In this document: positions 1 through 64,000 of the stretch, one piece after another
Layout of the letters: each line of letters begins with the position of its first letter
How positions within the stretch are numbered: the stretch's first letter is position 1
From: an uncultured Paracoccaceae bacterium
GTDB taxonomy: Bacteria; Pseudomonadota; Alphaproteobacteria; Rhodobacterales; Rhodobacteraceae
Direction: 5' to 3'
DNA length: 64,000 nucleotides
Assembly (NCBI GenBank): GCA_905182105.1
Contig: CAJJAR010000001.1
Location: 1-64,000, forward strand
The notes under the pieces: model-generated
What the model was told of the DNA's origin: nothing
Seen by the model: the letters and a program-made list of their open reading frames with translations, nothing else
The model's database searches: none
Translations under genes and position numbers: made by a program

Positions 1-168
1 ATGATCCCGTCCCTTGGACTTTTCTCACCAACAATCAAAGAACTCCACGAAATGCGGAACCTTTGGAATGTATCACATTCGGTGGATGCCACCAAACTAC
101 GCGCAGCTCTCCCATCGATGAAAACCACACCACTTGCTGGTTGTCTTAAAGATGTTTTGGTCTTTTAA
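1..168 (+). CDS. C-terminal end of a probable NAD-dependent epimerase/dehydratase-family protein (5' partial)
   Basis: An open frame runs from the first base to a TAA at 166-168 (55 codons), so the gene begins left of the window. The visible tail contains ELHEMRNLWNVSH followed by a Leu/Ala-rich end. This resembles the C-terminus of extended SDR sugar-nucleotide epimerase-like proteins, where a conserved Glu-Met-x-x-Leu-Trp segment precedes a short final helix with a Thr-Pro-Leu/Val. It converges on moaE with 8 bp between the stops. The family call is inference from a short tail; that a coding 3' end lies here is more certain than its function. Confidence 0.5.
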   Translation: MIPSLGLFSPTIKELHEMRNLWNVSHSVDATKLRAALPSMKTTPLAGCLKDVLVF

Positions 169-174
169 AACCAA
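157..174. terminator. Weak bidirectional hairpin between convergent genes
   Basis: TTGGT (157-161) pairs with ACCAA (170-174), with possible extension through the T/A-rich centre. It overlaps the stop codon of the left gene and sits just after moaE. The A/T runs would supply a U-tract in either direction, but the stem is short, so this is a weak call. Confidence 0.25.
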
Positions 175-176
175 AC

Positions 177-620
177 CTACCAACGGGTCAGCGCATCTTC
201 GTCTTCGGCCTTGGACGCAACCCAGCTTTCGCCAATGTCAGTGATCTCGCGTTTCCAAAACGGGGCGCGGGATTTGAGGTAGTCCATAAGGTATTCTGCT
301 GCTTCAAACGCATCTTTGCGATGCTTGGATGCAGTGGCCACCATCATGATCATCTCACCAGGAACCAGACGCCCATAGCGGTGAATGACCAGTGCATCAC
401 CAAGCGTCCATCGATCAATCGCTGTTTGCGCAATCTCTGTTAAGGCGGCTTCGGTCATGCCGGGGTAATGTTCGATTTCCATCGCTTGCAATGGATCATC
501 AGGGAGGTCGCGCACGATGCCCGTGAAGGTCACGATCGCACCCATTTCTTTGTGCCCTGCTGCGAAGGCTGTCGTTTCGGCGCCAATGTCGAAAGGCTGT
601 TCTTGAACAACAACGCGCAT
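177..620 (-). CDS. moaE: Molybdopterin synthase catalytic subunit MoaE
   Basis: 147 residues, the usual MoaE length. It is the large subunit of molybdopterin synthase, which moves sulfur from the MoaD C-terminal thiocarboxylate onto precursor Z (cPMP) in the cytoplasm. Family features are visible: MGAIVTFTGIVRD near residues 26-38, the HRYGRL segment near 80, and the Lys-rich catalytic region SKHRKDAFEAAEYLMDYLK near 98-116 with the conserved FWKRE that follows. It lies 3 bp downstream of moaD and is last in the run uvrC, pgsA, moaD, moaE. The ATG start at 618-620 keeps the MRVVVQEQPFD N-terminus typical of the group. Confidence 0.95.
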   Translation of the reverse strand: MRVVVQEQPFDIGAETTAFAAGHKEMGAIVTFTGIVRDLPDDPLQAMEIEHYPGMTEAALTEIAQTAIDRWTLGDALVIHRYGRLVPGEMIMMVATASKHRKDAFEAAEYLMDYLKSRAPFWKREITDIGESWVASKAEDEDALTRW

Positions 621-623
621 CGC

Positions 624-869
624 TTAACCGCCCGTCATGGGTGGGAAAAACGCAACCTCGCGCACGCCATCCAGCGGCGCATCAAAGTCAGCCAATTTTT
701 GGTCAACAGCCACCCGAAGGGCTGTCAGGTCAGAGAACGCCAGTTCATAACGTTCTTCGCGCAGGCGTAGCTCAGCCACCAAATCAGCAACTGTTGCTGC
801 AGATGTTTCAACTTGTTCGCGCGGGATACCGATACGTTCACGCACCCACGCAAAGTACAAAATGTCCAT
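624..869 (-). CDS. moaD: Molybdopterin synthase sulfur carrier subunit MoaD
   Basis: 81 residues, a ubiquitin-fold sulfur carrier. It ends in Gly-Gly (FFPPMTGG), the dipeptide that is adenylated and thiocarboxylated before docking into MoaE. The start is the ATG at 867-869 (MDILYFAWVRE), which overlaps the pgsA stop; a longer in-frame extension upstream lies inside pgsA and has no MoaD-like sequence. The overlap with pgsA and the 3-bp gap to moaE indicate translational coupling. No other molybdenum-cofactor genes are in this window. Confidence 0.93.
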   Translation of the reverse strand: MDILYFAWVRERIGIPREQVETSAATVADLVAELRLREERYELAFSDLTALRVAVDQKLADFDAPLDGVREVAFFPPMTGG

Positions 870-1534
870 CACTTGTCGTCCTTGAGGTAAGGGATCGCTT
901 TGCGGAAATAATCGATGCCGGTGATCGCAGTCAGTGCAGCTGCAATCCACAATAAGATCAGGCCAATTTGGCCAGCCCATTGTGCGCCTTTCAGCTTCCA
1001 ACCAAGGCCAAGATAATCTTCCTCACTACCCAAAAGCACGGCATTCACCATAGCATCGTCCATGCCCATGATGGACATACCAAAGTAATGCTCGAAAACA
1101 CCTTGGGAAAATAGAACTGCAATCGCGACCATCTGAAGCGTGGTTTTCCACTTCGCCAGTTTTGTCACTTTCAAGGTGCCTGCTGTATCGCCAAGGAATT
1201 CACGCAAACCAGATACGAAAACCTCTCGGAACAAAATCACCGTGGCAGGTAGGACCAACCATCCAGACCAACTTGAGAAGCCGATGATAACCATCAGCGC
1301 GATCACAACCATCGCTTTGTCCGCAATCGGGTCTAACATCGCGCCCAGCTTGGTCTCTTGGCGCCAGCTGCGCGCAAGGTAACCATCCAGCCAATCGGTG
1401 AAGGCCGCGCTTACAAACAAAACCAGCGCGAACCAATCCGCGTAGGGCCGTGTGAAATATAAGAACATTAAGGCGACCATTGGAGCGGCGGCCAGGCGGA
1501 TCGCTGTCAGTATGTTAGGTATTGTCCAATTCAT
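869..1534 (-). CDS. pgsA: CDP-diacylglycerol--glycerol-3-phosphate 3-phosphatidyltransferase
   Basis: 221 residues, an inner-membrane enzyme making phosphatidylglycerol-phosphate from CDP-diacylglycerol and glycerol-3-phosphate, the first committed step to PG and cardiolipin. The CDP-alcohol phosphotransferase motif D-x2-D-G-x2-A-R-x8-G-x3-D-x3-D is seen as DWLDGYLARS followed by GAMLDPIAD near residues 47-72. Several hydrophobic helices surround it. The start is the ATG at 1532-1534 (MNWTIPNILTAIR); the longer reading above it is hydrophobic but not family-like. It is downstream of uvrC and overlaps moaD. Confidence 0.95.
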   Translation of the reverse strand: MNWTIPNILTAIRLAAAPMVALMFLYFTRPYADWFALVLFVSAAFTDWLDGYLARSWRQETKLGAMLDPIADKAMVVIALMVIIGFSSWSGWLVLPATVILFREVFVSGLREFLGDTAGTLKVTKLAKWKTTLQMVAIAVLFSQGVFEHYFGMSIMGMDDAMVNAVLLGSEEDYLGLGWKLKGAQWAGQIGLILLWIAAALTAITGIDYFRKAIPYLKDDK

Positions 1535-1616
1535 AATCTTACGATTAACGACCTTATGGCTTGGATAAAAGAGGAGCATCGACACAATGGTGCCTATTTC
1601 TTGTTAATTACGAATA

Positions 1617-3503
1617 TTAGCTTGGCTGAAAGTAGTCGTATAGCTTTTGTGCCATGCCTTTTGAAACGCCCGGAACCACTTCCAAATCCGCTAGGTTGGC
1701 GCGGGCCACTGCTTTGGCAGACCCAAAATGGGCCAGCAATGCACGTTTTCGTGCAGCACCTACACCGGGAATGCCATCCAGGGGCGACGCACCAATCGCC
1801 TTGCTGCGCTTCGCACGGTGGGTGCCAATCGCAAAACGGTGGACTTCATCCCGCATCCGTTGGACGAAGTATAGAACTGGATCATTGTGACGTAAAGCAA
1901 AGGGGCGCTTACCTGTACGGTAAAATTCTTCTTTACCTGCATCGCGGTCTTCACCCTTGGCTACACCAACCATCGCAATGTCGCCCACACCGTATTTCTG
2001 CATAATTTCACGCACAGCACTTACCTGCCCCGCACCACCATCGATTAACAGCAGATCAGGCCACATGCCTCTTTCACGATCGGGGTCTTCCTTGAGTAAG
2101 CGTTTGAACCGGCGGGTCAAAACCTCTTTCATCATACCAAAGTCGTCGCCGGGTGTGATGTCTTCCCCTTTGATGTTGAACTTGCGGTATTGATTTCTTA
2201 TGAAGCCTTCTGGCCCCGCGACGATCATGCCACCGACAGCGTTGGTCCCAGAGATGTGGCTGTTATCGTAGACCTCAATTCGCTCAGGCGGCGCTGGCAG
2301 ATCGAATGCCTCAGCCAGGCCCTTGAGAAGGCGTGCTTGGCTTGCAGTTTCCGCCAACTTACGGGCCAAACTTTCACGTGCGTTGCGCAACGCACCATCA
2401 ACCAGATCTGCCTTTTCACCACGTTTTGGGACAAGTACTTCGACTTTGCGGCCCAATTTGAACGACAAGGCATCGGCCATCAAATCTACGTTTTCGATTT
2501 CGTTGGACAATATAACCTGCTTGGGCGGTTCGCGAGTGTCATAGAACTGGCCCACAAAGGCCTCAAGAACCTCTGCCGCATCCATGTCTGCTCCCACTCT
2601 CGGGTAATAATCATGGTTCCCCCAGTTCTGGTTTGCGCGAATGAAAAACACCTGAACACAGGCCTGACCACCATCTAGGTGCAGAGCGATAATGTCTGCC
2701 TCAGACACGCCTTTGGGATTGATGCCTTGTGCCGTTTGCACTTGGGTCAATGCTTTGATCCGGTCGCGCAAGGCGGCGGCGCGTTCAAATTCCAACTCTT
2801 CGGACGCCGCTGACATCTCAGAGGCAAGGCGCGCTTGGATCGCAGTTGTCTTCCCGTTCAAGAAGTCTTCGGCGTCTTTGACCGTTTGGCGATAGCTGTC
2901 AGGGCTGATTTTCCCCACACACGGCGCAGAACAGCGTTTGATCTGAAACTGCAAACACGGGCGCGTTCGGCTGCCAAAGGTCGAGTCCGTACAGTCACGC
3001 AACAAAAACATACGCTGCAACTGATTCAGCGTTCTATTCACAGCACTTGCGCTGGCGAAAGGGCCGTAATAGTTCCCCTTCTCCTTCTTGGTGCCTCGGT
3101 GCTTTTTCAACTGTGGAAAATCGTGCTTGGCCGTCACCAAGATATTTGGAAAACTCTTATCATCGCGCAGCAGCACGTTGAACTTCGGCTTGAGCTGTTT
3201 GATCAGGTTCTGCTCAAGCAATAGCGCTTCGGTTTCGGTACGTGTTGTGAGGAACATCATCGACGTAGTCATCGAAATCATGCGTGCAATACGCCCAGAG
3301 TGCCCCGTTGGCCGTGCGTAACTGCTAACGCGTGCGCGCAGATTCCGCGCCTTACCCACGTAGAGCACGCGACTTTCGTGATCCAACATGCGGTAGACAC
3401 CGGGGGATCCATCAATTGTCTTTAGGTAAGCCTGAATAACCTCATGACCCTGCGGGACAGGAATATCACTCTGTGGTTGTGGTTCTTCGTGATCAGTCGC
3501 CAT
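1617..3503 (-). CDS. uvrC: Excinuclease ABC subunit C
   Basis: About 628 residues. UvrC makes both incisions around UvrAB-marked lesions in nucleotide excision repair. In order: an N-terminal GIY-YIG nuclease (SPGVYRML, then [14 protein letters not shown]), a Cys-containing stretch ([15 protein letters not shown]), a UVR UvrB-binding segment, the C-terminal RNase-H-like endonuclease with [13 protein letters not shown] and [10 protein letters not shown], and tandem helix-hairpin-helix motifs ([26 protein letters not shown]). I chose the ATG at 3501-3503; a GTG at 3534-3536 would add 11 residues, and neither has a strong ribosome binding site. It heads the uvrC-pgsA-moaD-moaE run. Confidence 0.96.
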
Positions 3504-3791
3504 GTGAGTCGCACTCGATTCTTTGTTTAGTTGCACTTTAGCCCAAGTGGGATCAAGCTTTAACTAGTCCACTGTTCTTGTGGATAACTCTGTCTATAAC
3601 TTTGGTGTATTGGGTAATTTTCGTTATTTTTTGGGCGCTTCACCGAAATGCACAAAAAATAGGCAGTTACATAACCCACTGAAATAAATAGATAAAAAAT
3701 TTTGATCCGCACAACTCACTGAAAACAAAGGTCTTTTATAAATCAAATCGCAACCTTTCTAAACGCGGTGCAAAACTAATAGCGCTCATCC
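3504..3791. promoter_or_regulatory. AT-rich intergenic region with one consensus DnaA box
   Basis: About 290 bp without a credible reading frame, between the uvrC start and the stop of an SDR gene also on the minus strand. It should hold the uvrC promoter. A perfect DnaA-box 9-mer TGTGGATAA lies at 3579-3587, and the stretch around 3640-3750 is markedly A+T rich. One box is not enough to call a replication origin, and no cluster of boxes is visible. Confidence 0.35.
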
Positions 3792-4571
3792 TTATTCGCC
3801 CCCAACAACATCGGGGGTTTCCCAACCTAAGTGTTGTCCCCCATCGGTACAAATTAACTGTCCCGTTACGGCGGGCGCATCTAGGAAATATCCCAAAGCC
3901 GCAGTGATATCGGATAGGTTAGCCCCACGTTTTAGAACGGTGGCCCTGCGTTGCTTGGCAAAGTCTTCGTCGCTTTGTCGTATGTTTTGCAACGTTGGTC
4001 CCGGTCCAATGGCGTTCACACGGATGTTAGGTGCCAGTGCGCGGGCCGTGGTTTGGGTCAAAGCCCACAGTCCCATCTTTGCCAGAGTGTAGGTCGTGAA
4101 ATCAGGGGTCAGCTTGCGCACACGTTGATCGACCATATTAACTATTAACCCAACCGCAATCGGCTCACCCTCGACATCAAGCCTTTTAGGCAAGTCCTGC
4201 GCCGCCATTGCTTGGGTCAAAATAAATGGGGCGCGCAGGTTGCTACCGATGTTGTGATCCCAAGTATTGCGCGAAGCTGTTTCGATAGTATCATGTTCAA
4301 AGGTCGAAGCGTTGTTCACAAGGCACAAGATCGGCCCGTCCAATTGCTCCGCTGCGCGCGAGACTAAAGACTGCGCATCTACTTCAATCAAAAGATCAGC
4401 TTGGACTGCAGTTGCATTGCGCCCCATCGCCTTAATTTCGGCGACAACTGCCAATGCAGCATCTTCGGAAGTCGAGTAGTGGACACCAACGTCATGACCA
4501 CGCGTGGCCAAATACAGCGCCATAGCGCGCCCCAGTCTATGGCCCGCACCAGTGACAAGACTATTGGTCAT
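3792..4571 (-). CDS. SDR-family oxidoreductase, pteridine-reductase (FolM/PTR1)-like
   Basis: 259 residues. The cofactor motif is TGAGHRLGRAMAL at the N-terminus; the T-G-x3-R-L-G form with Arg, rather than the classical T-G-x3-G-I-G, is characteristic of the pteridine/dihydromonapterin reductase branch. It is followed by LVNNAS and an active-site segment with YTLAK. The family reduces dihydropterins with NADPH, so a role in folate or pterin metabolism is likely but inferred; no folate gene is adjacent. The start at 4569-4571 is set by a strong AGGAG about 8 bp upstream. It is last in an operon with sppA and a small zinc-ribbon gene. A generic SDR role is the alternative. Confidence 0.8.
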   Translation of the reverse strand: MTNSLVTGAGHRLGRAMALYLATRGHDVGVHYSTSEDAALAVVAEIKAMGRNATAVQADLLIEVDAQSLVSRAAEQLDGPILCLVNNASTFEHDTIETASRNTWDHNIGSNLRAPFILTQAMAAQDLPKRLDVEGEPIAVGLIVNMVDQRVRKLTPDFTTYTLAKMGLWALTQTTARALAPNIRVNAIGPGPTLQNIRQSDEDFAKQRRATVLKRGANLSDITAALGYFLDAPAVTGQLICTDGGQHLGWETPDVVGGE

Positions 4572-4600
4572 CGAACCTCTCCTCCCAAACACTTCGGAAA

Positions 4601-4768
4601 CTAGGTTTTGTTTTGCCCACAGCCACAGGGACCTTTGCCAATACGAAACCGCCCACATAATTTGCATTTAGCGTTTGCTAGGCGTTTTCCACCGATCCAG
4701 TGCATTTTTCCAAGCATTGCAAGACATGCAATGAAGACAAGGAACAAAGTGACCAGTTTGAAAATCAT
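4601..4768 (-). CDS. Small one-helix membrane protein with C-terminal zinc ribbon (55 residues)
   Basis: The ATG at 4766-4768 opens a 56-codon frame ending in TAG at 4601-4603. The first 20 or so residues (MIFKLVTLFLVFIACLAMLG) form one strongly hydrophobic helix, followed by a basic patch (GGKRLANAK) and then CKLCGRFRIGKGPCGCG, a C-x2-C ... C-x-C set suited to binding one zinc. It sits 3 bp after the sppA stop and 29 bp before the SDR start, so it is co-transcribed with both. The size, spacing and ordered domain structure argue for a real gene. Function unknown; a membrane-anchored cytoplasmic adaptor is one possibility. Confidence 0.8.
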   Translation of the reverse strand: MIFKLVTLFLVFIACLAMLGKMHWIGGKRLANAKCKLCGRFRIGKGPCGCGQNKT

Positions 4769-4771
4769 GTC

Positions 4772-5569
4772 TTACAATCCAAACTGTGCGTAAGCAGCAC
4801 GTTCCTCAACAGATGCCATTGCGTCCTGCGCCATATGCGCCCCAAAACGTGACATGAACGAGCGTTTCAAACAATAGTGACGAAACTTGACCTTTTTCCC
4901 AAAGCGCTCTTTGAGCATCGGTTTAAGGTGGCCAATACCATCAATCAGGCCCAGTTCGACCGCACGCTTGGCCAACCAAACTTCGCCTGTAAATAGCTTT
5001 GCCTCTTGGTCCAACTTAGCACCACGGCGTTCTGTTATATGGTCTATAAAATTGGCGTGAATACCATTCAACAACCCTTTAAGGCGTGCCACATCTTCTG
5101 GCTGTTCCTCGCGGAAAGGGTCCAACATCGATTTGGACTCGCCAGCAGTGTAAACGCGCCGTTCCACACCCTGACGGGCCAACAACTCATGCGCACCAAA
5201 GCCAGCAGAAATAACTCCAATCGATCCAACAACGGATGACGGATCGGCGTATATTTCGTCGGCCGCCGCAGCCAACCAGTATCCGCCAGACGCAGCAACA
5301 TCTTCGACAAAGGCAATAACAGGAATGTTCTTTTCTTCAGCCAACCGGCGAATACGCGCACCAATCAATGAGGATTGAACGGGACTGCCACCTGGTGAAT
5401 TCACCTCAAGAGCAACAGCCGCAGGTTTACCGCGCGCAAAGGCTTTTTCAATAACACCAGCCAACGCTTGGTCATTTAATGCGCCGCGTCCACCACTTGC
5501 GATCATGCCCTGAAGTCGGATGATAGCAACAGTTGGTTCAGATTTCAGAAAAGGTATCCAGCGTTTCAT
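4772..5569 (-). CDS. sppA: S49-family serine peptidase, SppA-like
   Basis: 265 residues, the short single-domain form of signal peptide peptidase A / SohB. Members are membrane-associated serine proteases with a Ser/Lys dyad. The ClpP/crotonase-like core shows ALEVNSPGGSPVQSS (oxyanion-hole region), DVAASGGYWLAAAAD, the nucleophile Ser in SSVVGSIGVI and the general-base Lys in ESKSMLDPFR. There is no clear N-terminal membrane helix; the ATG at 5567-5569 (MKRWIPFLK) gives a short basic start. A TTG three codons upstream is possible. It is first in an operon with the zinc-ribbon protein and the SDR. Confidence 0.88.
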   Translation of the reverse strand: MKRWIPFLKSEPTVAIIRLQGMIASGGRGALNDQALAGVIEKAFARGKPAAVALEVNSPGGSPVQSSLIGARIRRLAEEKNIPVIAFVEDVAASGGYWLAAAADEIYADPSSVVGSIGVISAGFGAHELLARQGVERRVYTAGESKSMLDPFREEQPEDVARLKGLLNGIHANFIDHITERRGAKLDQEAKLFTGEVWLAKRAVELGLIDGIGHLKPMLKERFGKKVKFRHYCLKRSFMSRFGAHMAQDAMASVEERAAYAQFGL

Positions 5570-5616
5570 ATCTATCAATCTAGTTGGTCCCTCGCGTCAC
5601 ACAAGGGCATGTGGAT

Positions 5617-6378
5617 TTAAGTGCGAATGCGCCAGCCCGTTTTAAAGATCCAGTATACGGCCCCAAGGCAAAGCGCGGTAAAGAAACCGATCGCCAAAAG
5701 ACTGGTTGCGACAGGCACATCTTCTAGCCCAAAGAACGCCCAACGGAAGCCAGAGATCAAGTAAACAACGGGGTTGAACATCGAAATTGTTTGCCAAACC
5801 GGCGGCAGCATTGAGATCGAATAGAACGACCCGCCCAAGAAGACCAAGGGCGTAACAATCAACAATGGCACCAATTGCAGCTGTTCAAAATTCTTTGCCC
5901 AAATGCCGATGATAAAGCCAAATAGTGAAAAGCTGATACAGGTCAGGACAAGGAACAGAACCATCGCGATGGGGTGTACAATTTGAATATTGACGAAGAA
6001 AAACGAGGTAATCAAGATGATAACGCCGATGAACATCGCCTTGGTCGCAGCTGCGCCAACATAACCCAGAACGATCTCTAAAAAGCTGATGGGTGCGGAC
6101 AGGAGTTCATAAATCGTGCCTATGAATTTTGGGAAATAGATACCAAAAGATGCGTTGGAAATCGACTGTGTCATCACCGTTAGCATTACCAAACCAGGCA
6201 CAATAAATGCACCATAGCTCACGCCATCGACCTGATCGATCCGGCTGCCGATCGCAGCACCAAAGACCACGAAATACAGTGATGTCGAAATAACAGGTGA
6301 AATCAAGCTTTGAAGAAATGTGCGGAAAAACCGCGCCATTTCGAATACGTAAATTGCTTTGATCGCAGTCCAGTTCAT
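5617..6378 (-). CDS. ABC-2 type transporter permease
   Basis: 253 residues with about six hydrophobic segments and the ABC-2 membrane fold (N-terminal [20 protein letters not shown], then repeated transmembrane stretches, with the conserved central GxxYELLSAP-type coupling segment seen as [15 protein letters not shown]). It pairs with the ATPase directly upstream, whose 3' end overlaps the start of this gene by 4 bp. Such pairs export drugs, lipids or polysaccharide precursors; the substrate cannot be told from sequence. Confidence 0.88.
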
Positions 6379-7304
6379 GCTGCGTCCTCCTGCACCAAGG
6401 TCACGAAAATGTCTTCGAGGCTGCTTTGACGTGTTGAGACATCGCGCAAAAAAAGACCCGCAGCTGCGATGTCATTCAACAACTGCGTGATGCCTGTACG
6501 CTCACCTCTGGTGTCGTAGGTATAGATCACCGATGTTTTATCATGCGTCTGCGCCAGTTCATATTTTGCCAGTAATTTGGGGATTGTATCGAGCGGATCG
6601 GTCAACTGAACCTCCAACTCTTTTTTACCCATACGCTCCATCAGCTTGTCTTTTTCCTCGACCAACAACAGCTCACCTTTGGCAATGATACCAACGCGAT
6701 CAGCGATGGCTTCAGCCTCTTCGATGTAGTGTGTTGTCAAGATGATCGTCACGCCATCGGCTTTCAAGTCAGCAACGATGTCCCACATGTCTTTGCGCAG
6801 CTCAACGTCAACACCTGCGGTTGGTTCGTCCAAAAACAGGACCCGTGGTTCGTGGGCCAATGCCTTAGCGATCAGGACGCGGCGCTTCATACCACCCGAC
6901 AATTCTTTGACCGCATTGTCGCGTTTATCCCAAAGAGACAGGCGGCGCAGGATGTGTTCAATCGCTGCCTCATCACGTGATTTACCAAACAAACCACGTG
7001 AAAAACGCACTGTGTTGATGACTTTCTCAAACGGCTCAAGCGCGACTTCTTGCGGCACCAAACCAATCAAACTGCGGGCTGCGCGAAAGTCATCCTTGAT
7101 ACAGTTGCCAGCAACCTTAACGTCACCAGACGTTACAGAGGTAATGCCACAAATCGTTGAAATCAATGTGGTTTTACCTGCACCATTAGGACCAAGCAGA
7201 GCAATAATCTCACCTTCTTCGATCTCAAGGTTCACGCCTTTTAGTGCCTCAAACCCACCATCATAGGATTTGCGCAGGTCTTTGATTTCTAGAATGTTTG
7301 CCAT
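6375..7304 (-). CDS. ABC transporter ATP-binding protein (ABC-2 exporter)
   Basis: 309 residues. Walker A is GPNGAGKTT near residue 38, the signature is LSGGMKRR, Walker B is [13 protein letters not shown] and the H-loop is [10 protein letters not shown]. The C-terminal 80 residues form the extension common to DrrA/NodI-type exporters. The start at 7302-7304 is favoured by GGAGG 7 bp upstream; an upstream in-frame Met has no site. It is translationally coupled (ATGA overlap) to the ABC-2 permease. Substrate unknown. Confidence 0.92.
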
Positions 7305-7388
7305 GTCGGCCTCCACAGAATGCTTGTGCACTCAATACGGAGTTCACCAGCCTGATACCACTGAGTAATTGCGCACAAGCCGTGCGCG

Positions 7389-7910
7389 TTATTCTTTGCC
7401 AGCCAGACGACCCAGCCAACCTTTTTTCGCTCCCTCTTCAGGCTTCTCTTCAGTCGCTTCAGGTTCTGCCGGACCTTCAAGATGTTCTTGCAGATTGCCA
7501 AAGAACTGATCCGCTATTTTCTTGGAAAATCCATCAATAATACGGCTGCCCAATTGTGCTAATTTACCGCCGACTTTGGCTTCGACATCATAGCTAAGCT
7601 CACAACCATCAGCCGTTTCAATCAACGCGACTTTGGCAACACCTTTGGCAAATCCGGCAGCGCCGCCTTTGCCTTGACCCTCGATGCAAAGCGATTGGTT
7701 TTCAATCATATCAGAAAGAGTAACCTGTCCTTTGAACGTCGCTTTTACGGGCCCAACTTTTTGCGTCACCGACGCCTCAAAACCATCCGTTGGGTTTCCA
7801 GTGACTTCAGTCGCACCGGGTACACATGCCTTAAGAACCTCAGGGTCCAATAGGGCTGCAAATACTTCGGCTGAAGTCGCATTGATCCGGCGCGTGTCGG
7901 TCATTTTCAT
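7389..7910 (-). CDS. CoxG-family SRPBCC protein
   Basis: 173 residues. The first 150 are a CoxG/START-like domain: NATSAEVFAALLDPEVLKAC, VPGATEV, a KVGPVKATFKGQV strand, GQGKGGAAGFAKG and GGKLAQLGSRIIDGFSKK. The C-terminal 25 residues are acidic then basic and low complexity. Family founders help membrane anchoring of carbon monoxide dehydrogenase, but no coxSML genes are near, so here it is simply a CoxG-like protein. It is divergent from the EamA transporter across about 90 bp that must hold both promoters. Confidence 0.85.
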   Translation of the reverse strand: MKMTDTRRINATSAEVFAALLDPEVLKACVPGATEVTGNPTDGFEASVTQKVGPVKATFKGQVTLSDMIENQSLCIEGQGKGGAAGFAKGVAKVALIETADGCELSYDVEAKVGGKLAQLGSRIIDGFSKKIADQFFGNLQEHLEGPAEPEATEEKPEEGAKKGWLGRLAGKE

Positions 7911-8003
7911 TTGGTCAAATCCCTCGTTCTGGTCAGCTTACCCTAACCACAATAAATCCACATTGCTATTGCTGAAAACGAATTCCATGATAGGCCTAAT
8001 TCC

Positions 8004-8981
8004 ATGAGCACAGCACCCCAAAACAACGCCACCATTGGAATATTATTTGTCTTATCGGGCGTTTTCTTTATTTCTATCAATGACATGCTGATCAAACAGC
8101 TGTCTGGCGGTTATCCCTTACATCAGATGGTTTTCACCCGTTCCATCATTGGAATTATGTTCAGCCTGATCTTTGTACAGATGGAAGGGGGGTGGCAGAT
8201 TTTGCGTACTAATCAGCCCGGACTACATGTTTTACGGGGGCTTTTGATTGTGACTTCCAATATGACGTTCTTCGTGGCTTTGGCTGCGATCCCTTTGGCC
8301 GATGCAACCGCTCTGTTTTTTGCAGCCCCTTTGTTCATTACCCTGTTGTCGATTCCGGTTTTAGGAGAGAAGGTTGGCCCCTTGCGTTTGGGCGCAGTGG
8401 TCTTTGGTTTCTTGGGTGTCGTCATCATGCAGCGCCCGTGGGAAGGCGTTGATACATTGGGCACCTCGCGCTTGATTTTATTGCTGCCTGTTGTCGCTGC
8501 ACTGACCTATGCGTTGAACCAATTACTGACCCGCAAGTTGGGTGTGAAAAGTAAAGCGTCGGCATTGGCCGTGTACATCCAAGGAACATTTGTCGTTGTT
8601 TCTATTGGGTTTTATATAGTTGCTGGTGATGGACGTTTTGCTGAAGGGTCTGGAAATCCATCGGTCCAATTCCTGCTACGCGCATGGATATGGCCTGCAC
8701 AAAGTGACTTTTGGTTGTTCGGATTTTTGGGCTTTGCCTCAGCCGTTATTGGCTATGCTTTGAGCCAAGCGTACCGCATGGCCGATGCCGCGACTGTAGC
8801 CCCGTTTGAGTACATAGGATTGCCCTTAGCTGTGTTCTGGGGATGGTTCACTTTCTCAGAACTGCCCGTCTGGGAAGTCTGGATGGGCATCGCGATGATC
8901 TTAGCCTCTGGTGTCTTCGTGTACATCCGTGAAGCGCAAAAAAAACGCACTCTTGTTCGGGGCCGAATGAAGGGGCGTTAA
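8004..8981 (+). CDS. EamA/DMT-family transporter
   Basis: 325 residues with ten predicted transmembrane helices in two EamA repeats (the first begins GILFVLSGVFFISINDMLIK, the second around LLPVVAALTYALNQLLTR). This is the common alphaproteobacterial ten-helix drug/metabolite transporter architecture, inner membrane, substrate unpredictable. The final 20 residues are basic and cytoplasmic. It is monocistronic: divergent from the CoxG gene and convergent with the quinone reductase, with a strong hairpin downstream. Confidence 0.88.
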   Translation: MSTAPQNNATIGILFVLSGVFFISINDMLIKQLSGGYPLHQMVFTRSIIGIMFSLIFVQMEGGWQILRTNQPGLHVLRGLLIVTSNMTFFVALAAIPLADATALFFAAPLFITLLSIPVLGEKVGPLRLGAVVFGFLGVVIMQRPWEGVDTLGTSRLILLLPVVAALTYALNQLLTRKLGVKSKASALAVYIQGTFVVVSIGFYIVAGDGRFAEGSGNPSVQFLLRAWIWPAQSDFWLFGFLGFASAVIGYALSQAYRMADAATVAPFEYIGLPLAVFWGWFTFSELPVWEVWMGIAMILASGVFVYIREAQKKRTLVRGRMKGR

Positions 8982-9086
8982 CGCGCCGTTCGGTGGTCAA
9001 TTTCCTCTAAACTGAACGGATCACTGCATGAACTGTGCAGTTTGATCCCGCCAAAACCGCTGAATTTCAGGCCATTCTGCCAAACC

Positions 9087-9111
9087 GTACAGATTGAACG
9101 CCAATCTGTAC
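9087..9111 (+). terminator. Perfect 10-bp hairpin followed by ATTTTA
   Basis: GTACAGATTG at 9087-9096 pairs perfectly with CAATCTGTAC at 9102-9111 around a 5-nt loop, and ATTTT follows on the plus strand. It lies between the convergent transporter and quinone reductase genes, so it probably terminates the transporter transcript. A second, shorter inverted repeat (ACTGCA / TGCAGT) lies nearer the transporter stop, around 9023-9042. Confidence 0.6.
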
Positions 9112-9191
9112 ATTTTACGCGCCATGACACCGTTCACAAAGAATTAACAAAGCCGCCGCGTTAACGTTTGCAGGGCAGCATTAACTATCGA

Positions 9192-10154
9192 TTAGGAAAT
9201 GGTCACAACCACTTTGCCCGTCGCCTTACGTGTACGCAGCAATTCCAACGCCTCATTCGCTTGGTCTAGCGAATAGGTCGCACTGATGTGGGGTTTGATT
9301 TTACCAGCGGTGTACCAGTCAATCAGGGTCTCAAAACTGTCAGTCAAAACCTTGGGGTCCACGCGGGTATAACCTCCCCAATAGTACCCAATTACGGTAA
9401 GGTTTTTAACTAACAAGATATTGGCAGGGATTTGGGGCACTTCACCCGATGCAAAGCCAAGCGGCAGAATACGCGCTTCAGGGTTACAGGCGCGCATTGC
9501 GGCCTTGAATTGATCACCACCGACGGGATCATACACCACGTCTGCGCCACCCAAGGATTTGACGATCTCGCGGATGTCATCGGTTTCTGAGTTGATAAGA
9601 TGATCCGCACCAGCCGCTTTGCAAATGGCCAGCTTTTCATCGTTGCGGGCTACAGCAATAACTTCGGCCCCCATCAGTTTGCCCAGTTCAACCGCAGTCA
9701 GCCCAACACCGCCAGAGGCACCAAGAACCAACAAGCGCTCGCCCGCTTTCAGATGTGCCTTGTAATCAAGGCCAACATGGCTGGTGCCGTAGGCAATAAG
9801 GAAAGCAGCCGCATCGACAGTATCCATGTCATCGGGCAGTGGGACACAAACGTTCGCAGGCACAGATGCATATTCCGCCAAACCACCAAAGCCCGAATAG
9901 GCTCCAACCTTTTGACCCACTTTTAGCTGCGTCACGCCAGCGCCCAGTGCTTCAACCGTGCCGCACAGTTCCATGCCGATGGTGGCCGGTAACGGAGGTT
10001 TTTCTTGATAGGTGCCTTTGATGATCAATAGATCACCAAAGTTCAGACCACAGGTTTGGATGCGCAGCAGGACTTCGCCAGCAGCGGGAGTGGGTTTTTC
10101 CACCTCATTCATCTGCAGCGGCTTGCCTAATTCTACAATTTGCATAGCCCGCAT
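9192..10154 (-). CDS. NADPH:quinone oxidoreductase-family protein (zinc-less MDR)
   Basis: 320 residues of the medium-chain dehydrogenase/reductase fold. The N-terminal GroES-like half contains CGLNFGDLLIIKG and TIGMELCGTVEALG; the Rossmann half contains VLGASGGVGLTAVELGKLMGA. The Cys/His set of zinc alcohol dehydrogenases is absent, placing it with quinone reductase-like enzymes. The ATG at 10152-10154 has AGGAG upstream; a second in-frame Met three codons later is possible. It is 22 bp downstream of nusB and may be read with the rib operon. Substrate unknown. Confidence 0.87.
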   Translation of the reverse strand: MRAMQIVELGKPLQMNEVEKPTPAAGEVLLRIQTCGLNFGDLLIIKGTYQEKPPLPATIGMELCGTVEALGAGVTQLKVGQKVGAYSGFGGLAEYASVPANVCVPLPDDMDTVDAAAFLIAYGTSHVGLDYKAHLKAGERLLVLGASGGVGLTAVELGKLMGAEVIAVARNDEKLAICKAAGADHLINSETDDIREIVKSLGGADVVYDPVGGDQFKAAMRACNPEARILPLGFASGEVPQIPANILLVKNLTVIGYYWGGYTRVDPKVLTDSFETLIDWYTAGKIKPHISATYSLDQANEALELLRTRKATGKVVVTIS

Positions 10155-10176
10155 GATGAAGTCTCCTGTATCTATC

Positions 10177-10659
10177 TTAAAATTCGTCGGCCCGGTCTTC
10201 GCGACCCATGTGGTCAAGGACCGCATTCACAAAGCTAGCTTCTTTACCATCTGGAAAGAACGCTGACGCTACGTCGACGTATTCTTTGATCGCGACCTTT
10301 GGTGGTACAGATGGATCACGCAGCTCACACCCAGCGGCGCGGAACAATGCGCGCAGTGTTGGGTCGATGCGGCCCAGCGGCCATTTGGCAACTAAAGCAC
10401 GATCTGTTTGTTGATCGATATCAGCCTGATCCTTCACAGCGCCCTCAAGCACTTGAGTGAAATGATCGACATCACCGTCTAGCATTTGGGCACCTTCATA
10501 GGTTTCTCCAAAGCGGAAATTCAGAAACTCGACCCGCACCAAATCGATGCTTTGGCTAGAATGTTCCATTTGGAACAGCGCCTGTACCGCATAAAGCCGT
10601 GAAGCTGAACGCATTTTGCGTCGCTGGTTACCAGATAGATTCGAGTGATTGCCGCTCAT
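10177..10659 (-). CDS. nusB: Transcription antitermination factor NusB
   Basis: 160 residues, an all-helical RNA-binding protein that acts with NusE (S10) at boxA in rRNA antitermination. Family features: RRKMRSASRLYAVQALFQME at the N-terminus, IDPTLRALFRAAGCELRD centrally and VAIKEYVDVASAFF then FVNAVLDHMGRE at the end. It overlaps the ribH stop by 4 bp; ribH-nusB is a conserved pair. Confidence 0.95.
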   Translation of the reverse strand: MSGNHSNLSGNQRRKMRSASRLYAVQALFQMEHSSQSIDLVRVEFLNFRFGETYEGAQMLDGDVDHFTQVLEGAVKDQADIDQQTDRALVAKWPLGRIDPTLRALFRAAGCELRDPSVPPKVAIKEYVDVASAFFPDGKEASFVNAVLDHMGREDRADEF

Positions 10660-11207
10660 GCTGTTGTTTTTCCGTCCGTATTGCCTGCCATCAGGATATT
10701 ATCCGAGGCAGGTTTGAATCCGATACCTTTGCTTTGGTTGCCCCACTTACGGCTGAGTGCAATCAGATGCAAGGCGGCAGCGGCTGCACCACCCCCTTTG
10801 TTTTGATCCACAGGGTCCGCGCGGACCTCTGCCTGCTTGCGGTTTTCGACCGTTAGGATGCCATTACCGATACAGATGCCCTGTAGTCCTAGCATTTGGA
10901 TCGCCCGCGAGCTGTCGTTGCAGACAGTTTCGTAATGCGTTGTTTCACCGCGAATGACACAGCCTAATGCCACGTAACCGTCAAAATTGCTGCGCCGATC
11001 TGAGATGCCGATGGCTGTTGGAATTTCCAATGCACCTGGCATTTCAACAAGGTCCCATGTGGCCCCTGCCGCTTCGATTTCGGCCTTGGCCCCTGCGATC
11101 ATATTGTCCGCGATGTCTTTGTAATAGGGCGACACGACGATCAGCACTTTGACCGGTTTTTTAAACGTTGGTCGCGCTAGGATGTGATGTTGTTCTGCGG
11201 ATGCCAT
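10656..11207 (-). CDS. ribH: 6,7-dimethyl-8-ribityllumazine synthase
   Basis: 183 residues. It condenses 5-amino-6-ribitylamino-uracil with 3,4-dihydroxy-2-butanone-4-phosphate, the penultimate riboflavin step. Visible are MPGALEIPTAIG, the ALGCVIRGETTHYETV active-site block with its conserved Arg and His, and IQMLGLQGICIGNGILTVEN. It overlaps ribBX by one base and nusB by four. It is at the long end for the family because of a Lys/Gly-rich tail. Confidence 0.95.
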   Translation of the reverse strand: MASAEQHHILARPTFKKPVKVLIVVSPYYKDIADNMIAGAKAEIEAAGATWDLVEMPGALEIPTAIGISDRRSNFDGYVALGCVIRGETTHYETVCNDSSRAIQMLGLQGICIGNGILTVENRKQAEVRADPVDQNKGGGAAAAALHLIALSRKWGNQSKGIGFKPASDNILMAGNTDGKTTA

Positions 11208-12328
11208 TAGCTGTCTCCCATGATTGGGCGGGTTCCAGTGATTTCTAGTCCGTAGGCGTCGAGTCCCACATAGGTAGTCAATGGACTGTCTGTAAGAAGG
11301 ATCAGTTGCGTCAGGCCAAGTTTGGCCAGCATTTGTGCGCCAAGTCCTGTGTTTTTCACAACCTTGGGTCCGTCTTCTTCGCTGGCGAATAGTTCTTTGC
11401 GTGGCTGGCGGAACAGGCAGATGACGCCGCGCCCTTCATTTGCGATGATTTCCATTGCGCGGGGCAGCTCCCCTACTGATTTGGAACCAAGCCCTAAAAT
11501 ATCGCTGACTTCGTTCATCGCATGTGTGCGCACCAGAACGGGTGCATCTGTTGTGATGTCGCCCTTGGACATAACCACGTGTTCAATCCCGTAAGTTTGG
11601 TCAGTGAAGATACGCATGTTCCATTCGCCGCCGTGTTCAGACGTGATGGTGCGTGCATCCGTTTCCACCACCAGATTATCGTGACGACGTCTGTAGGCGA
11701 TCAGGTCACTGATGGTCCCAATCTTAAGGTTATGATCTTTGGCGTAGTCCACAAGATCCGGCAGACGCGCCATTTCGCCGTCTGGCTTCATGATTTCGCA
11801 GATCACAGAAGATGGGTAGTGCCCTGCAAGGCGAGCAACATCGCAGCCCGCTTCGGTATGTCCGGCCCGCACCAGCACACCGCCCTGACGGGCCCGCAGT
11901 GGAAAGACGTGGCCCGGCGTGGCGATGTCTGCCTCAGTTTTATCAGGGTCGACGACGGTTGCGACTGTGAGGGCGCGATCCCCTGCTGAGATGCCTGTGG
12001 TGACGCCTTCGCGTGCCTCGATAGAAACGGTAAATGCCGTTTCATGGCGCGAAGAGTTGTGCATCGCCATCATAGGCAGCCCCAGCTGTTCGATCCGTTC
12101 CGCAGGCAGCGTGACACAGATTAATCCGCGACCATGCGTGGCCATAAAGTTGATCGCATCCGCATCGGCAAAGTTGGAAGGGATCACCAAATCGCCTTCA
12201 TTCTCGCGATCTTCGTGATCGACCAGAATGAACATGCGACCTGCCTTGGCATCCGCAATTATGTCTTCGATCGGTGAGATCACCGCGGATAGATCGGTTT
12301 CAACAGGTCCTGGGGTCTCAAAGCTCAT
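11207..12328 (-). CDS. ribB: 3,4-dihydroxy-2-butanone-4-phosphate synthase fused to a degenerate GTP cyclohydrolase II domain (RibBX)
   Basis: 373 residues. Residues about 15-220 are a complete RibB domain: MFILVDHEDRENEGDLVIPS (acidic metal-binding loop), NFMATHGRGLICV, and HTEAGCDVARLAG. Residues about 235-373 are related to RibA but lack the zinc-binding Cys-x10-Cys-x-Cys cluster of GTP cyclohydrolase II; the equivalent stretch reads VRTHAMNEVSDILGLG with no cysteine. So this protein should make the butanone phosphate but not open GTP. This RibBX variant is known from many proteobacteria; a separate RibA would be needed elsewhere. It sits between ribE and ribH. Confidence 0.9.
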   Translation of the reverse strand: MSFETPGPVETDLSAVISPIEDIIADAKAGRMFILVDHEDRENEGDLVIPSNFADADAINFMATHGRGLICVTLPAERIEQLGLPMMAMHNSSRHETAFTVSIEAREGVTTGISAGDRALTVATVVDPDKTEADIATPGHVFPLRARQGGVLVRAGHTEAGCDVARLAGHYPSSVICEIMKPDGEMARLPDLVDYAKDHNLKIGTISDLIAYRRRHDNLVVETDARTITSEHGGEWNMRIFTDQTYGIEHVVMSKGDITTDAPVLVRTHAMNEVSDILGLGSKSVGELPRAMEIIANEGRGVICLFRQPRKELFASEEDGPKVVKNTGLGAQMLAKLGLTQLILLTDSPLTTYVGLDAYGLEITGTRPIMGDS

Positions 12329-12413
12329 CAGCGCTGCCTTTATCGGGTTCAGATTGTTGATAGCCCAATGGATAGGCCAAGGCCAGTATGGACGCAGCGG
12401 CGTTTAAGGATGC

Positions 12414-13001
12414 TTATCCAGCTTCAGCAAGCCGTGCGACGTAGCGGGCCAGTGTATCGATCTCTAAATTGACCATATCGCCCAAAGCAACATCGCCCCA
12501 TGTGGTGAAATCTTTGGTGTGGGGAATAAAGTTGATGCCAAACACATTGCCCTCAACCTCGTTCACCGTCAGGGAGGTCCCGTTCAGCGCAACCGATCCT
12601 TTGGATGCGATAAAGCGGGCCAGATCATCAGGAGCACGCAATTGCACGCGAGTGCTGTCGCCCTCATCCTTGATGCTGACTACTTTGGCAACGCCGTCCA
12701 CGTGACCAGATACGATATGCCCACCCAGTTCATCACCAACTTTCAGCGCGCGTTCTAGATTGACCCGTTTGCCCACAGCCCATTTGCCAAGGTTCGTCAT
12801 GTTCACGGATTCCGCACTGATCTGCACGTCATACCAATCAGGACCCAGATCAACGACCGTCAGGCAAACGCCGTCCGATGCGATTGAGGCACCCATGTCG
12901 ATGCCTGCTGTGTCATACCCAGTTGTGATCCGTGCACGCAGATCGCCTTGTTGATCAAGCGCTGCGATGATGCCGATATCTGTTACTATGCCTGTGAACA
13001 T
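12414..13001 (-). CDS. ribE: Riboflavin synthase alpha chain
   Basis: 195 residues with the two tandem lumazine-binding barrels of riboflavin synthase: MFTGIVTDIG with ASDGVCLTVVDLG in the first half, and GHIVSGHVDGVAKV with GSVALNGTSLTVNEV in the second. It dismutates two lumazines to riboflavin. The start has GGAGA just upstream. It is upstream of ribBX in the rib operon; a 165-bp spacer and a capsule-gene remnant now separate it from ribD. The symbol ribC is also used. Confidence 0.93.
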   Translation of the reverse strand: MFTGIVTDIGIIAALDQQGDLRARITTGYDTAGIDMGASIASDGVCLTVVDLGPDWYDVQISAESVNMTNLGKWAVGKRVNLERALKVGDELGGHIVSGHVDGVAKVVSIKDEGDSTRVQLRAPDDLARFIASKGSVALNGTSLTVNEVEGNVFGINFIPHTKDFTTWGDVALGDMVNLEIDTLARYVARLAEAG

Positions 13002-13167
13002 AAGCTGTCTCCGGTTGAGTTAATATCGAGGTAGCGCTGATAGATCAGGCTGGCAAGTCCGACAGTTTGGCCATAACCCTTTTTCGTAACATTGAGCCGC
13101 TTTTGCGAACAGTGTCGATCAAGGCGGATAATTGTTTCCAACGGTCATACTTTAGCCTATTTTTTGA

Positions 13168-13460
13168 GTGAACACGGGCCACCGATGCGTGAAAACCAAA
13201 GGAAATTGGGTAGAAGCTACGCCAGAAAATAGGGTCTTCTTGTTTATACAAGGACCACATGAGCCGTTTTCCAACCGCCTTGGTCGTATGTTGCGCAAAG
13301 CTGGATCGCAGGTCTGGCGCGTTGGCTTCATCGCTGGTGACCGCGCATTTTGTTTTCATCAAAGCACGTATATCCCTTTTCGCGGCAAATCAGACGATTG
13401 GGCCCAGACCTTCATTGATCTGATCGAAGAGAAGGGCGTGACCGATATTGTCCGCAAAGC
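13168..13460 (+). pseudogene. N-terminal remnant of a KpsS/LipB-type capsule polysaccharide export gene
   Basis: On the plus strand, from about 13207, the translation RVFLFIQGPHEPFSNRLGRM, then RVGFIAGDRAFCF, YIPFRGKSDDWAQTFIDL and KGVTDIV matches the first 80 or so residues of capsular polysaccharide export proteins (family length about 400). After GVTDIV the frame meets AAIHRAR, like the next conserved stretch with several residues lost, and then runs antisense into the ribD 3' end, where no family sequence remains. So at least three quarters of the gene is gone. It lies head-on to ribD and ribE inside the rib operon. The frame itself stays open to 13827 by chance overlap with ribD; that part is not counted. 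Confidence 0.7.
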
Positions 13461-13466
13461 TGCCAT

Positions 13467-14567
13467 TCATCGCGCCCGGTCCCAAACGTGCATCACGTCA
13501 GGGCCAACCGCGCGGGTTTCCCGTAAGTCGAAACGGCGTGCTGCGTTTAAATTACCTAACCCCAATGCGCCAATGCCAGGCAAACCTTCGGCCCCGATGT
13601 TTAGGCCGGCGGTAAAGCCGATCAACCGATCGACCAAATCACCTACGATTAAGGATGCCGCGAGCGCGCTACCCCCTTCACAGAAAATGCGCGTTAGGCC
13701 GTGCGCACCTAATTGGTTCAACACATCTTCGGGGTCCAGCTGTGAATTTCGCACGCCACAAAGAAGCAACGTGACCCCTAGATCGGTCCATGTTTGGATC
13801 AGGCTCGGATCAGCGTCGGGTCCGTGACACAAGATCACGGGAAGATCTTTGGCTGTGCGTGCCAGTTGCCCCATCAATGGCAGATCAAGGCGGCGCGACA
13901 GGACGATACGCACAGGTTGGCGTGTCACGCCAAGGTCGCGCACGTTCAAGGAGGGGTCATCTGCGCGTGCGGTTCCCCCACCGACCATAACGCCGTCGTG
14001 ACGGGCGCGCATCGCGTGGACAACGCGTCGTGCGGAGCTATCGGTGATCCATTGGCTTTCGCCCGCGCCTGTAGCGATGCGACCATCAAAGCTGGAGGCA
14101 ATTTTGAGCGTGACCATGGGGCGGCCTGTGACTGTGCGGCGCAAGAACCCATCATGATCGTTGAAGGCCTCATCACCCAACAGCCCCGTTTCAACAGTGA
14201 TGCCAGCGGCGCGCAGCATTTGCGCCCCCAGTCCGTCGACCCGTGGATCACTGTCAGAGATCGCCATGACCACACGGGCAACACCAGCGTCAATCAAAGC
14301 TTGGGAACAAGGTGGGGTTTTGCCGTGATGGGCGCAGGGTTCTAGCGTCACAAAGACGTCAGCACCTGCTGCCTCTGCGCCCGCTTGAGCAAGGGCGACA
14401 GTTTCGGCGTGGGGGCGGCCAGAAGGTTGTGTCCAGCCGCGCCCAATGATGCGATTGTTTTTGACGATAACACAGCCAACCGCGGGGTTAGGCCAAGTGG
14501 CCCCCTGCCCGCGCCGCCCTAAAGATAGGGCGAGCGCCATGCAGCGTGTGTCAGAGCCTAGACTCAC
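13467..14567 (-). CDS. ribD: Bifunctional diaminohydroxyphosphoribosylaminopyrimidine deaminase / 5-amino-6-(5-phosphoribosylamino)uracil reductase
   Basis: 366 residues. The deaminase domain (1-145) has NPAVGCVIV, the zinc ligands in RPHAETVAL and [18 protein letters not shown]. The reductase domain (150-366) has [21 protein letters not shown] and [15 protein letters not shown], with [12 protein letters not shown] near the end. It carries out the second and third steps from GTP to riboflavin. It overlaps nrdR by four bases. Its stop is immediately beside the capsule-gene remnant. Confidence 0.95.
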
Positions 14568-15031
14568 TCGTCAGGAGTGACGTCTGGGCGCAGTTCTGCA
14601 ACGAACTTGTCAAAGTCATCGGCTTCTTGGAAGTTCTTATAGACCGATGCAAAGCGCACAAAGGCAACCGTATCGATGCGGGCCAAGGCCTCCATCACGA
14701 TTTCACCGATTTGGCCGGAACCAATGTCAGCTTCACCCATGCTTTCCAGCCTACGCACAATTCCAGAAATCATTTGATCAATCCGCTCTGGATCAATTGG
14801 GCGTTTCTGCATTGAAATGCGAATAGAGCGTTCCAACTTATCGCGATCGAAATCTTCGCGTTTGCCACTGGTTTTGATGACCACGAGATCACGTAGTTGA
14901 ACGCGTTCGTAGGTGGTAAAGCGCCCACCGCAAGCGGGGCAAAAGCGTCTGCGGCGAATGGATACGTGATCTTCGGCCGGACGGCTGTCTTTTACTTGTG
15001 TGTCGATGTTACCGCAAAATGGGCAGCGCAT
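14564..15031 (-). CDS. nrdR: Transcriptional repressor NrdR
   Basis: 155 residues. An N-terminal zinc ribbon (MRCPFCGN with C3 and C6, then [11 protein letters not shown] with C31 and C34) is followed by an ATP-cone domain ([21 protein letters not shown]). NrdR senses ATP/dATP and represses ribonucleotide reductase operons. The ATG at 15029-15031 gives the canonical MRCPFCG start; an ATG six codons upstream is less likely. It leads the rib-nusB run, a common arrangement. A DnaA box lies 52 bp upstream. Confidence 0.95.
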
Positions 15032-15082
15032 TGGCCGTTCCCCTATCAATTATTCATGCCTGTTGTAGGGTATGTTCCCTAC

Positions 15083-15091
15083 TTATCCACA
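15083..15091 (+). promoter_or_regulatory. Consensus DnaA box upstream of nrdR
   Basis: TTATCCACA, an exact match to the DnaA 9-mer, lies 52 bp upstream of the nrdR start. A 9-mer match on either strand is expected by chance about once in 130 kb of random sequence, so the site is suggestive only. DnaA control of nucleotide-reduction genes is known in other bacteria; here it is inference. Confidence 0.3.
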
Positions 15092-15149
15092 GTTATAGGA
15101 CAACCGCTAGTGTTTGGGTAGTAGCAAAATTCAACCACATCATAGAGGG

Positions 15150-15564
15150 TTAGCTTTGTGCGAAATGAACCGCCACGTTGCGTGTATGTGGCGCAGTTCG
15201 GTGTTCGAACAAGTAAATACCTTGCCATGTGCCCAGCCGCATACGCCCACCTGCCACTGGTATTTGCAACGATACGGGCAATCGCTGATTTAATGTGTGC
15301 GGGCATATCGTCTGGCCCCTCATATGTATGCGTGAGCTAGGACATCGATGGATCGGACGTGGGCGGCACCAGCCGACTAAAGAAGGCCTGTAGATCGGTT
15401 TGCACTTTTGGATCTGAGTTTTTCTGTACCAGCAAAGAGGCCGAGGTGTGTTGCACCAACAAGGTCAGTAATCCGTTGCCCTGTCCATTGATCCAACGCG
15501 CAGGCGCATGAGTGAATTCGTAAAGACCGGCACCGCTGGTCTGAATTTCAAATGTTGTATGCAT
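15150..15564 (-). pseudogene. yjbQ: Decayed yjbQ (UPF0047 / secondary thiamine-phosphate synthase family)
   Basis: An intact relative would be about 140 residues. The reading from the ATG at 15562-15564 gives HTTFEIQTSGAGLYEFT, LLTLLVQHTSASLLVQKNSD and RLVPPTSDPSM, then a TAG at 15337-15339 where the family has Tyr. The same frame resumes with LTHTYEGPDDMPAHIKSAIA. Near 15270-15280 the frame is lost (net +1 or -2), and the remaining family sequence RMRLGTWQGIYLFEHRTAPH continues in another frame to the TAA at 15150-15152. One nonsense change plus one frameshift make loss of function very likely. It lies between nrdR and the rpoD terminator. Confidence 0.88.
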
Positions 15565-15598
15565 ACTCACACCTTGGGTGTTTGGGTGTTAAATACAA

Positions 15599-15630
15599 AA
15601 ACGCCCGCAACCAAAGAGGCGCGGGCGTTT
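15599..15630 (-). terminator. Rho-independent terminator of rpoD
   Basis: AAACGCCCGC at 15599-15608 pairs perfectly with GCGGGCGTTT at 15621-15630 around a 12-nt loop. On the minus strand the stem is followed by a U-rich tail. It is 24 bp past the rpoD stop and also marks the upstream limit of the decayed yjbQ. Confidence 0.88.
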
Positions 15631-15653
15631 CTATGTCATGGTGGCAGCGTCGT

Positions 15654-17612
15654 TTACTGGTCCAAGAAGCTACGCAATTTGCGTGAACGGCTTGGGTGCT
15701 TCAGCTTACGCAGTGCTTTCGCTTCGATCTGACGAATACGCTCACGGGTAACAGAGAACTGCTGGCCCACTTCTTCAAGCGTGTGATCGGTGTTCATGCC
15801 GATGCCAAAACGCATACGAAGAACACGTTCTTCGCGTGGCGTAAGAGATGCCAGAACACGTGTCGTTGTTTCTTTGAGGTTTTCCTGAATGGCGCTGTCG
15901 AGTGGCAGAACGGCATTCTTGTCCTCGATGAAATCGCCCAATTGGCTGTCTTCTTCGTCGCCGATTGGTGTTTCCAAGGAAATAGGTTCCTTGGCAATCT
16001 TCATTACTTTGCGCACTTTTTCCAAAGGCATCTGCAGCTTGTGCGCCAATTCCTCTGGTGTTGGCTCGCGGCCAATCTCGTGCAACATCTGGCGACCTGT
16101 CCGTACCAGTTTGTTGATCGTTTCGATCATGTGTACTGGGATACGAATTGTACGGGCCTGATCCGCGATAGAACGCGTGATCGCCTGACGGATCCACCAT
16201 GTCGCATAGGTGGAGAATTTATAACCACGGCGATATTCGAACTTATCAACCGCTTTCATCAAACCAATGTTACCTTCTTGGATCAGATCCAAGAACTGTA
16301 GGCCACGGTTTGTGTATTTTTTAGCAATGGAAATAACGAGGCGCAGGTTGGCTTCGACCATCTCTTTTTTCGCTTGGCGGGCTTCTTTTTCGCCCTTCTG
16401 AACTTGCTGCACGATGCGGCGGAATTCAGGGATATCTAGACCGATGTATTGGCCAACTTGGGCCATGTCAGTGCGCAACTCGACAACTTTGTCCATGGAG
16501 CGTTCGATGAACATCTGCCAACCACGACCCGGACGCTGACCCATTTCTTCAAGCCAGTTAGGATCAAGTTCGCGACCACGGTAGGCTTCCACAAATTCTT
16601 TGCGGTTAATGCGCGCTTGGTCCGCCAGTTTAACAATTGCAGAGTCGATCTGCATGATGCGACGGTTGATGCCGTAAAGCTGGTCAATCAATGCTTCGAT
16701 ACGGTTGTTGTGCAGGTGAAGTTCATTTACCAATAAAACGATTTCAGAGCGCAGCTTTTGATAGGCTTTTTCGTTTTTCGCAGAGAATGAACCATCTTCG
16801 TTCAAAGTCGCGGACAAACGATTGTCCTGCATTTGGCTTAGCTTAACATAGTCGTCAGCAATGATGTCCAAAGCGATCAAAACCTGTGGCTTTAGCGCAG
16901 CTTCCATAGCGGCCAAAGACATGTTTGCCTGTTCGTCTTCATCATCGTCGTCGTCGTTCTGGATCGGGTGCCCATCGGAATCAAGTTCTGGTGGAACTTC
17001 AACAACTGGTGCAACAGGCACAACAGGTGTTTCTTCTTCACCCATCTGGTCGCCAAAGGTGGCATCAAGATCGATAACGTCGCGCAGCAGAATATCCTCG
17101 GATAACAGCTCGTCGCGCCAAATTGTAATCGCTTGGAATGTCAGCGGGCTTTCACAAAGCCCAGCAATCATCGTGTTGCGGCCGGCCTCAATGCGTTTTG
17201 CAATCGCGATCTCGCCTTCGCGCGATAGCAATTCAACAGAACCCATTTCACGCAGGTACATCCGAACTGGATCATCGGTACGATCCAGTTTTTCCTGACC
17301 CGTGCTGCCAATTGTTAGATCACGTGTGCCTTCAGCAGCAACCAGATCCGTTGGACCTTTTGCTTCTTCTTCTTCGGCGTCTTCGTCTTCAATGATGTTG
17401 ATGCCCATTTCGGACAACATCGACATCACGTCTTCGATTTGCTCAGAACTTACCTGATCAGGCGGCAAAACAGTATTAAGCTGATCGTAGGTGATATAGC
17501 CTTTTTCACGGGCTTCACCGATCATCTTCTTAACGGCAGTTTGGCTCATATCTAGTGAGATATCGCCATCAGCGCCTTCGCGCTTTGCGTCGTCATTATC
17601 TTTCGCGGCCAT
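15654..17612 (-). CDS. rpoD: RNA polymerase primary sigma factor (sigma-70, RpoD)
   Basis: 652 residues. An N-terminal region 1.1 ([20 protein letters not shown]) is followed by an acidic linker with a run of Asp/Glu near residues 230-245. Region 1.2 is [22 protein letters not shown]. Region 2 has [20 protein letters not shown] and [17 protein letters not shown]. Region 3 follows with [10 protein letters not shown]-type sequence, and region 4 ends with [15 protein letters not shown] and the helix-turn-helix [17 protein letters not shown]. The ATG at 17610-17612 has AGGAG upstream. It is downstream of dnaG, the dnaG-rpoD half of the classical macromolecular-synthesis operon. Confidence 0.97.
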
Positions 17613-17739
17613 CAAGTGCTCCTGTTCAGGGCTCCGTAAGTGATCCGGAAAACGAATCAGTTATAGAATCATTCACGCCTTCGGGTGATTCGGCCACCCA
17701 TGTACCGTCTTTTTCCTAACGAATCCCGCCTAAAAGTAA

Positions 17740-19713
17740 CTATGTGTCGTCTTTTGAGTACCGAATCGTTTCCATGAGTGCGTCTAAAGCACTGCGCTCG
17801 TCTTTGTCCATCTTGGCCCCATTCGCGCCTAGGTCGAATTCAACCTTACTTTCTTCCGTACTACGCACCGATTCTTGTACCGCTTTGGCGGCTTGAGACA
17901 GTCGGTACGTAACATCCTCGTCAGCGACACCCGTCAGATCTTCAGCCGCATCTGCGATTTCGGCATCCAATCCACGTGCTGCATTTAATTTACCCAGCTC
18001 TTCAGCAACGGTCAGGCGAACCTTTTCAACATCACCGGGAACGCGGATGCAGGGTATGATTGCGACATGGTTGGCATTCAGCAGGTTTTCAAGGGCGAAG
18101 GGCCCCAGTTCGTCATAAATATTTTCACGCAACTCCCCTGCGCTGGCCCCAAGGCTGCGCAAAACAACGCGCCGAATGTCAGCGTGATCACTGCTGCGAC
18201 AGGTCATGCTTTCTAACCCGCGCTCGAATTCTTCGGCCACTTCTGGCGTGCCAACAAGGGCTGCCAAAACAATCGCTTCGCGCAAGTGTTCTGTGATTTC
18301 AGGTGTCAGAGCAGAAGCAAGCGCCGATGATTTAGTCGCGGCCAATGCGTTTTGCGGAGGCTGCCACTTGCCGCCACGGAACCCACCACCCTTAAAGTTG
18401 CCGTTGCGGCGCTGTGGTCCTGCACGTTTGGTCGAGAACAAATCCCAACGCAGGTCCTTGATCGCCTGACCATAGTGGCCCCGAATGGAGAAGTCTTTGA
18501 TCAGCTTAATCTTTTCGCGCAGCGTCTTATCAAGGGCCGCTTTGCGTTCAGGACTGTCAAAAACCATGCCTTCAGTTTCGCGCTGCCACAACAGCTGAAC
18601 CATTGGAATGGCACCGTCGATTATCTTTTGCAGACCGGGTGCGCCTTGCGCCTTTAGCAGATCGTCAGGATCCAACCCTTCGGGCATCAAGGCAAAGCGC
18701 AGCGATTGCCCCGCCTCAAGCAAAGGCAATGACAGATCGATCAGGCGCATTGCGGCGCGCAAGCCTGCCTTGTCCCCATCAAGGGCGATTATCGGCTCTG
18801 GTGACACCCGCCACATCATCTGCAGCTGGCTTTCGGTGATCGCTGTACCAAGTGGCGCAACTGCCCCGCCAAAGCCGTGCTCGCCCAGCGCGATAACGTC
18901 CATGTAACCCTCAGACACAATCAGCGGCTGGCCTTTGCCAACAGCGGCGCGTGCGGGTCCGTGGTTGTAAAGGCTGCGGCCTTTGTCAAACAATTCGGTT
19001 TCGGGTGAGTTTAGGTACTTCGCGTTGTCATTGGGGTCCATCGCCCGTCCGCCAAAAGCGGTGCATCGGCCACGTGCGTCGCGGATCGGGAACATGATGC
19101 GGCCACGGAACGTGTCATAGGGCTTGCCGCCCTTCTGGCTGGGCTTACCCAAACCAGCGCCCAGGATCAGATCAGGATCAACCTCTTTGGCGATCAAATG
19201 GCCCCACAACCCCTGCCACGTGTCAGGGGCAAAGCCGATTTCCCAGCGCTCTTGTGCCGGTGGCTTTAAACCACGGCCATCCAAATAGGCGCGTGCATCT
19301 GCGCCTGCGGCAGTTTGAAGCTGGAGTTTGAAAAACTTAACCGCATGTTCCATAACCTCAGCCAATTGGGTGCGGCGGTCTGATTTTTCCTGCGCTTTGG
19401 GGTCTTGAGCTGGCATAGGCATGCCGACTTCGTCCGCCAAAATGCGAACAGCTTCCATAAAACCTACGTTTTCAGTTTCACGGACAAAGGAAATCGCATC
19501 GCCTTTGGCTTGACAGCCAAAGCAATAATAAAACCCTTTTTGGTCATCGACGTGGAAACTGGCGGATTTTTCCTGATGAAACGGGCACGGTGCCCACATA
19601 TCACCCTTGCCCTGATTGGACTTGCGCGTGTCCCACATGACTTTTCGCCCGACCACTTGGGACAGGCTGGCGCGGGTGCGCAAATCATCTAGGAAACCGG
19701 GAGGTAAACTCAT
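17740..19713 (-). CDS. dnaG: DNA primase DnaG
   Basis: 657 residues. The N-terminal CHC2 zinc finger is C43-x2-H46 ... C64-x2-C67 (CPFHQEKSASFH and YYCFGC). The TOPRIM core contains LIVSEGYMDVIALGEHGF and PIIALDGDKAGLRAA. The C-terminal part, after a Gly/Lys/Arg-rich linker near residues 410-430, is the helicase-binding region and is poorly conserved. It synthesises RNA primers at the fork. rpoD follows after 127 bp, enough for its own promoter. Confidence 0.96.
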   Translation of the reverse strand: MSLPPGFLDDLRTRASLSQVVGRKVMWDTRKSNQGKGDMWAPCPFHQEKSASFHVDDQKGFYYCFGCQAKGDAISFVRETENVGFMEAVRILADEVGMPMPAQDPKAQEKSDRRTQLAEVMEHAVKFFKLQLQTAAGADARAYLDGRGLKPPAQERWEIGFAPDTWQGLWGHLIAKEVDPDLILGAGLGKPSQKGGKPYDTFRGRIMFPIRDARGRCTAFGGRAMDPNDNAKYLNSPETELFDKGRSLYNHGPARAAVGKGQPLIVSEGYMDVIALGEHGFGGAVAPLGTAITESQLQMMWRVSPEPIIALDGDKAGLRAAMRLIDLSLPLLEAGQSLRFALMPEGLDPDDLLKAQGAPGLQKIIDGAIPMVQLLWQRETEGMVFDSPERKAALDKTLREKIKLIKDFSIRGHYGQAIKDLRWDLFSTKRAGPQRRNGNFKGGGFRGGKWQPPQNALAATKSSALASALTPEITEHLREAIVLAALVGTPEVAEEFERGLESMTCRSSDHADIRRVVLRSLGASAGELRENIYDELGPFALENLLNANHVAIIPCIRVPGDVEKVRLTVAEELGKLNAARGLDAEIADAAEDLTGVADEDVTYRLSQAAKAVQESVRSTEESKVEFDLGANGAKMDKDERSALDALMETIRYSKDDT

Positions 19714-19752
19714 GGCATGTATATTGGTGCTGGTGTCGTCAGAGTCGAGTCG

Positions 19753-20064
19753 TCACTCGCGAGAAAGACACGCTTCTTTCCACTGAGCACTCAAATCGAT
19801 GCCTTTAAGATCACGGCGTTTGAGCTGGTAGATTGGGCCGCCTAGAATGGTAATCGCGTTGTTGTACTGCTCTGGCCAAGCTGGCTCAGTCGCGGCAATC
19901 GCTTCGGCCAATTTGCTTTCTCTTACACGATCCATCCGCGCCGTTTGGATCGCACCAACGACGTCTGCCTGATATGCGCAGTCATCTTCTTTGCTGATTT
20001 CGTCAGCGGCAAAGGTGGGCGTGGCAAAAGCAACAAGGGTTGCGAGTAATGCAAAACGGGTCAT
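19753..20064 (-). CDS. Small exported protein of unknown function
   Basis: 103 residues. A signal peptide (MTRFALLATLVAFATPTFA, cleavage after Ala-19) is followed by a mostly helical, charged mature domain of about 84 residues with two cysteines (near positions 27 and 99) that could form a disulfide. It resembles small periplasmic proteins common in Rhodobacterales and perhaps the LprI/DUF1311 group, but I do not recognise a defining motif. It follows dnaG on the opposite side from rpoD, with 39 bp between, and precedes nothing in an obvious operon. Confidence 0.7.
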   Translation of the reverse strand: MTRFALLATLVAFATPTFAADEISKEDDCAYQADVVGAIQTARMDRVRESKLAEAIAATEPAWPEQYNNAITILGGPIYQLKRRDLKGIDLSAQWKEACLSRE

Positions 20065-20112
20065 CGGCTATCTCCGGCTGGATCAGGAATCGGGGTATTT
20101 CGTGGAATAATA

Positions 20113-20658
20113 CTACCCGCGTGACGCGACACCTTCCATAGCCCTTTGCAAATCATGCAAAAGCGTACCTGCCATAGACCTGAACACCGTGATCAAAAAG
20201 GTATTATCCCCAGTGCGGGTGATCGAGCTGGCCATGTGCATCAAATCGCTACGTGCGGTGTGCCCTTTTTTAAAAACGTGACTGCGCAAATCCAATGGCG
20301 TGACACGGGCCAATACATCCGCAGCACCCGCGCCTTTCAACTCGACGATCGTCCACCCGTCGCTTTGATCGGTCAGGGCAGCATAGTTGGCTAACCCTTG
20401 AACCGCCTCGCATCCCATCAGGATGAATTGTTCACGACCAAACCAAATCGCCCGTGCGCTCGCCTTGCCAGTGCTTCGGTTCGCGGCGGGTACGGCCATT
20501 CCATGTGCCGCCTTCAAGGCAGCAGACAGGTCCTTGCCCGTGTCGTTGAAGGGTGAGATAGATGTGATTGGCCCAGCCGCCATTTCTGACAGAGTGACGT
20601 TACCAAGTTTAAGTGGCACGAAGCCATTCATCGGTGTTTTTGCAATTAAATCAACCAC
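20113..20658 (-). CDS. soxG: Sarcosine oxidase gamma subunit
   Basis: 181 residues. I place the start at the GTG at 20656-20658, because it has GGAG 9 bp upstream and gives VVDLIAKTPMNGF; the longer frame above it lies entirely inside soxA. Family stretches include GWTIVELKGAGAADVLARVTP (aminomethyltransferase-like fold) and RSDLMHMASSITRTG. SoxG is the small gamma subunit of heterotetrameric sarcosine oxidase and contacts the folate domain of SoxA. The gene overlaps soxA by 8 bp and ends the operon. Confidence 0.9.
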   Translation of the reverse strand: MVDLIAKTPMNGFVPLKLGNVTLSEMAAGPITSISPFNDTGKDLSAALKAAHGMAVPAANRSTGKASARAIWFGREQFILMGCEAVQGLANYAALTDQSDGWTIVELKGAGAADVLARVTPLDLRSHVFKKGHTARSDLMHMASSITRTGDNTFLITVFRSMAGTLLHDLQRAMEGVASRG

Positions 20659-23584
20659 GGGTACGTTCTCCTTTCGGATCAAAGAAAACTGGGTCACACA
20701 CTTCGACAATTGTTTCGATTTGGCGCATGTAATCAACCATCCGCAATCTATCCCCCAGCCTTTCAGGCCCACCTCGTACGAACCCCAATGCCATGAAGTG
20801 CCCCAAGGTTGGTGAGAATGCGACGGAGGTAAGGTAGCCTTTGTCAAGTTCAGCGGTGGCCTCGTCCCCTTCATTATACAGATGCGCGCCTGCGGTCAGC
20901 TGTTTCACTGCCCCCACAGGTTTAAAACCCATAAGACGTTCGCGGCCTTCATCCAGCAATCCATCACGCGCGGCCATGGTTTTACCTATGCAGTCCTTTT
21001 TAGCGCTGATCATCCGCCCCATGCCGATATCAAAGGCGGTCACCCGTCCGTGGATTTCCGCGTGGGTGATGAAGCCTTTTTCGATGCGCAACACGTTCAG
21101 CGCCTCCACCCCGTAAGGTCCGCCGGCCATTTCTGTGGTCTTGGCAGTCAATGTGCGGAACAGGCTGTCGCCGTATCGTGCAGGCACTGCGATTTCATAG
21201 GCATGTTCGCCAGAGTACGAGATGCGGAACAACCGTCCCTTGACCCCTGAAATGCTGACATCGCCACAGGCCATGAACGGCCAAGTTTCGTTATCAAGTG
21301 TTTGGTCCAGCAAACCATTCAACAATTCGCGTGACTGTGGCCCTGCGACGGCGAACTGTGCCCATTGTTCGGTCACAGACATCAGACGCACATCCAATTC
21401 AGGACGCAGCACTTGGGTTGCAAATTCAAGATGGCGCATCACTGCACCCGCGGCGGCCGTTGTGGTGGTCATCACGAAATGGGTTCCCGACAGACGCGCG
21501 GTGGTCCCATCGTCCATCACATAACCGTCTTCACGCAGCATCAAGCCGTAGCGCACACGCCCGACTTTGAGACTTGAGAACATGTTGGTGTAAACGAAAT
21601 CAAGCAATTCAGCCGCGTCTGGTCCTTGAATATCGATCTTACCCAAGGTTGACACATCACACACGCCAACTGCGTTGCGGACATAGCCCACTTCGCGGTC
21701 ACACGATTGTCGCCACGTCTTTTCGCCCTTGATCGGGAAATAGCTGGGGCGATACCATAGCCCCGCTTCCATCATCGGTGCGCCGTCTTCAATAGTTGCC
21801 ATGTGGCTGGTGGTTTTGCGTTCAGGTGCAAACCCTTTGCCCTCTGCCCCTGCCCCAAAGGCTGCCATTGCAATTGGGCTATAAGGTGGGCGGAATGTTG
21901 TAGTCCCTGTTTCAGGAATACCGCGCCCTGTGGCATCCGCGAGTAACGCAAGGGCTGTGACGTTTGAGTTTTTACCCTGATCCGTCGCCATCCCTTGGGT
22001 GGTATAGCGTTTCATGTGTTCAACAGAACGAAAGTTTTCAACTGCCGCTTGTTTCACATCCTTAACCAAAACATCATTTTGGAAATCGACCCATGCGCGA
22101 CCTTTGCCAGGGACCGCCCATAATGGTTCCATTTTGTAAGCTGTGTCCTCGGATTGTGGCGCATCTATCTCACCAGGTGTTTTACCCAAAGCGGTAACAG
22201 CCTTCGTTGCCGCCTCAAGCCCAGCGCGCAAACAGGCGTGGGTTGAAAAATCGCCATTACAGGCACCCGCCACCGTCATGTTCGGGATTGTGCCCTCTGT
22301 CGGCACAAAGCTGGCGATATCTTCACGCCACGTTGGTCTGCCGTTCATGTGACATGTCAGATGCACAGTTGGGTTCCAGCCGCCTGACATCGCCAAGCAA
22401 TCGGTTGAGATGCTTTGGGTGCCAGTAGAGGTACGCACAGTGATGGTTTCCAATCCCTTGCGCCCCTTGGTGCCGCACACATACGCCCCTTTGATCAAAG
22501 TATAGTCGCCCAGCGCTTGCACATTGAAACGGCTGTCGATCACTGCGGCTACATGCACACCAGCGGCCAGCATATCCATCGCAGTGCGGTGCGCATCATC
22601 GTTGTTGGCAAAGATAGTGATCGCCTTGCCCGGTGCCACGCCCCAGCGGTTTAGATAACTGCGCACAGCACCTGCAGTCATAATACCTGGGCGGTCGTTG
22701 TTTTGAAACGCAATCGGACGCTCAATCGCGCCTGCGGCTAAGATCGATTGTTTGGCCACAATCCGCCAAAAAGTTTCAAGTGGTGCTTTGCCATCACGCA
22801 CAGAGGTGTGGTGGTTTACCCGTTCTAGCGCCCCAAAGGTCCCTTGATCATAGACGCCTGAAACTGTTGTGCGCGTCATCAGGCGCACGTTGTCCATTTC
22901 ACGCATTTGCTCAACGATGCCAGCGGCCCAGTCAGCGCCCGTCTGACCATCAACCTCAAAGGTTTCGCTGTTCAGACGACCGCCCATAACGCTGTCTTCA
23001 TCAGCCAAAATAACGTCAGCGCCAGATTTCGCAGCCTTTAACGCCGCCATCAATCCCGCTGGTCCGGCACCAATCACCAGCACATCACAATGCGCATAGG
23101 CGCGTTCATATTTGTCCGACTGTTTTTCACCACTCAACGCGCCTAAGCCCGCGGCACGGCGAATGATCGGTTCATACACACGTTCCCAAAAGGCACGCGG
23201 CCACATGAACGTTTTATAATAAAACCCAGCCCCCAAGAATGGAGAGGCCAAATCATTCACAGCCATCACATCATATTCCAACGATGGCCATGCGTTTTGG
23301 CTGCGCAGCTCTAACCCCTCGTAAATCTCTTGAACCGTGGCGCGCACATTGGGATCGGTTGCACCATCACGCCCGACAGTCATCAAGGCATTGGGCTCTT
23401 CGCTGCCAGCGGTCAAAACGCCACGCGGGCGGTGGTATTTAAACGAACGGGCCATGAGACGAATGTCATTGGCCAACAATGCTGATGCAACAGTATCACC
23501 TACAAACCCACGATATTGAATCCCATCAAAGGTAAAAGAGATTGGGGTGCTTTGGTCGATCTGACCCTTTCCAGCAACTCTCAT
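20651..23584 (-). CDS. soxA: Sarcosine oxidase alpha subunit
   Basis: 977 residues. The N-terminus has a ferredoxin-like fold (ISFTFDGIQYRGFVGDTVAS), then an NAD-binding domain with VLVIGAGPAGLMAALKAAKSG. The C-terminal 380 residues are a GcvT-like aminomethyltransferase domain (VCDVSTLGKIDIQGPDAAELL, RISYSGEHAYEIAVP, GVEALNVLRIEKG). With SoxB, SoxD and SoxG it oxidises sarcosine to glycine and passes the methyl group to tetrahydrofolate. The start at 23582-23584 overlaps soxD by 4 bp and has GAGGG upstream. Confidence 0.96.
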   Translation of the reverse strand: MRVAGKGQIDQSTPISFTFDGIQYRGFVGDTVASALLANDIRLMARSFKYHRPRGVLTAGSEEPNALMTVGRDGATDPNVRATVQEIYEGLELRSQNAWPSLEYDVMAVNDLASPFLGAGFYYKTFMWPRAFWERVYEPIIRRAAGLGALSGEKQSDKYERAYAHCDVLVIGAGPAGLMAALKAAKSGADVILADEDSVMGGRLNSETFEVDGQTGADWAAGIVEQMREMDNVRLMTRTTVSGVYDQGTFGALERVNHHTSVRDGKAPLETFWRIVAKQSILAAGAIERPIAFQNNDRPGIMTAGAVRSYLNRWGVAPGKAITIFANNDDAHRTAMDMLAAGVHVAAVIDSRFNVQALGDYTLIKGAYVCGTKGRKGLETITVRTSTGTQSISTDCLAMSGGWNPTVHLTCHMNGRPTWREDIASFVPTEGTIPNMTVAGACNGDFSTHACLRAGLEAATKAVTALGKTPGEIDAPQSEDTAYKMEPLWAVPGKGRAWVDFQNDVLVKDVKQAAVENFRSVEHMKRYTTQGMATDQGKNSNVTALALLADATGRGIPETGTTTFRPPYSPIAMAAFGAGAEGKGFAPERKTTSHMATIEDGAPMMEAGLWYRPSYFPIKGEKTWRQSCDREVGYVRNAVGVCDVSTLGKIDIQGPDAAELLDFVYTNMFSSLKVGRVRYGLMLREDGYVMDDGTTARLSGTHFVMTTTTAAAGAVMRHLEFATQVLRPELDVRLMSVTEQWAQFAVAGPQSRELLNGLLDQTLDNETWPFMACGDVSISGVKGRLFRISYSGEHAYEIAVPARYGDSLFRTLTAKTTEMAGGPYGVEALNVLRIEKGFITHAEIHGRVTAFDIGMGRMISAKKDCIGKTMAARDGLLDEGRERLMGFKPVGAVKQLTAGAHLYNEGDEATAELDKGYLTSVAFSPTLGHFMALGFVRGGPERLGDRLRMVDYMRQIETIVEVCDPVFFDPKGERTRG

Positions 23585-23853
23585 GCCTTTGCCCTCTTCA
23601 TCTCTTTCGCCAGCTTCGCGCCTGAAACCTCGTGTGTCACAGTGTTGCGGCTGACCACGATCCAAGAGCCACAACCAGATTCATGCTGCCACAAATCGCG
23701 GTGTTCGCCAGGCTGGTTGTCACGCAGGTAAACGTAGTCCTGCCACGCATCATCCCCTGCATCAGGTGCAGGGCGGTTCAGGGCAACATCGGCCCCTTGA
23801 TAATAAAACTCGCGGATATCGCGTTCACCACAAATGGGACAAGAAAGGCGCAT
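23581..23853 (-). CDS. soxD: Sarcosine oxidase delta subunit
   Basis: 90 residues. The zinc-binding SoxD fold shows LSCPICGERDIREFYYQGAD at the N-terminus, with further ligands in the HRDLWQHESGCGSWIVVSRN segment near residues 50-70. It is the smallest subunit of heterotetrameric sarcosine oxidase. It is 80 bp downstream of soxB and overlaps soxA by 4 bp. Confidence 0.95.
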   Translation of the reverse strand: MRLSCPICGERDIREFYYQGADVALNRPAPDAGDDAWQDYVYLRDNQPGEHRDLWQHESGCGSWIVVSRNTVTHEVSGAKLAKEMKRAKA

Positions 23854-23933
23854 CAGTTCACTCCACGATGGGAAACTGTCCCATCAAATATTGGTCCGAA
23901 GATATATAGGCAAAATCCAAACATCACTGCCCC

Positions 23934-25187
23934 CTAGTGCAAATTATGTTGAGAGCCCGAAGCCTCTTCATCCATGATGCCAACGCCAGTGCGGAAGCGA
24001 TCCAAACGATGTTTTGTCGCAACGGGGTGCGGATTGTCTGTGGCCATCAGATGGGCAAAGACGTGCCCTGAACCTGGCGTGGCCTTGAACCCGCCATAAC
24101 ACCAGCCACAATTCACATAGAGACCGTCGACATGGGTTTTGTCGATAATGGGTGATCCGTCCGCCGACATGTCCATGATCCCGCCCCAACTGCGCAATAC
24201 CTTGGCCTTGGTGATCGCTGGCATCAAAGTGCACGCGCTTTCGATCACGTGCTCAGCCATGGGTAAGTTGCCCCGTGAGGCATAGCTGGAATACAAATCC
24301 AAGCTGCCACCAAAGACCAAACCACCTTTGTCAGATTGGCTGATATAAAAGTGTCCCGCCTCATAGGTGATCACGGTATCGATCATTGGCTTTAGCCCCT
24401 CAGTTACGAAGGCCTGCAAAACGTGGCTTTCGATTGGGAGGCGCATACCGGCCATTGCCGCCACTTCGCTAGAGCGACCAGCGGCGGTGATACCGATCTT
24501 TTTCGCACGGATGGGGCCACGTGTGGTTTGCACACCTTTGACCACGCAATCCACAACATCGATGCCTGTTACTTCACATTGTTGGATCAGATCGACACCG
24601 CGTTGGTCTGCAGCGCGGGCAAAGCCCCAAGCCACCGCATCGTGACGCGCCGTGCCACCACGGGGATGATACAGGCCCCCGTAGATTGGGAAGCGGGCTT
24701 GATCAAAATCAAGGTAGGGCAACATTTTTCGCAAAGCAGCGGTGTCGAGCAGTTGCGCATCATCACCTTGGGAGACCATCTGATTGCCACGCCGCGCAGC
24801 TGCGTCCCGTGAACCATCCGAGTTAAACAGGTTAATGATCCCACGCTGAGAGTGCATGACGTTATAGTTAAGGTCCTCCTCCAATCCTTCCCATAGTTTT
24901 AGGGAGTGACTGTAGAATTCAGAGTTACCGGGTAAACCATAGTTAGCCCGAACGATCGTGGTGTTGCGCCCAACATTACCACCCCCCAAGTACCCTTTTT
25001 CCAAAACGGCAACATTGGTAATGCCGTGAACGGATGCAAGGTAATGTGCAGTCGCCAGACCATGTCCACCACCACCGATGATGATCACATCATATTCAGC
25101 CTTGGGTTCAGGATTGCGCCAATGGGGCGTCCAACCTTTGTTACCGGTCAGTCCTTCTTTCAGAACACGTAAACCCGAAAAGCGCAT
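23934..25187 (-). CDS. soxB: Sarcosine oxidase beta subunit
   Basis: 417 residues, the catalytic FAD subunit. The dinucleotide-binding motif is YDVIIIGGGGHGLATAHYLA near residues 33-52. The covalent FMN site expected in SoxB is consistent with a conserved His in the central part, though I do not assign it. The end has GLYVNCGWCYGGFKATPGSG, typical of DAO-family oxidases. The ATG at 25185-25187 (MRFSGLRVLKEGLTGN) is the family start; a longer frame is not. It is first of soxBDAG. Confidence 0.95.
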   Translation of the reverse strand: MRFSGLRVLKEGLTGNKGWTPHWRNPEPKAEYDVIIIGGGGHGLATAHYLASVHGITNVAVLEKGYLGGGNVGRNTTIVRANYGLPGNSEFYSHSLKLWEGLEEDLNYNVMHSQRGIINLFNSDGSRDAAARRGNQMVSQGDDAQLLDTAALRKMLPYLDFDQARFPIYGGLYHPRGGTARHDAVAWGFARAADQRGVDLIQQCEVTGIDVVDCVVKGVQTTRGPIRAKKIGITAAGRSSEVAAMAGMRLPIESHVLQAFVTEGLKPMIDTVITYEAGHFYISQSDKGGLVFGGSLDLYSSYASRGNLPMAEHVIESACTLMPAITKAKVLRSWGGIMDMSADGSPIIDKTHVDGLYVNCGWCYGGFKATPGSGHVFAHLMATDNPHPVATKHRLDRFRTGVGIMDEEASGSQHNLH

Positions 25188-25321
25188 GTTTGATCCCCCA
25201 CATGGCAACCCTGTCGTGGAACCCACGAAATACTAGGACGGTAGGCCAAAAATTACTTGGCACCAGTTCCTAAAAGCACCTCATATTTTCCGTCCCTGAT
25301 CGTCAATACAAAAAACAAAAA

Positions 25322-25348
25322 CGCCCCCATTGAATTCCAATGGAGGCG
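25322..25348 (-). terminator. Rho-independent terminator of the glutamate dehydrogenase gene
   Basis: CGCC (25322-25325) and CCATTG (25327-25332) pair with CAATGG (25338-25343) and GGCG (25345-25348), with one mismatch and a 5-nt loop. On the minus strand it is followed by a long T-rich tract. It lies 40 bp past the dehydrogenase stop and before the soxB promoter. Confidence 0.85.
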
Positions 25349-25387
25349 CTTGATTTTCTAAAACTGTCCAAAGGTTAGCCTTTTAGA

Positions 25388-26818
25388 CTACAGACCTTTT
25401 GCACGGTAGCTGGCCGCAACCTTTTCGATAGAAACCAGATAGGCCGCAGTACGCAGATCTTTTACGTCATCACGTCCATGCCAAACTTCGCGCATAGCCT
25501 GATAGGCAATGCGCATCGTGTCATCCAGACCAGAGCGAACCAATTCCAACTCATCCGCACCGCGCAAATAGCGGTCCTTAAAGTTCGGGCTTAGCTCCCA
25601 ACCGATGCCTGAATCAGAGCTGAGGCGCTCAAGCTCATCCACAACCAATTGGTGGCGCGATTCTTCCTGACGGCGTTGCATGCGACCAAAGCGAATGTGG
25701 CTTAGGTTTTTGACCCACTCAAAGTAGGACACCGTAACACCACCAGCGTTTGCATACATATCTGGAATAATGACTGTGCCCTTGTCGCGCAGGATTTCAT
25801 CTCCGCCCGCAGTGACGGGACCATTCGCAGCCTCAATGATAAGAGGCGCCTTGATACGATCGGCATTGGTAATGTTGATCACACCCTCAAGCGCCGCTGG
25901 GATCAAGATGTCACATTCTTCTTCAAGAACTTTTGCACCGTCTTCAATGAAGGACGCATCAGGGTAACCTGCCACGCCACCATGTTTTGAAATCCATTGC
26001 TGAACAGCGTCCACGTCAAGACCATCTGCATCAACCAACGCACCATCGCGTTCGATAATGCCAATGATTTTGCATCCATCTTCTTCGCCTAGGAATTTGG
26101 TTGCGTGATAGCCCACGTTACCCAAACCTTGAACGACCACGCGTTTGCCTTCCAAGCCACCAGTCAAACCGGCTTTTTGCATGCCCAACTCGTCGCGGAA
26201 GAATTCACGCAGTGCGTATTGTACACCACGACCTGTCGCTTCGACACGGCCAGCGATCCCGCCTGCGTTCAATGGCTTACCTGTAACACAGGCTTTGGCA
26301 TTGATGTCAGTCGTGTTCATGCGGGCGTATTGATCGGCGATCCACGCCATCTCGCGTTCGCCCGTGCCCATGTCGGGTGCAGGCACGTTCTGAGATGGAT
26401 TGATAAGGTCGCGTTTGATCAACTCATATGCGAAACGGCGCGTGATCAACTCAAGCTCATGTTCATCATATTGACGTGGATCAATGCAAAGACCGCCTTT
26501 GGAGCCACCAAACGGTGCTTCAACCAACGAACACTTGTACGTCATCAACGCAGCAAGCGCTTCAACTTCATCCTGATTGACGCCCATCGAGAAACGAATG
26601 CCACCTTTAACAGGCTCCATATGCTCAGAGTGGACAGACCGGTAACCGGTGAATGTTTGAATTTTCCCGCGCAGACGTACGCCAAAGCGCACGGTGTAAG
26701 TCGCGTTACAAACCCTAATCTTCTCCTCAAGCCCTGGCGGTAAGTCCATCAACGCAACAGCGCGATTAAACATCATGTCTACGCTCTCGCGAAAGCTCAT
26801 CTCTTGGGGGGCACTCAT
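25388..26818 (-). CDS. gdhA: Glu/Leu/Phe/Val dehydrogenase (probable glutamate dehydrogenase)
   Basis: 476 residues. It contains the substrate and catalytic region VKGGIRFSMGVNQDEVEALA and APFGGSKGGLCIDPRQYDEHELE (catalytic Lys), PAPDMGTGEREMAWI, and a Rossmann motif RVVVQGLGNVGYHATKFLGEE. The length is that of hexameric or slightly extended GDHs. It interconverts glutamate and 2-oxoglutarate with ammonia. Cofactor choice cannot be read reliably. It is monocistronic with its own terminator. Confidence 0.93.
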   Translation of the reverse strand: MSAPQEMSFRESVDMMFNRAVALMDLPPGLEEKIRVCNATYTVRFGVRLRGKIQTFTGYRSVHSEHMEPVKGGIRFSMGVNQDEVEALAALMTYKCSLVEAPFGGSKGGLCIDPRQYDEHELELITRRFAYELIKRDLINPSQNVPAPDMGTGEREMAWIADQYARMNTTDINAKACVTGKPLNAGGIAGRVEATGRGVQYALREFFRDELGMQKAGLTGGLEGKRVVVQGLGNVGYHATKFLGEEDGCKIIGIIERDGALVDADGLDVDAVQQWISKHGGVAGYPDASFIEDGAKVLEEECDILIPAALEGVINITNADRIKAPLIIEAANGPVTAGGDEILRDKGTVIIPDMYANAGGVTVSYFEWVKNLSHIRFGRMQRRQEESRHQLVVDELERLSSDSGIGWELSPNFKDRYLRGADELELVRSGLDDTMRIAYQAMREVWHGRDDVKDLRTAAYLVSIEKVAASYRAKGL

Positions 26819-27057
26819 CTGACGACTCCTTTTGGGTCAGAACGATTCGACTTTGCGTCGATCATTGGCAAAACCTTTTGGTTATAAGGTTAATGAAGGC
26901 GAATTATCTCAGGATAACCGAACACGCTTGTGAGAACTGTATTGCACATTTTTTAGGCAATTTAAGAACAATCTTATCAAAGCGGCTAAATATATTCTAT
27001 CGCGTTAAAAACCCAACTTTTGTCCAGAATTTAGCCGATATCTTTAATTTTACTAAA
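26819..27057. other. AT-rich intergenic region upstream of glutamate dehydrogenase
   Basis: Noncoding as far as I can see. It must hold the dehydrogenase promoter. The sequence is strongly A+T rich between 26880 and 27060, with no clear inverted repeat. Together with the doubtful small frame that follows, the gap between confident genes is about 450 bp. Confidence 0.5.
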
Positions 27058-27201
27058 TTAGTTATTATTCTGGAAACAGCCCGATTTCGAAACCAATGAT
27101 TGTTTCAAGGTCTGCCCATTATGAAGGACGACAAATTCATGATGGTCGTTGAAACCTGGATTTATTATGGTCCTGTTTTTGACATCGGGCTCAATTTCCA
27201 T
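27058..27201 (-). CDS. Doubtful small reading frame or gene remnant
   Basis: From the ATG at 27199-27201 the frame reads MEIEPDVKNRTIINPGF and ends at TAA 27058-27060 (47 residues). It stays open upstream for about 28 more codons with protein-like composition (TNPWRIAWATEDEVYDG) but finds no ATG, GTG or TTG before a stop near 27310, where it overlaps the end of the next gene. So it may be the tail of a gene whose 5' end has been lost, or a short gene with an unrecognised start. I do not recognise the family. Confidence 0.3.
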   Translation of the reverse strand: MEIEPDVKNRTIINPGFNDHHEFVVLHNGQTLKQSLVSKSGCFQNNN

Positions 27202-27266
27202 GCCGTCGTAAACTTCATCTTCAGTCGCCCACGCTATTCGCCACGGGTTTGTTGGAAGCAGTGCAA

Positions 27267-27740
27267 CTAAATATCGCGATGCGCGATGGTTGCGGCAATG
27301 ATTTCAGAAACAAATTTGGTTTGATGCCCCGGCGTCATTCCACCGATCCCGATACGGCGTCCGGAACGCCACCAAAGTCCCGGACGCCAGCTGCGTTTGC
27401 CGGGGCTTTTGAGTTTTAGAAGAAAACCGTTTGACGGTTTGAACGCGAAAAATCCGCGATCAATGCTTTCGATATCATCAAGCGTGCAGATCAATTCGCC
27501 AGAGCTGTCGCGCAGTTCACTTGCCGTAAGCTCAATTACCGTTGCCGTTGCACGGCGCATTTTGTCTGCTATCCAAAGGGAGGCTGATCCAGTGGCAAGC
27601 AAGAAGATTTGACCAAGGACTGCAGGTGGCTGTGTGAAACTGACGTAAATCAGCAAGAAACCTAGCAGGGCAAGCGATGTAATTCCAAGAACACGTCGTC
27701 CCATTGATGCCGATACGGTTCCGATGACTTCGTCGCTCAT
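27267..27740 (-). CDS. Conserved two-helix membrane protein of unknown function
   Basis: 157 residues. Two adjacent transmembrane segments near residues 17-32 and 40-55 (VLGITSLALLGFLLIYVSF; AVLGQIFLLATGSASLWIA) are followed by a soluble domain of about 100 residues with a PH-like pattern: VIELTASELRDSSGELI, IESIDRGFFAFKPSNGFLL, and a Gly/Arg-rich WRPGLWWRSGRRIGIGG. The ATG at 27738-27740 has GGGAGTGAG upstream. It is 85 bp from the dehydrogenase gene. It looks like a lineage-conserved envelope protein; no function can be assigned. Confidence 0.75.
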   Translation of the reverse strand: MSDEVIGTVSASMGRRVLGITSLALLGFLLIYVSFTQPPAVLGQIFLLATGSASLWIADKMRRATATVIELTASELRDSSGELICTLDDIESIDRGFFAFKPSNGFLLKLKSPGKRSWRPGLWWRSGRRIGIGGMTPGHQTKFVSEIIAATIAHRDI

Positions 27741-27825
27741 TCTGCTCACTCCCAAGGTTCGTGCTGGTCGCACTTGTTCCAGGGACCTACTCTGAATGCA
27801 TGGGATGCAGCAAGGGTTGGAGACC

Positions 27826-28770
27826 TTAGCGTTTTGGCACAACCTCGTAGCCGCGCTCTTCTGGTTCATCATCAACCAGTTCTATTGGGAAACCATGTGC
27901 TGTAACAGAAAGCCCAGTTGCTTCTTCCAGCCGTTCAATCATGCGATCTGACTGCGCACGTTCGCCGTAGCGTTTTTGCCCATCCGTCATCATTTCGATC
28001 ATCAGTGGTGACAGCTCGAGCGGGACATCATTGCGGTCTGCGATGGCTTGAAACAAACCAATGTCTTTTTGAATTAAATCCATTGTGAAGTTCACATCAC
28101 GACTGCCTGACAGGATCAGTTGGCTTTCGGTTTCATGTACAAATGAATTGCCTGAGGAAATCGCGATTGCCTCATAGGTCATCGCCATATCCATACCAGC
28201 AGCCTTCATAACAGTCAGCGCCTCGCAAACAGATAGAAGGTTCATTGTGGCCAAATAGTTGGTCATCACCTTTAGGGTCGACGAGTTTCCGATCTCACCA
28301 ACGTGTAAAATGCGACGCCCCATGTGGGTCAGGATAGGCAGGACTTTATCAAACGTCTCACGGGTACAACCCGCATAGATTGCGATGTTTCCAGTATCTG
28401 CACGGTGGCATCCGCCGGACACAGGACAGTCCACCGCCTCACCCCCGGCCTCAATCACCAAAGCACTGAGACGTTTGACTTCTTCAGCGTCGGTGGTGGA
28501 CATCTCCATCCATACCTTGCCCGCTGTAACGTGAGGCAACATTTCCTCCACCACAGCACTTGAGGCCGCTGGAGTTGGTAAGCAGGTTATGATCGCGTCA
28601 CAAACCTGCATCATGTTGGTGGCGCTTTGACCGTCTTTGGCCCCTACTGCCACTTTTTCGGCGACGAAATCAGCGTTAAGGTCAAAGACATATGTGTCCA
28701 TACCATTGCGAATAAGACTGCCAGCCAGCTTACCGCCAACATTACCCAGTCCAATAAAACCAACCTTCAT
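27826..28770 (-). CDS. NAD(P)-dependent 3-hydroxyacid dehydrogenase family protein
   Basis: 314 residues of the HIBADH / 6-phosphogluconate dehydrogenase-like family. The N-terminal motif is KVGFIGLGNVGGKLAGSLIRNG; the substrate signature is AVDCPVSGGCHRADTGNIAIYAG; the catalytic Lys is in SSTLKVMTNYLATMN. Family members reduce tartronate semialdehyde or oxidise hydroxyisobutyrate and related acids. Immediately upstream is the stranded tail of a sugar-ABC ATPase, so this gene probably once followed a sugar-import operon. The start at 28768-28770 gives MKVGFIG. Confidence 0.88.
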   Translation of the reverse strand: MKVGFIGLGNVGGKLAGSLIRNGMDTYVFDLNADFVAEKVAVGAKDGQSATNMMQVCDAIITCLPTPAASSAVVEEMLPHVTAGKVWMEMSTTDAEEVKRLSALVIEAGGEAVDCPVSGGCHRADTGNIAIYAGCTRETFDKVLPILTHMGRRILHVGEIGNSSTLKVMTNYLATMNLLSVCEALTVMKAAGMDMAMTYEAIAISSGNSFVHETESQLILSGSRDVNFTMDLIQKDIGLFQAIADRNDVPLELSPLMIEMMTDGQKRYGERAQSDRMIERLEEATGLSVTAHGFPIELVDDEPEERGYEVVPKR

Positions 28771-28786
28771 CGCTTTTCCTTTTAAC

Positions 28787-28897
28787 TTAACGCATGCGCT
28801 CTTCGGTTTGGGCGTCAAACATCAAGGCACGGCTTGGGTCGAATTCGACATTCACCTCAGCACCTAACTTACTACGCCCATCTCCACCCTCTTTAAC
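28787..28897 (-). pseudogene. C-terminal tail of a lost MalK/UgpC-type ABC ATPase
   Basis: Read on the minus strand, the frame ending in TAA at 28787-28789 has KLGAEVNVEFDPSRALMFDA and then QTEERMR. This matches the end of the regulatory (TOBE) domain of sugar-ABC ATPases: a beta strand, then a Leu/Met-Phe-Asp motif. About 36 residues are recognisable; further upstream the similarity stops and no ATPase sequence follows for 600 bp. It lies 16 bp from the start of the dehydrogenase, as expected for an operon partner. It is not part of the intact ATPase at 29493-30551, which has its own complete end. Confidence 0.6.
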
Positions 28898-29492
28898 AAT
28901 TAACCAAAGGCTATTAGGCAAGCATAAAAGACATACAAAACAATGCCTAACACTTCGCCGATTCAACCTTCAGATTGGCGTTTGTAGAAATCTAAAAGTG
29001 CTAAAAGAGCGCCCCAAACACAACCACGTTTATGTTTTAAACATAATTCTATTACCGACGGCTTATCTACCAAAAACGCCGGATGTATTTAGTTTAAAGC
29101 CATCAAACATTTAGTTAGAAAATCATATATGCTGGGCTAATAAAGTCTTCAAAACACCTTGCGCTGATTAGGATTGAACTCGACTGAGGACGCCCACTTA
29201 TCAAATAAACCAAGAACAAAACGGGCAACATTGTCTGTCGCTGTCATTGCCTTGGCCAAAATGTGGGTTGCTCAAATTGCCATCTCATTAGCCTAACTGG
29301 AAAGGCCTTTTATCCTGACATTCATCTTATAACGTAGCTCAAAATCAAGCCTTAAAAGTGATCCAAAAAGTTGCCTCCCAGAGCGATGTGGGCTGATGTC
29401 CTAAATATCAAATTAGTAGCGGTAATTACAAAAATAGAACCTCAGCTTTGATTTTAGCGCCCCAAACCGGCTTTGGAGTTAAATTTGTAGAC
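28898..29492. other. Gene-free, AT-rich junction region
   Basis: About 600 bp without a convincing gene. It is A+T rich and has short frames only. One minus-strand frame at 29149-29247 (32 codons from an ATG; DNVARFVLGLFDKWASS) looks protein-like and could be a relic, but I do not recognise it. No tRNA, transposase fragment, terminal inverted repeat or direct repeat of the tRNA-Arg 3' end is seen. It separates the ABC tail remnant from the galactoside cluster and is a likely rearrangement scar. Confidence 0.5.
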
Positions 29493-30551
29493 TCAGCGGA
29501 TCCGCACTTCAGTGACTTTGTCAAACAGGCGCGCAGAATCAGCATCCACCTTGAGGCCTACAATTGTACCCGCTTGTGAACGAAAATTTCCTCGCTCTTC
29601 GACTACAATTTTTTCACCAGATGCACCCACTAAATATGCATATGAAACGCCACCAAGACTCTCTGTCATCTCAATACTGTGGGTGTCACCGTTGATATCA
29701 ATGGCTAAATTCTCAGGCCGCAAACCTAGCTCAACAGGCGTGCCGTCTGCAGGTAAAGTGACATCCATCTTGATGGAATTTTGCAATCCTGGAACTTCAA
29801 TCATTCCTTCGACAACTTGGCCACTCAAAAAATTCATTGCTGGGCTGCCGATAAAGCCAGCAACAAATTTATTGTCAGGATCGCGATATAGGTCCATTGG
29901 AGCGCCAACTTGCTCAATTACGCCTGCCCGCAAAACCACTATTTTATCAGCTAGCGTCATAGCTTCGACCTGATCATGGGTAACGTAAATCATTGTTGCC
30001 CCAATTTCTTTATGCAAACGGGCAATTTCGACACGCATTTCCACCCTCAGTTCCGCATCCAAATTTGACAGCGGCTCATCAAACAAAAATACTTCTGGTC
30101 CACGCACAATTGCTCGACCGATTGAAACCCTCTGTCGCTGACCTCCAGACAGCGCTGCAGGCTTGCGTTTCAGGTAATCATCTAACTTCAAGATGCGGCT
30201 AGCTTCAGTAACTTTTTCTTTAATTATAGCCTTGGGATAGCCGTTCATTCGCAAACCAAACCCCATATTCTCCTGTACAGTCATGTGCGGATAAAGGGCA
30301 TAGGTTTGAAAAACCATTGCTACACCTCGACGAGCTGGGTCCTCACCAGTAACGTCTCGGTCTCCAATGGTGATGGCACCAGCGGTTGTTTCCTCCAACC
30401 CTGCCACCATTCGCAATAGAGTGGATTTGCCACATCCCGAAGGCCCAACGAAGACACAAAACTCACCATCCTTAATATCAAGGTTGATCCCATGGATTAC
30501 TTGAACATCACCATATTTCTTGGTGATATTTGATAGTTTTACACCTGACAC
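29493..30551 (-). CDS. Sugar ABC transporter ATP-binding protein (UgpC/MsmK-like)
   Basis: 352 residues. Walker A GPSGCGKST near residue 38, Q-loop MVFQTYALYPHMTV, signature LSGGQRQRVSIGRA, Walker B VFLFDEPLSNLD, H-loop YVTHDQVEAMTL, then a complete TOBE regulatory domain (LGLRPENLAI; ARLFDKVTE). It energises carbohydrate import, presumably with the binding protein and two permeases encoded rightward from 31550, as no other ATPase is near. The start is a GTG at 30549-30551 with GGGAGA upstream. It follows the IclR gene by 20 bp. Confidence 0.93.
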   Translation of the reverse strand: MSGVKLSNITKKYGDVQVIHGINLDIKDGEFCVFVGPSGCGKSTLLRMVAGLEETTAGAITIGDRDVTGEDPARRGVAMVFQTYALYPHMTVQENMGFGLRMNGYPKAIIKEKVTEASRILKLDDYLKRKPAALSGGQRQRVSIGRAIVRGPEVFLFDEPLSNLDAELRVEMRVEIARLHKEIGATMIYVTHDQVEAMTLADKIVVLRAGVIEQVGAPMDLYRDPDNKFVAGFIGSPAMNFLSGQVVEGMIEVPGLQNSIKMDVTLPADGTPVELGLRPENLAIDINGDTHSIEMTESLGGVSYAYLVGASGEKIVVEERGNFRSQAGTIVGLKVDADSARLFDKVTEVRIR

Positions 30552-30571
30552 TTAAACGGTTCTCCCATTGT

Positions 30572-31357
30572 TCAGCTCCAAGTTGGAAACTGCCATAATT
30601 CTGCTTCAGTCCCAATTAAATTCGCAGCTTTTAGTAAATTGGGTCTTTGGTTTTCTAAATCTTCAATTTGGTATCGATTTGTGGATGTTGCAATTGATAC
30701 TGCCCCTAAAACTCGGCTCTGGCGTGTTAAAATAGGGCATGCAATCGAGATAATTCCTTGCTCATGCTCCTCACGGTCATATGCAACACCAACAGTCTTC
30801 ACTTTCTCAAGCTCCAATACCAACGCAGCGCGGTTTGTCAGCGTGAAGGGGGTACATGCCGCATAAGATTGTTGATCCAAAGCCTTTTTTTGTTCGGCCT
30901 CCGGCATAAAGGCCAAAATCGCCTTGCCAACACCCGTACAATAACCGGGGGCAATTTTTCCAGCTTGGGCTAATGTTTCAAAATGATCAGAGACTTTGCA
31001 CTTATCAACAAAAAGAACATGGCCGTTATCTAACTGCGCCAAGTGCACAGCTTCACCAACTTTTGCTGCCAGATCCTCAATATAGGGCCGCGCTACTGGT
31101 GCCAGTGAGCTATGACGCCAAGCCGAATGCGCCAAGCTTACCAAACGTATACCCATCGAGTAGGTTTGGCGTTCAGCGTCAAAAGTTAGCATGCCTTGAT
31201 TAGTAAGTGTTTGCACAAATCTGTACAATGTCGGCTTAGGAAACGGGCTGTTAGCCAATAACTCGGAAAACCTGACGGGACGCTGAAAGGATGCCACTTG
31301 GTCTAAGACCTGCATTGCCTTGCCTACAGTACCATCTGAATTGGGAGCATTATACAT
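30572..31357 (-). CDS. IclR-family transcriptional regulator
   Basis: 261 residues. An N-terminal winged helix (AMQVLDQVASFQRPVRFSEL, then PFPKPTLYRFVQTLTNQGML) is followed by the IclR effector domain with HLAQLDNGHVLFVDK, GVGKAILAFMPE and VAYDREEHEQGIISIACPI. It is divergent from the sugar-binding protein gene across 192 bp and probably controls both directions of the cluster, with a galactoside or its breakdown product as effector (inference). Confidence 0.92.
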   Translation of the reverse strand: MYNAPNSDGTVGKAMQVLDQVASFQRPVRFSELLANSPFPKPTLYRFVQTLTNQGMLTFDAERQTYSMGIRLVSLAHSAWRHSSLAPVARPYIEDLAAKVGEAVHLAQLDNGHVLFVDKCKVSDHFETLAQAGKIAPGYCTGVGKAILAFMPEAEQKKALDQQSYAACTPFTLTNRAALVLELEKVKTVGVAYDREEHEQGIISIACPILTRQSRVLGAVSIATSTNRYQIEDLENQRPNLLKAANLIGTEAELWQFPTWS

Positions 31358-31452
31358 TTACGCCATCGGCCTCACTAAGTGACTATAATCTCTGTCTTCA
31401 ATATCTGGGCAAAGCCGCGACAAGAATTCTACCTATTGAAGATACGAAAATC

Positions 31453-31483
31453 TTGACAAGCATAGGCGAGTCACGATTAAAAT
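31453..31483 (+). promoter_or_regulatory. Candidate promoter of the galactoside transporter operon
   Basis: TTGACA at 31453-31458 and TAAAAT at 31478-31483 are separated by 19 bp (18 bp if TTAAAA is used), about 65 bp upstream of the binding-protein start. The whole 192-bp divergent region is AT rich and is the expected site for IclR binding, but I see no convincing palindrome that I would call an operator. Confidence 0.3.
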
Positions 31484-31549
31484 ATCAATATATAAAACCG
31501 TGTTTCACTATTTGAGACTACTTAAAACGGAAACCCTAGGGAGGATACC

Positions 31550-32806
31550 ATGCGTTACTTATTAAAGGCGACTGTAGCATCGATCGCCACTGCGATAGCA
31601 CTAGCTGGCCCAGCATCCGCTGAACTGACTGGGAATTTAAAGATCAACCTCGATACATCCAATCCTGCACCACGCGCAACAATGGAAACTTTGATTGCAA
31701 AATTCCAAGCTGAAAATCCAGAATTAAACATTACAACTAATGTGATTGATCGCGAGGCGTACAAGACCCAAATACGTAACTTTTTATCGGCAGATGCGCC
31801 TGACGTACTGACATGGTATGCTGCCAACCGGATGAAACCTTATGTTGAGGCTGGATTGTTAGAAGATGTATCTGACATGTGGGCCGATGGTACCGATATT
31901 GCCAATGAATTAGCTTCTACAAAAGGTGCTCTGACAATTGATGGTAAACAATGGGGTGTTCCTTACACATACTATCAGTGGGGTATCTATTACAGAAAAG
32001 ATATTTACCAAGAGTTAGGTCTCTCCGAGCCTGCTAATTTTGACGATATGTTGTCTAATTGTGAAGCAATGATTGCGTCTGGACGCAAGTGTTACACCAT
32101 AGGAAACAAATGGCTTTGGACCGGTGCTGGTTGGTTTGATTACCTTAATTTACGGACAAACGGATTTGACTTCCACATGCAAATGGCTGCTGGTGAAATC
32201 GAATGGACAGATTCCCGCGTTCGCGAAACATTTGATAACTGGGGCAAACTTATTCGCATGGGCGCGTTCATCGATGACAATCAAAATAAAGACTGGCAGC
32301 AATCATTACCATTTATGATTGATGGTTCTGCTGGGGCCATTTTGATGGGTAATTTCGCTGTTTCACCACTGCGTGAGGGTGGATTGACAGACGATCAATT
32401 GGATTTCCATCAATTTCCAGCAATCACTCCAGGAATTGCTATGGCAGAAGATGCTCCAACTGACACGTTCCATATAGCTGCCAATGCCAAAAACAAAGAT
32501 AATGCTAGAGCTTTCTTAGCGTATATTGTTTCGTCTGAAGCTCAGACCGAAATGAATAACGGTGCCAACTTGGGTCAACTGCCAGTTAACTCAAAGGCAT
32601 CTGTTGACGATGACAAATTCCTTAATAAAGGCTTTGAAATGCTGTCGTCAAACAGCCAAGGCGGCGTAGCTCAATTCTTCGACCGTGATTTCCCAGCTGA
32701 GATGGCGCAAGCTGCCATGGAAGGCTTCCAAGAGTTCATGGTTTACCCAGACAACTTGGATGATATCCTAGAGCGCATCGAAGGTGTTCGCAAAGAAGCT
32801 TACTAA
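31550..32806 (+). CDS. Sugar ABC transporter substrate-binding protein (family 1)
   Basis: 418 residues. A signal peptide (MRYLLKATVASIATAIALAG, cleavage after ASA near residue 24) leads to a mature periplasmic protein. Family-1 features: ATMETLIAKFQAENPELNI, SADAPDVLTWYAANR, PYTYYQWGIYYRKDIY and IDGSAGAILMGNFA. Several aromatic residues, including Trp, fit sugar stacking. A strong GGGAGG precedes the ATG. It is the first gene of the rightward operon and is followed by two hairpins that should raise its level over the permeases. Galactosides are the likely ligands from context. Confidence 0.93.
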   Translation: MRYLLKATVASIATAIALAGPASAELTGNLKINLDTSNPAPRATMETLIAKFQAENPELNITTNVIDREAYKTQIRNFLSADAPDVLTWYAANRMKPYVEAGLLEDVSDMWADGTDIANELASTKGALTIDGKQWGVPYTYYQWGIYYRKDIYQELGLSEPANFDDMLSNCEAMIASGRKCYTIGNKWLWTGAGWFDYLNLRTNGFDFHMQMAAGEIEWTDSRVRETFDNWGKLIRMGAFIDDNQNKDWQQSLPFMIDGSAGAILMGNFAVSPLREGGLTDDQLDFHQFPAITPGIAMAEDAPTDTFHIAANAKNKDNARAFLAYIVSSEAQTEMNNGANLGQLPVNSKASVDDDKFLNKGFEMLSSNSQGGVAQFFDRDFPAEMAQAAMEGFQEFMVYPDNLDDILERIEGVRKEAY

Positions 32807-32848
32807 AAATACCAATCATTAGAGCTGGTGTTCAGCTCATCATTAATT

Positions 32849-32926
32849 GGATGCGCAGGGGAACCTGCGCATCCGCTCTCACAGTCACCAAAGACAACCT
32901 GATGACGTTTCTCTTTGGTGATTTTT
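32849..32926 (+). terminator. Tandem hairpins between binding protein and permease genes (attenuator / mRNA stabiliser)
   Basis: Hairpin 1: GGATGCGCAGG (32849-32859) pairs perfectly with CCTGCGCATCC (32864-32874) around a GGAA tetraloop. Hairpin 2: TCACCAAAGA (32885-32894) pairs perfectly with TCTTTGGTGA (32912-32921), 17-nt loop, followed by TTTTT at 32922-32926, the form of an intrinsic terminator. Placed 43 bp after the binding-protein stop and 30 bp before the permease start, they probably lower read-through and protect the upstream mRNA. Confidence 0.8.
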
Positions 32927-32955
32927 AGACCTTCACTCCCCGCGGAGGCGACCCG

Positions 32956-33897
32956 ATGGCCAACACTTCTCCATGGAATAAGACATTGGCCAAACAAGGC
33001 TGGTATAAGAGGAATGAAATCGCGATTACGCCATGGCTATTTTTATTGCCGGCTCTCATCATGTTTGCGATTTACGTAGTCTTTCCAATTCTTCAAAGTT
33101 TCCGCATCTCTTTATTTAAATGGGATGGCCTTGGATCGTTAGCCACACATGGCGAATATGTTGGAATGGCAAATTATGAAAAATTGCTTACTCGAGACCG
33201 TTCCTTTAATATTTCAATTTGGAACAACCTAAAATGGTTGATTTTTTACCTTGCCTCGATACCAGCTGGATTATTTATTGCATTATTTCTTAATCAAACT
33301 GTGCGCGGCATTCGATTATATAAATCGCTCTTTTTTTTCCCATTCGTGATTTCTCAGATCGTCGTTGGTTTAGTTTTTACTTGGTTTTATGATCCACAAT
33401 TTGGGCTATTCAACGGAATCATTGGTTTTATTGGCTTTGAGCCAATCAATGTTTTGGGCGACCCTTCCTTAGCTACATATGGGGTGATAGCGGCTGGGCT
33501 CTGGCCACAGACCGCATATTGTATGATCCTTTATCTTACTGGCCTAAATTCCGTTGACCCTGAACAGATCGAAGCAGCGCGCCTAGACGGTGCCAAAGGT
33601 ATGCGAATGCTTTGGCACGTCATCTTGCCGCAATTGCGTCCAGCAACATTTATCGCGTTTGTGGTGACCATAATAGGCTCACTGCGGTCATTCGATTTAA
33701 TCTCAATCATGACAAATGGTGGCCCATTCGGCTCATCACGGGTGCTAAGTTTTTATATGTTTGAAAAATCCCTATCAGAATACGGTTTTAAAATGGGCTA
33801 CGGTGCTGCGATTGCAGTCATTTTATTTTTAATTATGATGGTATTTATTGGTTATTTTTTGTGGCGGATGTACCAAGATGAAAAAATCACCAATTGA
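32956..33897 (+). CDS. Sugar ABC transporter permease (MalF-like)
   Basis: 313 residues with six transmembrane helices. The first follows ITPWLFLLPALIMFAIYVVF; the EAA coupling loop is EQIEAARLDGAKGMRMLWHV near residue 210. GGAGG precedes the ATG. It forms the membrane channel with the next gene. This part of the cluster is noticeably AT richer than the enzyme genes that follow. Confidence 0.93.
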   Translation: MANTSPWNKTLAKQGWYKRNEIAITPWLFLLPALIMFAIYVVFPILQSFRISLFKWDGLGSLATHGEYVGMANYEKLLTRDRSFNISIWNNLKWLIFYLASIPAGLFIALFLNQTVRGIRLYKSLFFFPFVISQIVVGLVFTWFYDPQFGLFNGIIGFIGFEPINVLGDPSLATYGVIAAGLWPQTAYCMILYLTGLNSVDPEQIEAARLDGAKGMRMLWHVILPQLRPATFIAFVVTIIGSLRSFDLISIMTNGGPFGSSRVLSFYMFEKSLSEYGFKMGYGAAIAVILFLIMMVFIGYFLWRMYQDEKITN

Positions 33898-33932
33898 TGA
33901 AACCCAATCTCTCAGATTTGGAGCTTTAGCGA

Positions 33933-34778
33933 ATGTTCCCAAAACCAATTGAAAAGTCATCACGCGCATGGCAACTTGGCTACCAAGTGCTATTGCCTAT
34001 CGTGATGTTGCTCTGGCTTGCCCCATTGTTGGCCGTAGCACTTTTCTCGATAAGGCCAGACACAGATTTTTTAGTAGGCAATTACTGGGGCTGGCCTTCA
34101 TCTTTTGAGATGATAAAAAATTACAGTATGGTATTTAGTTCGGCTATGCCCCGCTACATCATGAATTCATTCCTAATCACCATTCCAACGGTAATCGGCG
34201 CGGTGGCACTCAGCTCTATGGCCGGTTTTGCGCTTGGTGTTTACAAATTCCGTGGTAACTTACTTGTCTTTTTCATGTTTATTGCCGGTAATTTCGTACC
34301 ATTTCAAATATTGATGGTGCCAGTTCGTGATCTGACACTGGACATGGGACTTTATAACACCAAAACTGGCTTAGTACTGTTCCACATCGCATTTCAGACA
34401 GGATTTTGTACCCTATTTATGCGTAATTTTATCAAAGCGTTGCCCTATGAGCTAACAGAGGCGGCCCGTGTGGAAGGTATAGCAGAATGGCGGATATTCT
34501 GGTACGTAGTATTACCCCTGATGAAACCTGCGATTGCAGCCCTTTCAGTCTTAATTTTTACCTTCATCTGGAATGATTACTTCTGGGCGATTGTGCTCAC
34601 GCAGGGTGAAAATGCCCAGCCAGTAACTGCTGGGATCACCAGCTTTAATGCACAGTTTCGAGCAATGTATCATCTCATGAGTGCGGGCTCAATCATTGCT
34701 GCTCTACCACCTGTTTTGATGTTTTTCTTAATGCAAAAACACTTCATTGCAGGCCTCACTTTGGGCGCCGTGAAATAA
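33933..34778 (+). CDS. Sugar ABC transporter permease (MalG-like)
   Basis: 281 residues, six transmembrane helices, with the EAA loop ELTEAARVEGIAEWRIFWYV near residue 178 and the typical end MQKHFIAGLTLGAVK. It lies 35 bp after the first permease. The base composition changes from AT rich to about 53 percent G+C within a short distance after its stop. Confidence 0.93.
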   Translation: MFPKPIEKSSRAWQLGYQVLLPIVMLLWLAPLLAVALFSIRPDTDFLVGNYWGWPSSFEMIKNYSMVFSSAMPRYIMNSFLITIPTVIGAVALSSMAGFALGVYKFRGNLLVFFMFIAGNFVPFQILMVPVRDLTLDMGLYNTKTGLVLFHIAFQTGFCTLFMRNFIKALPYELTEAARVEGIAEWRIFWYVVLPLMKPAIAALSVLIFTFIWNDYFWAIVLTQGENAQPVTAGITSFNAQFRAMYHLMSAGSIIAALPPVLMFFLMQKHFIAGLTLGAVK

Positions 34779-34803
34779 CAACCACTTCTTTCGGACGATA
34801 CAC

Positions 34804-36162
34804 ATGACAAAGATTACCTTTATCGGTGCCGGCTCTACGATCTTTATGAAGAACATCGTGGGCGACGCATTGTTGACCCCTGCCCTTGCCAACAGTCACT
34901 TTGCGCTGATGGACATTGACGCTGGCCGTTTGTCCGAAAGCGAGGCTTTGGCCCGCGCAATGATCAAGACCGTAAGTACAGGCGCAACAGTCACGACCCA
35001 CTTGGATCGTCGCGAAGCGTTGGACGGTGCGGATTTTGTAGTCACAGCGTTTCAAATCGGAGGCTACGAGCCATGCACGGTCACCGATTTTGACATTCCA
35101 AAGAAGTACGGCCTGCGCCAAACCATTGCTGACACTTTGGGCGTTGGCGGCATTATGCGAGGTCTTCGCACGGTTCCAGTGTTGTGGAGCATTGCACAAG
35201 ACATGATTGACCTGTGTCCAAACGCGACTTTGTTGCAATACGTGAACCCGATGGCGATCAACACGTGGTCCTTGGCCGAACGGTTCCCAGCATTAAAGCA
35301 AGTTGGTTTGTGCCATTCTGTTCAGAACACGGTTCAAGAGCTGTCCCATGATTTAGACATCAATCAATCATCGGTCCGCTACAAGGTTGCTGGCGTCAAT
35401 CACGTCGCGTTCTTCTTGCGCCTTGAACAAGAAGTCGGCGGCGAGATGCGTGATCTATATCCTTTGCTAAACAAGGGTTATGCGTCTGGCGCATTGCCTA
35501 AATCACCATTTCTAATGCCACGTTGCGACAACAAAGTGCGCTATGAAGTTATGGATCAACTTGGCTATTTCTGCACCGAAAGTTCAGAGCACTTTGCTGA
35601 ATACGTTCCGTGGTTTATCAAGGAGGGTCGCGAAGATCTGATCAAAGAATTCTCGATCCCCCTGGATGAATATCCGATGCGCTGTGTTGAACAGGCAGCA
35701 GAGTGGAAAGAACAAGCGGCAACAATGATGACCTGTGGCAGTGTCGAGGTTTGCAAAAGCCATGAATTTGCATCCGAACTGATGAGCGCCATAGTCACTG
35801 ACACACCTTATGTCATGTATGGCAACTTACCCAACCACGGTCAGCTTCCACAGTTGCCGACAGGTGCTGCGGTTGAAACGCCTTGTTTGGTTGATGCCAA
35901 CGGTATTCAGCCGACAGTGATCAACGACATTCCCCCACAATTGACGGCTCTCATGCGCACCCAGATCAACGTGCAGGAACTCACAGTCCGCGCATTGTTG
36001 GACGAGAACCCAGAACACATCTATCACGCTGCAATGATGGACCCGCATACTGCGGCTGAGCTGGATATGCGCCAAATTCGCTCCTTGGTGGATGAATTAT
36101 TGATCGCCCATGGCGACTGGTTGCCTGACTGGACACGCGGTGCGGTAAGGAAAAAAAGATGA
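34804..36162 (+). CDS. GH4-family alpha-galactosidase/alpha-glucosidase (MelA-like)
   Basis: 452 residues. GH4 enzymes use NAD+ and a divalent metal. The N-terminal Rossmann motif is ITFIGAGSTIF. Metal and active-site features are QYVNPMAINTW (N149), LCHSVQ (C170, H171) and VAGVNHVAFF (H200). The NPMAINTW form is that of the alpha-galactosidase/alpha-glucosidase branch rather than 6-phospho-glycosidases, which suits import of unphosphorylated sugar by an ABC system. It overlaps the next gene by 4 bp. Cytoplasmic. Alpha-galactoside preference is inferred from neighbours. Confidence 0.88.
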   Translation: MTKITFIGAGSTIFMKNIVGDALLTPALANSHFALMDIDAGRLSESEALARAMIKTVSTGATVTTHLDRREALDGADFVVTAFQIGGYEPCTVTDFDIPKKYGLRQTIADTLGVGGIMRGLRTVPVLWSIAQDMIDLCPNATLLQYVNPMAINTWSLAERFPALKQVGLCHSVQNTVQELSHDLDINQSSVRYKVAGVNHVAFFLRLEQEVGGEMRDLYPLLNKGYASGALPKSPFLMPRCDNKVRYEVMDQLGYFCTESSEHFAEYVPWFIKEGREDLIKEFSIPLDEYPMRCVEQAAEWKEQAATMMTCGSVEVCKSHEFASELMSAIVTDTPYVMYGNLPNHGQLPQLPTGAAVETPCLVDANGIQPTVINDIPPQLTALMRTQINVQELTVRALLDENPEHIYHAAMMDPHTAAELDMRQIRSLVDELLIAHGDWLPDWTRGAVRKKR

Positions 36163-36926
36163 CACAGAACGCAACATTTCACGACATTACTGGCAAGTCC
36201 GTTTACATAACAGGTGGCGGGTCGGGCATCGGTGCGTCCCTGACTGACGGGTTCTTAGCACAGGGTGCGAATGTCGCGTTCATTGGCAGATCAGACGCCA
36301 CAGCGTTTGTGGCCGAGATGGAAGCGAAACACGGTCGCGCACCACTGTTTTTGCAAGGCGACATCACAGACACCAAACATTTGCAGGCCACAATGCGCCA
36401 AGCAGCTAAGGCCCACGGCGGCTTGGATGTCCTGGTAAACAATGCAGCCAATGATGACCGCCACGTATTGGACGAGGTCACCCCTGAATATTGGGATTGG
36501 ATGCAGTCGATCAATCTCAAATCCTACTACTTTGCCTGCCAAGAAGCCGCGCGCCTGATGAAGGCATCGGGTGGTTCAATCGTGAATTTCAGCTCGATCA
36601 GCTACATCATGGGTGGTGCCGGTTATACGGCTTACACCTCTGCCAACGGTGGGATCACGGCAATGTCACGCAGCTTGGCCCGTGAGTTGGGACCTAAAAA
36701 AATTCGTGTGAATGCGCTGGCACCTGGTTGGGTTTTGACACCAAAGCAATTGGACAAGTGGGCCACGCCGGATGCACTGGCAGGACATTTGGCGGCGCAA
36801 TGCTTGAAGGAACATTTGACCCCTAAAGATATTATTGATGCCGTGCTATTCCTGTCCTCTAACACCAGCCGTATGATGACAGGTCAGTGTATGGTCGTAG
36901 ACGGCGGCGTGGTTGTAACAGGGTGA
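36159..36926 (+). CDS. SDR-family oxidoreductase, probable D-galactose 1-dehydrogenase, catalytic Lys replaced by Asn
   Basis: 255 residues. Cofactor motif TGGGSGIGASL, NNAAND, N119 in SINLKS, S146 in VNFSSISY and Y159 are in place. The Y-x3-K motif reads Y-T-S-A-N, so residue 163 is Asn (AAC at 36645-36647) where SDRs have the Lys that lowers the Tyr pKa and binds the nicotinamide ribose. The rest, including RVNALAPGWVLTPKQ, resembles rhizobial D-galactose dehydrogenase. In context it would oxidise galactose to galactonolactone. It overlaps the GH4 gene by 4 bp. Activity is in doubt because of N163. Confidence 0.78.
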   Translation: MTQNATFHDITGKSVYITGGGSGIGASLTDGFLAQGANVAFIGRSDATAFVAEMEAKHGRAPLFLQGDITDTKHLQATMRQAAKAHGGLDVLVNNAANDDRHVLDEVTPEYWDWMQSINLKSYYFACQEAARLMKASGGSIVNFSSISYIMGGAGYTAYTSANGGITAMSRSLARELGPKKIRVNALAPGWVLTPKQLDKWATPDALAGHLAAQCLKEHLTPKDIIDAVLFLSSNTSRMMTGQCMVVDGGVVVTG

Positions 36927-36932
36927 TATGAA

Positions 36933-37841
36933 ATGAGCGAACAAGTGACACCAGATTGGATTGCCGTTGACTGGGGCACCACACACTTGCGAGTTTGGGC
37001 AATGCAAGGTGGCACTCAGCTTGCCCATGCTCAATCAGATGATGGCATGGCCAAACTGGAACGTGACCAGTTTGAAGGTGCCTTATTGAAACTGATCGAA
37101 GGGTGGCTTGGAACCAGCACAATGCCCGTCATCGCCTGTGGCATGGTTGGCGCGCGCCAAGGTTGGGTCGAAGCACCCTACACTGCGGTCCCTGCCAAAC
37201 CCGATCACAGCCAACATGCGCTTCCTGTATGCGATGACCCACGTCTTCATGTGCGCGTCATTCCAGGGCTTAAACAAGCATCTCCAGCCGATGTTATGCG
37301 CGGTGAAGAAACACAGATCGCCGGATTTCTGGCCCTTAATTCTGGCTGGGATGGTGTCATTTGCCTTCCAGGCACCCATACCAAATGGGCACATGTCAGC
37401 GCCGGTGAGGTCGTCAGTTTTCAGACCTACATGACAGGCGAACAGTTTGAGTTGTTGTCCACCTCATCCGTATTACGCCATTCTGTTGATACTGACGGTT
37501 GGGACAAACCCGCCTTTGAGGAAGCATTGGCTGACAGTCTTTCGCGCCCCGAACGGATTTCGGCAAATCTGTTTAATTTACGCGCCTGTGATTTGCTAAA
37601 TGGGCAATCAAAAGAAGTTGCGCGTGCGCGTCTTTCTGGCCTGTTGATCGGTGCCGAATTGGCTGCTGGCCGTCCGTTCTGGTTGGGCCAACAGGTTGCC
37701 GTCGTCGGGGCCAACAACTTATCTCAAATTTACGCCGATGCCTTGGCCGCCCAGGGTGTCCCAGCAACTGTGGCGGATGGTGCCCGTATGGCATTGGCAG
37801 GTCTTCAAGCGGCCTACCGCCTTGTAAAGGAAACAGCATGA
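36933..37841 (+). CDS. dgoK: 2-dehydro-3-deoxygalactonokinase
   Basis: 302 residues. DgoK phosphorylates 2-keto-3-deoxygalactonate at C6. Family features: an N-terminal IAVDWGTTHLRVW phosphate-binding loop, CGMVGARQGWVEAPY, GEETQIAGFLAL and CLPGTHTKWAHV. It lies 6 bp after the SDR and overlaps the aldolase gene by 4 bp. Confidence 0.94.
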   Translation: MSEQVTPDWIAVDWGTTHLRVWAMQGGTQLAHAQSDDGMAKLERDQFEGALLKLIEGWLGTSTMPVIACGMVGARQGWVEAPYTAVPAKPDHSQHALPVCDDPRLHVRVIPGLKQASPADVMRGEETQIAGFLALNSGWDGVICLPGTHTKWAHVSAGEVVSFQTYMTGEQFELLSTSSVLRHSVDTDGWDKPAFEEALADSLSRPERISANLFNLRACDLLNGQSKEVARARLSGLLIGAELAAGRPFWLGQQVAVVGANNLSQIYADALAAQGVPATVADGARMALAGLQAAYRLVKETA

Positions 37842-38443
37842 GCCGCCCACTAATTGCAATTCTTCGCGGGATCAAACCGTCCGAAGCCGTTGACGTGGCC
37901 GCGGCCCTTTTAGATGCTGGGATTGACCGGATCGAAGTGCCTACAAATTCACCTGATCCTTTCGAAAGCATCGGCAATATTGTTGATGCCTTTGCTAAGG
38001 ATGCATTGATCGGTGCAGGTACGATTTTGACAACCGAACAGGTTGATCAAGTTGACGCAGTTGGGGGCAAACTGATTGTGTCACCAAACTGCGATCCAAA
38101 GGTCATTGCACACACGAAAGCCAAAGGCATGCAAAGCTGGCCCGGTGTGTTCACACCAACTGAAGCTTTTGCAGCACTTCAAGCGGGCGCAGATGGGTTA
38201 AAGTTATTCCCCGGCTCAATGGCCGGTCCATCGGGCCTGAAAGCGATGCGGGCCATCTTGCCAGTTGGGACCGAAGTGTTCGCGGTCGGCGGCGCAGGAC
38301 CGGACAATTTTGACAAGTGGATTGCAGCGAGTGCTGACGGCTTTGGGCTTGGCTCTGCCATCTACAAACCTGGCATGACGGCAAAAGATGTGGGTGTGGC
38401 TGCAAAGGCGATCGTCGCCGCATATGACGTAGCCATCTCGTGA
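37838..38443 (+). CDS. dgoA: 2-dehydro-3-deoxy-6-phosphogalactonate aldolase
   Basis: 201 residues, a KDPG/KDPGal aldolase (class I). The Schiff-base lysine is K122 in GLKLFPGS; AILRGIKPSEA at the N-terminus and GAGTILT near residue 59 are family blocks. It splits KDPGal into pyruvate and glyceraldehyde-3-phosphate. It overlaps dgoK by 4 bp and the lactonase gene by 4 bp. No dehydratase domain is fused to it. Confidence 0.94.
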   Translation: MSRPLIAILRGIKPSEAVDVAAALLDAGIDRIEVPTNSPDPFESIGNIVDAFAKDALIGAGTILTTEQVDQVDAVGGKLIVSPNCDPKVIAHTKAKGMQSWPGVFTPTEAFAALQAGADGLKLFPGSMAGPSGLKAMRAILPVGTEVFAVGGAGPDNFDKWIAASADGFGLGSAIYKPGMTAKDVGVAAKAIVAAYDVAIS

Positions 38444-39300
38444 GCCGCATCTTCGATGATCGGGTCTGTGCATTGGGTGAAGGCCCGTTGTGGCACCCAA
38501 CCCGCCAACAGCTTTTCTGGTTTGATATTGTTGACAAACGCCTGCTGACGCGAACCAATGATGGGCCGCAGGAATGGCAGTTTGACGAACATGTTTCGGC
38601 CGCTGGTTGGCTTGACCATGACACGTTACTTATTGCCTCGGAAACTGGGCTTTGGAGGTTTTCCCTAAACGACGGGTCCCGCGAGTTGGTGATTGCGCTG
38701 GAAGCTGACAACCCGATCACACGTTCTAATGATGGACGTACCGATCCGTGGGGCGGATTCTGGATTGGAACGATGGGTAAGAACGCCGAAACGGGTGCAG
38801 GTGCGATCTATCGTTTGTACAAGGGGGAACTGCGCAAACTGTTTCCATCCATCACAATTTCAAATGCAATTTGCTTCAGCCCTGACCGCCAATTTGCATA
38901 TTACACAGACACCGTGACACGATTGGTCATGCGCCAGCAGTTAGAGCCGCAAGATGGCTGGCCCACGGGGGAAGCAGAGTTTTACGTTGATCTACGGTCT
39001 GAAAACCTAAACCCAGACGGCGCTGTCATAGATGCCGACGGGAATATGTGGCTTGCGCAATGGGGCGCATCACGCATCGCATGTTATTCGAAGGATGGGC
39101 AGTTTATAAACGCCATCGAATTCGATGCATTGCAAGCCTCCTGCCCTGCATTTGGCGGTCCAGAATTGCGCACCATTTTCTGCACAACCGCAGCCATTGA
39201 TTTGTCAGTAGAAACGCGTGCGGAACAACCCTCGAACGGTATGACATTCCTGTCAGAAAGTGTCGGTACGGGCCAATCAGAACATCAGGTGATCCTATGA
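38440..39300 (+). CDS. SMP-30/gluconolactonase-family lactonase
   Basis: 286 residues, a six-bladed beta-propeller metal lactonase. Metal-binding residues are suggested by the Glu in LGEGPLWHP, the Asn-Asp in RSNDGRTDPWGGFWIGTMG and the Asp in LNPDGAVIDADGNMW. It should open galactono-lactone to galactonate. The start is a GTG at 38440-38442 that overlaps the aldolase stop. It overlaps the GH42 gene by 4 bp. Confidence 0.9.
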   Translation: MSRIFDDRVCALGEGPLWHPTRQQLFWFDIVDKRLLTRTNDGPQEWQFDEHVSAAGWLDHDTLLIASETGLWRFSLNDGSRELVIALEADNPITRSNDGRTDPWGGFWIGTMGKNAETGAGAIYRLYKGELRKLFPSITISNAICFSPDRQFAYYTDTVTRLVMRQQLEPQDGWPTGEAEFYVDLRSENLNPDGAVIDADGNMWLAQWGASRIACYSKDGQFINAIEFDALQASCPAFGGPELRTIFCTTAAIDLSVETRAEQPSNGMTFLSESVGTGQSEHQVIL

Positions 39301-41216
39301 TTTCAACACTCGGCGTATGCTATTATCCTGAACATTGGGGTGAGGCGATGTGGGCACGCGATGCAGCGCGCATGGTGGAAACTGGTATCACTTGGGTTCG
39401 TATCGGCGAATTTGCATGGAGCCGTTTAGAAAAGGTGGAGGGCACATTCACGTTTGAATGGCTGGACCGTGCGATTGCTATATTGGCGGATGCTGGGCTG
39501 AAGGTTGTGATGTGCACACCCACAACCACGCCCCCGCGTTGGATGATTGAAAAACATCCCGACATGCTGGCTGTTGATGCAAACGGCAATCCGCGCAAAT
39601 TTGGATCACGTCGTCATTACTGCTTTAGTCATCAAGGCTATATTCAAGATTGCGAGCGGATCACCCGCGTTTTAGCCAATCGTTATGGCGCGGACCCGCG
39701 TATTCATGCGTGGCAGATCGATAATGAATATGGCTGCCATGACACCATTATCAGCTACTCAGATGTGGCGCGGGCTGCGTTCCAAGAATGGTTGACCGAT
39801 CGTTATGGCGATGTTGAGGCACTGAACACTGCATGGGGCAATGTCTTTTGGTCGATGGAATACGATCGTTTTGACCAGATCGATTTGCCCAATCTAACTG
39901 TTACTGAACCCAACCCTGCCCATGTCATGGCTTTTCGCCGTTTCAGTTCCGATCAAGTTGTTAAATTCAACCGCGTCCAAGTGAACGTTCTACGCGCAGC
40001 AACTGATGTGCCTTTGATCCACAACTACATGGGCCGCATCCTAGACTTTGACCACTTCGAGGTGGGCGAAGATCTGGATATCGCGTCTTGGGACAGCTAC
40101 CCAATTGGTTTTCTATCGGACCGCTTGGAAGGGGACGACGATCACAAAGCTGCGTTCTTGCAGCAGGGTGATCCTGACATGCAGGCCTTTCACCACGATC
40201 TATACCGCGCCGTTGGCAAGGGCCGCTGGTGGGTGATGGAGCAGCAACCCGGCCCAGTGAACTGGGCACCTTATAACCCTGCTCCGCTAGACGGCATGGT
40301 TCGTTTGTGGAGTTGGGAAGCAATTGCGCACGGTGCTGAAGTTGTCAGCTACTTCCGTTGGCGTCAGGCTCCCTTTGCCCAAGAGCAGATGCACGCGGGC
40401 CTCTTGCGAGCCGATGACACCCCTGCAGCAGGAATGGCAGAAGCCGCACAAGTAGCACAGGAAATCGCTGCGCTTGGACCATTGGTTCAAGTTCAAGCCA
40501 GTGTTGCGTTGATCTTTGATTACCCCTCTGACTGGGCGTGGAACACGATGCCGCAAGGCGCTGACTTTGATTACTTCCGTTTGGTATTCTCAGCCTATCG
40601 CGCACTGCGCCGTGCAGGACTTTCCATTGATATCATTCCCAGCACACAGCATAATTTTAATGGATATAAACTGGTGTTCGCACCTGGCTTGGCCAACACG
40701 GATCAAACGTTGATGAATGGTTTGCATGACTGCGCTGCACTGGCTGTCCTTGGACCACGCACAGGGACAGTTACGGATGAGTTGAGCATCCCAACCCAGG
40801 CACAGCCCGTTATCCCGGAACTGGACATAAAAATTGAACTCAGCGAGAGCTTCCCACCAAGTCATGTTCGTTCTGTTGAGGGTGGTGGTTCAGTAGTGCA
40901 CTGGATGGAACAACTATCATCCTCCTCGCCTGTCTTAATGAAGACCGAAGGAGGGGCAACGGTCCTGACTGGTGATGATCAGATGTGGTATTTGGGTTCT
41001 TGGCCAGACGAGACCCTTTGGGATCGTTTGGTTAAGATGGCGACGGCCCAAGCGGGCCTTGAAATCACAGCACTACCCGATGGTCTGCGCTTGCGTGTGG
41101 CTGGAGCGGTTCAGTTTGCGTTTAATTACTCGGCGCATTCAATTTCATGGAATGGTCAAATTTTTGAACCCTGTACCGTAACAGCATGGGATTCTAAAAG
41201 ATCACTCTTGAAGTGA
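39297..41216 (+). CDS. GH42 beta-galactosidase
   Basis: 639 residues. The N-terminal TIM barrel begins LGVCYYPEHWGEAMWARDA. The acid/base is E144 in WQIDNEYGCH and the nucleophile E315 in WWVMEQQPGPVNW. A trimerisation domain (about 390-580) and a small C-terminal beta domain follow. No signal peptide, so it works on imported beta-galactosides in the cytoplasm. It is the last gene of the cluster, overlapping the lactonase gene by 4 bp. The exact linkage preference cannot be read from sequence. Confidence 0.94.
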   Translation: MISTLGVCYYPEHWGEAMWARDAARMVETGITWVRIGEFAWSRLEKVEGTFTFEWLDRAIAILADAGLKVVMCTPTTTPPRWMIEKHPDMLAVDANGNPRKFGSRRHYCFSHQGYIQDCERITRVLANRYGADPRIHAWQIDNEYGCHDTIISYSDVARAAFQEWLTDRYGDVEALNTAWGNVFWSMEYDRFDQIDLPNLTVTEPNPAHVMAFRRFSSDQVVKFNRVQVNVLRAATDVPLIHNYMGRILDFDHFEVGEDLDIASWDSYPIGFLSDRLEGDDDHKAAFLQQGDPDMQAFHHDLYRAVGKGRWWVMEQQPGPVNWAPYNPAPLDGMVRLWSWEAIAHGAEVVSYFRWRQAPFAQEQMHAGLLRADDTPAAGMAEAAQVAQEIAALGPLVQVQASVALIFDYPSDWAWNTMPQGADFDYFRLVFSAYRALRRAGLSIDIIPSTQHNFNGYKLVFAPGLANTDQTLMNGLHDCAALAVLGPRTGTVTDELSIPTQAQPVIPELDIKIELSESFPPSHVRSVEGGGSVVHWMEQLSSSSPVLMKTEGGATVLTGDDQMWYLGSWPDETLWDRLVKMATAQAGLEITALPDGLRLRVAGAVQFAFNYSAHSISWNGQIFEPCTVTAWDSKRSLLK

Positions 41217-41527
41217 TCCCCTGTCATTATTCAAATTTTGACAGAAGGAATTTGGACAAGCCACTCGCCCTCCCCCCCCCTCTGGCTACCCTATTAGAAA
41301 AGACCATGTCCGCACACTGCGTTGCGGGCCGCACCAACCTTATCGAATAGCATTGCCTCGCCCCCATCCGCGTTCGCAACGTGGCAAGGCTTCAAGGCAA
41401 GCTGCTAAAGCGGTTGCCTTCAAAACCTAATCAATTCGTAGTCGCAAAACGTGAACACACACCAAAACCAAAAAAGGTAAAGGTGCATTATGAAAGACAA
41501 AACTATGTATATGAAAAATTTAATAAA
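41217..41527. other. Gene-free spacer between the galactoside cluster and tRNA-Arg, with a C9 run
   Basis: About 310 bp. A short inverted repeat CTGTCA (41221-41226) / TGACAG (41239-41244) follows the beta-galactosidase stop but has no U-tract. A run of nine C lies at 41272-41280. A plus-strand frame at 41381-41572 ends by reading through the tRNA antisense strand and is probably chance. On the minus strand about 41280-41400 there is a short frame with coding-like third positions but no good start. No integrase or att repeat seen. Confidence 0.45.
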
Positions 41528-41604
41528 TGGTGCACCCGAAGGGATTCGAACCCCTGGCCCCCTGATTCGTAGTCAGGTACTCTATCCAGCTGAGCTACGG
41601 GTGC
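41528..41604 (-). tRNA. tRNA-Arg (anticodon ACG), CCA encoded
   Basis: On the minus strand the 77 nt fold as a cloverleaf: acceptor GCACCCG (5') with CGGGTGC (3'), D-arm with AGCTCAGCTGGATAGAGT, anticodon arm CTGAC-TACGAA-TCAG giving ACG (read as ICG, Arg CGN), T-arm with GGTTCGAATCC, discriminator A and encoded CCA at 41528-41530. It lies at the edge of the galactoside cluster, with its 3' end facing it, a usual position for island integration, though no repeat of the 3' end is visible at the other boundary. Confidence 0.96.
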
Positions 41605-41672
41605 ACTCGGTGGCGGTTTAGTCTTGCCTGTGAAACTATGCAAGTCCTCGTTTTCGCAATATTGTAAATATT

Positions 41673-43058
41673 TTAGAAAACGATATCACCCTTAGGTAAC
41701 TTGATACAAAATGAAGTCCCATCAGAAGATGTGCAGACCAATTCCAGCGATCCGCCGTGGCCCCGGACCAGTTCTTCTGAGATTGCCAGTCCCAAACCAG
41801 AGCCCCCTTTTGAAACTCCACCCTGAAATGGCATGAACAGGTGTTCCTGCGCTTTCTTTGGCAGACCCGGCCCGGTATCAGTTACCTCAATCAACCAATT
41901 TTCATATGTTTCTGAGGCGGTGACAGAAATTTCAGCCTCATTACCACTCACCATGATCGCTTGGCGCGCGTTACGTACCAGATTGGAGATTACACGGTAC
42001 AGCTGCTCAGCATCCGCACGGACCATCAAGTTCGGTGGAATGTTTGATACGAATCGAACGTCATGTTCGCCAACGGCCAGTCGTTCACCATCCATCACAT
42101 CAGCTATGATCATTTCCAAGCGAACCATCGAAAATGTCGGGCTCGGTTCTTCAGCCTTGCCAAAAGCCAGCGTGCTTTCACAGAGATGCACTGCACGAGT
42201 AATCGAGTTCACTAATTTTGGAGCAAGGCGCACAACTGTTGGGTCTTCGCTCATCTCGATGCGATCAGTAAACAACTGGGCAGACGTTAAAATGTTCCGC
42301 AGGTCGTGGCTAATTTTGCTAACCGCACTACCAAGTTGCGCCAACCTGTCTTTTTGACGCAAAGCGTTGGTCAGCTCCGTTTGCATTGATTTGAGAGATT
42401 CTTCGGCTTCGAGCAGTTCTGTTATCCCAGCACTTGGCGAAATGATCCGGCGTCCATCTTCAGGAGCCAAAGCGTAACTTTGCATGTGATCGACTACCCG
42501 TTTGATGGGTTTCACCAAAAAGATACGAACCGCGAAAAACAGCAGTGAGGCTGTGATGACAGAGATGACCGCAGACAAAAGCAGGATTCGCAGGCCGTAA
42601 TCGATCATGGCAGTACGAAGTGGCCCCGCTTCCATTGTAACCTCGATCAGTAATCCTGCCTCACGTAACGGTGCCCCTATGACGCGGATAACTTCATTAT
42701 TTGGCTGCGTCAGGCGCATAACAGCGTCGCGCATCAAGACCACCGCAGTTCCCTCACGCAAATCAAACGTCCCCGAAATCTCATGCGGCATCGGGGATGA
42801 CAACATCAACTGTCGCGCCTCGTCGCGCCGAAGCACGATGTTAAACACCCCAGCATTTTGCAGCAGTTCGGCTTCCAACTCAGTTTCAAGCATATCATCG
42901 GCCAACAATGCCAATGATGCGATCTGTGCCCTCTCAAGGCGATTAAGAAGATAGTCTTCTCTGAACCGCGCAATTGAGGGCACAAAAATCAAAACCTCAG
43001 CCAGCATCACGAAGATGGTGGTCAGGATAAGAAATCGACCTGATAGTGAATTGAGCAT
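41673..43058 (-). CDS. Sensor histidine kinase (orphan)
   Basis: 461 residues. Two membrane helices (residues about 10-30 and 160-182) bracket a periplasmic sensor domain; a HAMP-like linker follows. The HisKA box is SKISHDLRNILTSA (His about 255). The ATPase domain has VISNLVRNARQAI (N box), VTDTGPGLP (G1), and GGSGLGLAISEELV (G2). No response regulator is adjacent in either direction. Signal unknown. Confidence 0.9.
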   Translation of the reverse strand: MLNSLSGRFLILTTIFVMLAEVLIFVPSIARFREDYLLNRLERAQIASLALLADDMLETELEAELLQNAGVFNIVLRRDEARQLMLSSPMPHEISGTFDLREGTAVVLMRDAVMRLTQPNNEVIRVIGAPLREAGLLIEVTMEAGPLRTAMIDYGLRILLLSAVISVITASLLFFAVRIFLVKPIKRVVDHMQSYALAPEDGRRIISPSAGITELLEAEESLKSMQTELTNALRQKDRLAQLGSAVSKISHDLRNILTSAQLFTDRIEMSEDPTVVRLAPKLVNSITRAVHLCESTLAFGKAEEPSPTFSMVRLEMIIADVMDGERLAVGEHDVRFVSNIPPNLMVRADAEQLYRVISNLVRNARQAIMVSGNEAEISVTASETYENWLIEVTDTGPGLPKKAQEHLFMPFQGGVSKGGSGLGLAISEELVRGHGGSLELVCTSSDGTSFCIKLPKGDIVF

Positions 43059-43081
43059 CGTACCTCAGATAGCCAAAATCA

Positions 43082-44500
43082 TCATGGGATGAACCGTTGC
43101 ACGAAACCGACCACCCATTTGACAGCAGCACTGTTAAATAAGCGAGGCGTGAAATAGGCACCCGCTGCGCGTTTGTTGATCTCACCGATTGTTGGGTACG
43201 GCGCAACCATTGCAGCGATCTGGCTCATCTTCATGTTGTTGGCCAGTGCCAAAGCCCAAAGATTGATCAGCTCACCCGCTTGGTATCCAACAATAGAAGC
43301 GCCAACTGGGCGGCCCTTTACGACCATCAATTTAATGAAACCCTTGGTTTTGCGTTCCGCGATAGCACGATCATTGTGGCTGTAGTAAAAGCGCACAACC
43401 TCCAGCTTATCGCCATGTTCTTCCTTGGCTTGAGCTTCGGTCAAGCCAACTTGGGACAATTCAGGGTCTGTATAAGTCGCCCACGGGATATGAGTGGTTT
43501 TCGCTTTGGAGGGCAAACCAAATAACATTGAGCGTATGATAACCCCCGCGTGATACCCCGCAACATGCGTAAATTGTAAACCACCGGCGACATCGCCAAT
43601 CGCATAGACACCGTGGTTCGTTGTGCGCATGCCAGCATCGACGACCAAACCAGTGCGCGTGCGTTCAATGCCAGCCGCTTCGATGTTCAACTTATCAATG
43701 TTGGCTTTGCGTCCAACGGCCATCAATAAGTGGGAGCCTTTGAAGACACGGCCATCTTTGACTTCGACCTCGATTGCACCTGCTTTGCCTCTAATTTGGG
43801 CAGCCAACGCGTCCTCGGCGATTTCGATCCCCTCGTCGCGCAATGAGTTCAACACCACTTCTGCCAATTCAGGGTCGTCTTTACCCAGTGCTTTTGCACC
43901 CTCAATGACAGTCACCTTAGAACCTAAGCGAATGTGCGCCTGCGCCATTTCTATGCCGATTGGACCACCACCGATAATCAACAGATGCTTGGGTTGCTCG
44001 CGCAGTTCAAACAATGTCTGATTAGTTTCATAGGGTACATTTTCCAAACCAGGGATCGGTAACACCAAAGGTGATGAACCTGTTGAAATAACCACACGGC
44101 GGGCCGTGATAATTGTATCACCAGCCTTAACTTCAGTTGGTGAAATGAACTCGCCATACTCTTCTATTACGTTAACGCCCAGCCCTTCAAACCGCTCGAC
44201 ACTGTCGAGTGGTGCAATTGTTGCAATAACGTCCGCGACATGATCTTTTATGGCCGCATAGTCGACCTTGGGCTTGTGATCCGCCACACCGTACTGAAGG
44301 GCATGTGACTGGCTGTAAGCGGCTTTACCACTGGCGATCAGCGCTTTGGATGGGACACACCCAAAGTTGAGACAGTCACCACCCATTGCGTGGCCCTCAA
44401 GCAAGGTAACTGACGCACCCATTTGACTTGCGCCCGCAGCAACGGACAAACCACCAGAGCCGCCACCAATAACCAATACATCTGTTTTAATACGTTTCAT
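43082..44500 (-). CDS. FAD-dependent pyridine nucleotide-disulfide oxidoreductase (mercuric reductase/lipoamide dehydrogenase-like)
   Basis: 472 residues. FAD site VLVIGGGSGGLSVAAGASQMG, redox-active GGDCLNFGCVPSK (C43, C48), NAD site LLIIGGGPIGIEMAQ, second FAD site GVYAIGDVAGG. The C-terminus has YPTIGEINKRAAG instead of the HPT-x-SE of lipoamide dehydrogenase and lacks a vicinal C-terminal Cys pair of mercuric reductase, so neither activity is certain. It is 3 bp after the VTT-family gene. Pairing with a TVP38-like protein is common and its function is unsettled. Confidence 0.88.
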   Translation of the reverse strand: MKRIKTDVLVIGGGSGGLSVAAGASQMGASVTLLEGHAMGGDCLNFGCVPSKALIASGKAAYSQSHALQYGVADHKPKVDYAAIKDHVADVIATIAPLDSVERFEGLGVNVIEEYGEFISPTEVKAGDTIITARRVVISTGSSPLVLPIPGLENVPYETNQTLFELREQPKHLLIIGGGPIGIEMAQAHIRLGSKVTVIEGAKALGKDDPELAEVVLNSLRDEGIEIAEDALAAQIRGKAGAIEVEVKDGRVFKGSHLLMAVGRKANIDKLNIEAAGIERTRTGLVVDAGMRTTNHGVYAIGDVAGGLQFTHVAGYHAGVIIRSMLFGLPSKAKTTHIPWATYTDPELSQVGLTEAQAKEEHGDKLEVVRFYYSHNDRAIAERKTKGFIKLMVVKGRPVGASIVGYQAGELINLWALALANNMKMSQIAAMVAPYPTIGEINKRAAGAYFTPRLFNSAAVKWVVGFVQRFIP

Positions 44501-44503
44501 GAT

Positions 44504-45250
44504 CTATAGCGCCCTTTTGCCAGTAACGGCCTTGATGACGGCAGGAACCAAAGACAGCGCCGCAAAACCCAAAATGGGCAGTAATATATGAGGTTCAAAG
44601 ATGATGCTGAGGTTCGGCTTTTCACCAACAGCGAACACCTCGCCCAAGCCCGCGCCAATAGATGAAAATACAGCCGTCGCTGGAATAATCCCAAAGAAAG
44701 TTGAGATGAAAAAACGGTGCAATGGCACCTGCATAAAGGCTGGAATTAAGTTGGCGATAAAGAATGGAACGACTGGAACCAAACGGATCAGAAACAACAT
44801 AGTCCATTGATTTTCATCTATACTATCTTTGATCTTTTTAATGGGTCCTGTTGAGGCTTCCAATTTCGCCCCAAGCTTTTCACCAAACCCGTACCTTGCC
44901 GCCAGAAAGATGAAGGCAGCCCCAATTGCGGCTCCGTTTACGCTTAACATTGCGCCTAGAACAGTCCCGAACAAAAAACCGCCTGTTAGTGTGGTCAGCG
45001 TTGCCCCCGGCAGAGAGAAACCAACGATCAGGACATAAGCGATAAAGAACAAAAACGCAGTCTGGATAAGGTTCGCATCACGGTAAGCAAGCAGTGCCTC
45101 GCGATTGTCACGCAACGTATCGAACGTCAGGTAATCGCGCAGGGTAAATGCACCGATGATCGCGATAACTAGAATCACCGCAAGTGGCACATGCCTCTTT
45201 AGGTCTAGCTTTGAAACAGAATCAGGTTTGAAATTGTTGAATTTGGCCAT
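44504..45250 (-). CDS. TVP38/TMEM64 (VTT-domain) membrane protein
   Basis: 248 residues with about six hydrophobic segments. The VTT core contains GFSLPGATLTTLTGGFLFG and the later FFIANLIPAFMQVPLHRFFISTFFG. I use the ATG at 45248-45250; alternative Mets up to 13 codons upstream are possible and none has a clear binding site. It is the first gene of a pair with the disulfide oxidoreductase. DedA/VTT relatives move or scramble lipids in other organisms; its job here is unknown. Confidence 0.85.
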   Translation of the reverse strand: MAKFNNFKPDSVSKLDLKRHVPLAVILVIAIIGAFTLRDYLTFDTLRDNREALLAYRDANLIQTAFLFFIAYVLIVGFSLPGATLTTLTGGFLFGTVLGAMLSVNGAAIGAAFIFLAARYGFGEKLGAKLEASTGPIKKIKDSIDENQWTMLFLIRLVPVVPFFIANLIPAFMQVPLHRFFISTFFGIIPATAVFSSIGAGLGEVFAVGEKPNLSIIFEPHILLPILGFAALSLVPAVIKAVTGKRAL

Positions 45251-45458
45251 AATATGCATCACTCTTGCTCTTTTCATGTCCATTATCAATGGACTGAACA
45301 GACACAGGACCGCTACCGTGAAACATAATTCTCACGCGCCCTTGATAATTACTGCCCCTTTTAGGGTGTTTTCTCGCCGTTAATCGGGTAATTAAAACAA
45401 TGGCTCATTGATATCTATGTATTTGTTGCAAAACCGTCCGATTTCCAACCGCTAGGGT

Positions 45459-45487
45459 TTGACTTGAGCCTTGCAGCACTTTAGAGG
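45459..45487 (+). promoter_or_regulatory. Probable rpmH operon promoter
   Basis: TTGACT at 45459-45464 and TAGAGG at 45482-45487 have a 17-bp spacer, about 65 bp upstream of rpmH. The -35 is a good match; the -10 is weak but usual for alphaproteobacteria. GGAG lies just before the rpmH start. Confidence 0.45.
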
Positions 45488-45553
45488 ACGAGCTTGAAAA
45501 TAGACACGCACGGTCCGAATCTTGGCCCTTGCGAACAATATGGAGACGGAGCG

Positions 45554-45688
45554 ATGAAACGCACCTACCAACCTTCTAACCTCGTGCGCAAACGGCGCCA
45601 CGGTTTCCGCTCGCGCATGGCTACTAAAGCTGGCCGTAAAATCCTGAACGCACGTCGTGCTAAGGGCCGTAAGGAACTGAGCGCGTAA
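45554..45688 (+). CDS. rpmH: 50S ribosomal protein L34
   Basis: 44 residues: [20 protein letters not shown] and the rest of the very conserved L34 sequence ending in KGRKELSA. The start at 45554 is fixed by the universal MKRTYQPS; the frame remains open upstream but is not L34. It is followed by rnpA after 24 bp, as in most bacteria. dnaA is not adjacent. Confidence 0.98.
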
Positions 45689-45712
45689 TACGCGTCCAGA
45701 CTGGTTGCTTAA

Positions 45713-46144
45713 ATGACCTCGCCTAAGGCCCCTTTATCTAGCAATATAGCTGATAAGGAACTGCCTTTGGCGGGTATTTTTCGTTTGGGCACCCCACCAA
45801 AAATTGAAGTCATCCAGAAGCGCGCTGATTTCCTGCGCGCTTCACGTGCGCCGCGCGTTGCGATGCAAGGATTTGTCCTCCAAATCAACGAACGGGGTGA
45901 TGAAGATCCAATGCGCATCGGCTATACCTGCTCCAAAAAAGTCGGCAATGCGGTTGCTCGCAATCGCGCCAAACGTCGATTGCGCGAAATTGCGCGCCTC
46001 GTGCTGCCAGAGCATGGAGCTTTGGGTACCGATTATGTGCTGATTGGACGACGCGACAAAACCGCTGAGCGTGACTTTCAAGATCTGCTTGCAGACTTGC
46101 GCACAGCGCTGTCCAAGGATCACCCAAAAAAGGACCGAACATGA
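45713..46144 (+). CDS. rnpA: Ribonuclease P protein component
   Basis: 143 residues. A nonconserved N-terminal extension of about 30 residues precedes [16 protein letters not shown]. The RNR motif region is [20 protein letters not shown]. It binds the RNase P RNA for tRNA 5' processing. It overlaps yidD by 4 bp. Confidence 0.95.
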
Positions 46145-46371
46145 ACCCGTTTGTGTTTGTCTTGGCTCTGCCAATTCGATTGTATCGGTTAATTTTTAGC
46201 CCTTGGGTCGGCTTCAATTGCCGCTATCAACCGACATGCAGCGCTTATGCGCTGGAAGCTTTAGAAAAACATGGTGCCATCAAAGGCAGCTATCTGATGG
46301 TTCACCGTATATGTCGGTGTCATCCGTGGGGCGGCGATGGTTATGATCCTATTCCTGAAGAAAAAGACTGA
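46141..46371 (+). CDS. yidD: Membrane protein insertion efficiency factor YidD
   Basis: 76 residues. An N-terminal amphipathic helix is followed by [19 protein letters not shown] and [18 protein letters not shown], the cysteine-rich YidD signature. It assists YidC at the inner membrane. It lies between rnpA and ttcA, with yidC further along the same strand. Confidence 0.95.
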
Positions 46372-46392
46372 ACAATACCCAAAGGGTGTAAC

Positions 46393-47262
46393 ATGCTTGA
46401 TCAAAACGATGACATTCATCCCCTATTCGCAGGCGCACCGCGCACGACTGAATTCAAAAAGCTACGCAAACGCATTGTCCGTATGACACAAGAGGCGATC
46501 AACCAATATGGGATGATCGAGAAAGACGCGCGTTGGCTGGTCTGCTTGTCTGGGGGCAAAGACAGTTACACGCTGTTAGCCGTCTTATATGAATTGAAGT
46601 TTCGTGGCCTTTTGCCCGTGGATATTTTGGCTTGCAACCTTGATCAAGGGCAGCCGAATTTCCCTGCAACTGTCTTGCCTGATTTCTTGGAAAAGATGGG
46701 TGTACCTTACCGCATTGAGTATAAGGATACCTACTCTATCGTTGTAGACAAAATTCCAGCGGGTCGCACATTCTGTTCGCTATGTTCGCGTCTGCGTCGC
46801 GGCAATCTATATCGCGTTGCCCGCGAAGAGGGATGTTCAGCCGTGGTTCTGGGCCATCATCGCGATGACATCCTTGAAACCTTTTTTATGAACCTGTTTC
46901 ATGGCGGCAAATTGGCAACCATGCCCCCTAAACTGCTAAATGAAGAAGGCGACCTATTTGTATATCGCCCCTTGGCGCATGTTGCAGAGGTCGATTGTGA
47001 AAAGTTTGCATCAGCAATGAACTATCCCATTATTCCTTGTGACCTGTGTGGGTCACAGGATGGATTGCAACGACAGCAGGTCAAACAGATTCTGGATGGA
47101 TGGGAGGCCAACAGTCCTGGCCGCCGTCAAATCATGTTTAATGCACTGGCCAACGCGCGTCCTTCACATTTATTAGACCCCCAAATTTTTGATTTTATGG
47201 GGCTCAACCGAGAACCCGATCAAATTGACCTAAACTCAGACAACATTCCAACACTGCGTTAA
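46393..47262 (+). CDS. ttcA: tRNA 2-thiocytidine biosynthesis protein TtcA
   Basis: 289 residues. The PP-loop [15 protein letters not shown] binds ATP. C-x2-C in [14 protein letters not shown] and a further Cys in PCDLCGSQD are the iron-sulfur and catalytic cysteines. It thiolates cytidine 32 of certain tRNAs. It lies 21 bp after yidD. Confidence 0.95.
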
Positions 47263-47334
47263 CGCATTGCAAAGAGATCAGACCTAACACTTCTACAAGG
47301 TTCGTTTTCTGCGGACACTGCAACAAGGTGTATC

Positions 47335-48903
47335 ATGTCATTCAATCACTCTTGGACTTGGCACAAACTGCGCGAAGATCTGCGCCGCACCATTACAGGC
47401 GCGCAGACCTTGGCTTTTTTCCGGCAGGTGTTTTGGCCGCATATTGGGTTGGTGGAGAACCTGCACTGATCGGCGCAGCCGTTTTGATGCCAATTTTGTT
47501 TATTGATGTTGGAGGGTTTTCGCAACGGGAATTCAATGTTGCGCTTCTTCAGCGAAGTACAAAAACATTGTTGCAGCGGGATATATTCACAGAATTCGAC
47601 GAAAGAACTTACGCACAAACATCTGATCGAACGACAGGCTCAGCCTTGTTCCAGATACAAATCAATGACTATCAGTCTTTGGTTGATCGCCACGGCCAAA
47701 CTGCCGTTGATACAGTGATAAACGTGTTAGCGAGCGGATTATTTTGCAAATGCGTGATCAAGATTAAATCGCGCGCTTGGGGGATTGCAACTTAGCGTTA
47801 AGCCTTGAGTCAAGTCGACATATGGATTTAGAGGTCTGCATTCGATTGGCAGGCCGGCTTCAAATCGCTATTGAAGAACCCGTCTCTGTTGATGGGGTTT
47901 CACTGTTCGTAACAACTTCCATTGGATTTTGTCTTTGCAGCCGTTCTCCTGGTTCTACAGGAGGTGATTGGATGCAAGCCGCGTCCATTGCACTTATGGA
48001 AGCTGAAAAACGTGAGCCATCAACCATTCGTGCCTTTTGAGAAGAGATGCAGCGGGCAACACAAGCCCATTCGACATTACGCGAAGAGGTTCAGAGCACT
48101 TTCGAAACGGAACAAATTATTCCATGGTTGCAACCCCAAATATCCACAGACACCGGTAAAGTTACCAGATTTGAGGCTTTGACCCTCCAGCACCACCCAG
48201 AACGCGGAATGATTGCCCCAGTCGATTTTTTACCCGCCATTGAGCAAGCAGGTTTATTGGAGCACCTTGCTGAGATCATCATGTATCACGCATTTACTGC
48301 GCTCAATGCGTGGGACACTGCAGGTGTTTACGTCCCGCAAGTTGGGTGAATTTCAGCGGATCCGAATTGAACAACCTGCGTTTGATTGAAAAAATCAGCT
48401 GGGAACTGGGCCGCTTTAACCTGTCACCAGATCGTCTGGCCGTAGAAGTTTTGGAAAGCGTTATCTCTGGTGCCGCGGATGACCAGATCACTTTAAACAT
48501 TAACAGTCTTGTCGCACTTGGTTGTCACTTTGACCTAGACGGTTTTGGGACAGGCCACGCATCAATTTCATCGATTAGGCGATTCAAAATTGACCGTCTT
48601 AAAATTGACCGATCTTTTGTGATGAAAGCAGACAGGGACCCCGAACAACAACGAATGATCAGCGCGGTATTAACCACGGCAGAACGACTGAACCTCGTAA
48701 CCCTAGCTGAGGGTGTTGAAACTGTCGGAGAAGACGCACTATTGGCCCAGCTGGGCTGCAACCACGTACAAGAGTTTGGGATTGGGAAACCGATGCCATT
48801 CAACGAAACTTTGGATTGGATGCAGGCGCACGAGGACAGACTTCTGGGTCCCCCCAAATCGGAGGGCGCCAAGCCGGGTAACCAAAACAACGCAAATACC
48901 TGA
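47335..48903 (+). pseudogene. Decayed GGDEF/EAL-domain protein (five lesions)
   Basis: From ATG 47335 (MSFNHSWTWHKLREDLRRT) the family reading requires five corrections: a one-base loss in a T run (47415-47420); a one-base loss near 47731; TAA at 47765-47767 in place of Lys; TGA at 48038-48040; a one-base loss near 48346. The pieces give a membrane start (FFPAGVLAAYW), a GGDEF-like domain with LGDCN for the active loop, and an EAL domain (TRFEALTL, LPAIEQAGLLEHL, AVEVLESVI, KIDRSFVMKADRDPEQQRM, LAEGVETVGE). The catalytic DDFGTG is changed to LDGFGTG. It occupies the ttcA-yidC interval where relatives keep an intact gene. Confidence 0.92.
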
Positions 48904-49020
48904 AAATTGATTTTGTTTGTCACCGAAGAAAGGCCCAAAATGACCGAATCCACTTGACCTTCTGGTCTGCACTATGTTGAACCCGACACTGAACTCAACG
49001 ACATTAGGTGGCAGTCCCAA

Positions 49021-50841
49021 ATGGATGATCAGAACAAAAACCTCATTCTGGCAACCGTACTCAGCTTAGCTGTGATTCTAGTATGGACTGTCTTTTTCCC
49101 CACTCCAGAGGTTGCGGCCCCATCTGAAACAGCAATTGTTTCTGCAGAAGGTTCCATCGTATCTACGGGCGCTGTCACTGCACTAACGCCAACAGCACAA
49201 ACAGATACCGCCAATGTGGTTGCTACAGGTGCCGCAGCTCCTGCAGCATTGCTTGAAGCACCCCGCACCGCAATCGAAACACCACGCCTAAGCGGAACAA
49301 TCTCCTTGCTGGGCGGACGTATCGACGAGTTAAAATTGAGCGACTATAAAGTCACGCAAGATGAAGGTGCAGACACTGTTACGTTGTTCTCACCTGTTGG
49401 CAGTGACTCACCATATTACGCACTCTTTGGTTGGGCCGCGAGCACAGGCGTAAAACCTGAGACCGTGCCAAACGCAAATACAAACTGGCAGCTTGTAGAT
49501 GGTGAAATTCTTGCCCCGGGCAAGCCTATCACTTTGGCATGGGACAACGGCGCAGGCCTTTTGTTCAATCGCATTTATGATGTTGATGCTGATTACATGT
49601 TCACAATTACGCAAAACGTAACGAATAACGGCACTATCGCAGCATCTATGGCACCATACGGTGTTCTTGCGCGTCATGGCGAACCGAAAGACCTAAAGAA
49701 TTTCTTCGTCTTGCACGAAGGTCTGGTCACGATGGCTGATGAGCTGACGGAGACAAATTGGGATGACATGCCTGATTTCGACATTCATCCAAAAGAGGGT
49801 GTCCCTGCAGAACGTATAGAGGCTGTCCTAAATGGCTGGATCGGTATGACCGACCACTTCTGGATGACCACCTTGATCCCAGCCCAAGACGTTTCATCGC
49901 GCCTGACAGCTAAGTACAATCCATCTTTAGACATCTATCAAACAGAGACTGTGATGAACAAAATCACTGTAGAGCCGGGCGCGTCAGCGTCCAACACGAT
50001 TCGTTTGTTTGCGGGCGCGAAAGAATGGGAAACTATTCGGGAATACCAAGCCGACGGTGTTACCAAATTCATCGATAGTATCGACTGGGGCTGGTTCTTC
50101 TTTTTGACCAAACCAATCTTCTGGTTGCTTCACGAGATCAACAAATTGATCGGTAACATGGGCTGGTCCATCATTGGCCTTACCCTGATTATCAAAGCTG
50201 TTTTGTTCCCGCTGGCCTATAAATCTTACGTCTCTATGGCGAAGATGAAAGAGCTTCAGCCAGAAATGGAAAAACTGAAAGCGGCTGCAGGCGATGATCG
50301 TCAAAAGATGCAGCAAGGTATGATGGAGCTTTATAAGAAGAACAAAGTGAATCCAGCAGCCGGCTGTTTGCCGATCTTACTTCAAATTCCGATCTTCTTT
50401 TCCCTATACAAAGTGATCTTCGTCACAATTGAATTGCGCCACGCCGCATGGTTTGGCCCGTTCCGTGATCTTTCAGCACCCGACCCAACAACCCTGTTGA
50501 ACCTTTTCGGACTCTTCCCAAATGGTGCACCAGAAGCGGGCAGCGTCATGGCGTTGATCTTTATCGGCATATTGCCAATCATCCTTGGTATCTCAATGTG
50601 GTTGCAGCAAAAACTGAACCCAGCTCCAACTGACCCAACACAGCAAATGATATTTGCATGGATGCCATGGGTATTCATGTTCATGTTGGGCAGCTTCGCC
50701 AGTGGCTTGGTTGTTTACTGGATAGCAAACAACACGATTACTTTCACACAGCAATACTTGATTATGCGCAGCCAAGGTTACAAACCTGACGTGTTCGGCA
50801 ACATCAAGGGCAGTCTGAAAAGAAAACCTAAAGAGGACTAA
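49021..50841 (+). CDS. yidC: Membrane protein insertase YidC
   Basis: 606 residues. An N-terminal membrane anchor (MDDQNKNLILATVLSLAVIL), a Thr/Ala-rich linker, a large periplasmic domain (about 85-340) and the conserved C-terminal insertase with about five helices: GWSIIGLTLIIKAVLFPLAY, ELQPEMEKLKAAAGDDRQKM, NPAAGCLPILLQIPIFFSLY and PWVFMFMLGSFASGLVVYWI. It inserts inner-membrane proteins with and without Sec. It is 3 bp from the MOSC gene. Confidence 0.97.
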   Translation: MDDQNKNLILATVLSLAVILVWTVFFPTPEVAAPSETAIVSAEGSIVSTGAVTALTPTAQTDTANVVATGAAAPAALLEAPRTAIETPRLSGTISLLGGRIDELKLSDYKVTQDEGADTVTLFSPVGSDSPYYALFGWAASTGVKPETVPNANTNWQLVDGEILAPGKPITLAWDNGAGLLFNRIYDVDADYMFTITQNVTNNGTIAASMAPYGVLARHGEPKDLKNFFVLHEGLVTMADELTETNWDDMPDFDIHPKEGVPAERIEAVLNGWIGMTDHFWMTTLIPAQDVSSRLTAKYNPSLDIYQTETVMNKITVEPGASASNTIRLFAGAKEWETIREYQADGVTKFIDSIDWGWFFFLTKPIFWLLHEINKLIGNMGWSIIGLTLIIKAVLFPLAYKSYVSMAKMKELQPEMEKLKAAAGDDRQKMQQGMMELYKKNKVNPAAGCLPILLQIPIFFSLYKVIFVTIELRHAAWFGPFRDLSAPDPTTLLNLFGLFPNGAPEAGSVMALIFIGILPIILGISMWLQQKLNPAPTDPTQQMIFAWMPWVFMFMLGSFASGLVVYWIANNTITFTQQYLIMRSQGYKPDVFGNIKGSLKRKPKED

Positions 50842-50844
50842 AGC

Positions 50845-51585
50845 ATGTCATCAGTTTCAAGCATCTGGCGTCATCCGATCAAAGCCCTGGGCCGCGAATC
50901 GTTAACGTCAGTTGCCTTGAAAACCGGTGAATGCCTGCCTTGGGATCGTGTTTGGGCTTTGGCCCACGAAGCATCCAAAGCGAAGACTGGTGAATGGGCT
51001 CGCTGTGGGAACTTTAATCGTGCTGCTGGTGTCCCAGCCTTCATGGCAATCACAGCGGAACTTTATGAAGCAACTCAAAAAATAACGTTGCGCCATCCCG
51101 ATCGCCCAGAGATTACGTTTCATCCAGATGATGCCCCTGAGGCGCTCGTCGCTTGGAGTGCCCCACTTGTCCCTAGTGGTCGTGCACAACCTAGCCACAT
51201 CATGCGTCTGGACAAACATGGTTATCCTGACAGCGCCTATCCATCCATCAGCTTGGCCAACACAGCATCCCATAGTCAAGTAGAGCAATACCTTGGTCGT
51301 AATTTGTCGATTCACCGCTGGCGTTCCAACATCTGGTTCGATGGTGTCACGCCATGGGCTGAATTTACATGGGTCGGCAAAGATATAGCGATTGGAAATG
51401 CGATATTGCGAGTAAAAGAGCCAGCAACGCGTTGTATGTCCACAGCAGCCAATCCAGAGACTGGCCAGCGGGACGCAGATACGTTAGGGGCGTTGGAACA
51501 CTTCGGCCATCAAGAATTCAGTGTCTTGGCGGAAGTTATCCAAGATGGAACAATCGCCCTAGGCGACAGCGTGCAGGTACTATGA
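50845..51585 (+). CDS. MOSC-domain protein
   Basis: 246 residues. The N-terminal beta-barrel (VSSIWRHPIKALGRESL) is followed by a MOSC core with the conserved cysteine in EPATRCMSTAANPETGQRD. MOSC domains bind sulfur carried on cysteine or molybdenum cofactor. It overlaps engB by 4 bp. No molybdoenzyme is adjacent. Substrate unknown. Confidence 0.88.
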   Translation: MSSVSSIWRHPIKALGRESLTSVALKTGECLPWDRVWALAHEASKAKTGEWARCGNFNRAAGVPAFMAITAELYEATQKITLRHPDRPEITFHPDDAPEALVAWSAPLVPSGRAQPSHIMRLDKHGYPDSAYPSISLANTASHSQVEQYLGRNLSIHRWRSNIWFDGVTPWAEFTWVGKDIAIGNAILRVKEPATRCMSTAANPETGQRDADTLGALEHFGHQEFSVLAEVIQDGTIALGDSVQVL

Positions 51586-52235
51586 TGCAAATGCAATTTA
51601 ACATCGCCGAAGAGCCAGAGGCCCTAAGCAAAGAAAAAGGTCGTCTGCTGTTCGCGGGCGAGACCGACTTTGTAAAGGGTGTCGTCGCAATGGACGGGAT
51701 GCCCGATGCCGATCGCATGGAGATTTGCTTTGCAGGCCGTTCCAACGTTGGCAAATCAACTTTGATCAATGCGCTAACCGGTCGCAAAGGTTTGGCGCGT
51801 GCGTCAAACACCCCGGGCCGTACGCAAGAGATCAACTATTTTACCGCTGGTGATGAACATTACCTCGTCGATCTTCCAGGTTATGGCTATGCAAATGCGC
51901 CTTTGCCAATTGTCGAAAAGTGGCAGCGTTTGCTCAAGCAATACCTGTCTGGTCGTCAAACTTTGCGCCGGGCATTTGTATTAATTGATGCACGCCACGG
52001 TGTCAAAAAAGTCGATGAAGAAATCATGTCTTTGCTAGATAGCTCTGCTGTGATTTTCCAAGTTGTTCTAACCAAAGCCGACAAGGTGAAAGAAAAGGAA
52101 CGCTTTGAGGTCATCAAACAAGTGAAAAGCAAGCTGGCTGCCCACCCTGCTGCCTATCCAGAGCTGGTTATTACCTCTTCGGAAAAAGGTTGGGGCATCG
52201 AAACATTGCGCGCTATCATCGCAAACCTCGAATAG
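51582..52235 (+). CDS. engB: Ribosome biogenesis GTP-binding protein YihA/YsxC (EngB)
   Basis: 217 residues. G1 FAGRSNVGKSTLINALTG, G3 LVDLPGYGYANAP, G4 VLTKADKV, and G5 ITSSEKGWG. It is a GTPase for 50S assembly. The start is one of two consecutive ATGs at 51582 and 51585, overlapping the MOSC stop; the frame is open further upstream but antisense in sense to no family sequence. Confidence 0.95.
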   Translation: MMQMQFNIAEEPEALSKEKGRLLFAGETDFVKGVVAMDGMPDADRMEICFAGRSNVGKSTLINALTGRKGLARASNTPGRTQEINYFTAGDEHYLVDLPGYGYANAPLPIVEKWQRLLKQYLSGRQTLRRAFVLIDARHGVKKVDEEIMSLLDSSAVIFQVVLTKADKVKEKERFEVIKQVKSKLAAHPAAYPELVITSSEKGWGIETLRAIIANLE

Positions 52236-52254
52236 TTGATCGAACGGAAACGGG

Positions 52255-53115
52255 ATGAAGACGCAAGACATGGACCGCAATTGGATTGAAACCGCCGAGA
52301 CGCTCAGCAGGGCCTTGCCATACATGCAACGCTATTCTGGTGCAACGGTCGTTATTAAACTGGGTGGTCACGCGATGGGCAGCGATGAAGCCATGGCGAG
52401 TTTCGCACGCGATGTTGTTTTGATGCAGCAAGTGGGCGCAAACCCCGTCATCGTTCATGGTGGTGGTCCAATGATCAACGCCATGCTTGAGCGTCTAAAT
52501 ATTCAATCTGAATTTGTGAACGGCAAACGCGTAACTGATGCAGCAACCATGGAAGTGGTTGAGATGGTTCTAAGTGGTTTGGTCAACAAGCGTATCGTTC
52601 AGGCCATTGGGGCCCAAGGTGGTCGCGCTGTTGGTCTATCAGGCAAAGACGCCCAATTGGTCACTTGCACCCAAACAAATCCTGAGTTGGGATTTGTAGG
52701 CACCCCCTCTGTGGTGGACGCCTCAATTCTGGAAGACCTGTTTAGCAGCAACATCATTCCCGTCATTGCGCCACTAGGTGCTGGCGAAAATGGTGAAACA
52801 TTCAACATCAACGGCGATACCGCTGCTGGTGCTATTGCGGGTGCATTAAAGGCAGATCGCCTTCTGCTGTTAACGGATGTTGCTGGCGTTAAAAATGCTG
52901 ACGGCGAAGTGCTGACTGAAATGACTGCGGCCCAAATTCGTGAGCTGACCGCGGATGGGACGATTGCTGGGGGCATGATTCCTAAGACGGAGACCGCTTT
53001 GGACGCCATCAACGAAGGTGTTCGCGCTGTTGTTATCCTTGACGGTCGTGCTCGTAACGCTTGTTTGCTTGAGTTGTTTACTGACCACGGCGCAGGCAGC
53101 TTGATCCGCGACTAA
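52255..53115 (+). CDS. argB: Acetylglutamate kinase
   Basis: 286 residues. [16 protein letters not shown] and [16 protein letters not shown] near the N-terminus bind phosphate and acetylglutamate; [16 protein letters not shown] and [18 protein letters not shown] are later blocks. It is the second step of arginine synthesis. It lies 20 bp after engB and is followed by a hairpin. No other arg genes in this window. Confidence 0.96.
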
Positions 53116-53126
53116 CGCAACTGTGT

Positions 53127-53148
53127 CCATGTGCCGCTTGGCACATGG
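53127..53148 (+). terminator. Hairpin after argB
   Basis: CCATGTGCC (53127-53135) pairs perfectly with GGCACATGG (53140-53148) around a GCTT loop, followed by TTCT. It is 12 bp past the argB stop. The weak U-tract makes partial termination more likely than complete. Confidence 0.55.
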
Positions 53149-53173
53149 TTCTAAACGCCGTAGTTTGTCTCTA

Positions 53174-53968
53174 ATGGAAAATGTATCTTTTATACGGCTG
53201 GGTGTATTTTTAGGTCTGTTTGCATTGCTTGCGTTGATCGAAACCCTCGCCCCCCGCCGTGTGTGCACCCAAACCCTTAAAGCCCGCTGGGTAACAAACT
53301 GGGGCTTCACTGTCATCAACACCGTTGCTTTGAATGCGATGGCCGTTGCATTGCCATTACTGGCTGTGGGTGCTGCAATTGATGCACAAAGCCAAGGATG
53401 GGGTTTGTTTAACGCGATCAGCTTGCCTATCTGGATTGAAGTGCTTCTTGTGATTTTGATCTTGGATTTTTCAATCTGGTGGCAGCATTTGATCACCCAC
53501 AAGGTTCCCCTACTTTGGCGGTTGCATCAGGTTCACCATGCGGATGTAGACATTGATGTATCCACCGCCATTCGGTTCCACCCAATCGAGATTGCTTTAT
53601 CAATGCTTTTGAAAATTGGGTTGGTCTATTTGCTAGGCCCTGCCGCCTTTGCTGTCATCCTGTTTGAGGTAATTTTGAACGGCACAGCCATGTTCAATCA
53701 TGCCAACATTCGCTTGCCCTTAGCCATTGATGCAATTGTACGACGCGTTTTGGTGACGCCAGACATGCACCGCGTTCATCACTCAACGCACCGCCAAGAA
53801 CACGACAGTAACTATGGGTTCTCATTATCGATCTGGGACCAGATGTTCGGCACCTACATAGCCCAGCCATCCGCAGGTCACGATAAAATGGACATTGGCC
53901 TGCGCTGGCAGGACGAACGCCCCAGCCGTTTTGGATGGTCCCTCAAATTGCCCTTTACCAACAAATGA
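53174..53968 (+). CDS. Sterol desaturase-family (fatty acid hydroxylase superfamily) membrane protein
   Basis: 264 residues. Three or four membrane helices and the histidine clusters of the non-haem di-iron hydroxylases: WWQHLITHKVPLLWRLHQVHH, then HRVHHSTHRQEHDSNYG. Substrates in the family range from sterols to lipids and carotenoids; none can be named here. The ATG at 53172-53174 region (MENVSFIRLG, first base 53174) is chosen over an upstream Met lying in the hairpin. It overlaps the next gene by 4 bp. Confidence 0.85.
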   Translation: MENVSFIRLGVFLGLFALLALIETLAPRRVCTQTLKARWVTNWGFTVINTVALNAMAVALPLLAVGAAIDAQSQGWGLFNAISLPIWIEVLLVILILDFSIWWQHLITHKVPLLWRLHQVHHADVDIDVSTAIRFHPIEIALSMLLKIGLVYLLGPAAFAVILFEVILNGTAMFNHANIRLPLAIDAIVRRVLVTPDMHRVHHSTHRQEHDSNYGFSLSIWDQMFGTYIAQPSAGHDKMDIGLRWQDERPSRFGWSLKLPFTNK

Positions 53969-54603
53969 ATGTAGATATCACTGCGCAGCTCAGCCCAAAA
54001 GTTAATCCACACGGATTGTTCGTCATGGGACATATTGCTAAGGCTGACCACACATTGGCATTGATCGGTGCTGACAGTGGTTTTTGGGATCACTTCAAAG
54101 GTGATGCTGAATATTCAGGCGGGCAACCTGACCCAATTGATCGGTGGTCTAAACGCATCATTAATCAAATCGCTTCCGATCTCCAAGGAACAGCAGTCTT
54201 TCCATCAGATGGACCTCCCTATGCCCCGTTCATCGCGTGGGCCACTCAAAGCGGTCGGTTTTGGCAAAGCCCAACAGGGATGCTGGTACATGACACCGCT
54301 GGCTTGATGGTTTCAATCCGTGGGGCAATCAAAGTGCCGTTAATCAGCAAACAGCAGCAAGAGGTATCAAACCCCTGTGAGAGCTGCGTAGAACGACCCT
54401 GTGCCACGGCCTGCCCCGTCTCCGCCCTATCAGTCGACCATTTCTATGACGTCCCCACTTGCAAAACACATTTGGCGACAGAAGCAGGGCTAGATTGCAT
54501 GGCCGGTGGTTGTTTGGTACGGCAGATTTGCCCAATCAGCCAGTCGTTCAATCGACCCAAAGCACAAAGTGCGTTTCACATGAAGGCTTTCATGCCCAAA
54601 TGA
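53965..54603 (+). CDS. Ferredoxin-like protein
   Basis: 212 residues. The first 140 residues are not recognised as a known domain but contain HGLFVMGHIAKAD and FPSDGPPYAPFIAWA. The C-terminal part has CESCVERPCATACPVSALS, then CKTHLATEAGLDCMAGGC and a final CPI. The first set is like a [4Fe-4S] cluster (C-x2-C-x4-C-x3-C) and the second could hold or complete another. It overlaps the sterol-desaturase-family gene by 4 bp, so it may supply electrons to it (inference). The start is the ATG at 53965. Confidence 0.75.
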   Translation: MNVDITAQLSPKVNPHGLFVMGHIAKADHTLALIGADSGFWDHFKGDAEYSGGQPDPIDRWSKRIINQIASDLQGTAVFPSDGPPYAPFIAWATQSGRFWQSPTGMLVHDTAGLMVSIRGAIKVPLISKQQQEVSNPCESCVERPCATACPVSALSVDHFYDVPTCKTHLATEAGLDCMAGGCLVRQICPISQSFNRPKAQSAFHMKAFMPK

Positions 54604-54604
54604 A

Positions 54605-54632
54605 AAACGGCCGCCCGTGGGAGCAGCCGTTT
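54605..54632 (+). terminator. Hairpin between convergent ferredoxin and aapP genes
   Basis: AAACGGC (54605-54611) pairs with GCCGTTT (54626-54632) around a 14-nt GC-rich loop. A/T runs flank both sides, so it can act in both directions. Confidence 0.65.
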
Positions 54633-54664
54633 CAATATCTCAAATACGCAAAATGCGCCGGACC

Positions 54665-55432
54665 TTAGTGACCCAAAATTTGGCTCAGGAATAATTGTGT
54701 CCGTGGGCTTTGTGGGTTGTTAAAGAACTCTTCCGGCTCGTTTTGCTCAACGATCTGACCTTCGTCCATAAAGATAACGCGGTTCGCAACCTGACGGGCA
54801 AAGCCCATCTCGTGCGTTACGCAAAGCATTGTCATGCCTTCTTCAGCCAGCTCGATCATGGTGTCGAGCACCTCTTTGATCATCTCAGGGTCAAGCGCAG
54901 ATGTTGGCTCATCAAACAACATGATGCGTGGTTGCATGCAAAGCGAACGGGCAATCGCCACACGCTGCTGTTGGCCACCAGACAGCTGACCTGGGAATTT
55001 ATTAGCTTGATCAGGAATTTTCACCTTCTCAAGGTAATGCATCGCCAGTTCTTCAGCTTCTTTCTTAGGTGTTTTACGAACCCAGATCGGTGCCAAAGTC
55101 AGGTTGTCCAAGATGCTAAGATGCGGGAACAAGTTAAAGTGCTGGAAGCACATGCCCACTTCTGAACGGATCTTGTCGATGTTCTTGAGGTCGGAAGACA
55201 GCAATGTGCCATCAACTTCGACTGAACCCTTTTGGTGCTCTTCCAGTGCGTTGATACAGCGGATCAGCGTGGATTTACCTGAGCCAGATGGCCCACAAAT
55301 TACAATACGCTCACCGCGTTGAACATTTAAGTCGATGTCGCGCAGCACGTGAAATGTACCGTACCACTTGTTCATATTTTGGATGCTAATCGCGACTTCA
55401 TCGGACACTTGCATTTTTGCTTGTTCAGCCAT
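54665..55432 (-). CDS. aapP: General L-amino-acid ABC transporter ATP-binding protein
   Basis: 255 residues of the polar-amino-acid-uptake class. Walker [12 protein letters not shown]-loop [13 protein letters not shown], signature [15 protein letters not shown], Walker [16 protein letters not shown]-loop [12 protein letters not shown]. It is 15 bp downstream of aapM and last of the aapJQMP cluster (also called bztABCD). Confidence 0.94.
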
Positions 55433-55447
55433 GTTCTGGCCTCCTTA

Positions 55448-56746
55448 TCAGTGATCTGTCGCAAGACGGCGTTCTAGCCACTGCGAATATTGTGAAATGC
55501 CGTAACACACGACAAAGAAAAGAAGCGCTGCGAAGCTAAACAGCTCCCAGTAGACGCCGTTCCAATCCGTTGAGGCCAGGATTGGGCCACGGATCATACC
55601 AACCATATCGAACATCGAGATAACCGATACCAATGTGGTGTCTTTGAACAGCCCCACCGCAATGTTCACGATCCCTGGGATCGAAATCTTAAGCGCTTGT
55701 GGCAAGATGATCAGGCGTGTCGCTTGGGCGTAATCAAGGCCCAGAGAGTCAGCAGCCTCATATTGACCCTTTGGCAAAGCCGCCAAACCACCGCGGACAA
55801 CTTCCGCAATATAGGCCGCAGAGAACAAAGTGATCATAATCACAACGCGGATGAACAAATCAACTCCTGAACCTGGAGGGAAGAAGTACCCCAACATCAC
55901 GCTCGCTACGAACAGCAATGTGATCAACGGAACGCCACGAATGAACTCAATGAAGATCACGCAAACATATTTTATCAGTGGCATGGATGACTGACGACCC
56001 AACGCCAAGGCAATGCCCAAAGGCAATGACAAGGACACACAAGTAACACCCAGCATCATATTCAACATGAAACCACCCAAATCGCGGGAGGGCACTGTTT
56101 CTAGGTAACCAATGGAAAAGATTGCGCTGTCAGAGCCGATGACCTTGGAAAGAGACCAAATAACGGCTGCGGAAACAACGCCCGCTCCCATTGCCATTGC
56201 AAAGCTGGTTTTTTCCAACCGCACAAACACCATATAACCCACGATCAAACCAACAAGTGCTAGAATCGGATTAACGATAGGTCCGCCCCAGATCAGCCAG
56301 AATGCGATGAACGGGTATAGCCCTGTAAAGATCAACAACTTGCGCGGCAGATCAAAGAACAAGACCGGTGCAAAAGCAACAAACAGCATCGCGAACGCCA
56401 GCGCAGGACGCCAGTACATTTCGGTTGGGTATTTGAACCCAAACAGCAACTGGTTCCACCGCTCAGAAAGAACAGCAAAACAAGCGCCTGTTGTTCCGTC
56501 AAGAATTTCACGACATGCGGCCAATGTTGGCGCATCCCAAATTCCGTTTATAACCCATGGCATCGTATTCGAAAGGATCAAAAAGATCGCAACGAATGCC
56601 AGAACGGTTAGGATAGAATTCCCAACACCGTCAAACAGGTTGTCTTTAAGCCATTTAACCGGCCCTGCCGCATTAACTGGTGGAGCAGAAGCTGGTACGG
56701 ATTCCGTACGCACAAAGGCGACAGCATTGGCAGATGTATCTGACAT
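55448..56746 (-). CDS. aapM: General L-amino-acid ABC transporter permease AapM
   Basis: 432 residues, larger than usual amino-acid permeases because of extra N-terminal helices, typical of AapM. The EAA-type loop is GQYEAADSLGLDYAQATRLI near residue 335. About eight to ten membrane helices. It lies 3 bp after aapQ and forms the channel with it. Confidence 0.94.
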   Translation of the reverse strand: MSDTSANAVAFVRTESVPASAPPVNAAGPVKWLKDNLFDGVGNSILTVLAFVAIFLILSNTMPWVINGIWDAPTLAACREILDGTTGACFAVLSERWNQLLFGFKYPTEMYWRPALAFAMLFVAFAPVLFFDLPRKLLIFTGLYPFIAFWLIWGGPIVNPILALVGLIVGYMVFVRLEKTSFAMAMGAGVVSAAVIWSLSKVIGSDSAIFSIGYLETVPSRDLGGFMLNMMLGVTCVSLSLPLGIALALGRQSSMPLIKYVCVIFIEFIRGVPLITLLFVASVMLGYFFPPGSGVDLFIRVVIMITLFSAAYIAEVVRGGLAALPKGQYEAADSLGLDYAQATRLIILPQALKISIPGIVNIAVGLFKDTTLVSVISMFDMVGMIRGPILASTDWNGVYWELFSFAALLFFVVCYGISQYSQWLERRLATDH

Positions 56747-56749
56747 GGC

Positions 56750-57994
56750 TCAGCGCTCCTTTAGTTTGGTAGAGTTATTATAAAGGTTCGCAACCGCGGA
56801 GATGATCAACGAAATTATTAAGTAGAACAACATTAGCAACACGATACATTCAATTGCGCGACCAGTTTGGTTCAAAGTGATCCCGCCCAAGGTTGCGGTA
56901 ACGTCGGCATAGCCAACCAAAATCGCCAGCGATGAGTTTTTGGTGATGTTCAAGTATTGCGAAATCAACGGAGGAATGATGACGCGCAAAGCTTGTGGTA
57001 GAACAACAAGGCTCATGATGCGGTTGGGGCGAATGCCCAATGCGCTGGCAGCCTCGGTTTGTCCTTTAGACACCGCTTGAATACCTGCACGCACGTTTTC
57101 CGCGATGAAAGCCCCAGTGTAGATGGACAGGGCAAACCAGATTGCAATCAACGGCGCACCGATCTTGATGCCACCCTTGAAGTTAAAGCCTTTAAGTTCT
57201 GGAATTTCAAAGGCCAGGCCAGTGATAATGAAGAACGCTATTAGTGGTAAGAACCAAATCGCTAGGTTTGTCACGAGGGTCGCTGGGCGAACGCCTGTCG
57301 CTTCTTGGATGCGTGTGGCACGGCGCGTCACAGTGCGTCCACCGAAAAAAGAACAGATGAGAATTGCGATGGCAACAAGCCAACCAATACCAGCAGATAA
57401 GATACCCATCTCACCAAAAATACGTGAGAACTCTGGACCTGGGATGTAGACACCACGATTTGTGAAGGCTGAAATACCCAAGAACATTGCAGCTTCAGCA
57501 TCTTCACCGCGAAACGCACGTGGTGCCGGCATGACAACTGTCATGATGCCATAAATAATAAGGATCCAGATCAGAACTGGAATGTTACGGAAGATCTCGA
57601 CGTAGATCGACATCAGCTTGCTAACCAACCAGTTGTTAGACAGACGCAGTACACCCGCAAACACACCAAAGATGGTCGCCATGATACAGGCTAAAAACGC
57701 AACAAGTAACGTATTAAGAATACCTACGAACGCAGCTTTTAGATTGGTTGATTGGCTGGTGTATTCGATCAATCGCTGGTTAATGTCATATCCTGCGGGC
57801 GCACCCAAGAATGAGAAATCAATGTTCAAACCCAACCTTTGAAGGTTGGTGACCACATTGTTGGCAAGATAGAAAATTGCCAATGCAAGCAGTATAGCTG
57901 CGATTGCTTGCAAAGTAAGCGACCGGTAGCGGGTATCATTCAGCAGCATAGATAGCCTGAAGGAACCCTTCGGAGGGTCGGTTATAATTGTCAT
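56750..57994 (-). CDS. aapQ: General L-amino-acid ABC transporter permease AapQ
   Basis: 414 residues. About eight membrane helices. The periplasmic insert contains GAPAGYDINQRLIEYTSQS, characteristic of AapQ. The EAA loop is GQTEAASALGIRPNRIMSLV. The ATG at 57992-57994 (MTIITDPPKGSFRL) is chosen; the longer frame extends into the aapJ terminator. It is separated from aapJ by 136 bp. Confidence 0.93.
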   Translation of the reverse strand: MTIITDPPKGSFRLSMLLNDTRYRSLTLQAIAAILLALAIFYLANNVVTNLQRLGLNIDFSFLGAPAGYDINQRLIEYTSQSTNLKAAFVGILNTLLVAFLACIMATIFGVFAGVLRLSNNWLVSKLMSIYVEIFRNIPVLIWILIIYGIMTVVMPAPRAFRGEDAEAAMFLGISAFTNRGVYIPGPEFSRIFGEMGILSAGIGWLVAIAILICSFFGGRTVTRRATRIQEATGVRPATLVTNLAIWFLPLIAFFIITGLAFEIPELKGFNFKGGIKIGAPLIAIWFALSIYTGAFIAENVRAGIQAVSKGQTEAASALGIRPNRIMSLVVLPQALRVIIPPLISQYLNITKNSSLAILVGYADVTATLGGITLNQTGRAIECIVLLMLFYLIISLIISAVANLYNNSTKLKER

Positions 57995-58089
57995 GAAGTG
58001 GTTCCCCGCGTTCCAGCCTGCGCTTAATGCGGCGTCTATGCGCCAAAGGCCGAAGATTGGTCGTATATATTTCAGGTATGAAAAAGTGA

Positions 58090-58118
58090 AAAGGGCGCAG
58101 GAAAATCCCGCGCCCTTT
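58090..58118 (-). terminator. Attenuating hairpin between aapJ and aapQ
   Basis: AAAGGGCGC (58090-58098) pairs perfectly with GCGCCCTTT (58110-58118), 11-nt loop, with a T-rich stretch following on the minus strand. Its position 13 bp past the aapJ stop suggests partial termination so that the binding protein is made in excess of the permeases. Confidence 0.8.
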
Positions 58119-58130
58119 GACTGGATTAGC

Positions 58131-59147
58131 TTAACGGAATGGTGGGCTGTAAATAAGGCCACCATCTGTCCACTGAGCGTTCAAGCCACGTGCTAGACCG
58201 ATCGGTGTTGATTCCCCAATGTTAGCTTCGAAAACTTCGCCATAATTGCCAGAAACTGCAATTGCGTCGTTTGCCCAAGTAGCAGACAGACCCAACATTT
58301 CGCCCAAAGTACCTTCAGTACCTAACAGACGATTGATCTCTGGGTTGTTTGTACCAGCTGACATCTCCGCAAGATTTGCAGATGTGACACCCAGCTCTTC
58401 AGCTGTGATCAAAGCGTTTAAAGTCCAACGAACAATGTCGCCCCACTCGTTGTCGCCGTGACGTACCAATGGGCCGAGTGGCTCTTTGGATACGATTTCT
58501 GGCAATAGAACATGGTCTTGTGGATTTTCGAATGTTGCACGCGTTGCAGCCAAACCAGATGCGTCAGTTGTGAACACGTCACATGCGCCTGCAAGGTACT
58601 GCTGTTGTGCTTCAGCATTTGTTTCGATTGGCACTGGCTCATAGGAGATGTTGTTGGCGCGGAAGAAGTCGGCCAAGTTCAGCTCAGTAGTTGTACCAGT
58701 TTGGATACAGACAGTCGCACCGTCTAGATCTTTAGCAGATGCAACACCCAACTCTTTTGGTGCCATGAAGCCTTGGCCGTCGTAGTAGTTTACGCCAACG
58801 AAAGTGAACTTCAGGTCAACATCGCGAGACAATGTCCATGTTGTGTTACGTGCCAACATGTCGATTTCGCCAGAAGCAAGCGCTGTGAAGCGTGTCTTGC
58901 CAGTTGTTGGGACGAATTCAACAGCATTGCCATCACCAAGAACAGCCGCGGCTACAGCGCGACATACAGCAACGTCAAAGCCTTTCCATTCGCCGTTCGC
59001 ATCTGGAGCAGCAAAGCCAACCAGACCAGTAGTCACACCACAGTTCAGCTTGCCACGTGCTTGCACGTCTTCAAGCGTACCAGCAGCTGCTGCGCCAGCC
59101 GCAAGGCTTGCTACAGTCATCGCGCCAAATAATACGGATTTATTCAT
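58131..59147 (-). CDS. aapJ: General L-amino-acid ABC transporter substrate-binding protein
   Basis: 338 residues. A signal peptide (MNKSVLFGAMTVASLAAGAA, cleavage near residue 22) then a periplasmic family-3 binding protein: GKLNCGVTTGLVGFAAPDAN, WKGFDVAVCRAVAAAVLGD, RNTTWTLSRDVDLKF and CIQTGTTTELNLADFF. Together with Q, M and P it imports a broad range of L-amino acids. The ATG at 59145-59147 gives the expected signal peptide and has GAGG upstream. Confidence 0.94.
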   Translation of the reverse strand: MNKSVLFGAMTVASLAAGAAAAGTLEDVQARGKLNCGVTTGLVGFAAPDANGEWKGFDVAVCRAVAAAVLGDGNAVEFVPTTGKTRFTALASGEIDMLARNTTWTLSRDVDLKFTFVGVNYYDGQGFMAPKELGVASAKDLDGATVCIQTGTTTELNLADFFRANNISYEPVPIETNAEAQQQYLAGACDVFTTDASGLAATRATFENPQDHVLLPEIVSKEPLGPLVRHGDNEWGDIVRWTLNALITAEELGVTSANLAEMSAGTNNPEINRLLGTEGTLGEMLGLSATWANDAIAVSGNYGEVFEANIGESTPIGLARGLNAQWTDGGLIYSPPFR

Positions 59148-59306
59148 TTTTACCTCTTCCTGATTTTCCACCACATGTTTGGATGGTTGTCGATGCATTT
59201 AACATCGTAGATGATCTAGCCGAACAAGTTCAGCCAGTGTTGGACAGTTTGCTCGGAATTTTGCTTTGGCGTCAAGGGTCAGTTGGTCCTAAACGGCCCT
59301 AAATTC

Positions 59307-60056
59307 TCAAGTTTGAACAAAACCGCTATTGGTGTCCTTGCGACAAGCAATCTGTGAAGCGTCAAAAAACCGCTTTGCATGCCAAAACGCGACCTTTTTC
59401 ACGTCAGACAACGCCTGAGCCTCTTCATCTGGCCCCCACTGTTCTTCCTGCCAAAGCTCATCGAGACGCGACTTATTCCACAACTCATCTACGGGCTCAT
59501 AACCGTATGCGGTCGCAAAACCAAGAATCAGTGAGCCAGATAAGCTAACAAGATCGTGAAAAGCGGCTAACTCATAGGCGGTCAGTGCATGGGTTCTATC
59601 ACTTAATAGTTTGAGCGGTTTTTCGTCCTGTGGTAAGTGCATAATCCCTTGGCGCGTCATTAGTGTTGCGTCCAGTTCAGACGCCGCCCAAGCAAGGACA
59701 GGATCCCATTTCTCAGACTGACGTTCAACCAACTCGATCGGGTCAGTCGCACGGTAGCATAGCAAATCCGCGTCACCATAGGCTGCCAGCATGTCAGCAA
59801 CTTCACCGTGCTGGATCATTACCTTATCGATAGACGCATTGGCTGAGCGCGTGAACGGCATCAGGTTCGGGTTCACAACGCCTTCTTGCGCGTCCCATTC
59901 TGCAGCAATGGCATCTGCCAATACTTTGGTGGGAACATTCAGCGGTGCTTTGGCTGGTGTCTTCACACCACGGCCATCCAGTTGGACAGCAAAACCACCA
60001 TCAACTTCGGCTACACCAACATTTGTCCAGAACCGTTTTTGCTTCCAGTCACTCAT
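59307..60056 (-). CDS. ATP12-family chaperone
   Basis: 249 residues. ATP12 homologue: FWTNVGVAEVDGGFAVQLDGR and PLNVPTKVLADAIAAEWDAQ in the N-terminal part, DLLCYRATDPIELVERQ and a central HALTAYELAAFHDLVSLSGS later. In mitochondria Atp12 binds F1-alpha before F1 assembly; alphaproteobacterial members are assumed to help ATP synthase assembly. It overlaps the HAD gene by 4 bp. Confidence 0.92.
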   Translation of the reverse strand: MSDWKQKRFWTNVGVAEVDGGFAVQLDGRGVKTPAKAPLNVPTKVLADAIAAEWDAQEGVVNPNLMPFTRSANASIDKVMIQHGEVADMLAAYGDADLLCYRATDPIELVERQSEKWDPVLAWAASELDATLMTRQGIMHLPQDEKPLKLLSDRTHALTAYELAAFHDLVSLSGSLILGFATAYGYEPVDELWNKSRLDELWQEEQWGPDEEAQALSDVKKVAFWHAKRFFDASQIACRKDTNSGFVQT

Positions 60057-60736
60057 GCGTCTTCACTCCACATCTCAGTCAAGGCCGTCTCGAGCTGGTC
60101 AAACCTATCAACCAACCGCGTCGCGGCCTGTAATTTCTTAGAGGTATGATATCCCCAGTTCACGCCGATCGAACGCATTCCAGCACTGGCAGCCATATCC
60201 ATATCAAAACTGGTGTCACCGATCATAATCGCATCCGCCGCGTCAACACCCGCCTCTGCCATTGCCGTATGCAACATGGCGGGATGAGGTTTAGATGGAT
60301 GAAAATCAGCAACCTGTTGGGTCACAAATAGCCCCTCAAGGCCATGGCCCTCGATCAACTTATCCAAACCACGTTTGGATTTACCCGTCGCCACGCCCAA
60401 CAATACATCAGGCATTGCGTTAAGGTTATGCAAGCAGTCAAGCGCACCCTCATAAAGCGGCGAAGACGCCACTGTCCCAGCAATGCGGCGCTGGGTCATG
60501 TAGGCGTCTTTGTAAGCTTGGATCAGCTGGGCATGATCAGCCTGCGTCAAATTCGGCGAAAGTTTCGGCATCAACACATCCAACGAAAGACCGACGAGTC
60601 CCAACACGTCAGCACGCGCCGGTTCCGGTTGATCCATCCCTGCGAAGGCTGCGTTCATGCAACTGACAATATCCGTTTGGCTATCCACCAGCGTGCCATC
60701 AACATCGAACACAACCAATCGCAAACGATCACTCAT
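60053..60736 (-). CDS. HAD-family hydrolase (phosphoglycolate phosphatase-like)
   Basis: 227 residues. Motif I is VVFDVDGTLVDSQTD with the nucleophile Asp; motif II is GVATGKSKRG; motif III/IV is MIGDTSFDMDMAASAGM. A helical cap domain lies in between. It could hydrolyse phosphoglycolate or another small phosphoester. It directly follows the pseudouridine synthase gene (stop and start adjacent) and overlaps ATP12. Confidence 0.88.
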   Translation of the reverse strand: MSDRLRLVVFDVDGTLVDSQTDIVSCMNAAFAGMDQPEPARADVLGLVGLSLDVLMPKLSPNLTQADHAQLIQAYKDAYMTQRRIAGTVASSPLYEGALDCLHNLNAMPDVLLGVATGKSKRGLDKLIEGHGLEGLFVTQQVADFHPSKPHPAMLHTAMAEAGVDAADAIMIGDTSFDMDMAASAGMRSIGVNWGYHTSKKLQAATRLVDRFDQLETALTEMWSEDA

Positions 60737-61777
60737 TTAAATATTCTCAAACGGATCTTCTGATGCCAGATCATTGGTCCAGCCAAAGGTATCCCAGCTA
60801 TTTTTCATATGTTCGGGTAATTCAGCCGTCACCTTGATCTCTTTACGTGTTATCGGGTGTTCAAAACGCATGTGACGGGCATGTAGGTGCAACTTTTTAG
60901 ATATCACACCACCCAACTGGGCACCCCAACCATCACCCATGTTCTCTTGACCAGAGCCGCCGTATTTGCCATCACCGATGATCGGATGCCCAATCTCAGC
61001 CATGTGTGCACGCAACTGGTGCGTACGACCTGTCAGGGGTTCCATCGCAACCCATGCAGCACGGGATGCCACACGGTACAGCGTTGCATAAAGCGTGCTG
61101 GCACGTTTCGCGCCAACGGTTTTGTCGACATCGCGCGGATGCACGGCAATCATCTTTTCGCCTTCACCGCTTCCGCCACGACCACCAGCTTTTACCAAGC
61201 CGTACTTCACTTCGCCAACATAGGGTGTTGGAACACCAGCAACCAAGGCCCAGTAAATCTTGCGGGTTTCACGGTGACGCAATGATGCAGTCAAAGACTG
61301 AGCCGCAGTGCGGGTACGCGCCAACAAAAGAACACCAGAGGTGTCCTTATCCAAACGGTGTACCAGACGTGGCTTTTCATCCATGTCAAATTTCAACGCT
61401 TCACACATCCCGTCAACGTGACGGGTGTGGCCTGTGCCACCTTGCGTCGCAAGGCCTGCAGGTTTGTTGATCGCCATGACCTGGTCATCTTTATAGATTA
61501 CACAGGCTTGGATCATCTTGCGGTCTGCATCAGACACGCGGGTCTTGGCCTCTGGGGGCGGTGCCTGATTGTCAGGCAATGGCGGTATGCGCACTGACTG
61601 ACCAACTTCGACGCGGGTGACAGGCTTTACGCGCCCACCATCCAAACGCAAATCACCCTTGCGGCACATCTTTTGAACCAGCCCCTGCGGAATATGGGGA
61701 AAGCGCTTCTTGAACCAGCGATCTAGGCGTTGATCGCCCTCGTCTTCGCCAACGATTACGGTTTGAACACGGCTCAT
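60737..61777 (-). CDS. rluC: RluC/RluD-family 23S rRNA pseudouridine synthase
   Basis: 346 residues. An S4 RNA-binding domain (GDQRLDRWFKKRFPHIPQGL) is followed by the catalytic domain with the Asp in PRLVHRLDKDTSGVLLLART and later PLTGRTHQLRAHMAEIGHP. The ATG at 61775-61777 overlaps crcB and has a strong AAAGGAGG upstream. RluC versus another RluA-class site cannot be decided fully, but RluC is the best match by length and N-terminus. Confidence 0.9.
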   Translation of the reverse strand: MSRVQTVIVGEDEGDQRLDRWFKKRFPHIPQGLVQKMCRKGDLRLDGGRVKPVTRVEVGQSVRIPPLPDNQAPPPEAKTRVSDADRKMIQACVIYKDDQVMAINKPAGLATQGGTGHTRHVDGMCEALKFDMDEKPRLVHRLDKDTSGVLLLARTRTAAQSLTASLRHRETRKIYWALVAGVPTPYVGEVKYGLVKAGGRGGSGEGEKMIAVHPRDVDKTVGAKRASTLYATLYRVASRAAWVAMEPLTGRTHQLRAHMAEIGHPIIGDGKYGGSGQENMGDGWGAQLGGVISKKLHLHARHMRFEHPITRKEIKVTAELPEHMKNSWDTFGWTNDLASEDPFENI

Positions 61778-62133
61778 GCCGTACCTCCTTTGATGAGCCA
61801 AAGGCCCACAAAACATGCGATCAGGGACAATACCACTGACGCCAATACATATACCCCAGCCATCCCGATCCGCCCGTCTTGCATCAAGCGCAGGGTATCA
61901 AGAGAAAAGGCTGAAAAAGTCGTGAAACCACCCAAGACACCTGTCATCAACAGGGGCATCAGGTAGGGAATTTCTTTCTCCGCTAACCCAGCCCACAACA
62001 GGCCAATCGCGAATGAACCGATGACATTGGCGGCCAGCGTGCCCATGGGAAAGGCAACTGCCAACCCCACAAGGTATCGCAGGCTTGCGCCCACGGCCCC
62101 ACCAAGGGCCACAAAGATCATCGTTTTCATCAT
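61774..62133 (-). CDS. crcB: Fluoride efflux channel CrcB/Fluc
   Basis: 119 residues, four membrane helices. Family features: GGAVGASLRYLVG, the Asn in GTLAANVIGSFAIGLLW and TGVLGGFTTFSAFS. It expels fluoride as a dual-topology dimer. Two adjacent ATGs can serve as start. No fluoride riboswitch is visible upstream; it is embedded in a run with rarA and rluC. Confidence 0.94.
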   Translation of the reverse strand: MMKTMIFVALGGAVGASLRYLVGLAVAFPMGTLAANVIGSFAIGLLWAGLAEKEIPYLMPLLMTGVLGGFTTFSAFSLDTLRLMQDGRIGMAGVYVLASVVLSLIACFVGLWLIKGGTA

Positions 62134-62175
62134 CAGGGGTCTGTCGCGCTTACCGCGCCACTTGTCAACCTTGCG

Positions 62176-63477
62176 TCACTGTTCGCGCTTGGCCCGCAAC
62201 TTTGCGAAATAGTCGACGCGCTTCTTCAACTCGCGCTCGTGGCCACGTTCGACAGGCACATAAAACTCAGGCCTGTGCATCGTGTCAGGGAAGTAGTTCT
62301 GCCCTGAAAACCCATCTTCCGCATCATGATCATATGCATAACCCACACCGTATCCCTGATCTTTCATCAAAGATGTAGCACCGTTTAAGATGTGCTTGGG
62401 TGGTGGTTCTGAACCCGTTTGTTTGGCGGCGTTGCGCGCTGCTTTATAAGCCACGTAGGTCGCGTTGGATTTAGGGGCCAGTGCCAGATAGGCCACAGCC
62501 TGAGCCAAAGCCAGCTCCCCTTCAGGGCTGCCAAGACGCTCATAGATTTCCCAACTCTGCAGGCACACACCTTGGGCCTGCGGGTCGGCTAACCCGATGT
62601 CCTCAACAGCCATGCGTGTGATGCGGCGCGCTAAGAAACGTGGATTTTCGCCGCCCTCAAGCATACGCGCGAACCAATAAAGCGCCGCATCAGGATCAGA
62701 GCCGCGCACTGACTTATGCAGGGCGCTGATCAAGTTGTAATGTGAGTCACCACTTTTGTCGTATTGCGCAGCGCGGCGCATCAGCCGTGTAGATAATGTG
62801 GCCTTGTCAAACTTCGTGTCTGTTTCCCACGCTGCAACCTGTTCGATCAGATTCAACAACGTCCGCCCATCACCATCAGCCATCTCAAGCAGTGCTCCAC
62901 GCGCAGGTTGATCCAAAGGCAGTTGGCATTCTAACTCTTGCTCTGCCCGTTGGGCCAACAGCTCAAGATCAACGAGATCGAGGCGTTCTAACACCAACAC
63001 TTGAGACCGCGACAGAACCGCAGCATTCAACTCGAACGATGGGTTTTCCGTCGTTGCACCCACCAACAGGATCGTGCCGTCTTCCATGTGTGGAAGGAAC
63101 CCGTCTTGCTGTGCTTTGTTAAAGCGGTGGATTTCATCCACGAACAACAGGGTCCCCTGCCCATTTTGGTGGCGAATACGTGCGGCTTCAAATATCTTCT
63201 TCAGGTCAGGCACACCGGTAAAGATTGCCGAGATTTGGACAAAATGTAGATCGGTTTCGTTGGCTAACAAACGCGCAATTGTTGTTTTTCCAACACCCGG
63301 AGGACCCCAAAAAATGAGGGAGGTTAATGCGCCAGCACCCAGCATGACTGTGAGCGGCGCATCTGCGCCCAACACCTGAGACTGACCAATCACTTCACCC
63401 AAAACTTTGGGGCGCAAGCGATCTGCCAAGGGTCGCGGCATGTTTACGACTGGGGGTGCACCAAATAAATCAGCCAC
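62176..63477 (-). CDS. rarA: Replication-associated recombination protein RarA (MgsA)
   Basis: 433 residues. An AAA+ ATPase: FWGPPGVGKTTIARLLANE (Walker A), LLFVDEIHRFNKAQQDGFLP (Walker B), GATTENPSFELN (sensor 1), then the helical tetramerisation domain with HKSVRGSDPDAALYWFARML and GYAYDHDAEDGFSGQNYFPD. It acts at stalled forks. The start is a GTG at 63475-63477 that touches the stop of the protease gene. Confidence 0.93.
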   Translation of the reverse strand: MADLFGAPPVVNMPRPLADRLRPKVLGEVIGQSQVLGADAPLTVMLGAGALTSLIFWGPPGVGKTTIARLLANETDLHFVQISAIFTGVPDLKKIFEAARIRHQNGQGTLLFVDEIHRFNKAQQDGFLPHMEDGTILLVGATTENPSFELNAAVLSRSQVLVLERLDLVDLELLAQRAEQELECQLPLDQPARGALLEMADGDGRTLLNLIEQVAAWETDTKFDKATLSTRLMRRAAQYDKSGDSHYNLISALHKSVRGSDPDAALYWFARMLEGGENPRFLARRITRMAVEDIGLADPQAQGVCLQSWEIYERLGSPEGELALAQAVAYLALAPKSNATYVAYKAARNAAKQTGSEPPPKHILNGATSLMKDQGYGVGYAYDHDAEDGFSGQNYFPDTMHRPEFYVPVERGHERELKKRVDYFAKLRAKREQ

Positions 63478-64000
63478 TACAAACGGAACCTAAGTTGAAC
63501 GCGACTGCCACCGCGTATGATATCAAGACGCACACCACGGCCAGAGTTTGTTAGCCCCTTGCGTAGATCGCTAGGGGTTTCAACGACCTTTGAGTTCACG
63601 GCTTCAATGATGTCACCACGCCGTAGCCCAACTTGCACAGCGATTGGGCCAGTGTTTACCACAACCACACCAACAATATTTGGCGAAAGCCTTAGTTCCT
63701 CACTTACCGCTGGATTGGCCAATGCCAGCTCAAGCCCCGCCAAAATCGCATCGTCACCCAGCACCGTAAAATCGCGTGGCGGATAGTCGGGTGCTGAAAT
63801 CAACTCAACCGTGACATCAGACGCTTCGCCGTTTCGGGTACGAGTTACCACGGCGGTATTGCCAATGCCCCCCACACTCATTCGAAACAACATCTCACCA
63901 CCAGAAATTACTGGTTGGCCATCGACAGCTGTTATCACGTCACCAACCTCAAAACCTACAGTACGAAAGGGGCTGGCGGGATGAAGATCTGTAATGATGA
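63477..64000 (-). CDS. C-terminal part of a Deg/HtrA-family serine protease (5' partial)
   Basis: The frame is open to the right edge of the window, so only the last 174 codons are present. Two PDZ-like regions are visible: VGDVITAVDGQPVISGGEML (first) and VQVGLRRGDIIEAVNSKVVE (second). The proteolytic domain lies outside. It is a periplasmic quality-control protease of the DegP/DegQ type. It abuts rarA. A GTG at 63936-63938 is internal, not a start. Confidence 0.88.
   Translation of the reverse strand, partial: IITDLHPASPFRTVGFEVGDVITAVDGQPVISGGEMLFRMSVGGIGNTAVVTRTRNGEASDVTVELISAPDYPPRDFTVLGDDAILAGLELALANPAVSEELRLSPNIVGVVVVNTGPIAVQVGLRRGDIIEAVNSKVVETPSDLRKGLTNSGRGVRLDIIRGGSRVQLRFRL

Follow-up and report, generated by a model that had tools for sequence, protein, structure and literature searches.

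Gene content of the locus

The window (the whole 64,000-nucleotide stretch of DNA analysed here) carries a galactoside-to-galactonate (De Ley-Doudoroff) operon, the genes of which are collected in Table 1 together with the SDR residues discussed below. The gene under study encodes an SDR-fold protein. Its open reading frame is intact, starts within the stop of the GH4 gene that precedes it and leaves 6 bases between its own end and the next gene; the 255-residue frame and the overlapping start bear out a preliminary description in which the gene was unbroken and lay inside an operon. Membership of the SDR superfamily is evident from the Pfam adh_short_C2 domain (193.5 bits) and from Foldseek (TM 0.95 against 7wwx), and the coenzyme motif TGxxxGxG is present as T18-G-G-G-S-G-I-G. 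The protein has the Asn, Ser and Tyr of the classical Asn-Ser-Tyr-Lys tetrad and lacks the Lys: the active-site motif is YTSAN (i.e. YxxxN), and Asn163 lies opposite the Lys of YxxxK in alignment with 7wwx, 4lvu and 9gwu. Codons and alignment agree here with the preliminary description, which had Asn in place of the catalytic Lys and Asn119, Ser146 and Tyr159 intact. The same genome holds 26 SDR-like matches; among the 12 retrieved, ten have Lys at this site, one has Ser (L012, G000:C25:49806-50561; motif YSIAS) and the window SDR has Asn.

Table 1. Genes of the operon and selected SDR residues, with coordinates in the window and the basis of each assignment.
Feature	Coordinates	Strand	Basis
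ABC transporter ATPase	29493..30551	-	Translation; UgpC-type ATPase annotated at the equivalent place in L059
IclR-type regulator, divergent	30572..31357	-	Translation; IclR annotated at the equivalent place in L058 and L059
Sugar ABC transporter binding protein	31550..32806	+	SBP_bac_1
Two sugar ABC permease genes	32956-33897, 33933-34778	+	ORFs; equal order annotated in a relative
GH4 alpha-galactosidase	34804..36162	+	PRK15076 above cut-off
SDR-fold aldose 1-dehydrogenase, probably D-galactose, 255 aa	36159..36926	+	Pfam adh_short_C2 5.5e-57; best solved relative 7wwx
Gly43-Arg44, end of strand beta2, NADP-type, where NAD-type relatives have Asp	36285..36290	+	Rule from excerpt of PMC12133307
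Asp99, Arg101, equivalents of the C2-OH and C3-OH sugar contacts in sulfoquinovose dehydrogenase	36453..36461	+	Excerpt of PMC12133307
Asn119 (codon AAT), tetrad Asn retained	36513..36515	+	Translation, alignment
Tyr123 (codon TAC), helix alpha4, covaries with 163	36525..36527	+	Homologue alignments, trees
Ser146, tetrad Ser retained	36594..36596	+	Translation, alignment
Tyr159, tetrad Tyr retained	36633..36635	+	Translation, alignment
Asn163 (codon AAC), at the Lys site of YxxxK	36645..36647	+	Translation, homologue alignment
Gln197, equivalent of Gln198 (sugar C3-OH) in sulfoquinovose dehydrogenase	36747..36749	+	Excerpt of PMC12133307
2-keto-3-deoxygalactonokinase DgoK	36933..37841	+	PF05035
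2-keto-3-deoxy-6-phosphogalactonate aldolase DgoA	37838..38443	+	PRK09140 above cut-off
SMP-30-type sugar lactonase	38440..39300	+	PF08450
GH42 beta-galactosidase	39297..41216	+	PF02449

The window's own operon has no galactonate dehydratase gene. IlvD/Edd and MR_MLE genes elsewhere in the genome are candidate galactonate dehydratases. Relatives often carry an IlvD/Edd gene immediately upstream of the SDR (25 of 107 Asn loci of at least 9 kb). This dehydratase is present directly before the SDR in some loci and absent in others, and GH4 and GH36 alpha-galactosidases swap at one operon position across related loci. About 15 kb from the SDR operon in genome G010, an IlvD/Edd-type gene (G010:C6:166618-167848) matches in pieces with stops in frame and is probably a pseudogene or an assembly error. 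A galactokinase (GalK) domain was found in none of six genomes of the genus (the window genome is 88.5% complete and one congener 100%), and the same domain search was positive in 10 of 14 control genomes.

Asn163 is a conserved trait of one clade

Homologues were collected from relatives, a GTDB scan, plasmids (12 of the 85 records with a match were examined) and region fetches. A match at E <=1e-65 was obtained in 183 of 394 genomes of the family, and one at 1e-58 in 58 of 385 genomes of the class. Sequences with at least 40% identity over about 220 or more aligned residues were kept and identical proteins were merged; 13 loci with lower identity or a short alignment were dropped (including L055, which is partial and has Asn), and L130 and L134 are one region. 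Residue 163 is Asn in 158 of the resulting 197 distinct homologues and Lys in 39, with nothing else observed. One of the 158 (L180) was read from a tblastn alignment and stands outside the 157 aligned and tree rows, all of which have N119, S146 and Y159. In a tree of 196 rows built with column 163 removed, the 157 Asn rows and 13 Lys rows fall on one side of a branch with an SH-aLRT of 90, and the 26 rows outside this clade all have Lys; deep branches are moderately supported (SH-aLRT 80-94). Asn163 is a conserved trait of the clade. A single origin of the Asn163 rows was weakly rejected (p-AU 0.039) by a test chosen after the tree had been seen. Residue 94, which corresponds to the leading Asn in the NNAG-type motif, is Ser (VSNAAND) in 21 of the 157 aligned Asn rows, these being Roseobacter and Sulfitobacter rows (L030-L044 and relatives).

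The preliminary description had allowed that the unusual base might be a sequence error. A sequencing or assembly error at codon 163 is refuted by the 158 distinct Asn sequences, whose genomes were assembled separately, and by the use of both Asn codons (AAT in 105 and AAC in 53). Since both Asn codons are common and the other two third bases specify Lys, third-position changes evidently occur at this codon, and to Lys only rarely. In comparison with L024, the nearest relative with the full operon, the SDR gene gives dN 0.010, dS 0.25 and a ratio of 0.041, and its operon neighbours give ratios from 0.029 (DgoK) to 0.20 (SMP-30); dS by the NG86 method is saturated in most gene pairs and the ratios refer to near pairs only. 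The dN/dS value and the use of codon 163 rule out a pseudogene or a gene in decay.

Both forms occupy the same place in the operon

A DgoK gene lies within 3 kb of the SDR in 151 of 171 clade loci, that is, 141 of 158 with Asn and 10 of 13 in-clade loci with Lys, and some of the misses reflect short contigs, as certain fetched regions stop at contig ends. The presence of DgoK near both kinds of locus indicates that the Asn and Lys forms fill one pathway slot. Lys-type SDRs from outside the clade, on Sinorhizobium meliloti pSymB (L066) and in Phyllobacterium (L063, L064), are also accompanied by DgoA and DgoK. For a plasmid of Sulfitobacter sp. S190 (L060, 7825-8678), the PLSDB gene table, which is incomplete, splits DgoK into two short entries, so that the operon may be damaged in this plasmid copy.

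This setting bears on the choice of substrate. The description of the protein as galactose-dehydrogenase-like fits the operon and the nearest solved relative, which is an L-arabinose 1-dehydrogenase. That relative also leaves room for an active oxidoreductase that has a different sugar as substrate or runs in reverse, as does the occurrence of some clade members with a lactonase in surface-polysaccharide loci that have no DgoK; against this stand the alpha- and beta-galactosidases, DgoK and DgoA around the window SDR, and we regard a different sugar or direction as unlikely. The loci in question are those of Thalassovita gelatinovora pAge77 (L061) and Sulfitobacter sp. D7 p4SUD7 (L062), where an SDR and an SMP-30 lactonase are found at about position 7000 among glycosyltransferase genes, with rfb and kdsA in addition in L061; residue 163 is Lys in L061 and Asn in L062. 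An SDR with SMP-30 and no DgoK is also seen in L150, L153 and L164.

Residue 123 changes together with residue 163

A co-change of residue 123 with residue 163 was newly found here. Tyr123 is present in 153 of the 157 aligned Asn163 rows and in none of the 39 Lys163 rows, where residue 123 is His (11), Gln (1) or Leu (1) inside the clade and Gln (19), Ala (3), His (2), Phe (1) or Ser (1) outside it. The four Asn163 rows with another residue are L088 and L093 (His), L155 (Gln) and L161 (Cys); DgoK adjoins all four, which indicates that Tyr123 is not strictly required. Normalised mutual information between the two columns is 0.899 over all rows (the runner-up, adjacent column 122, scores 0.671) and 0.848 within the clade (runner-up 0.628). 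Out of 31,375 pairs of columns separated by more than 4 positions, 123-163 comes 5th on corrected mutual information and 9th on mean-field DCA.

The association also holds on the trees. All four changes inferred at 163 in the first tree fall on branches where 123 changes, and when the tree was rebuilt without columns 123 and 163 all five did so. Read with L066 as root, the five events are a first gain of Asn163, three losses (L130, L153 and the base of a group of 15 rows) and a re-gain inside that group (L050, L100, L102, L104); the matching changes at 123 are, in the same order, Q to Y, Y to H, Y to L, Y to H and H to Y. Of the 390 branches, 15 carry a change at column 123, and the hypergeometric p is 4e-8 as against 0.0019 for the next column (196), values that are uncorrected for the 254 columns and ignore branch lengths. 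A 63-row tree also gave five out of five (p 1e-6; next column 188, 0.006). These statistics rest on four or five evolutionary events, the number varying with the tree, and a comparison of independent pairs yielded too few for a sign test. The data show that residue 123 has coevolved with residue 163.

A later check covered 398 genomes of the phylum, 73 of which had a match at 1e-55, and contributed 30 loci; the 22 of these under new ids stand outside the tree. Among the 22, Tyr123 accompanies Asn163 in 10 of 10 loci (6 new and 4 from regions already used) and Lys163 in 0 of 12, several of them from one genus, where residue 123 is His (10), Gln (1) or Ser (1). DgoK and DgoA are both present at 10 of the 12 Lys163 loci, and the occurrence of Lys in this same operon type suggests that Lys163/His123 is the older state.

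Other candidates for a compensating residue were considered. A Lys moved onto helix alpha4, as in polyketide ketoreductases, was rejected because position 119 stays Asn. Lys121 is found in 138 of 157 Asn rows, with Arg in 17, and also in the isolated Lys reversions L130 and L153, and so does not track residue 163. Lys196 is found in 137 of 157 Asn rows, and Thr160 in 120 of them and in none of the 13 in-clade Lys rows. Both are associated with Asn163, but each changes together with 163 in only three of the five events of the full tree.

Predicted structure, sugar contacts and coenzyme

The AlphaFold model of the window SDR has a mean pLDDT of 95.1 and a pTM of 0.93. One helix (109-134) holds Asn119 and Tyr123 and another (157-180) holds Tyr159 and Asn163, each pair being one helical turn apart. 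If positions 119 and 159 lie on opposite sides of the active site and point towards one another, as their equivalents do in SDRs generally, then with these one-turn spacings residues 123 and 163 should be neighbours.

The equivalents of all three sugar contacts of sulfoquinovose dehydrogenase, given as Asp99, Arg101 and Gln198 in an excerpt of PMC12133307, are present in the window SDR, and an alignment of 68 rows shows no variation at D99, R101, N119, S146, Y159 and Q197. At the end of strand beta2, most of the clade has Gly-Arg or Gln-Arg and not Asp, which is the NADP-type pattern, and R44, the one basic residue placed there, occurs in 152 of the 157 aligned Asn rows. The window SDR is probably NADP-linked on this pattern. 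A switch between NAD and NADP tied to Asn163 was rejected, since Asn163 also occurs with the NAD-type Asp43 (L053, L157, L178, L264, L265); an NADP-type site is thus not required for Asn163.

We can now weigh the possibility that dehydrogenase activity has been lost and that the protein is kept as a regulator, scaffold or sugar sensor, with galactose oxidised by another enzyme. Loss of the catalytic Lys usually cripples SDRs, and other enzymes might be at hand. A 40% identical SDR with Lys is encoded in the same genome (L002; positions 7242-7991 of region L233, on G000:C6), and a Gfo/Idh-type galactose dehydrogenase may exist: a search of G000 and G004 gave ten matches, nine of which were judged by eye, and one match (L237) compared with the PDB gave 12 matches at 1e-10, 4ew6 not among them. 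The neighbours of the Lys-bearing SDR, however, read as subunits of a molybdo-hydroxylase (CO-dehydrogenase-like) and not as galactose genes, an unusual setting for a sugar dehydrogenase. Moreover, the window SDR retains the coenzyme glycines, the tetrad Asn, Ser and Tyr and the sugar-contact residues, and the Lys and Asn forms interchange at one operon position; we consider loss of activity highly improbable. A blocked pathway, which had also been proposed for this operon, is likewise disfavoured by the low dN/dS, the invariant D99, R101 and Q197, the DgoK gene near most clade loci and the GalK result in the six genomes.

A candidate mechanism for sugar oxidation by a Lys-less SDR

The case for an altered, Lys-less active site is strong but indirect. 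We think it likely that the window SDR is an active aldose 1-dehydrogenase, which would convert D-galactose to D-galactonolactone with NADP+, and in which Asn163 and Tyr123 would together replace the Lys; the best reading of the alignments is that the pair Lys163/His(Gln)123 has given way to Asn163/Tyr123 in its clade. The enzyme would then catalyse the first oxidative step of the surrounding De Ley-Doudoroff operon. Tyr159 would remain the acid/base, aided by Ser146 and Asn119, while Asn163 and Tyr123, from two adjacent helices, would fill the space of the Lys with their side chains, and their hydrogen bonds, in place of an ammonium group, would hold the nicotinamide ribose hydroxyls and the water chain. 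The missing positive charge may be tolerable because an anomeric hydroxyl exceeds an ordinary alcohol in acidity and because NADP+ already carries a positive charge on its nicotinamide. The earlier suggestion of a different proton relay survives through the co-change of 123 and 163; the chemistry we infer from the sequences.

Whether Tyr123 would take part in proton transfer or serve packing only is where readings of an active enzyme part. Coupling of 123 and 163 could reflect packing, with Asn163 alone keeping the ribose contact and Tyr123 taking up the room that the Lys vacated, without any role in proton transfer. The exchange of Lys plus Gln or His for Asn plus Tyr would be roughly volume-neutral, and the four Asn163 rows that dispense with Tyr123 still adjoin DgoK. 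Lys rows, however, vary widely at 123 (His, Gln, Ala, Ser, Phe, Leu), whereas the Asn rows have Tyr almost throughout and never Phe, and we judge packing alone to be rather unlikely, though less so than a different sugar. As for the fuller version of our preferred reading, we advance only tentatively the idea that a widespread Lys-less clade of classical SDRs oxidises sugar through a neutral two-tyrosine relay, with Tyr123 hydrogen-bonded to Asn163 and the ribose, and that the Lys/His and Asn/Tyr designs are interchangeable, having switched four or five times in both directions within the same operon.

SDRs make up one of the largest enzyme superfamilies, in which the Lys is regarded as all but indispensable, and annotators are tempted to dismiss a protein without it as dead. 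The preliminary description had named the existence of many close, active Asn homologues as what would overturn its concern; the close homologues are indeed numerous, whereas their activity is a prediction. The findings warn against labelling Lys-less SDRs as inactive, and the pairing of Asn163 with Tyr123 suggests a natural alternative route to the same chemistry. A clade in which the pair switches reversibly is a natural experiment on the charge of the Lys in a native background, and because two single-base changes (AAY to AAR and TAY to CAY) interconvert the designs, the role of that charge can be tested.

Comparison with known systems

Loci of the De Ley-Doudoroff type have been predicted in Rhodobacteraceae, with an IclR regulator, a CUT1 ABC transporter and an alpha-galactosidase, and the excerpt of that report (PMC5507952) mentions neither a missing Lys nor the type of dehydrogenase in these galactoside loci. 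Among open-licence papers, we saw none on the clade or on an aldose SDR with Asn for Lys in the titles and abstracts of the matches listed.

The best Foldseek match to the window SDR is L-arabinose 1-dehydrogenase from Herbaspirillum huttiense (7wwx; TM 0.95, 43% identity). The tetrad Asn, Ser and Tyr align between the two proteins, but 7wwx has YxxxK and a Ser at the position of Tyr123. Sulfoquinovose 1-dehydrogenase from Pseudomonas putida (9gwu) is a classical SDR that oxidises an aldose at C1, as is proposed for the window SDR; it differs in its complete tetrad (Asn119-Ser147-Tyr160-Lys164), in the Ala at position 123 and in its use of NAD with Asp45 (excerpt of PMC12133307).

An excerpt of PMC3144213 gives YxxxN as a motif of complex-type SDRs, and one of PMC10864336 mentions it too. 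The window SDR resembles these enzymes in the motif itself, but is a lone chain of 255 residues and not a multidomain protein, with a KR domain score (PF08659) of 49.1 bits as against 193.5 for adh_short_C2. Complex-type YxxxN SDRs are the ketoreductases of polyketide and fatty acid synthases, and these carry a swapped Lys at the position of the tetrad Asn. In the window SDR and in all 157 aligned Asn rows, by contrast, position 119 is Asn. We do not file the window SDR as a complex SDR, because it is a free-standing classical chain in which the tetrad Asn is unchanged.
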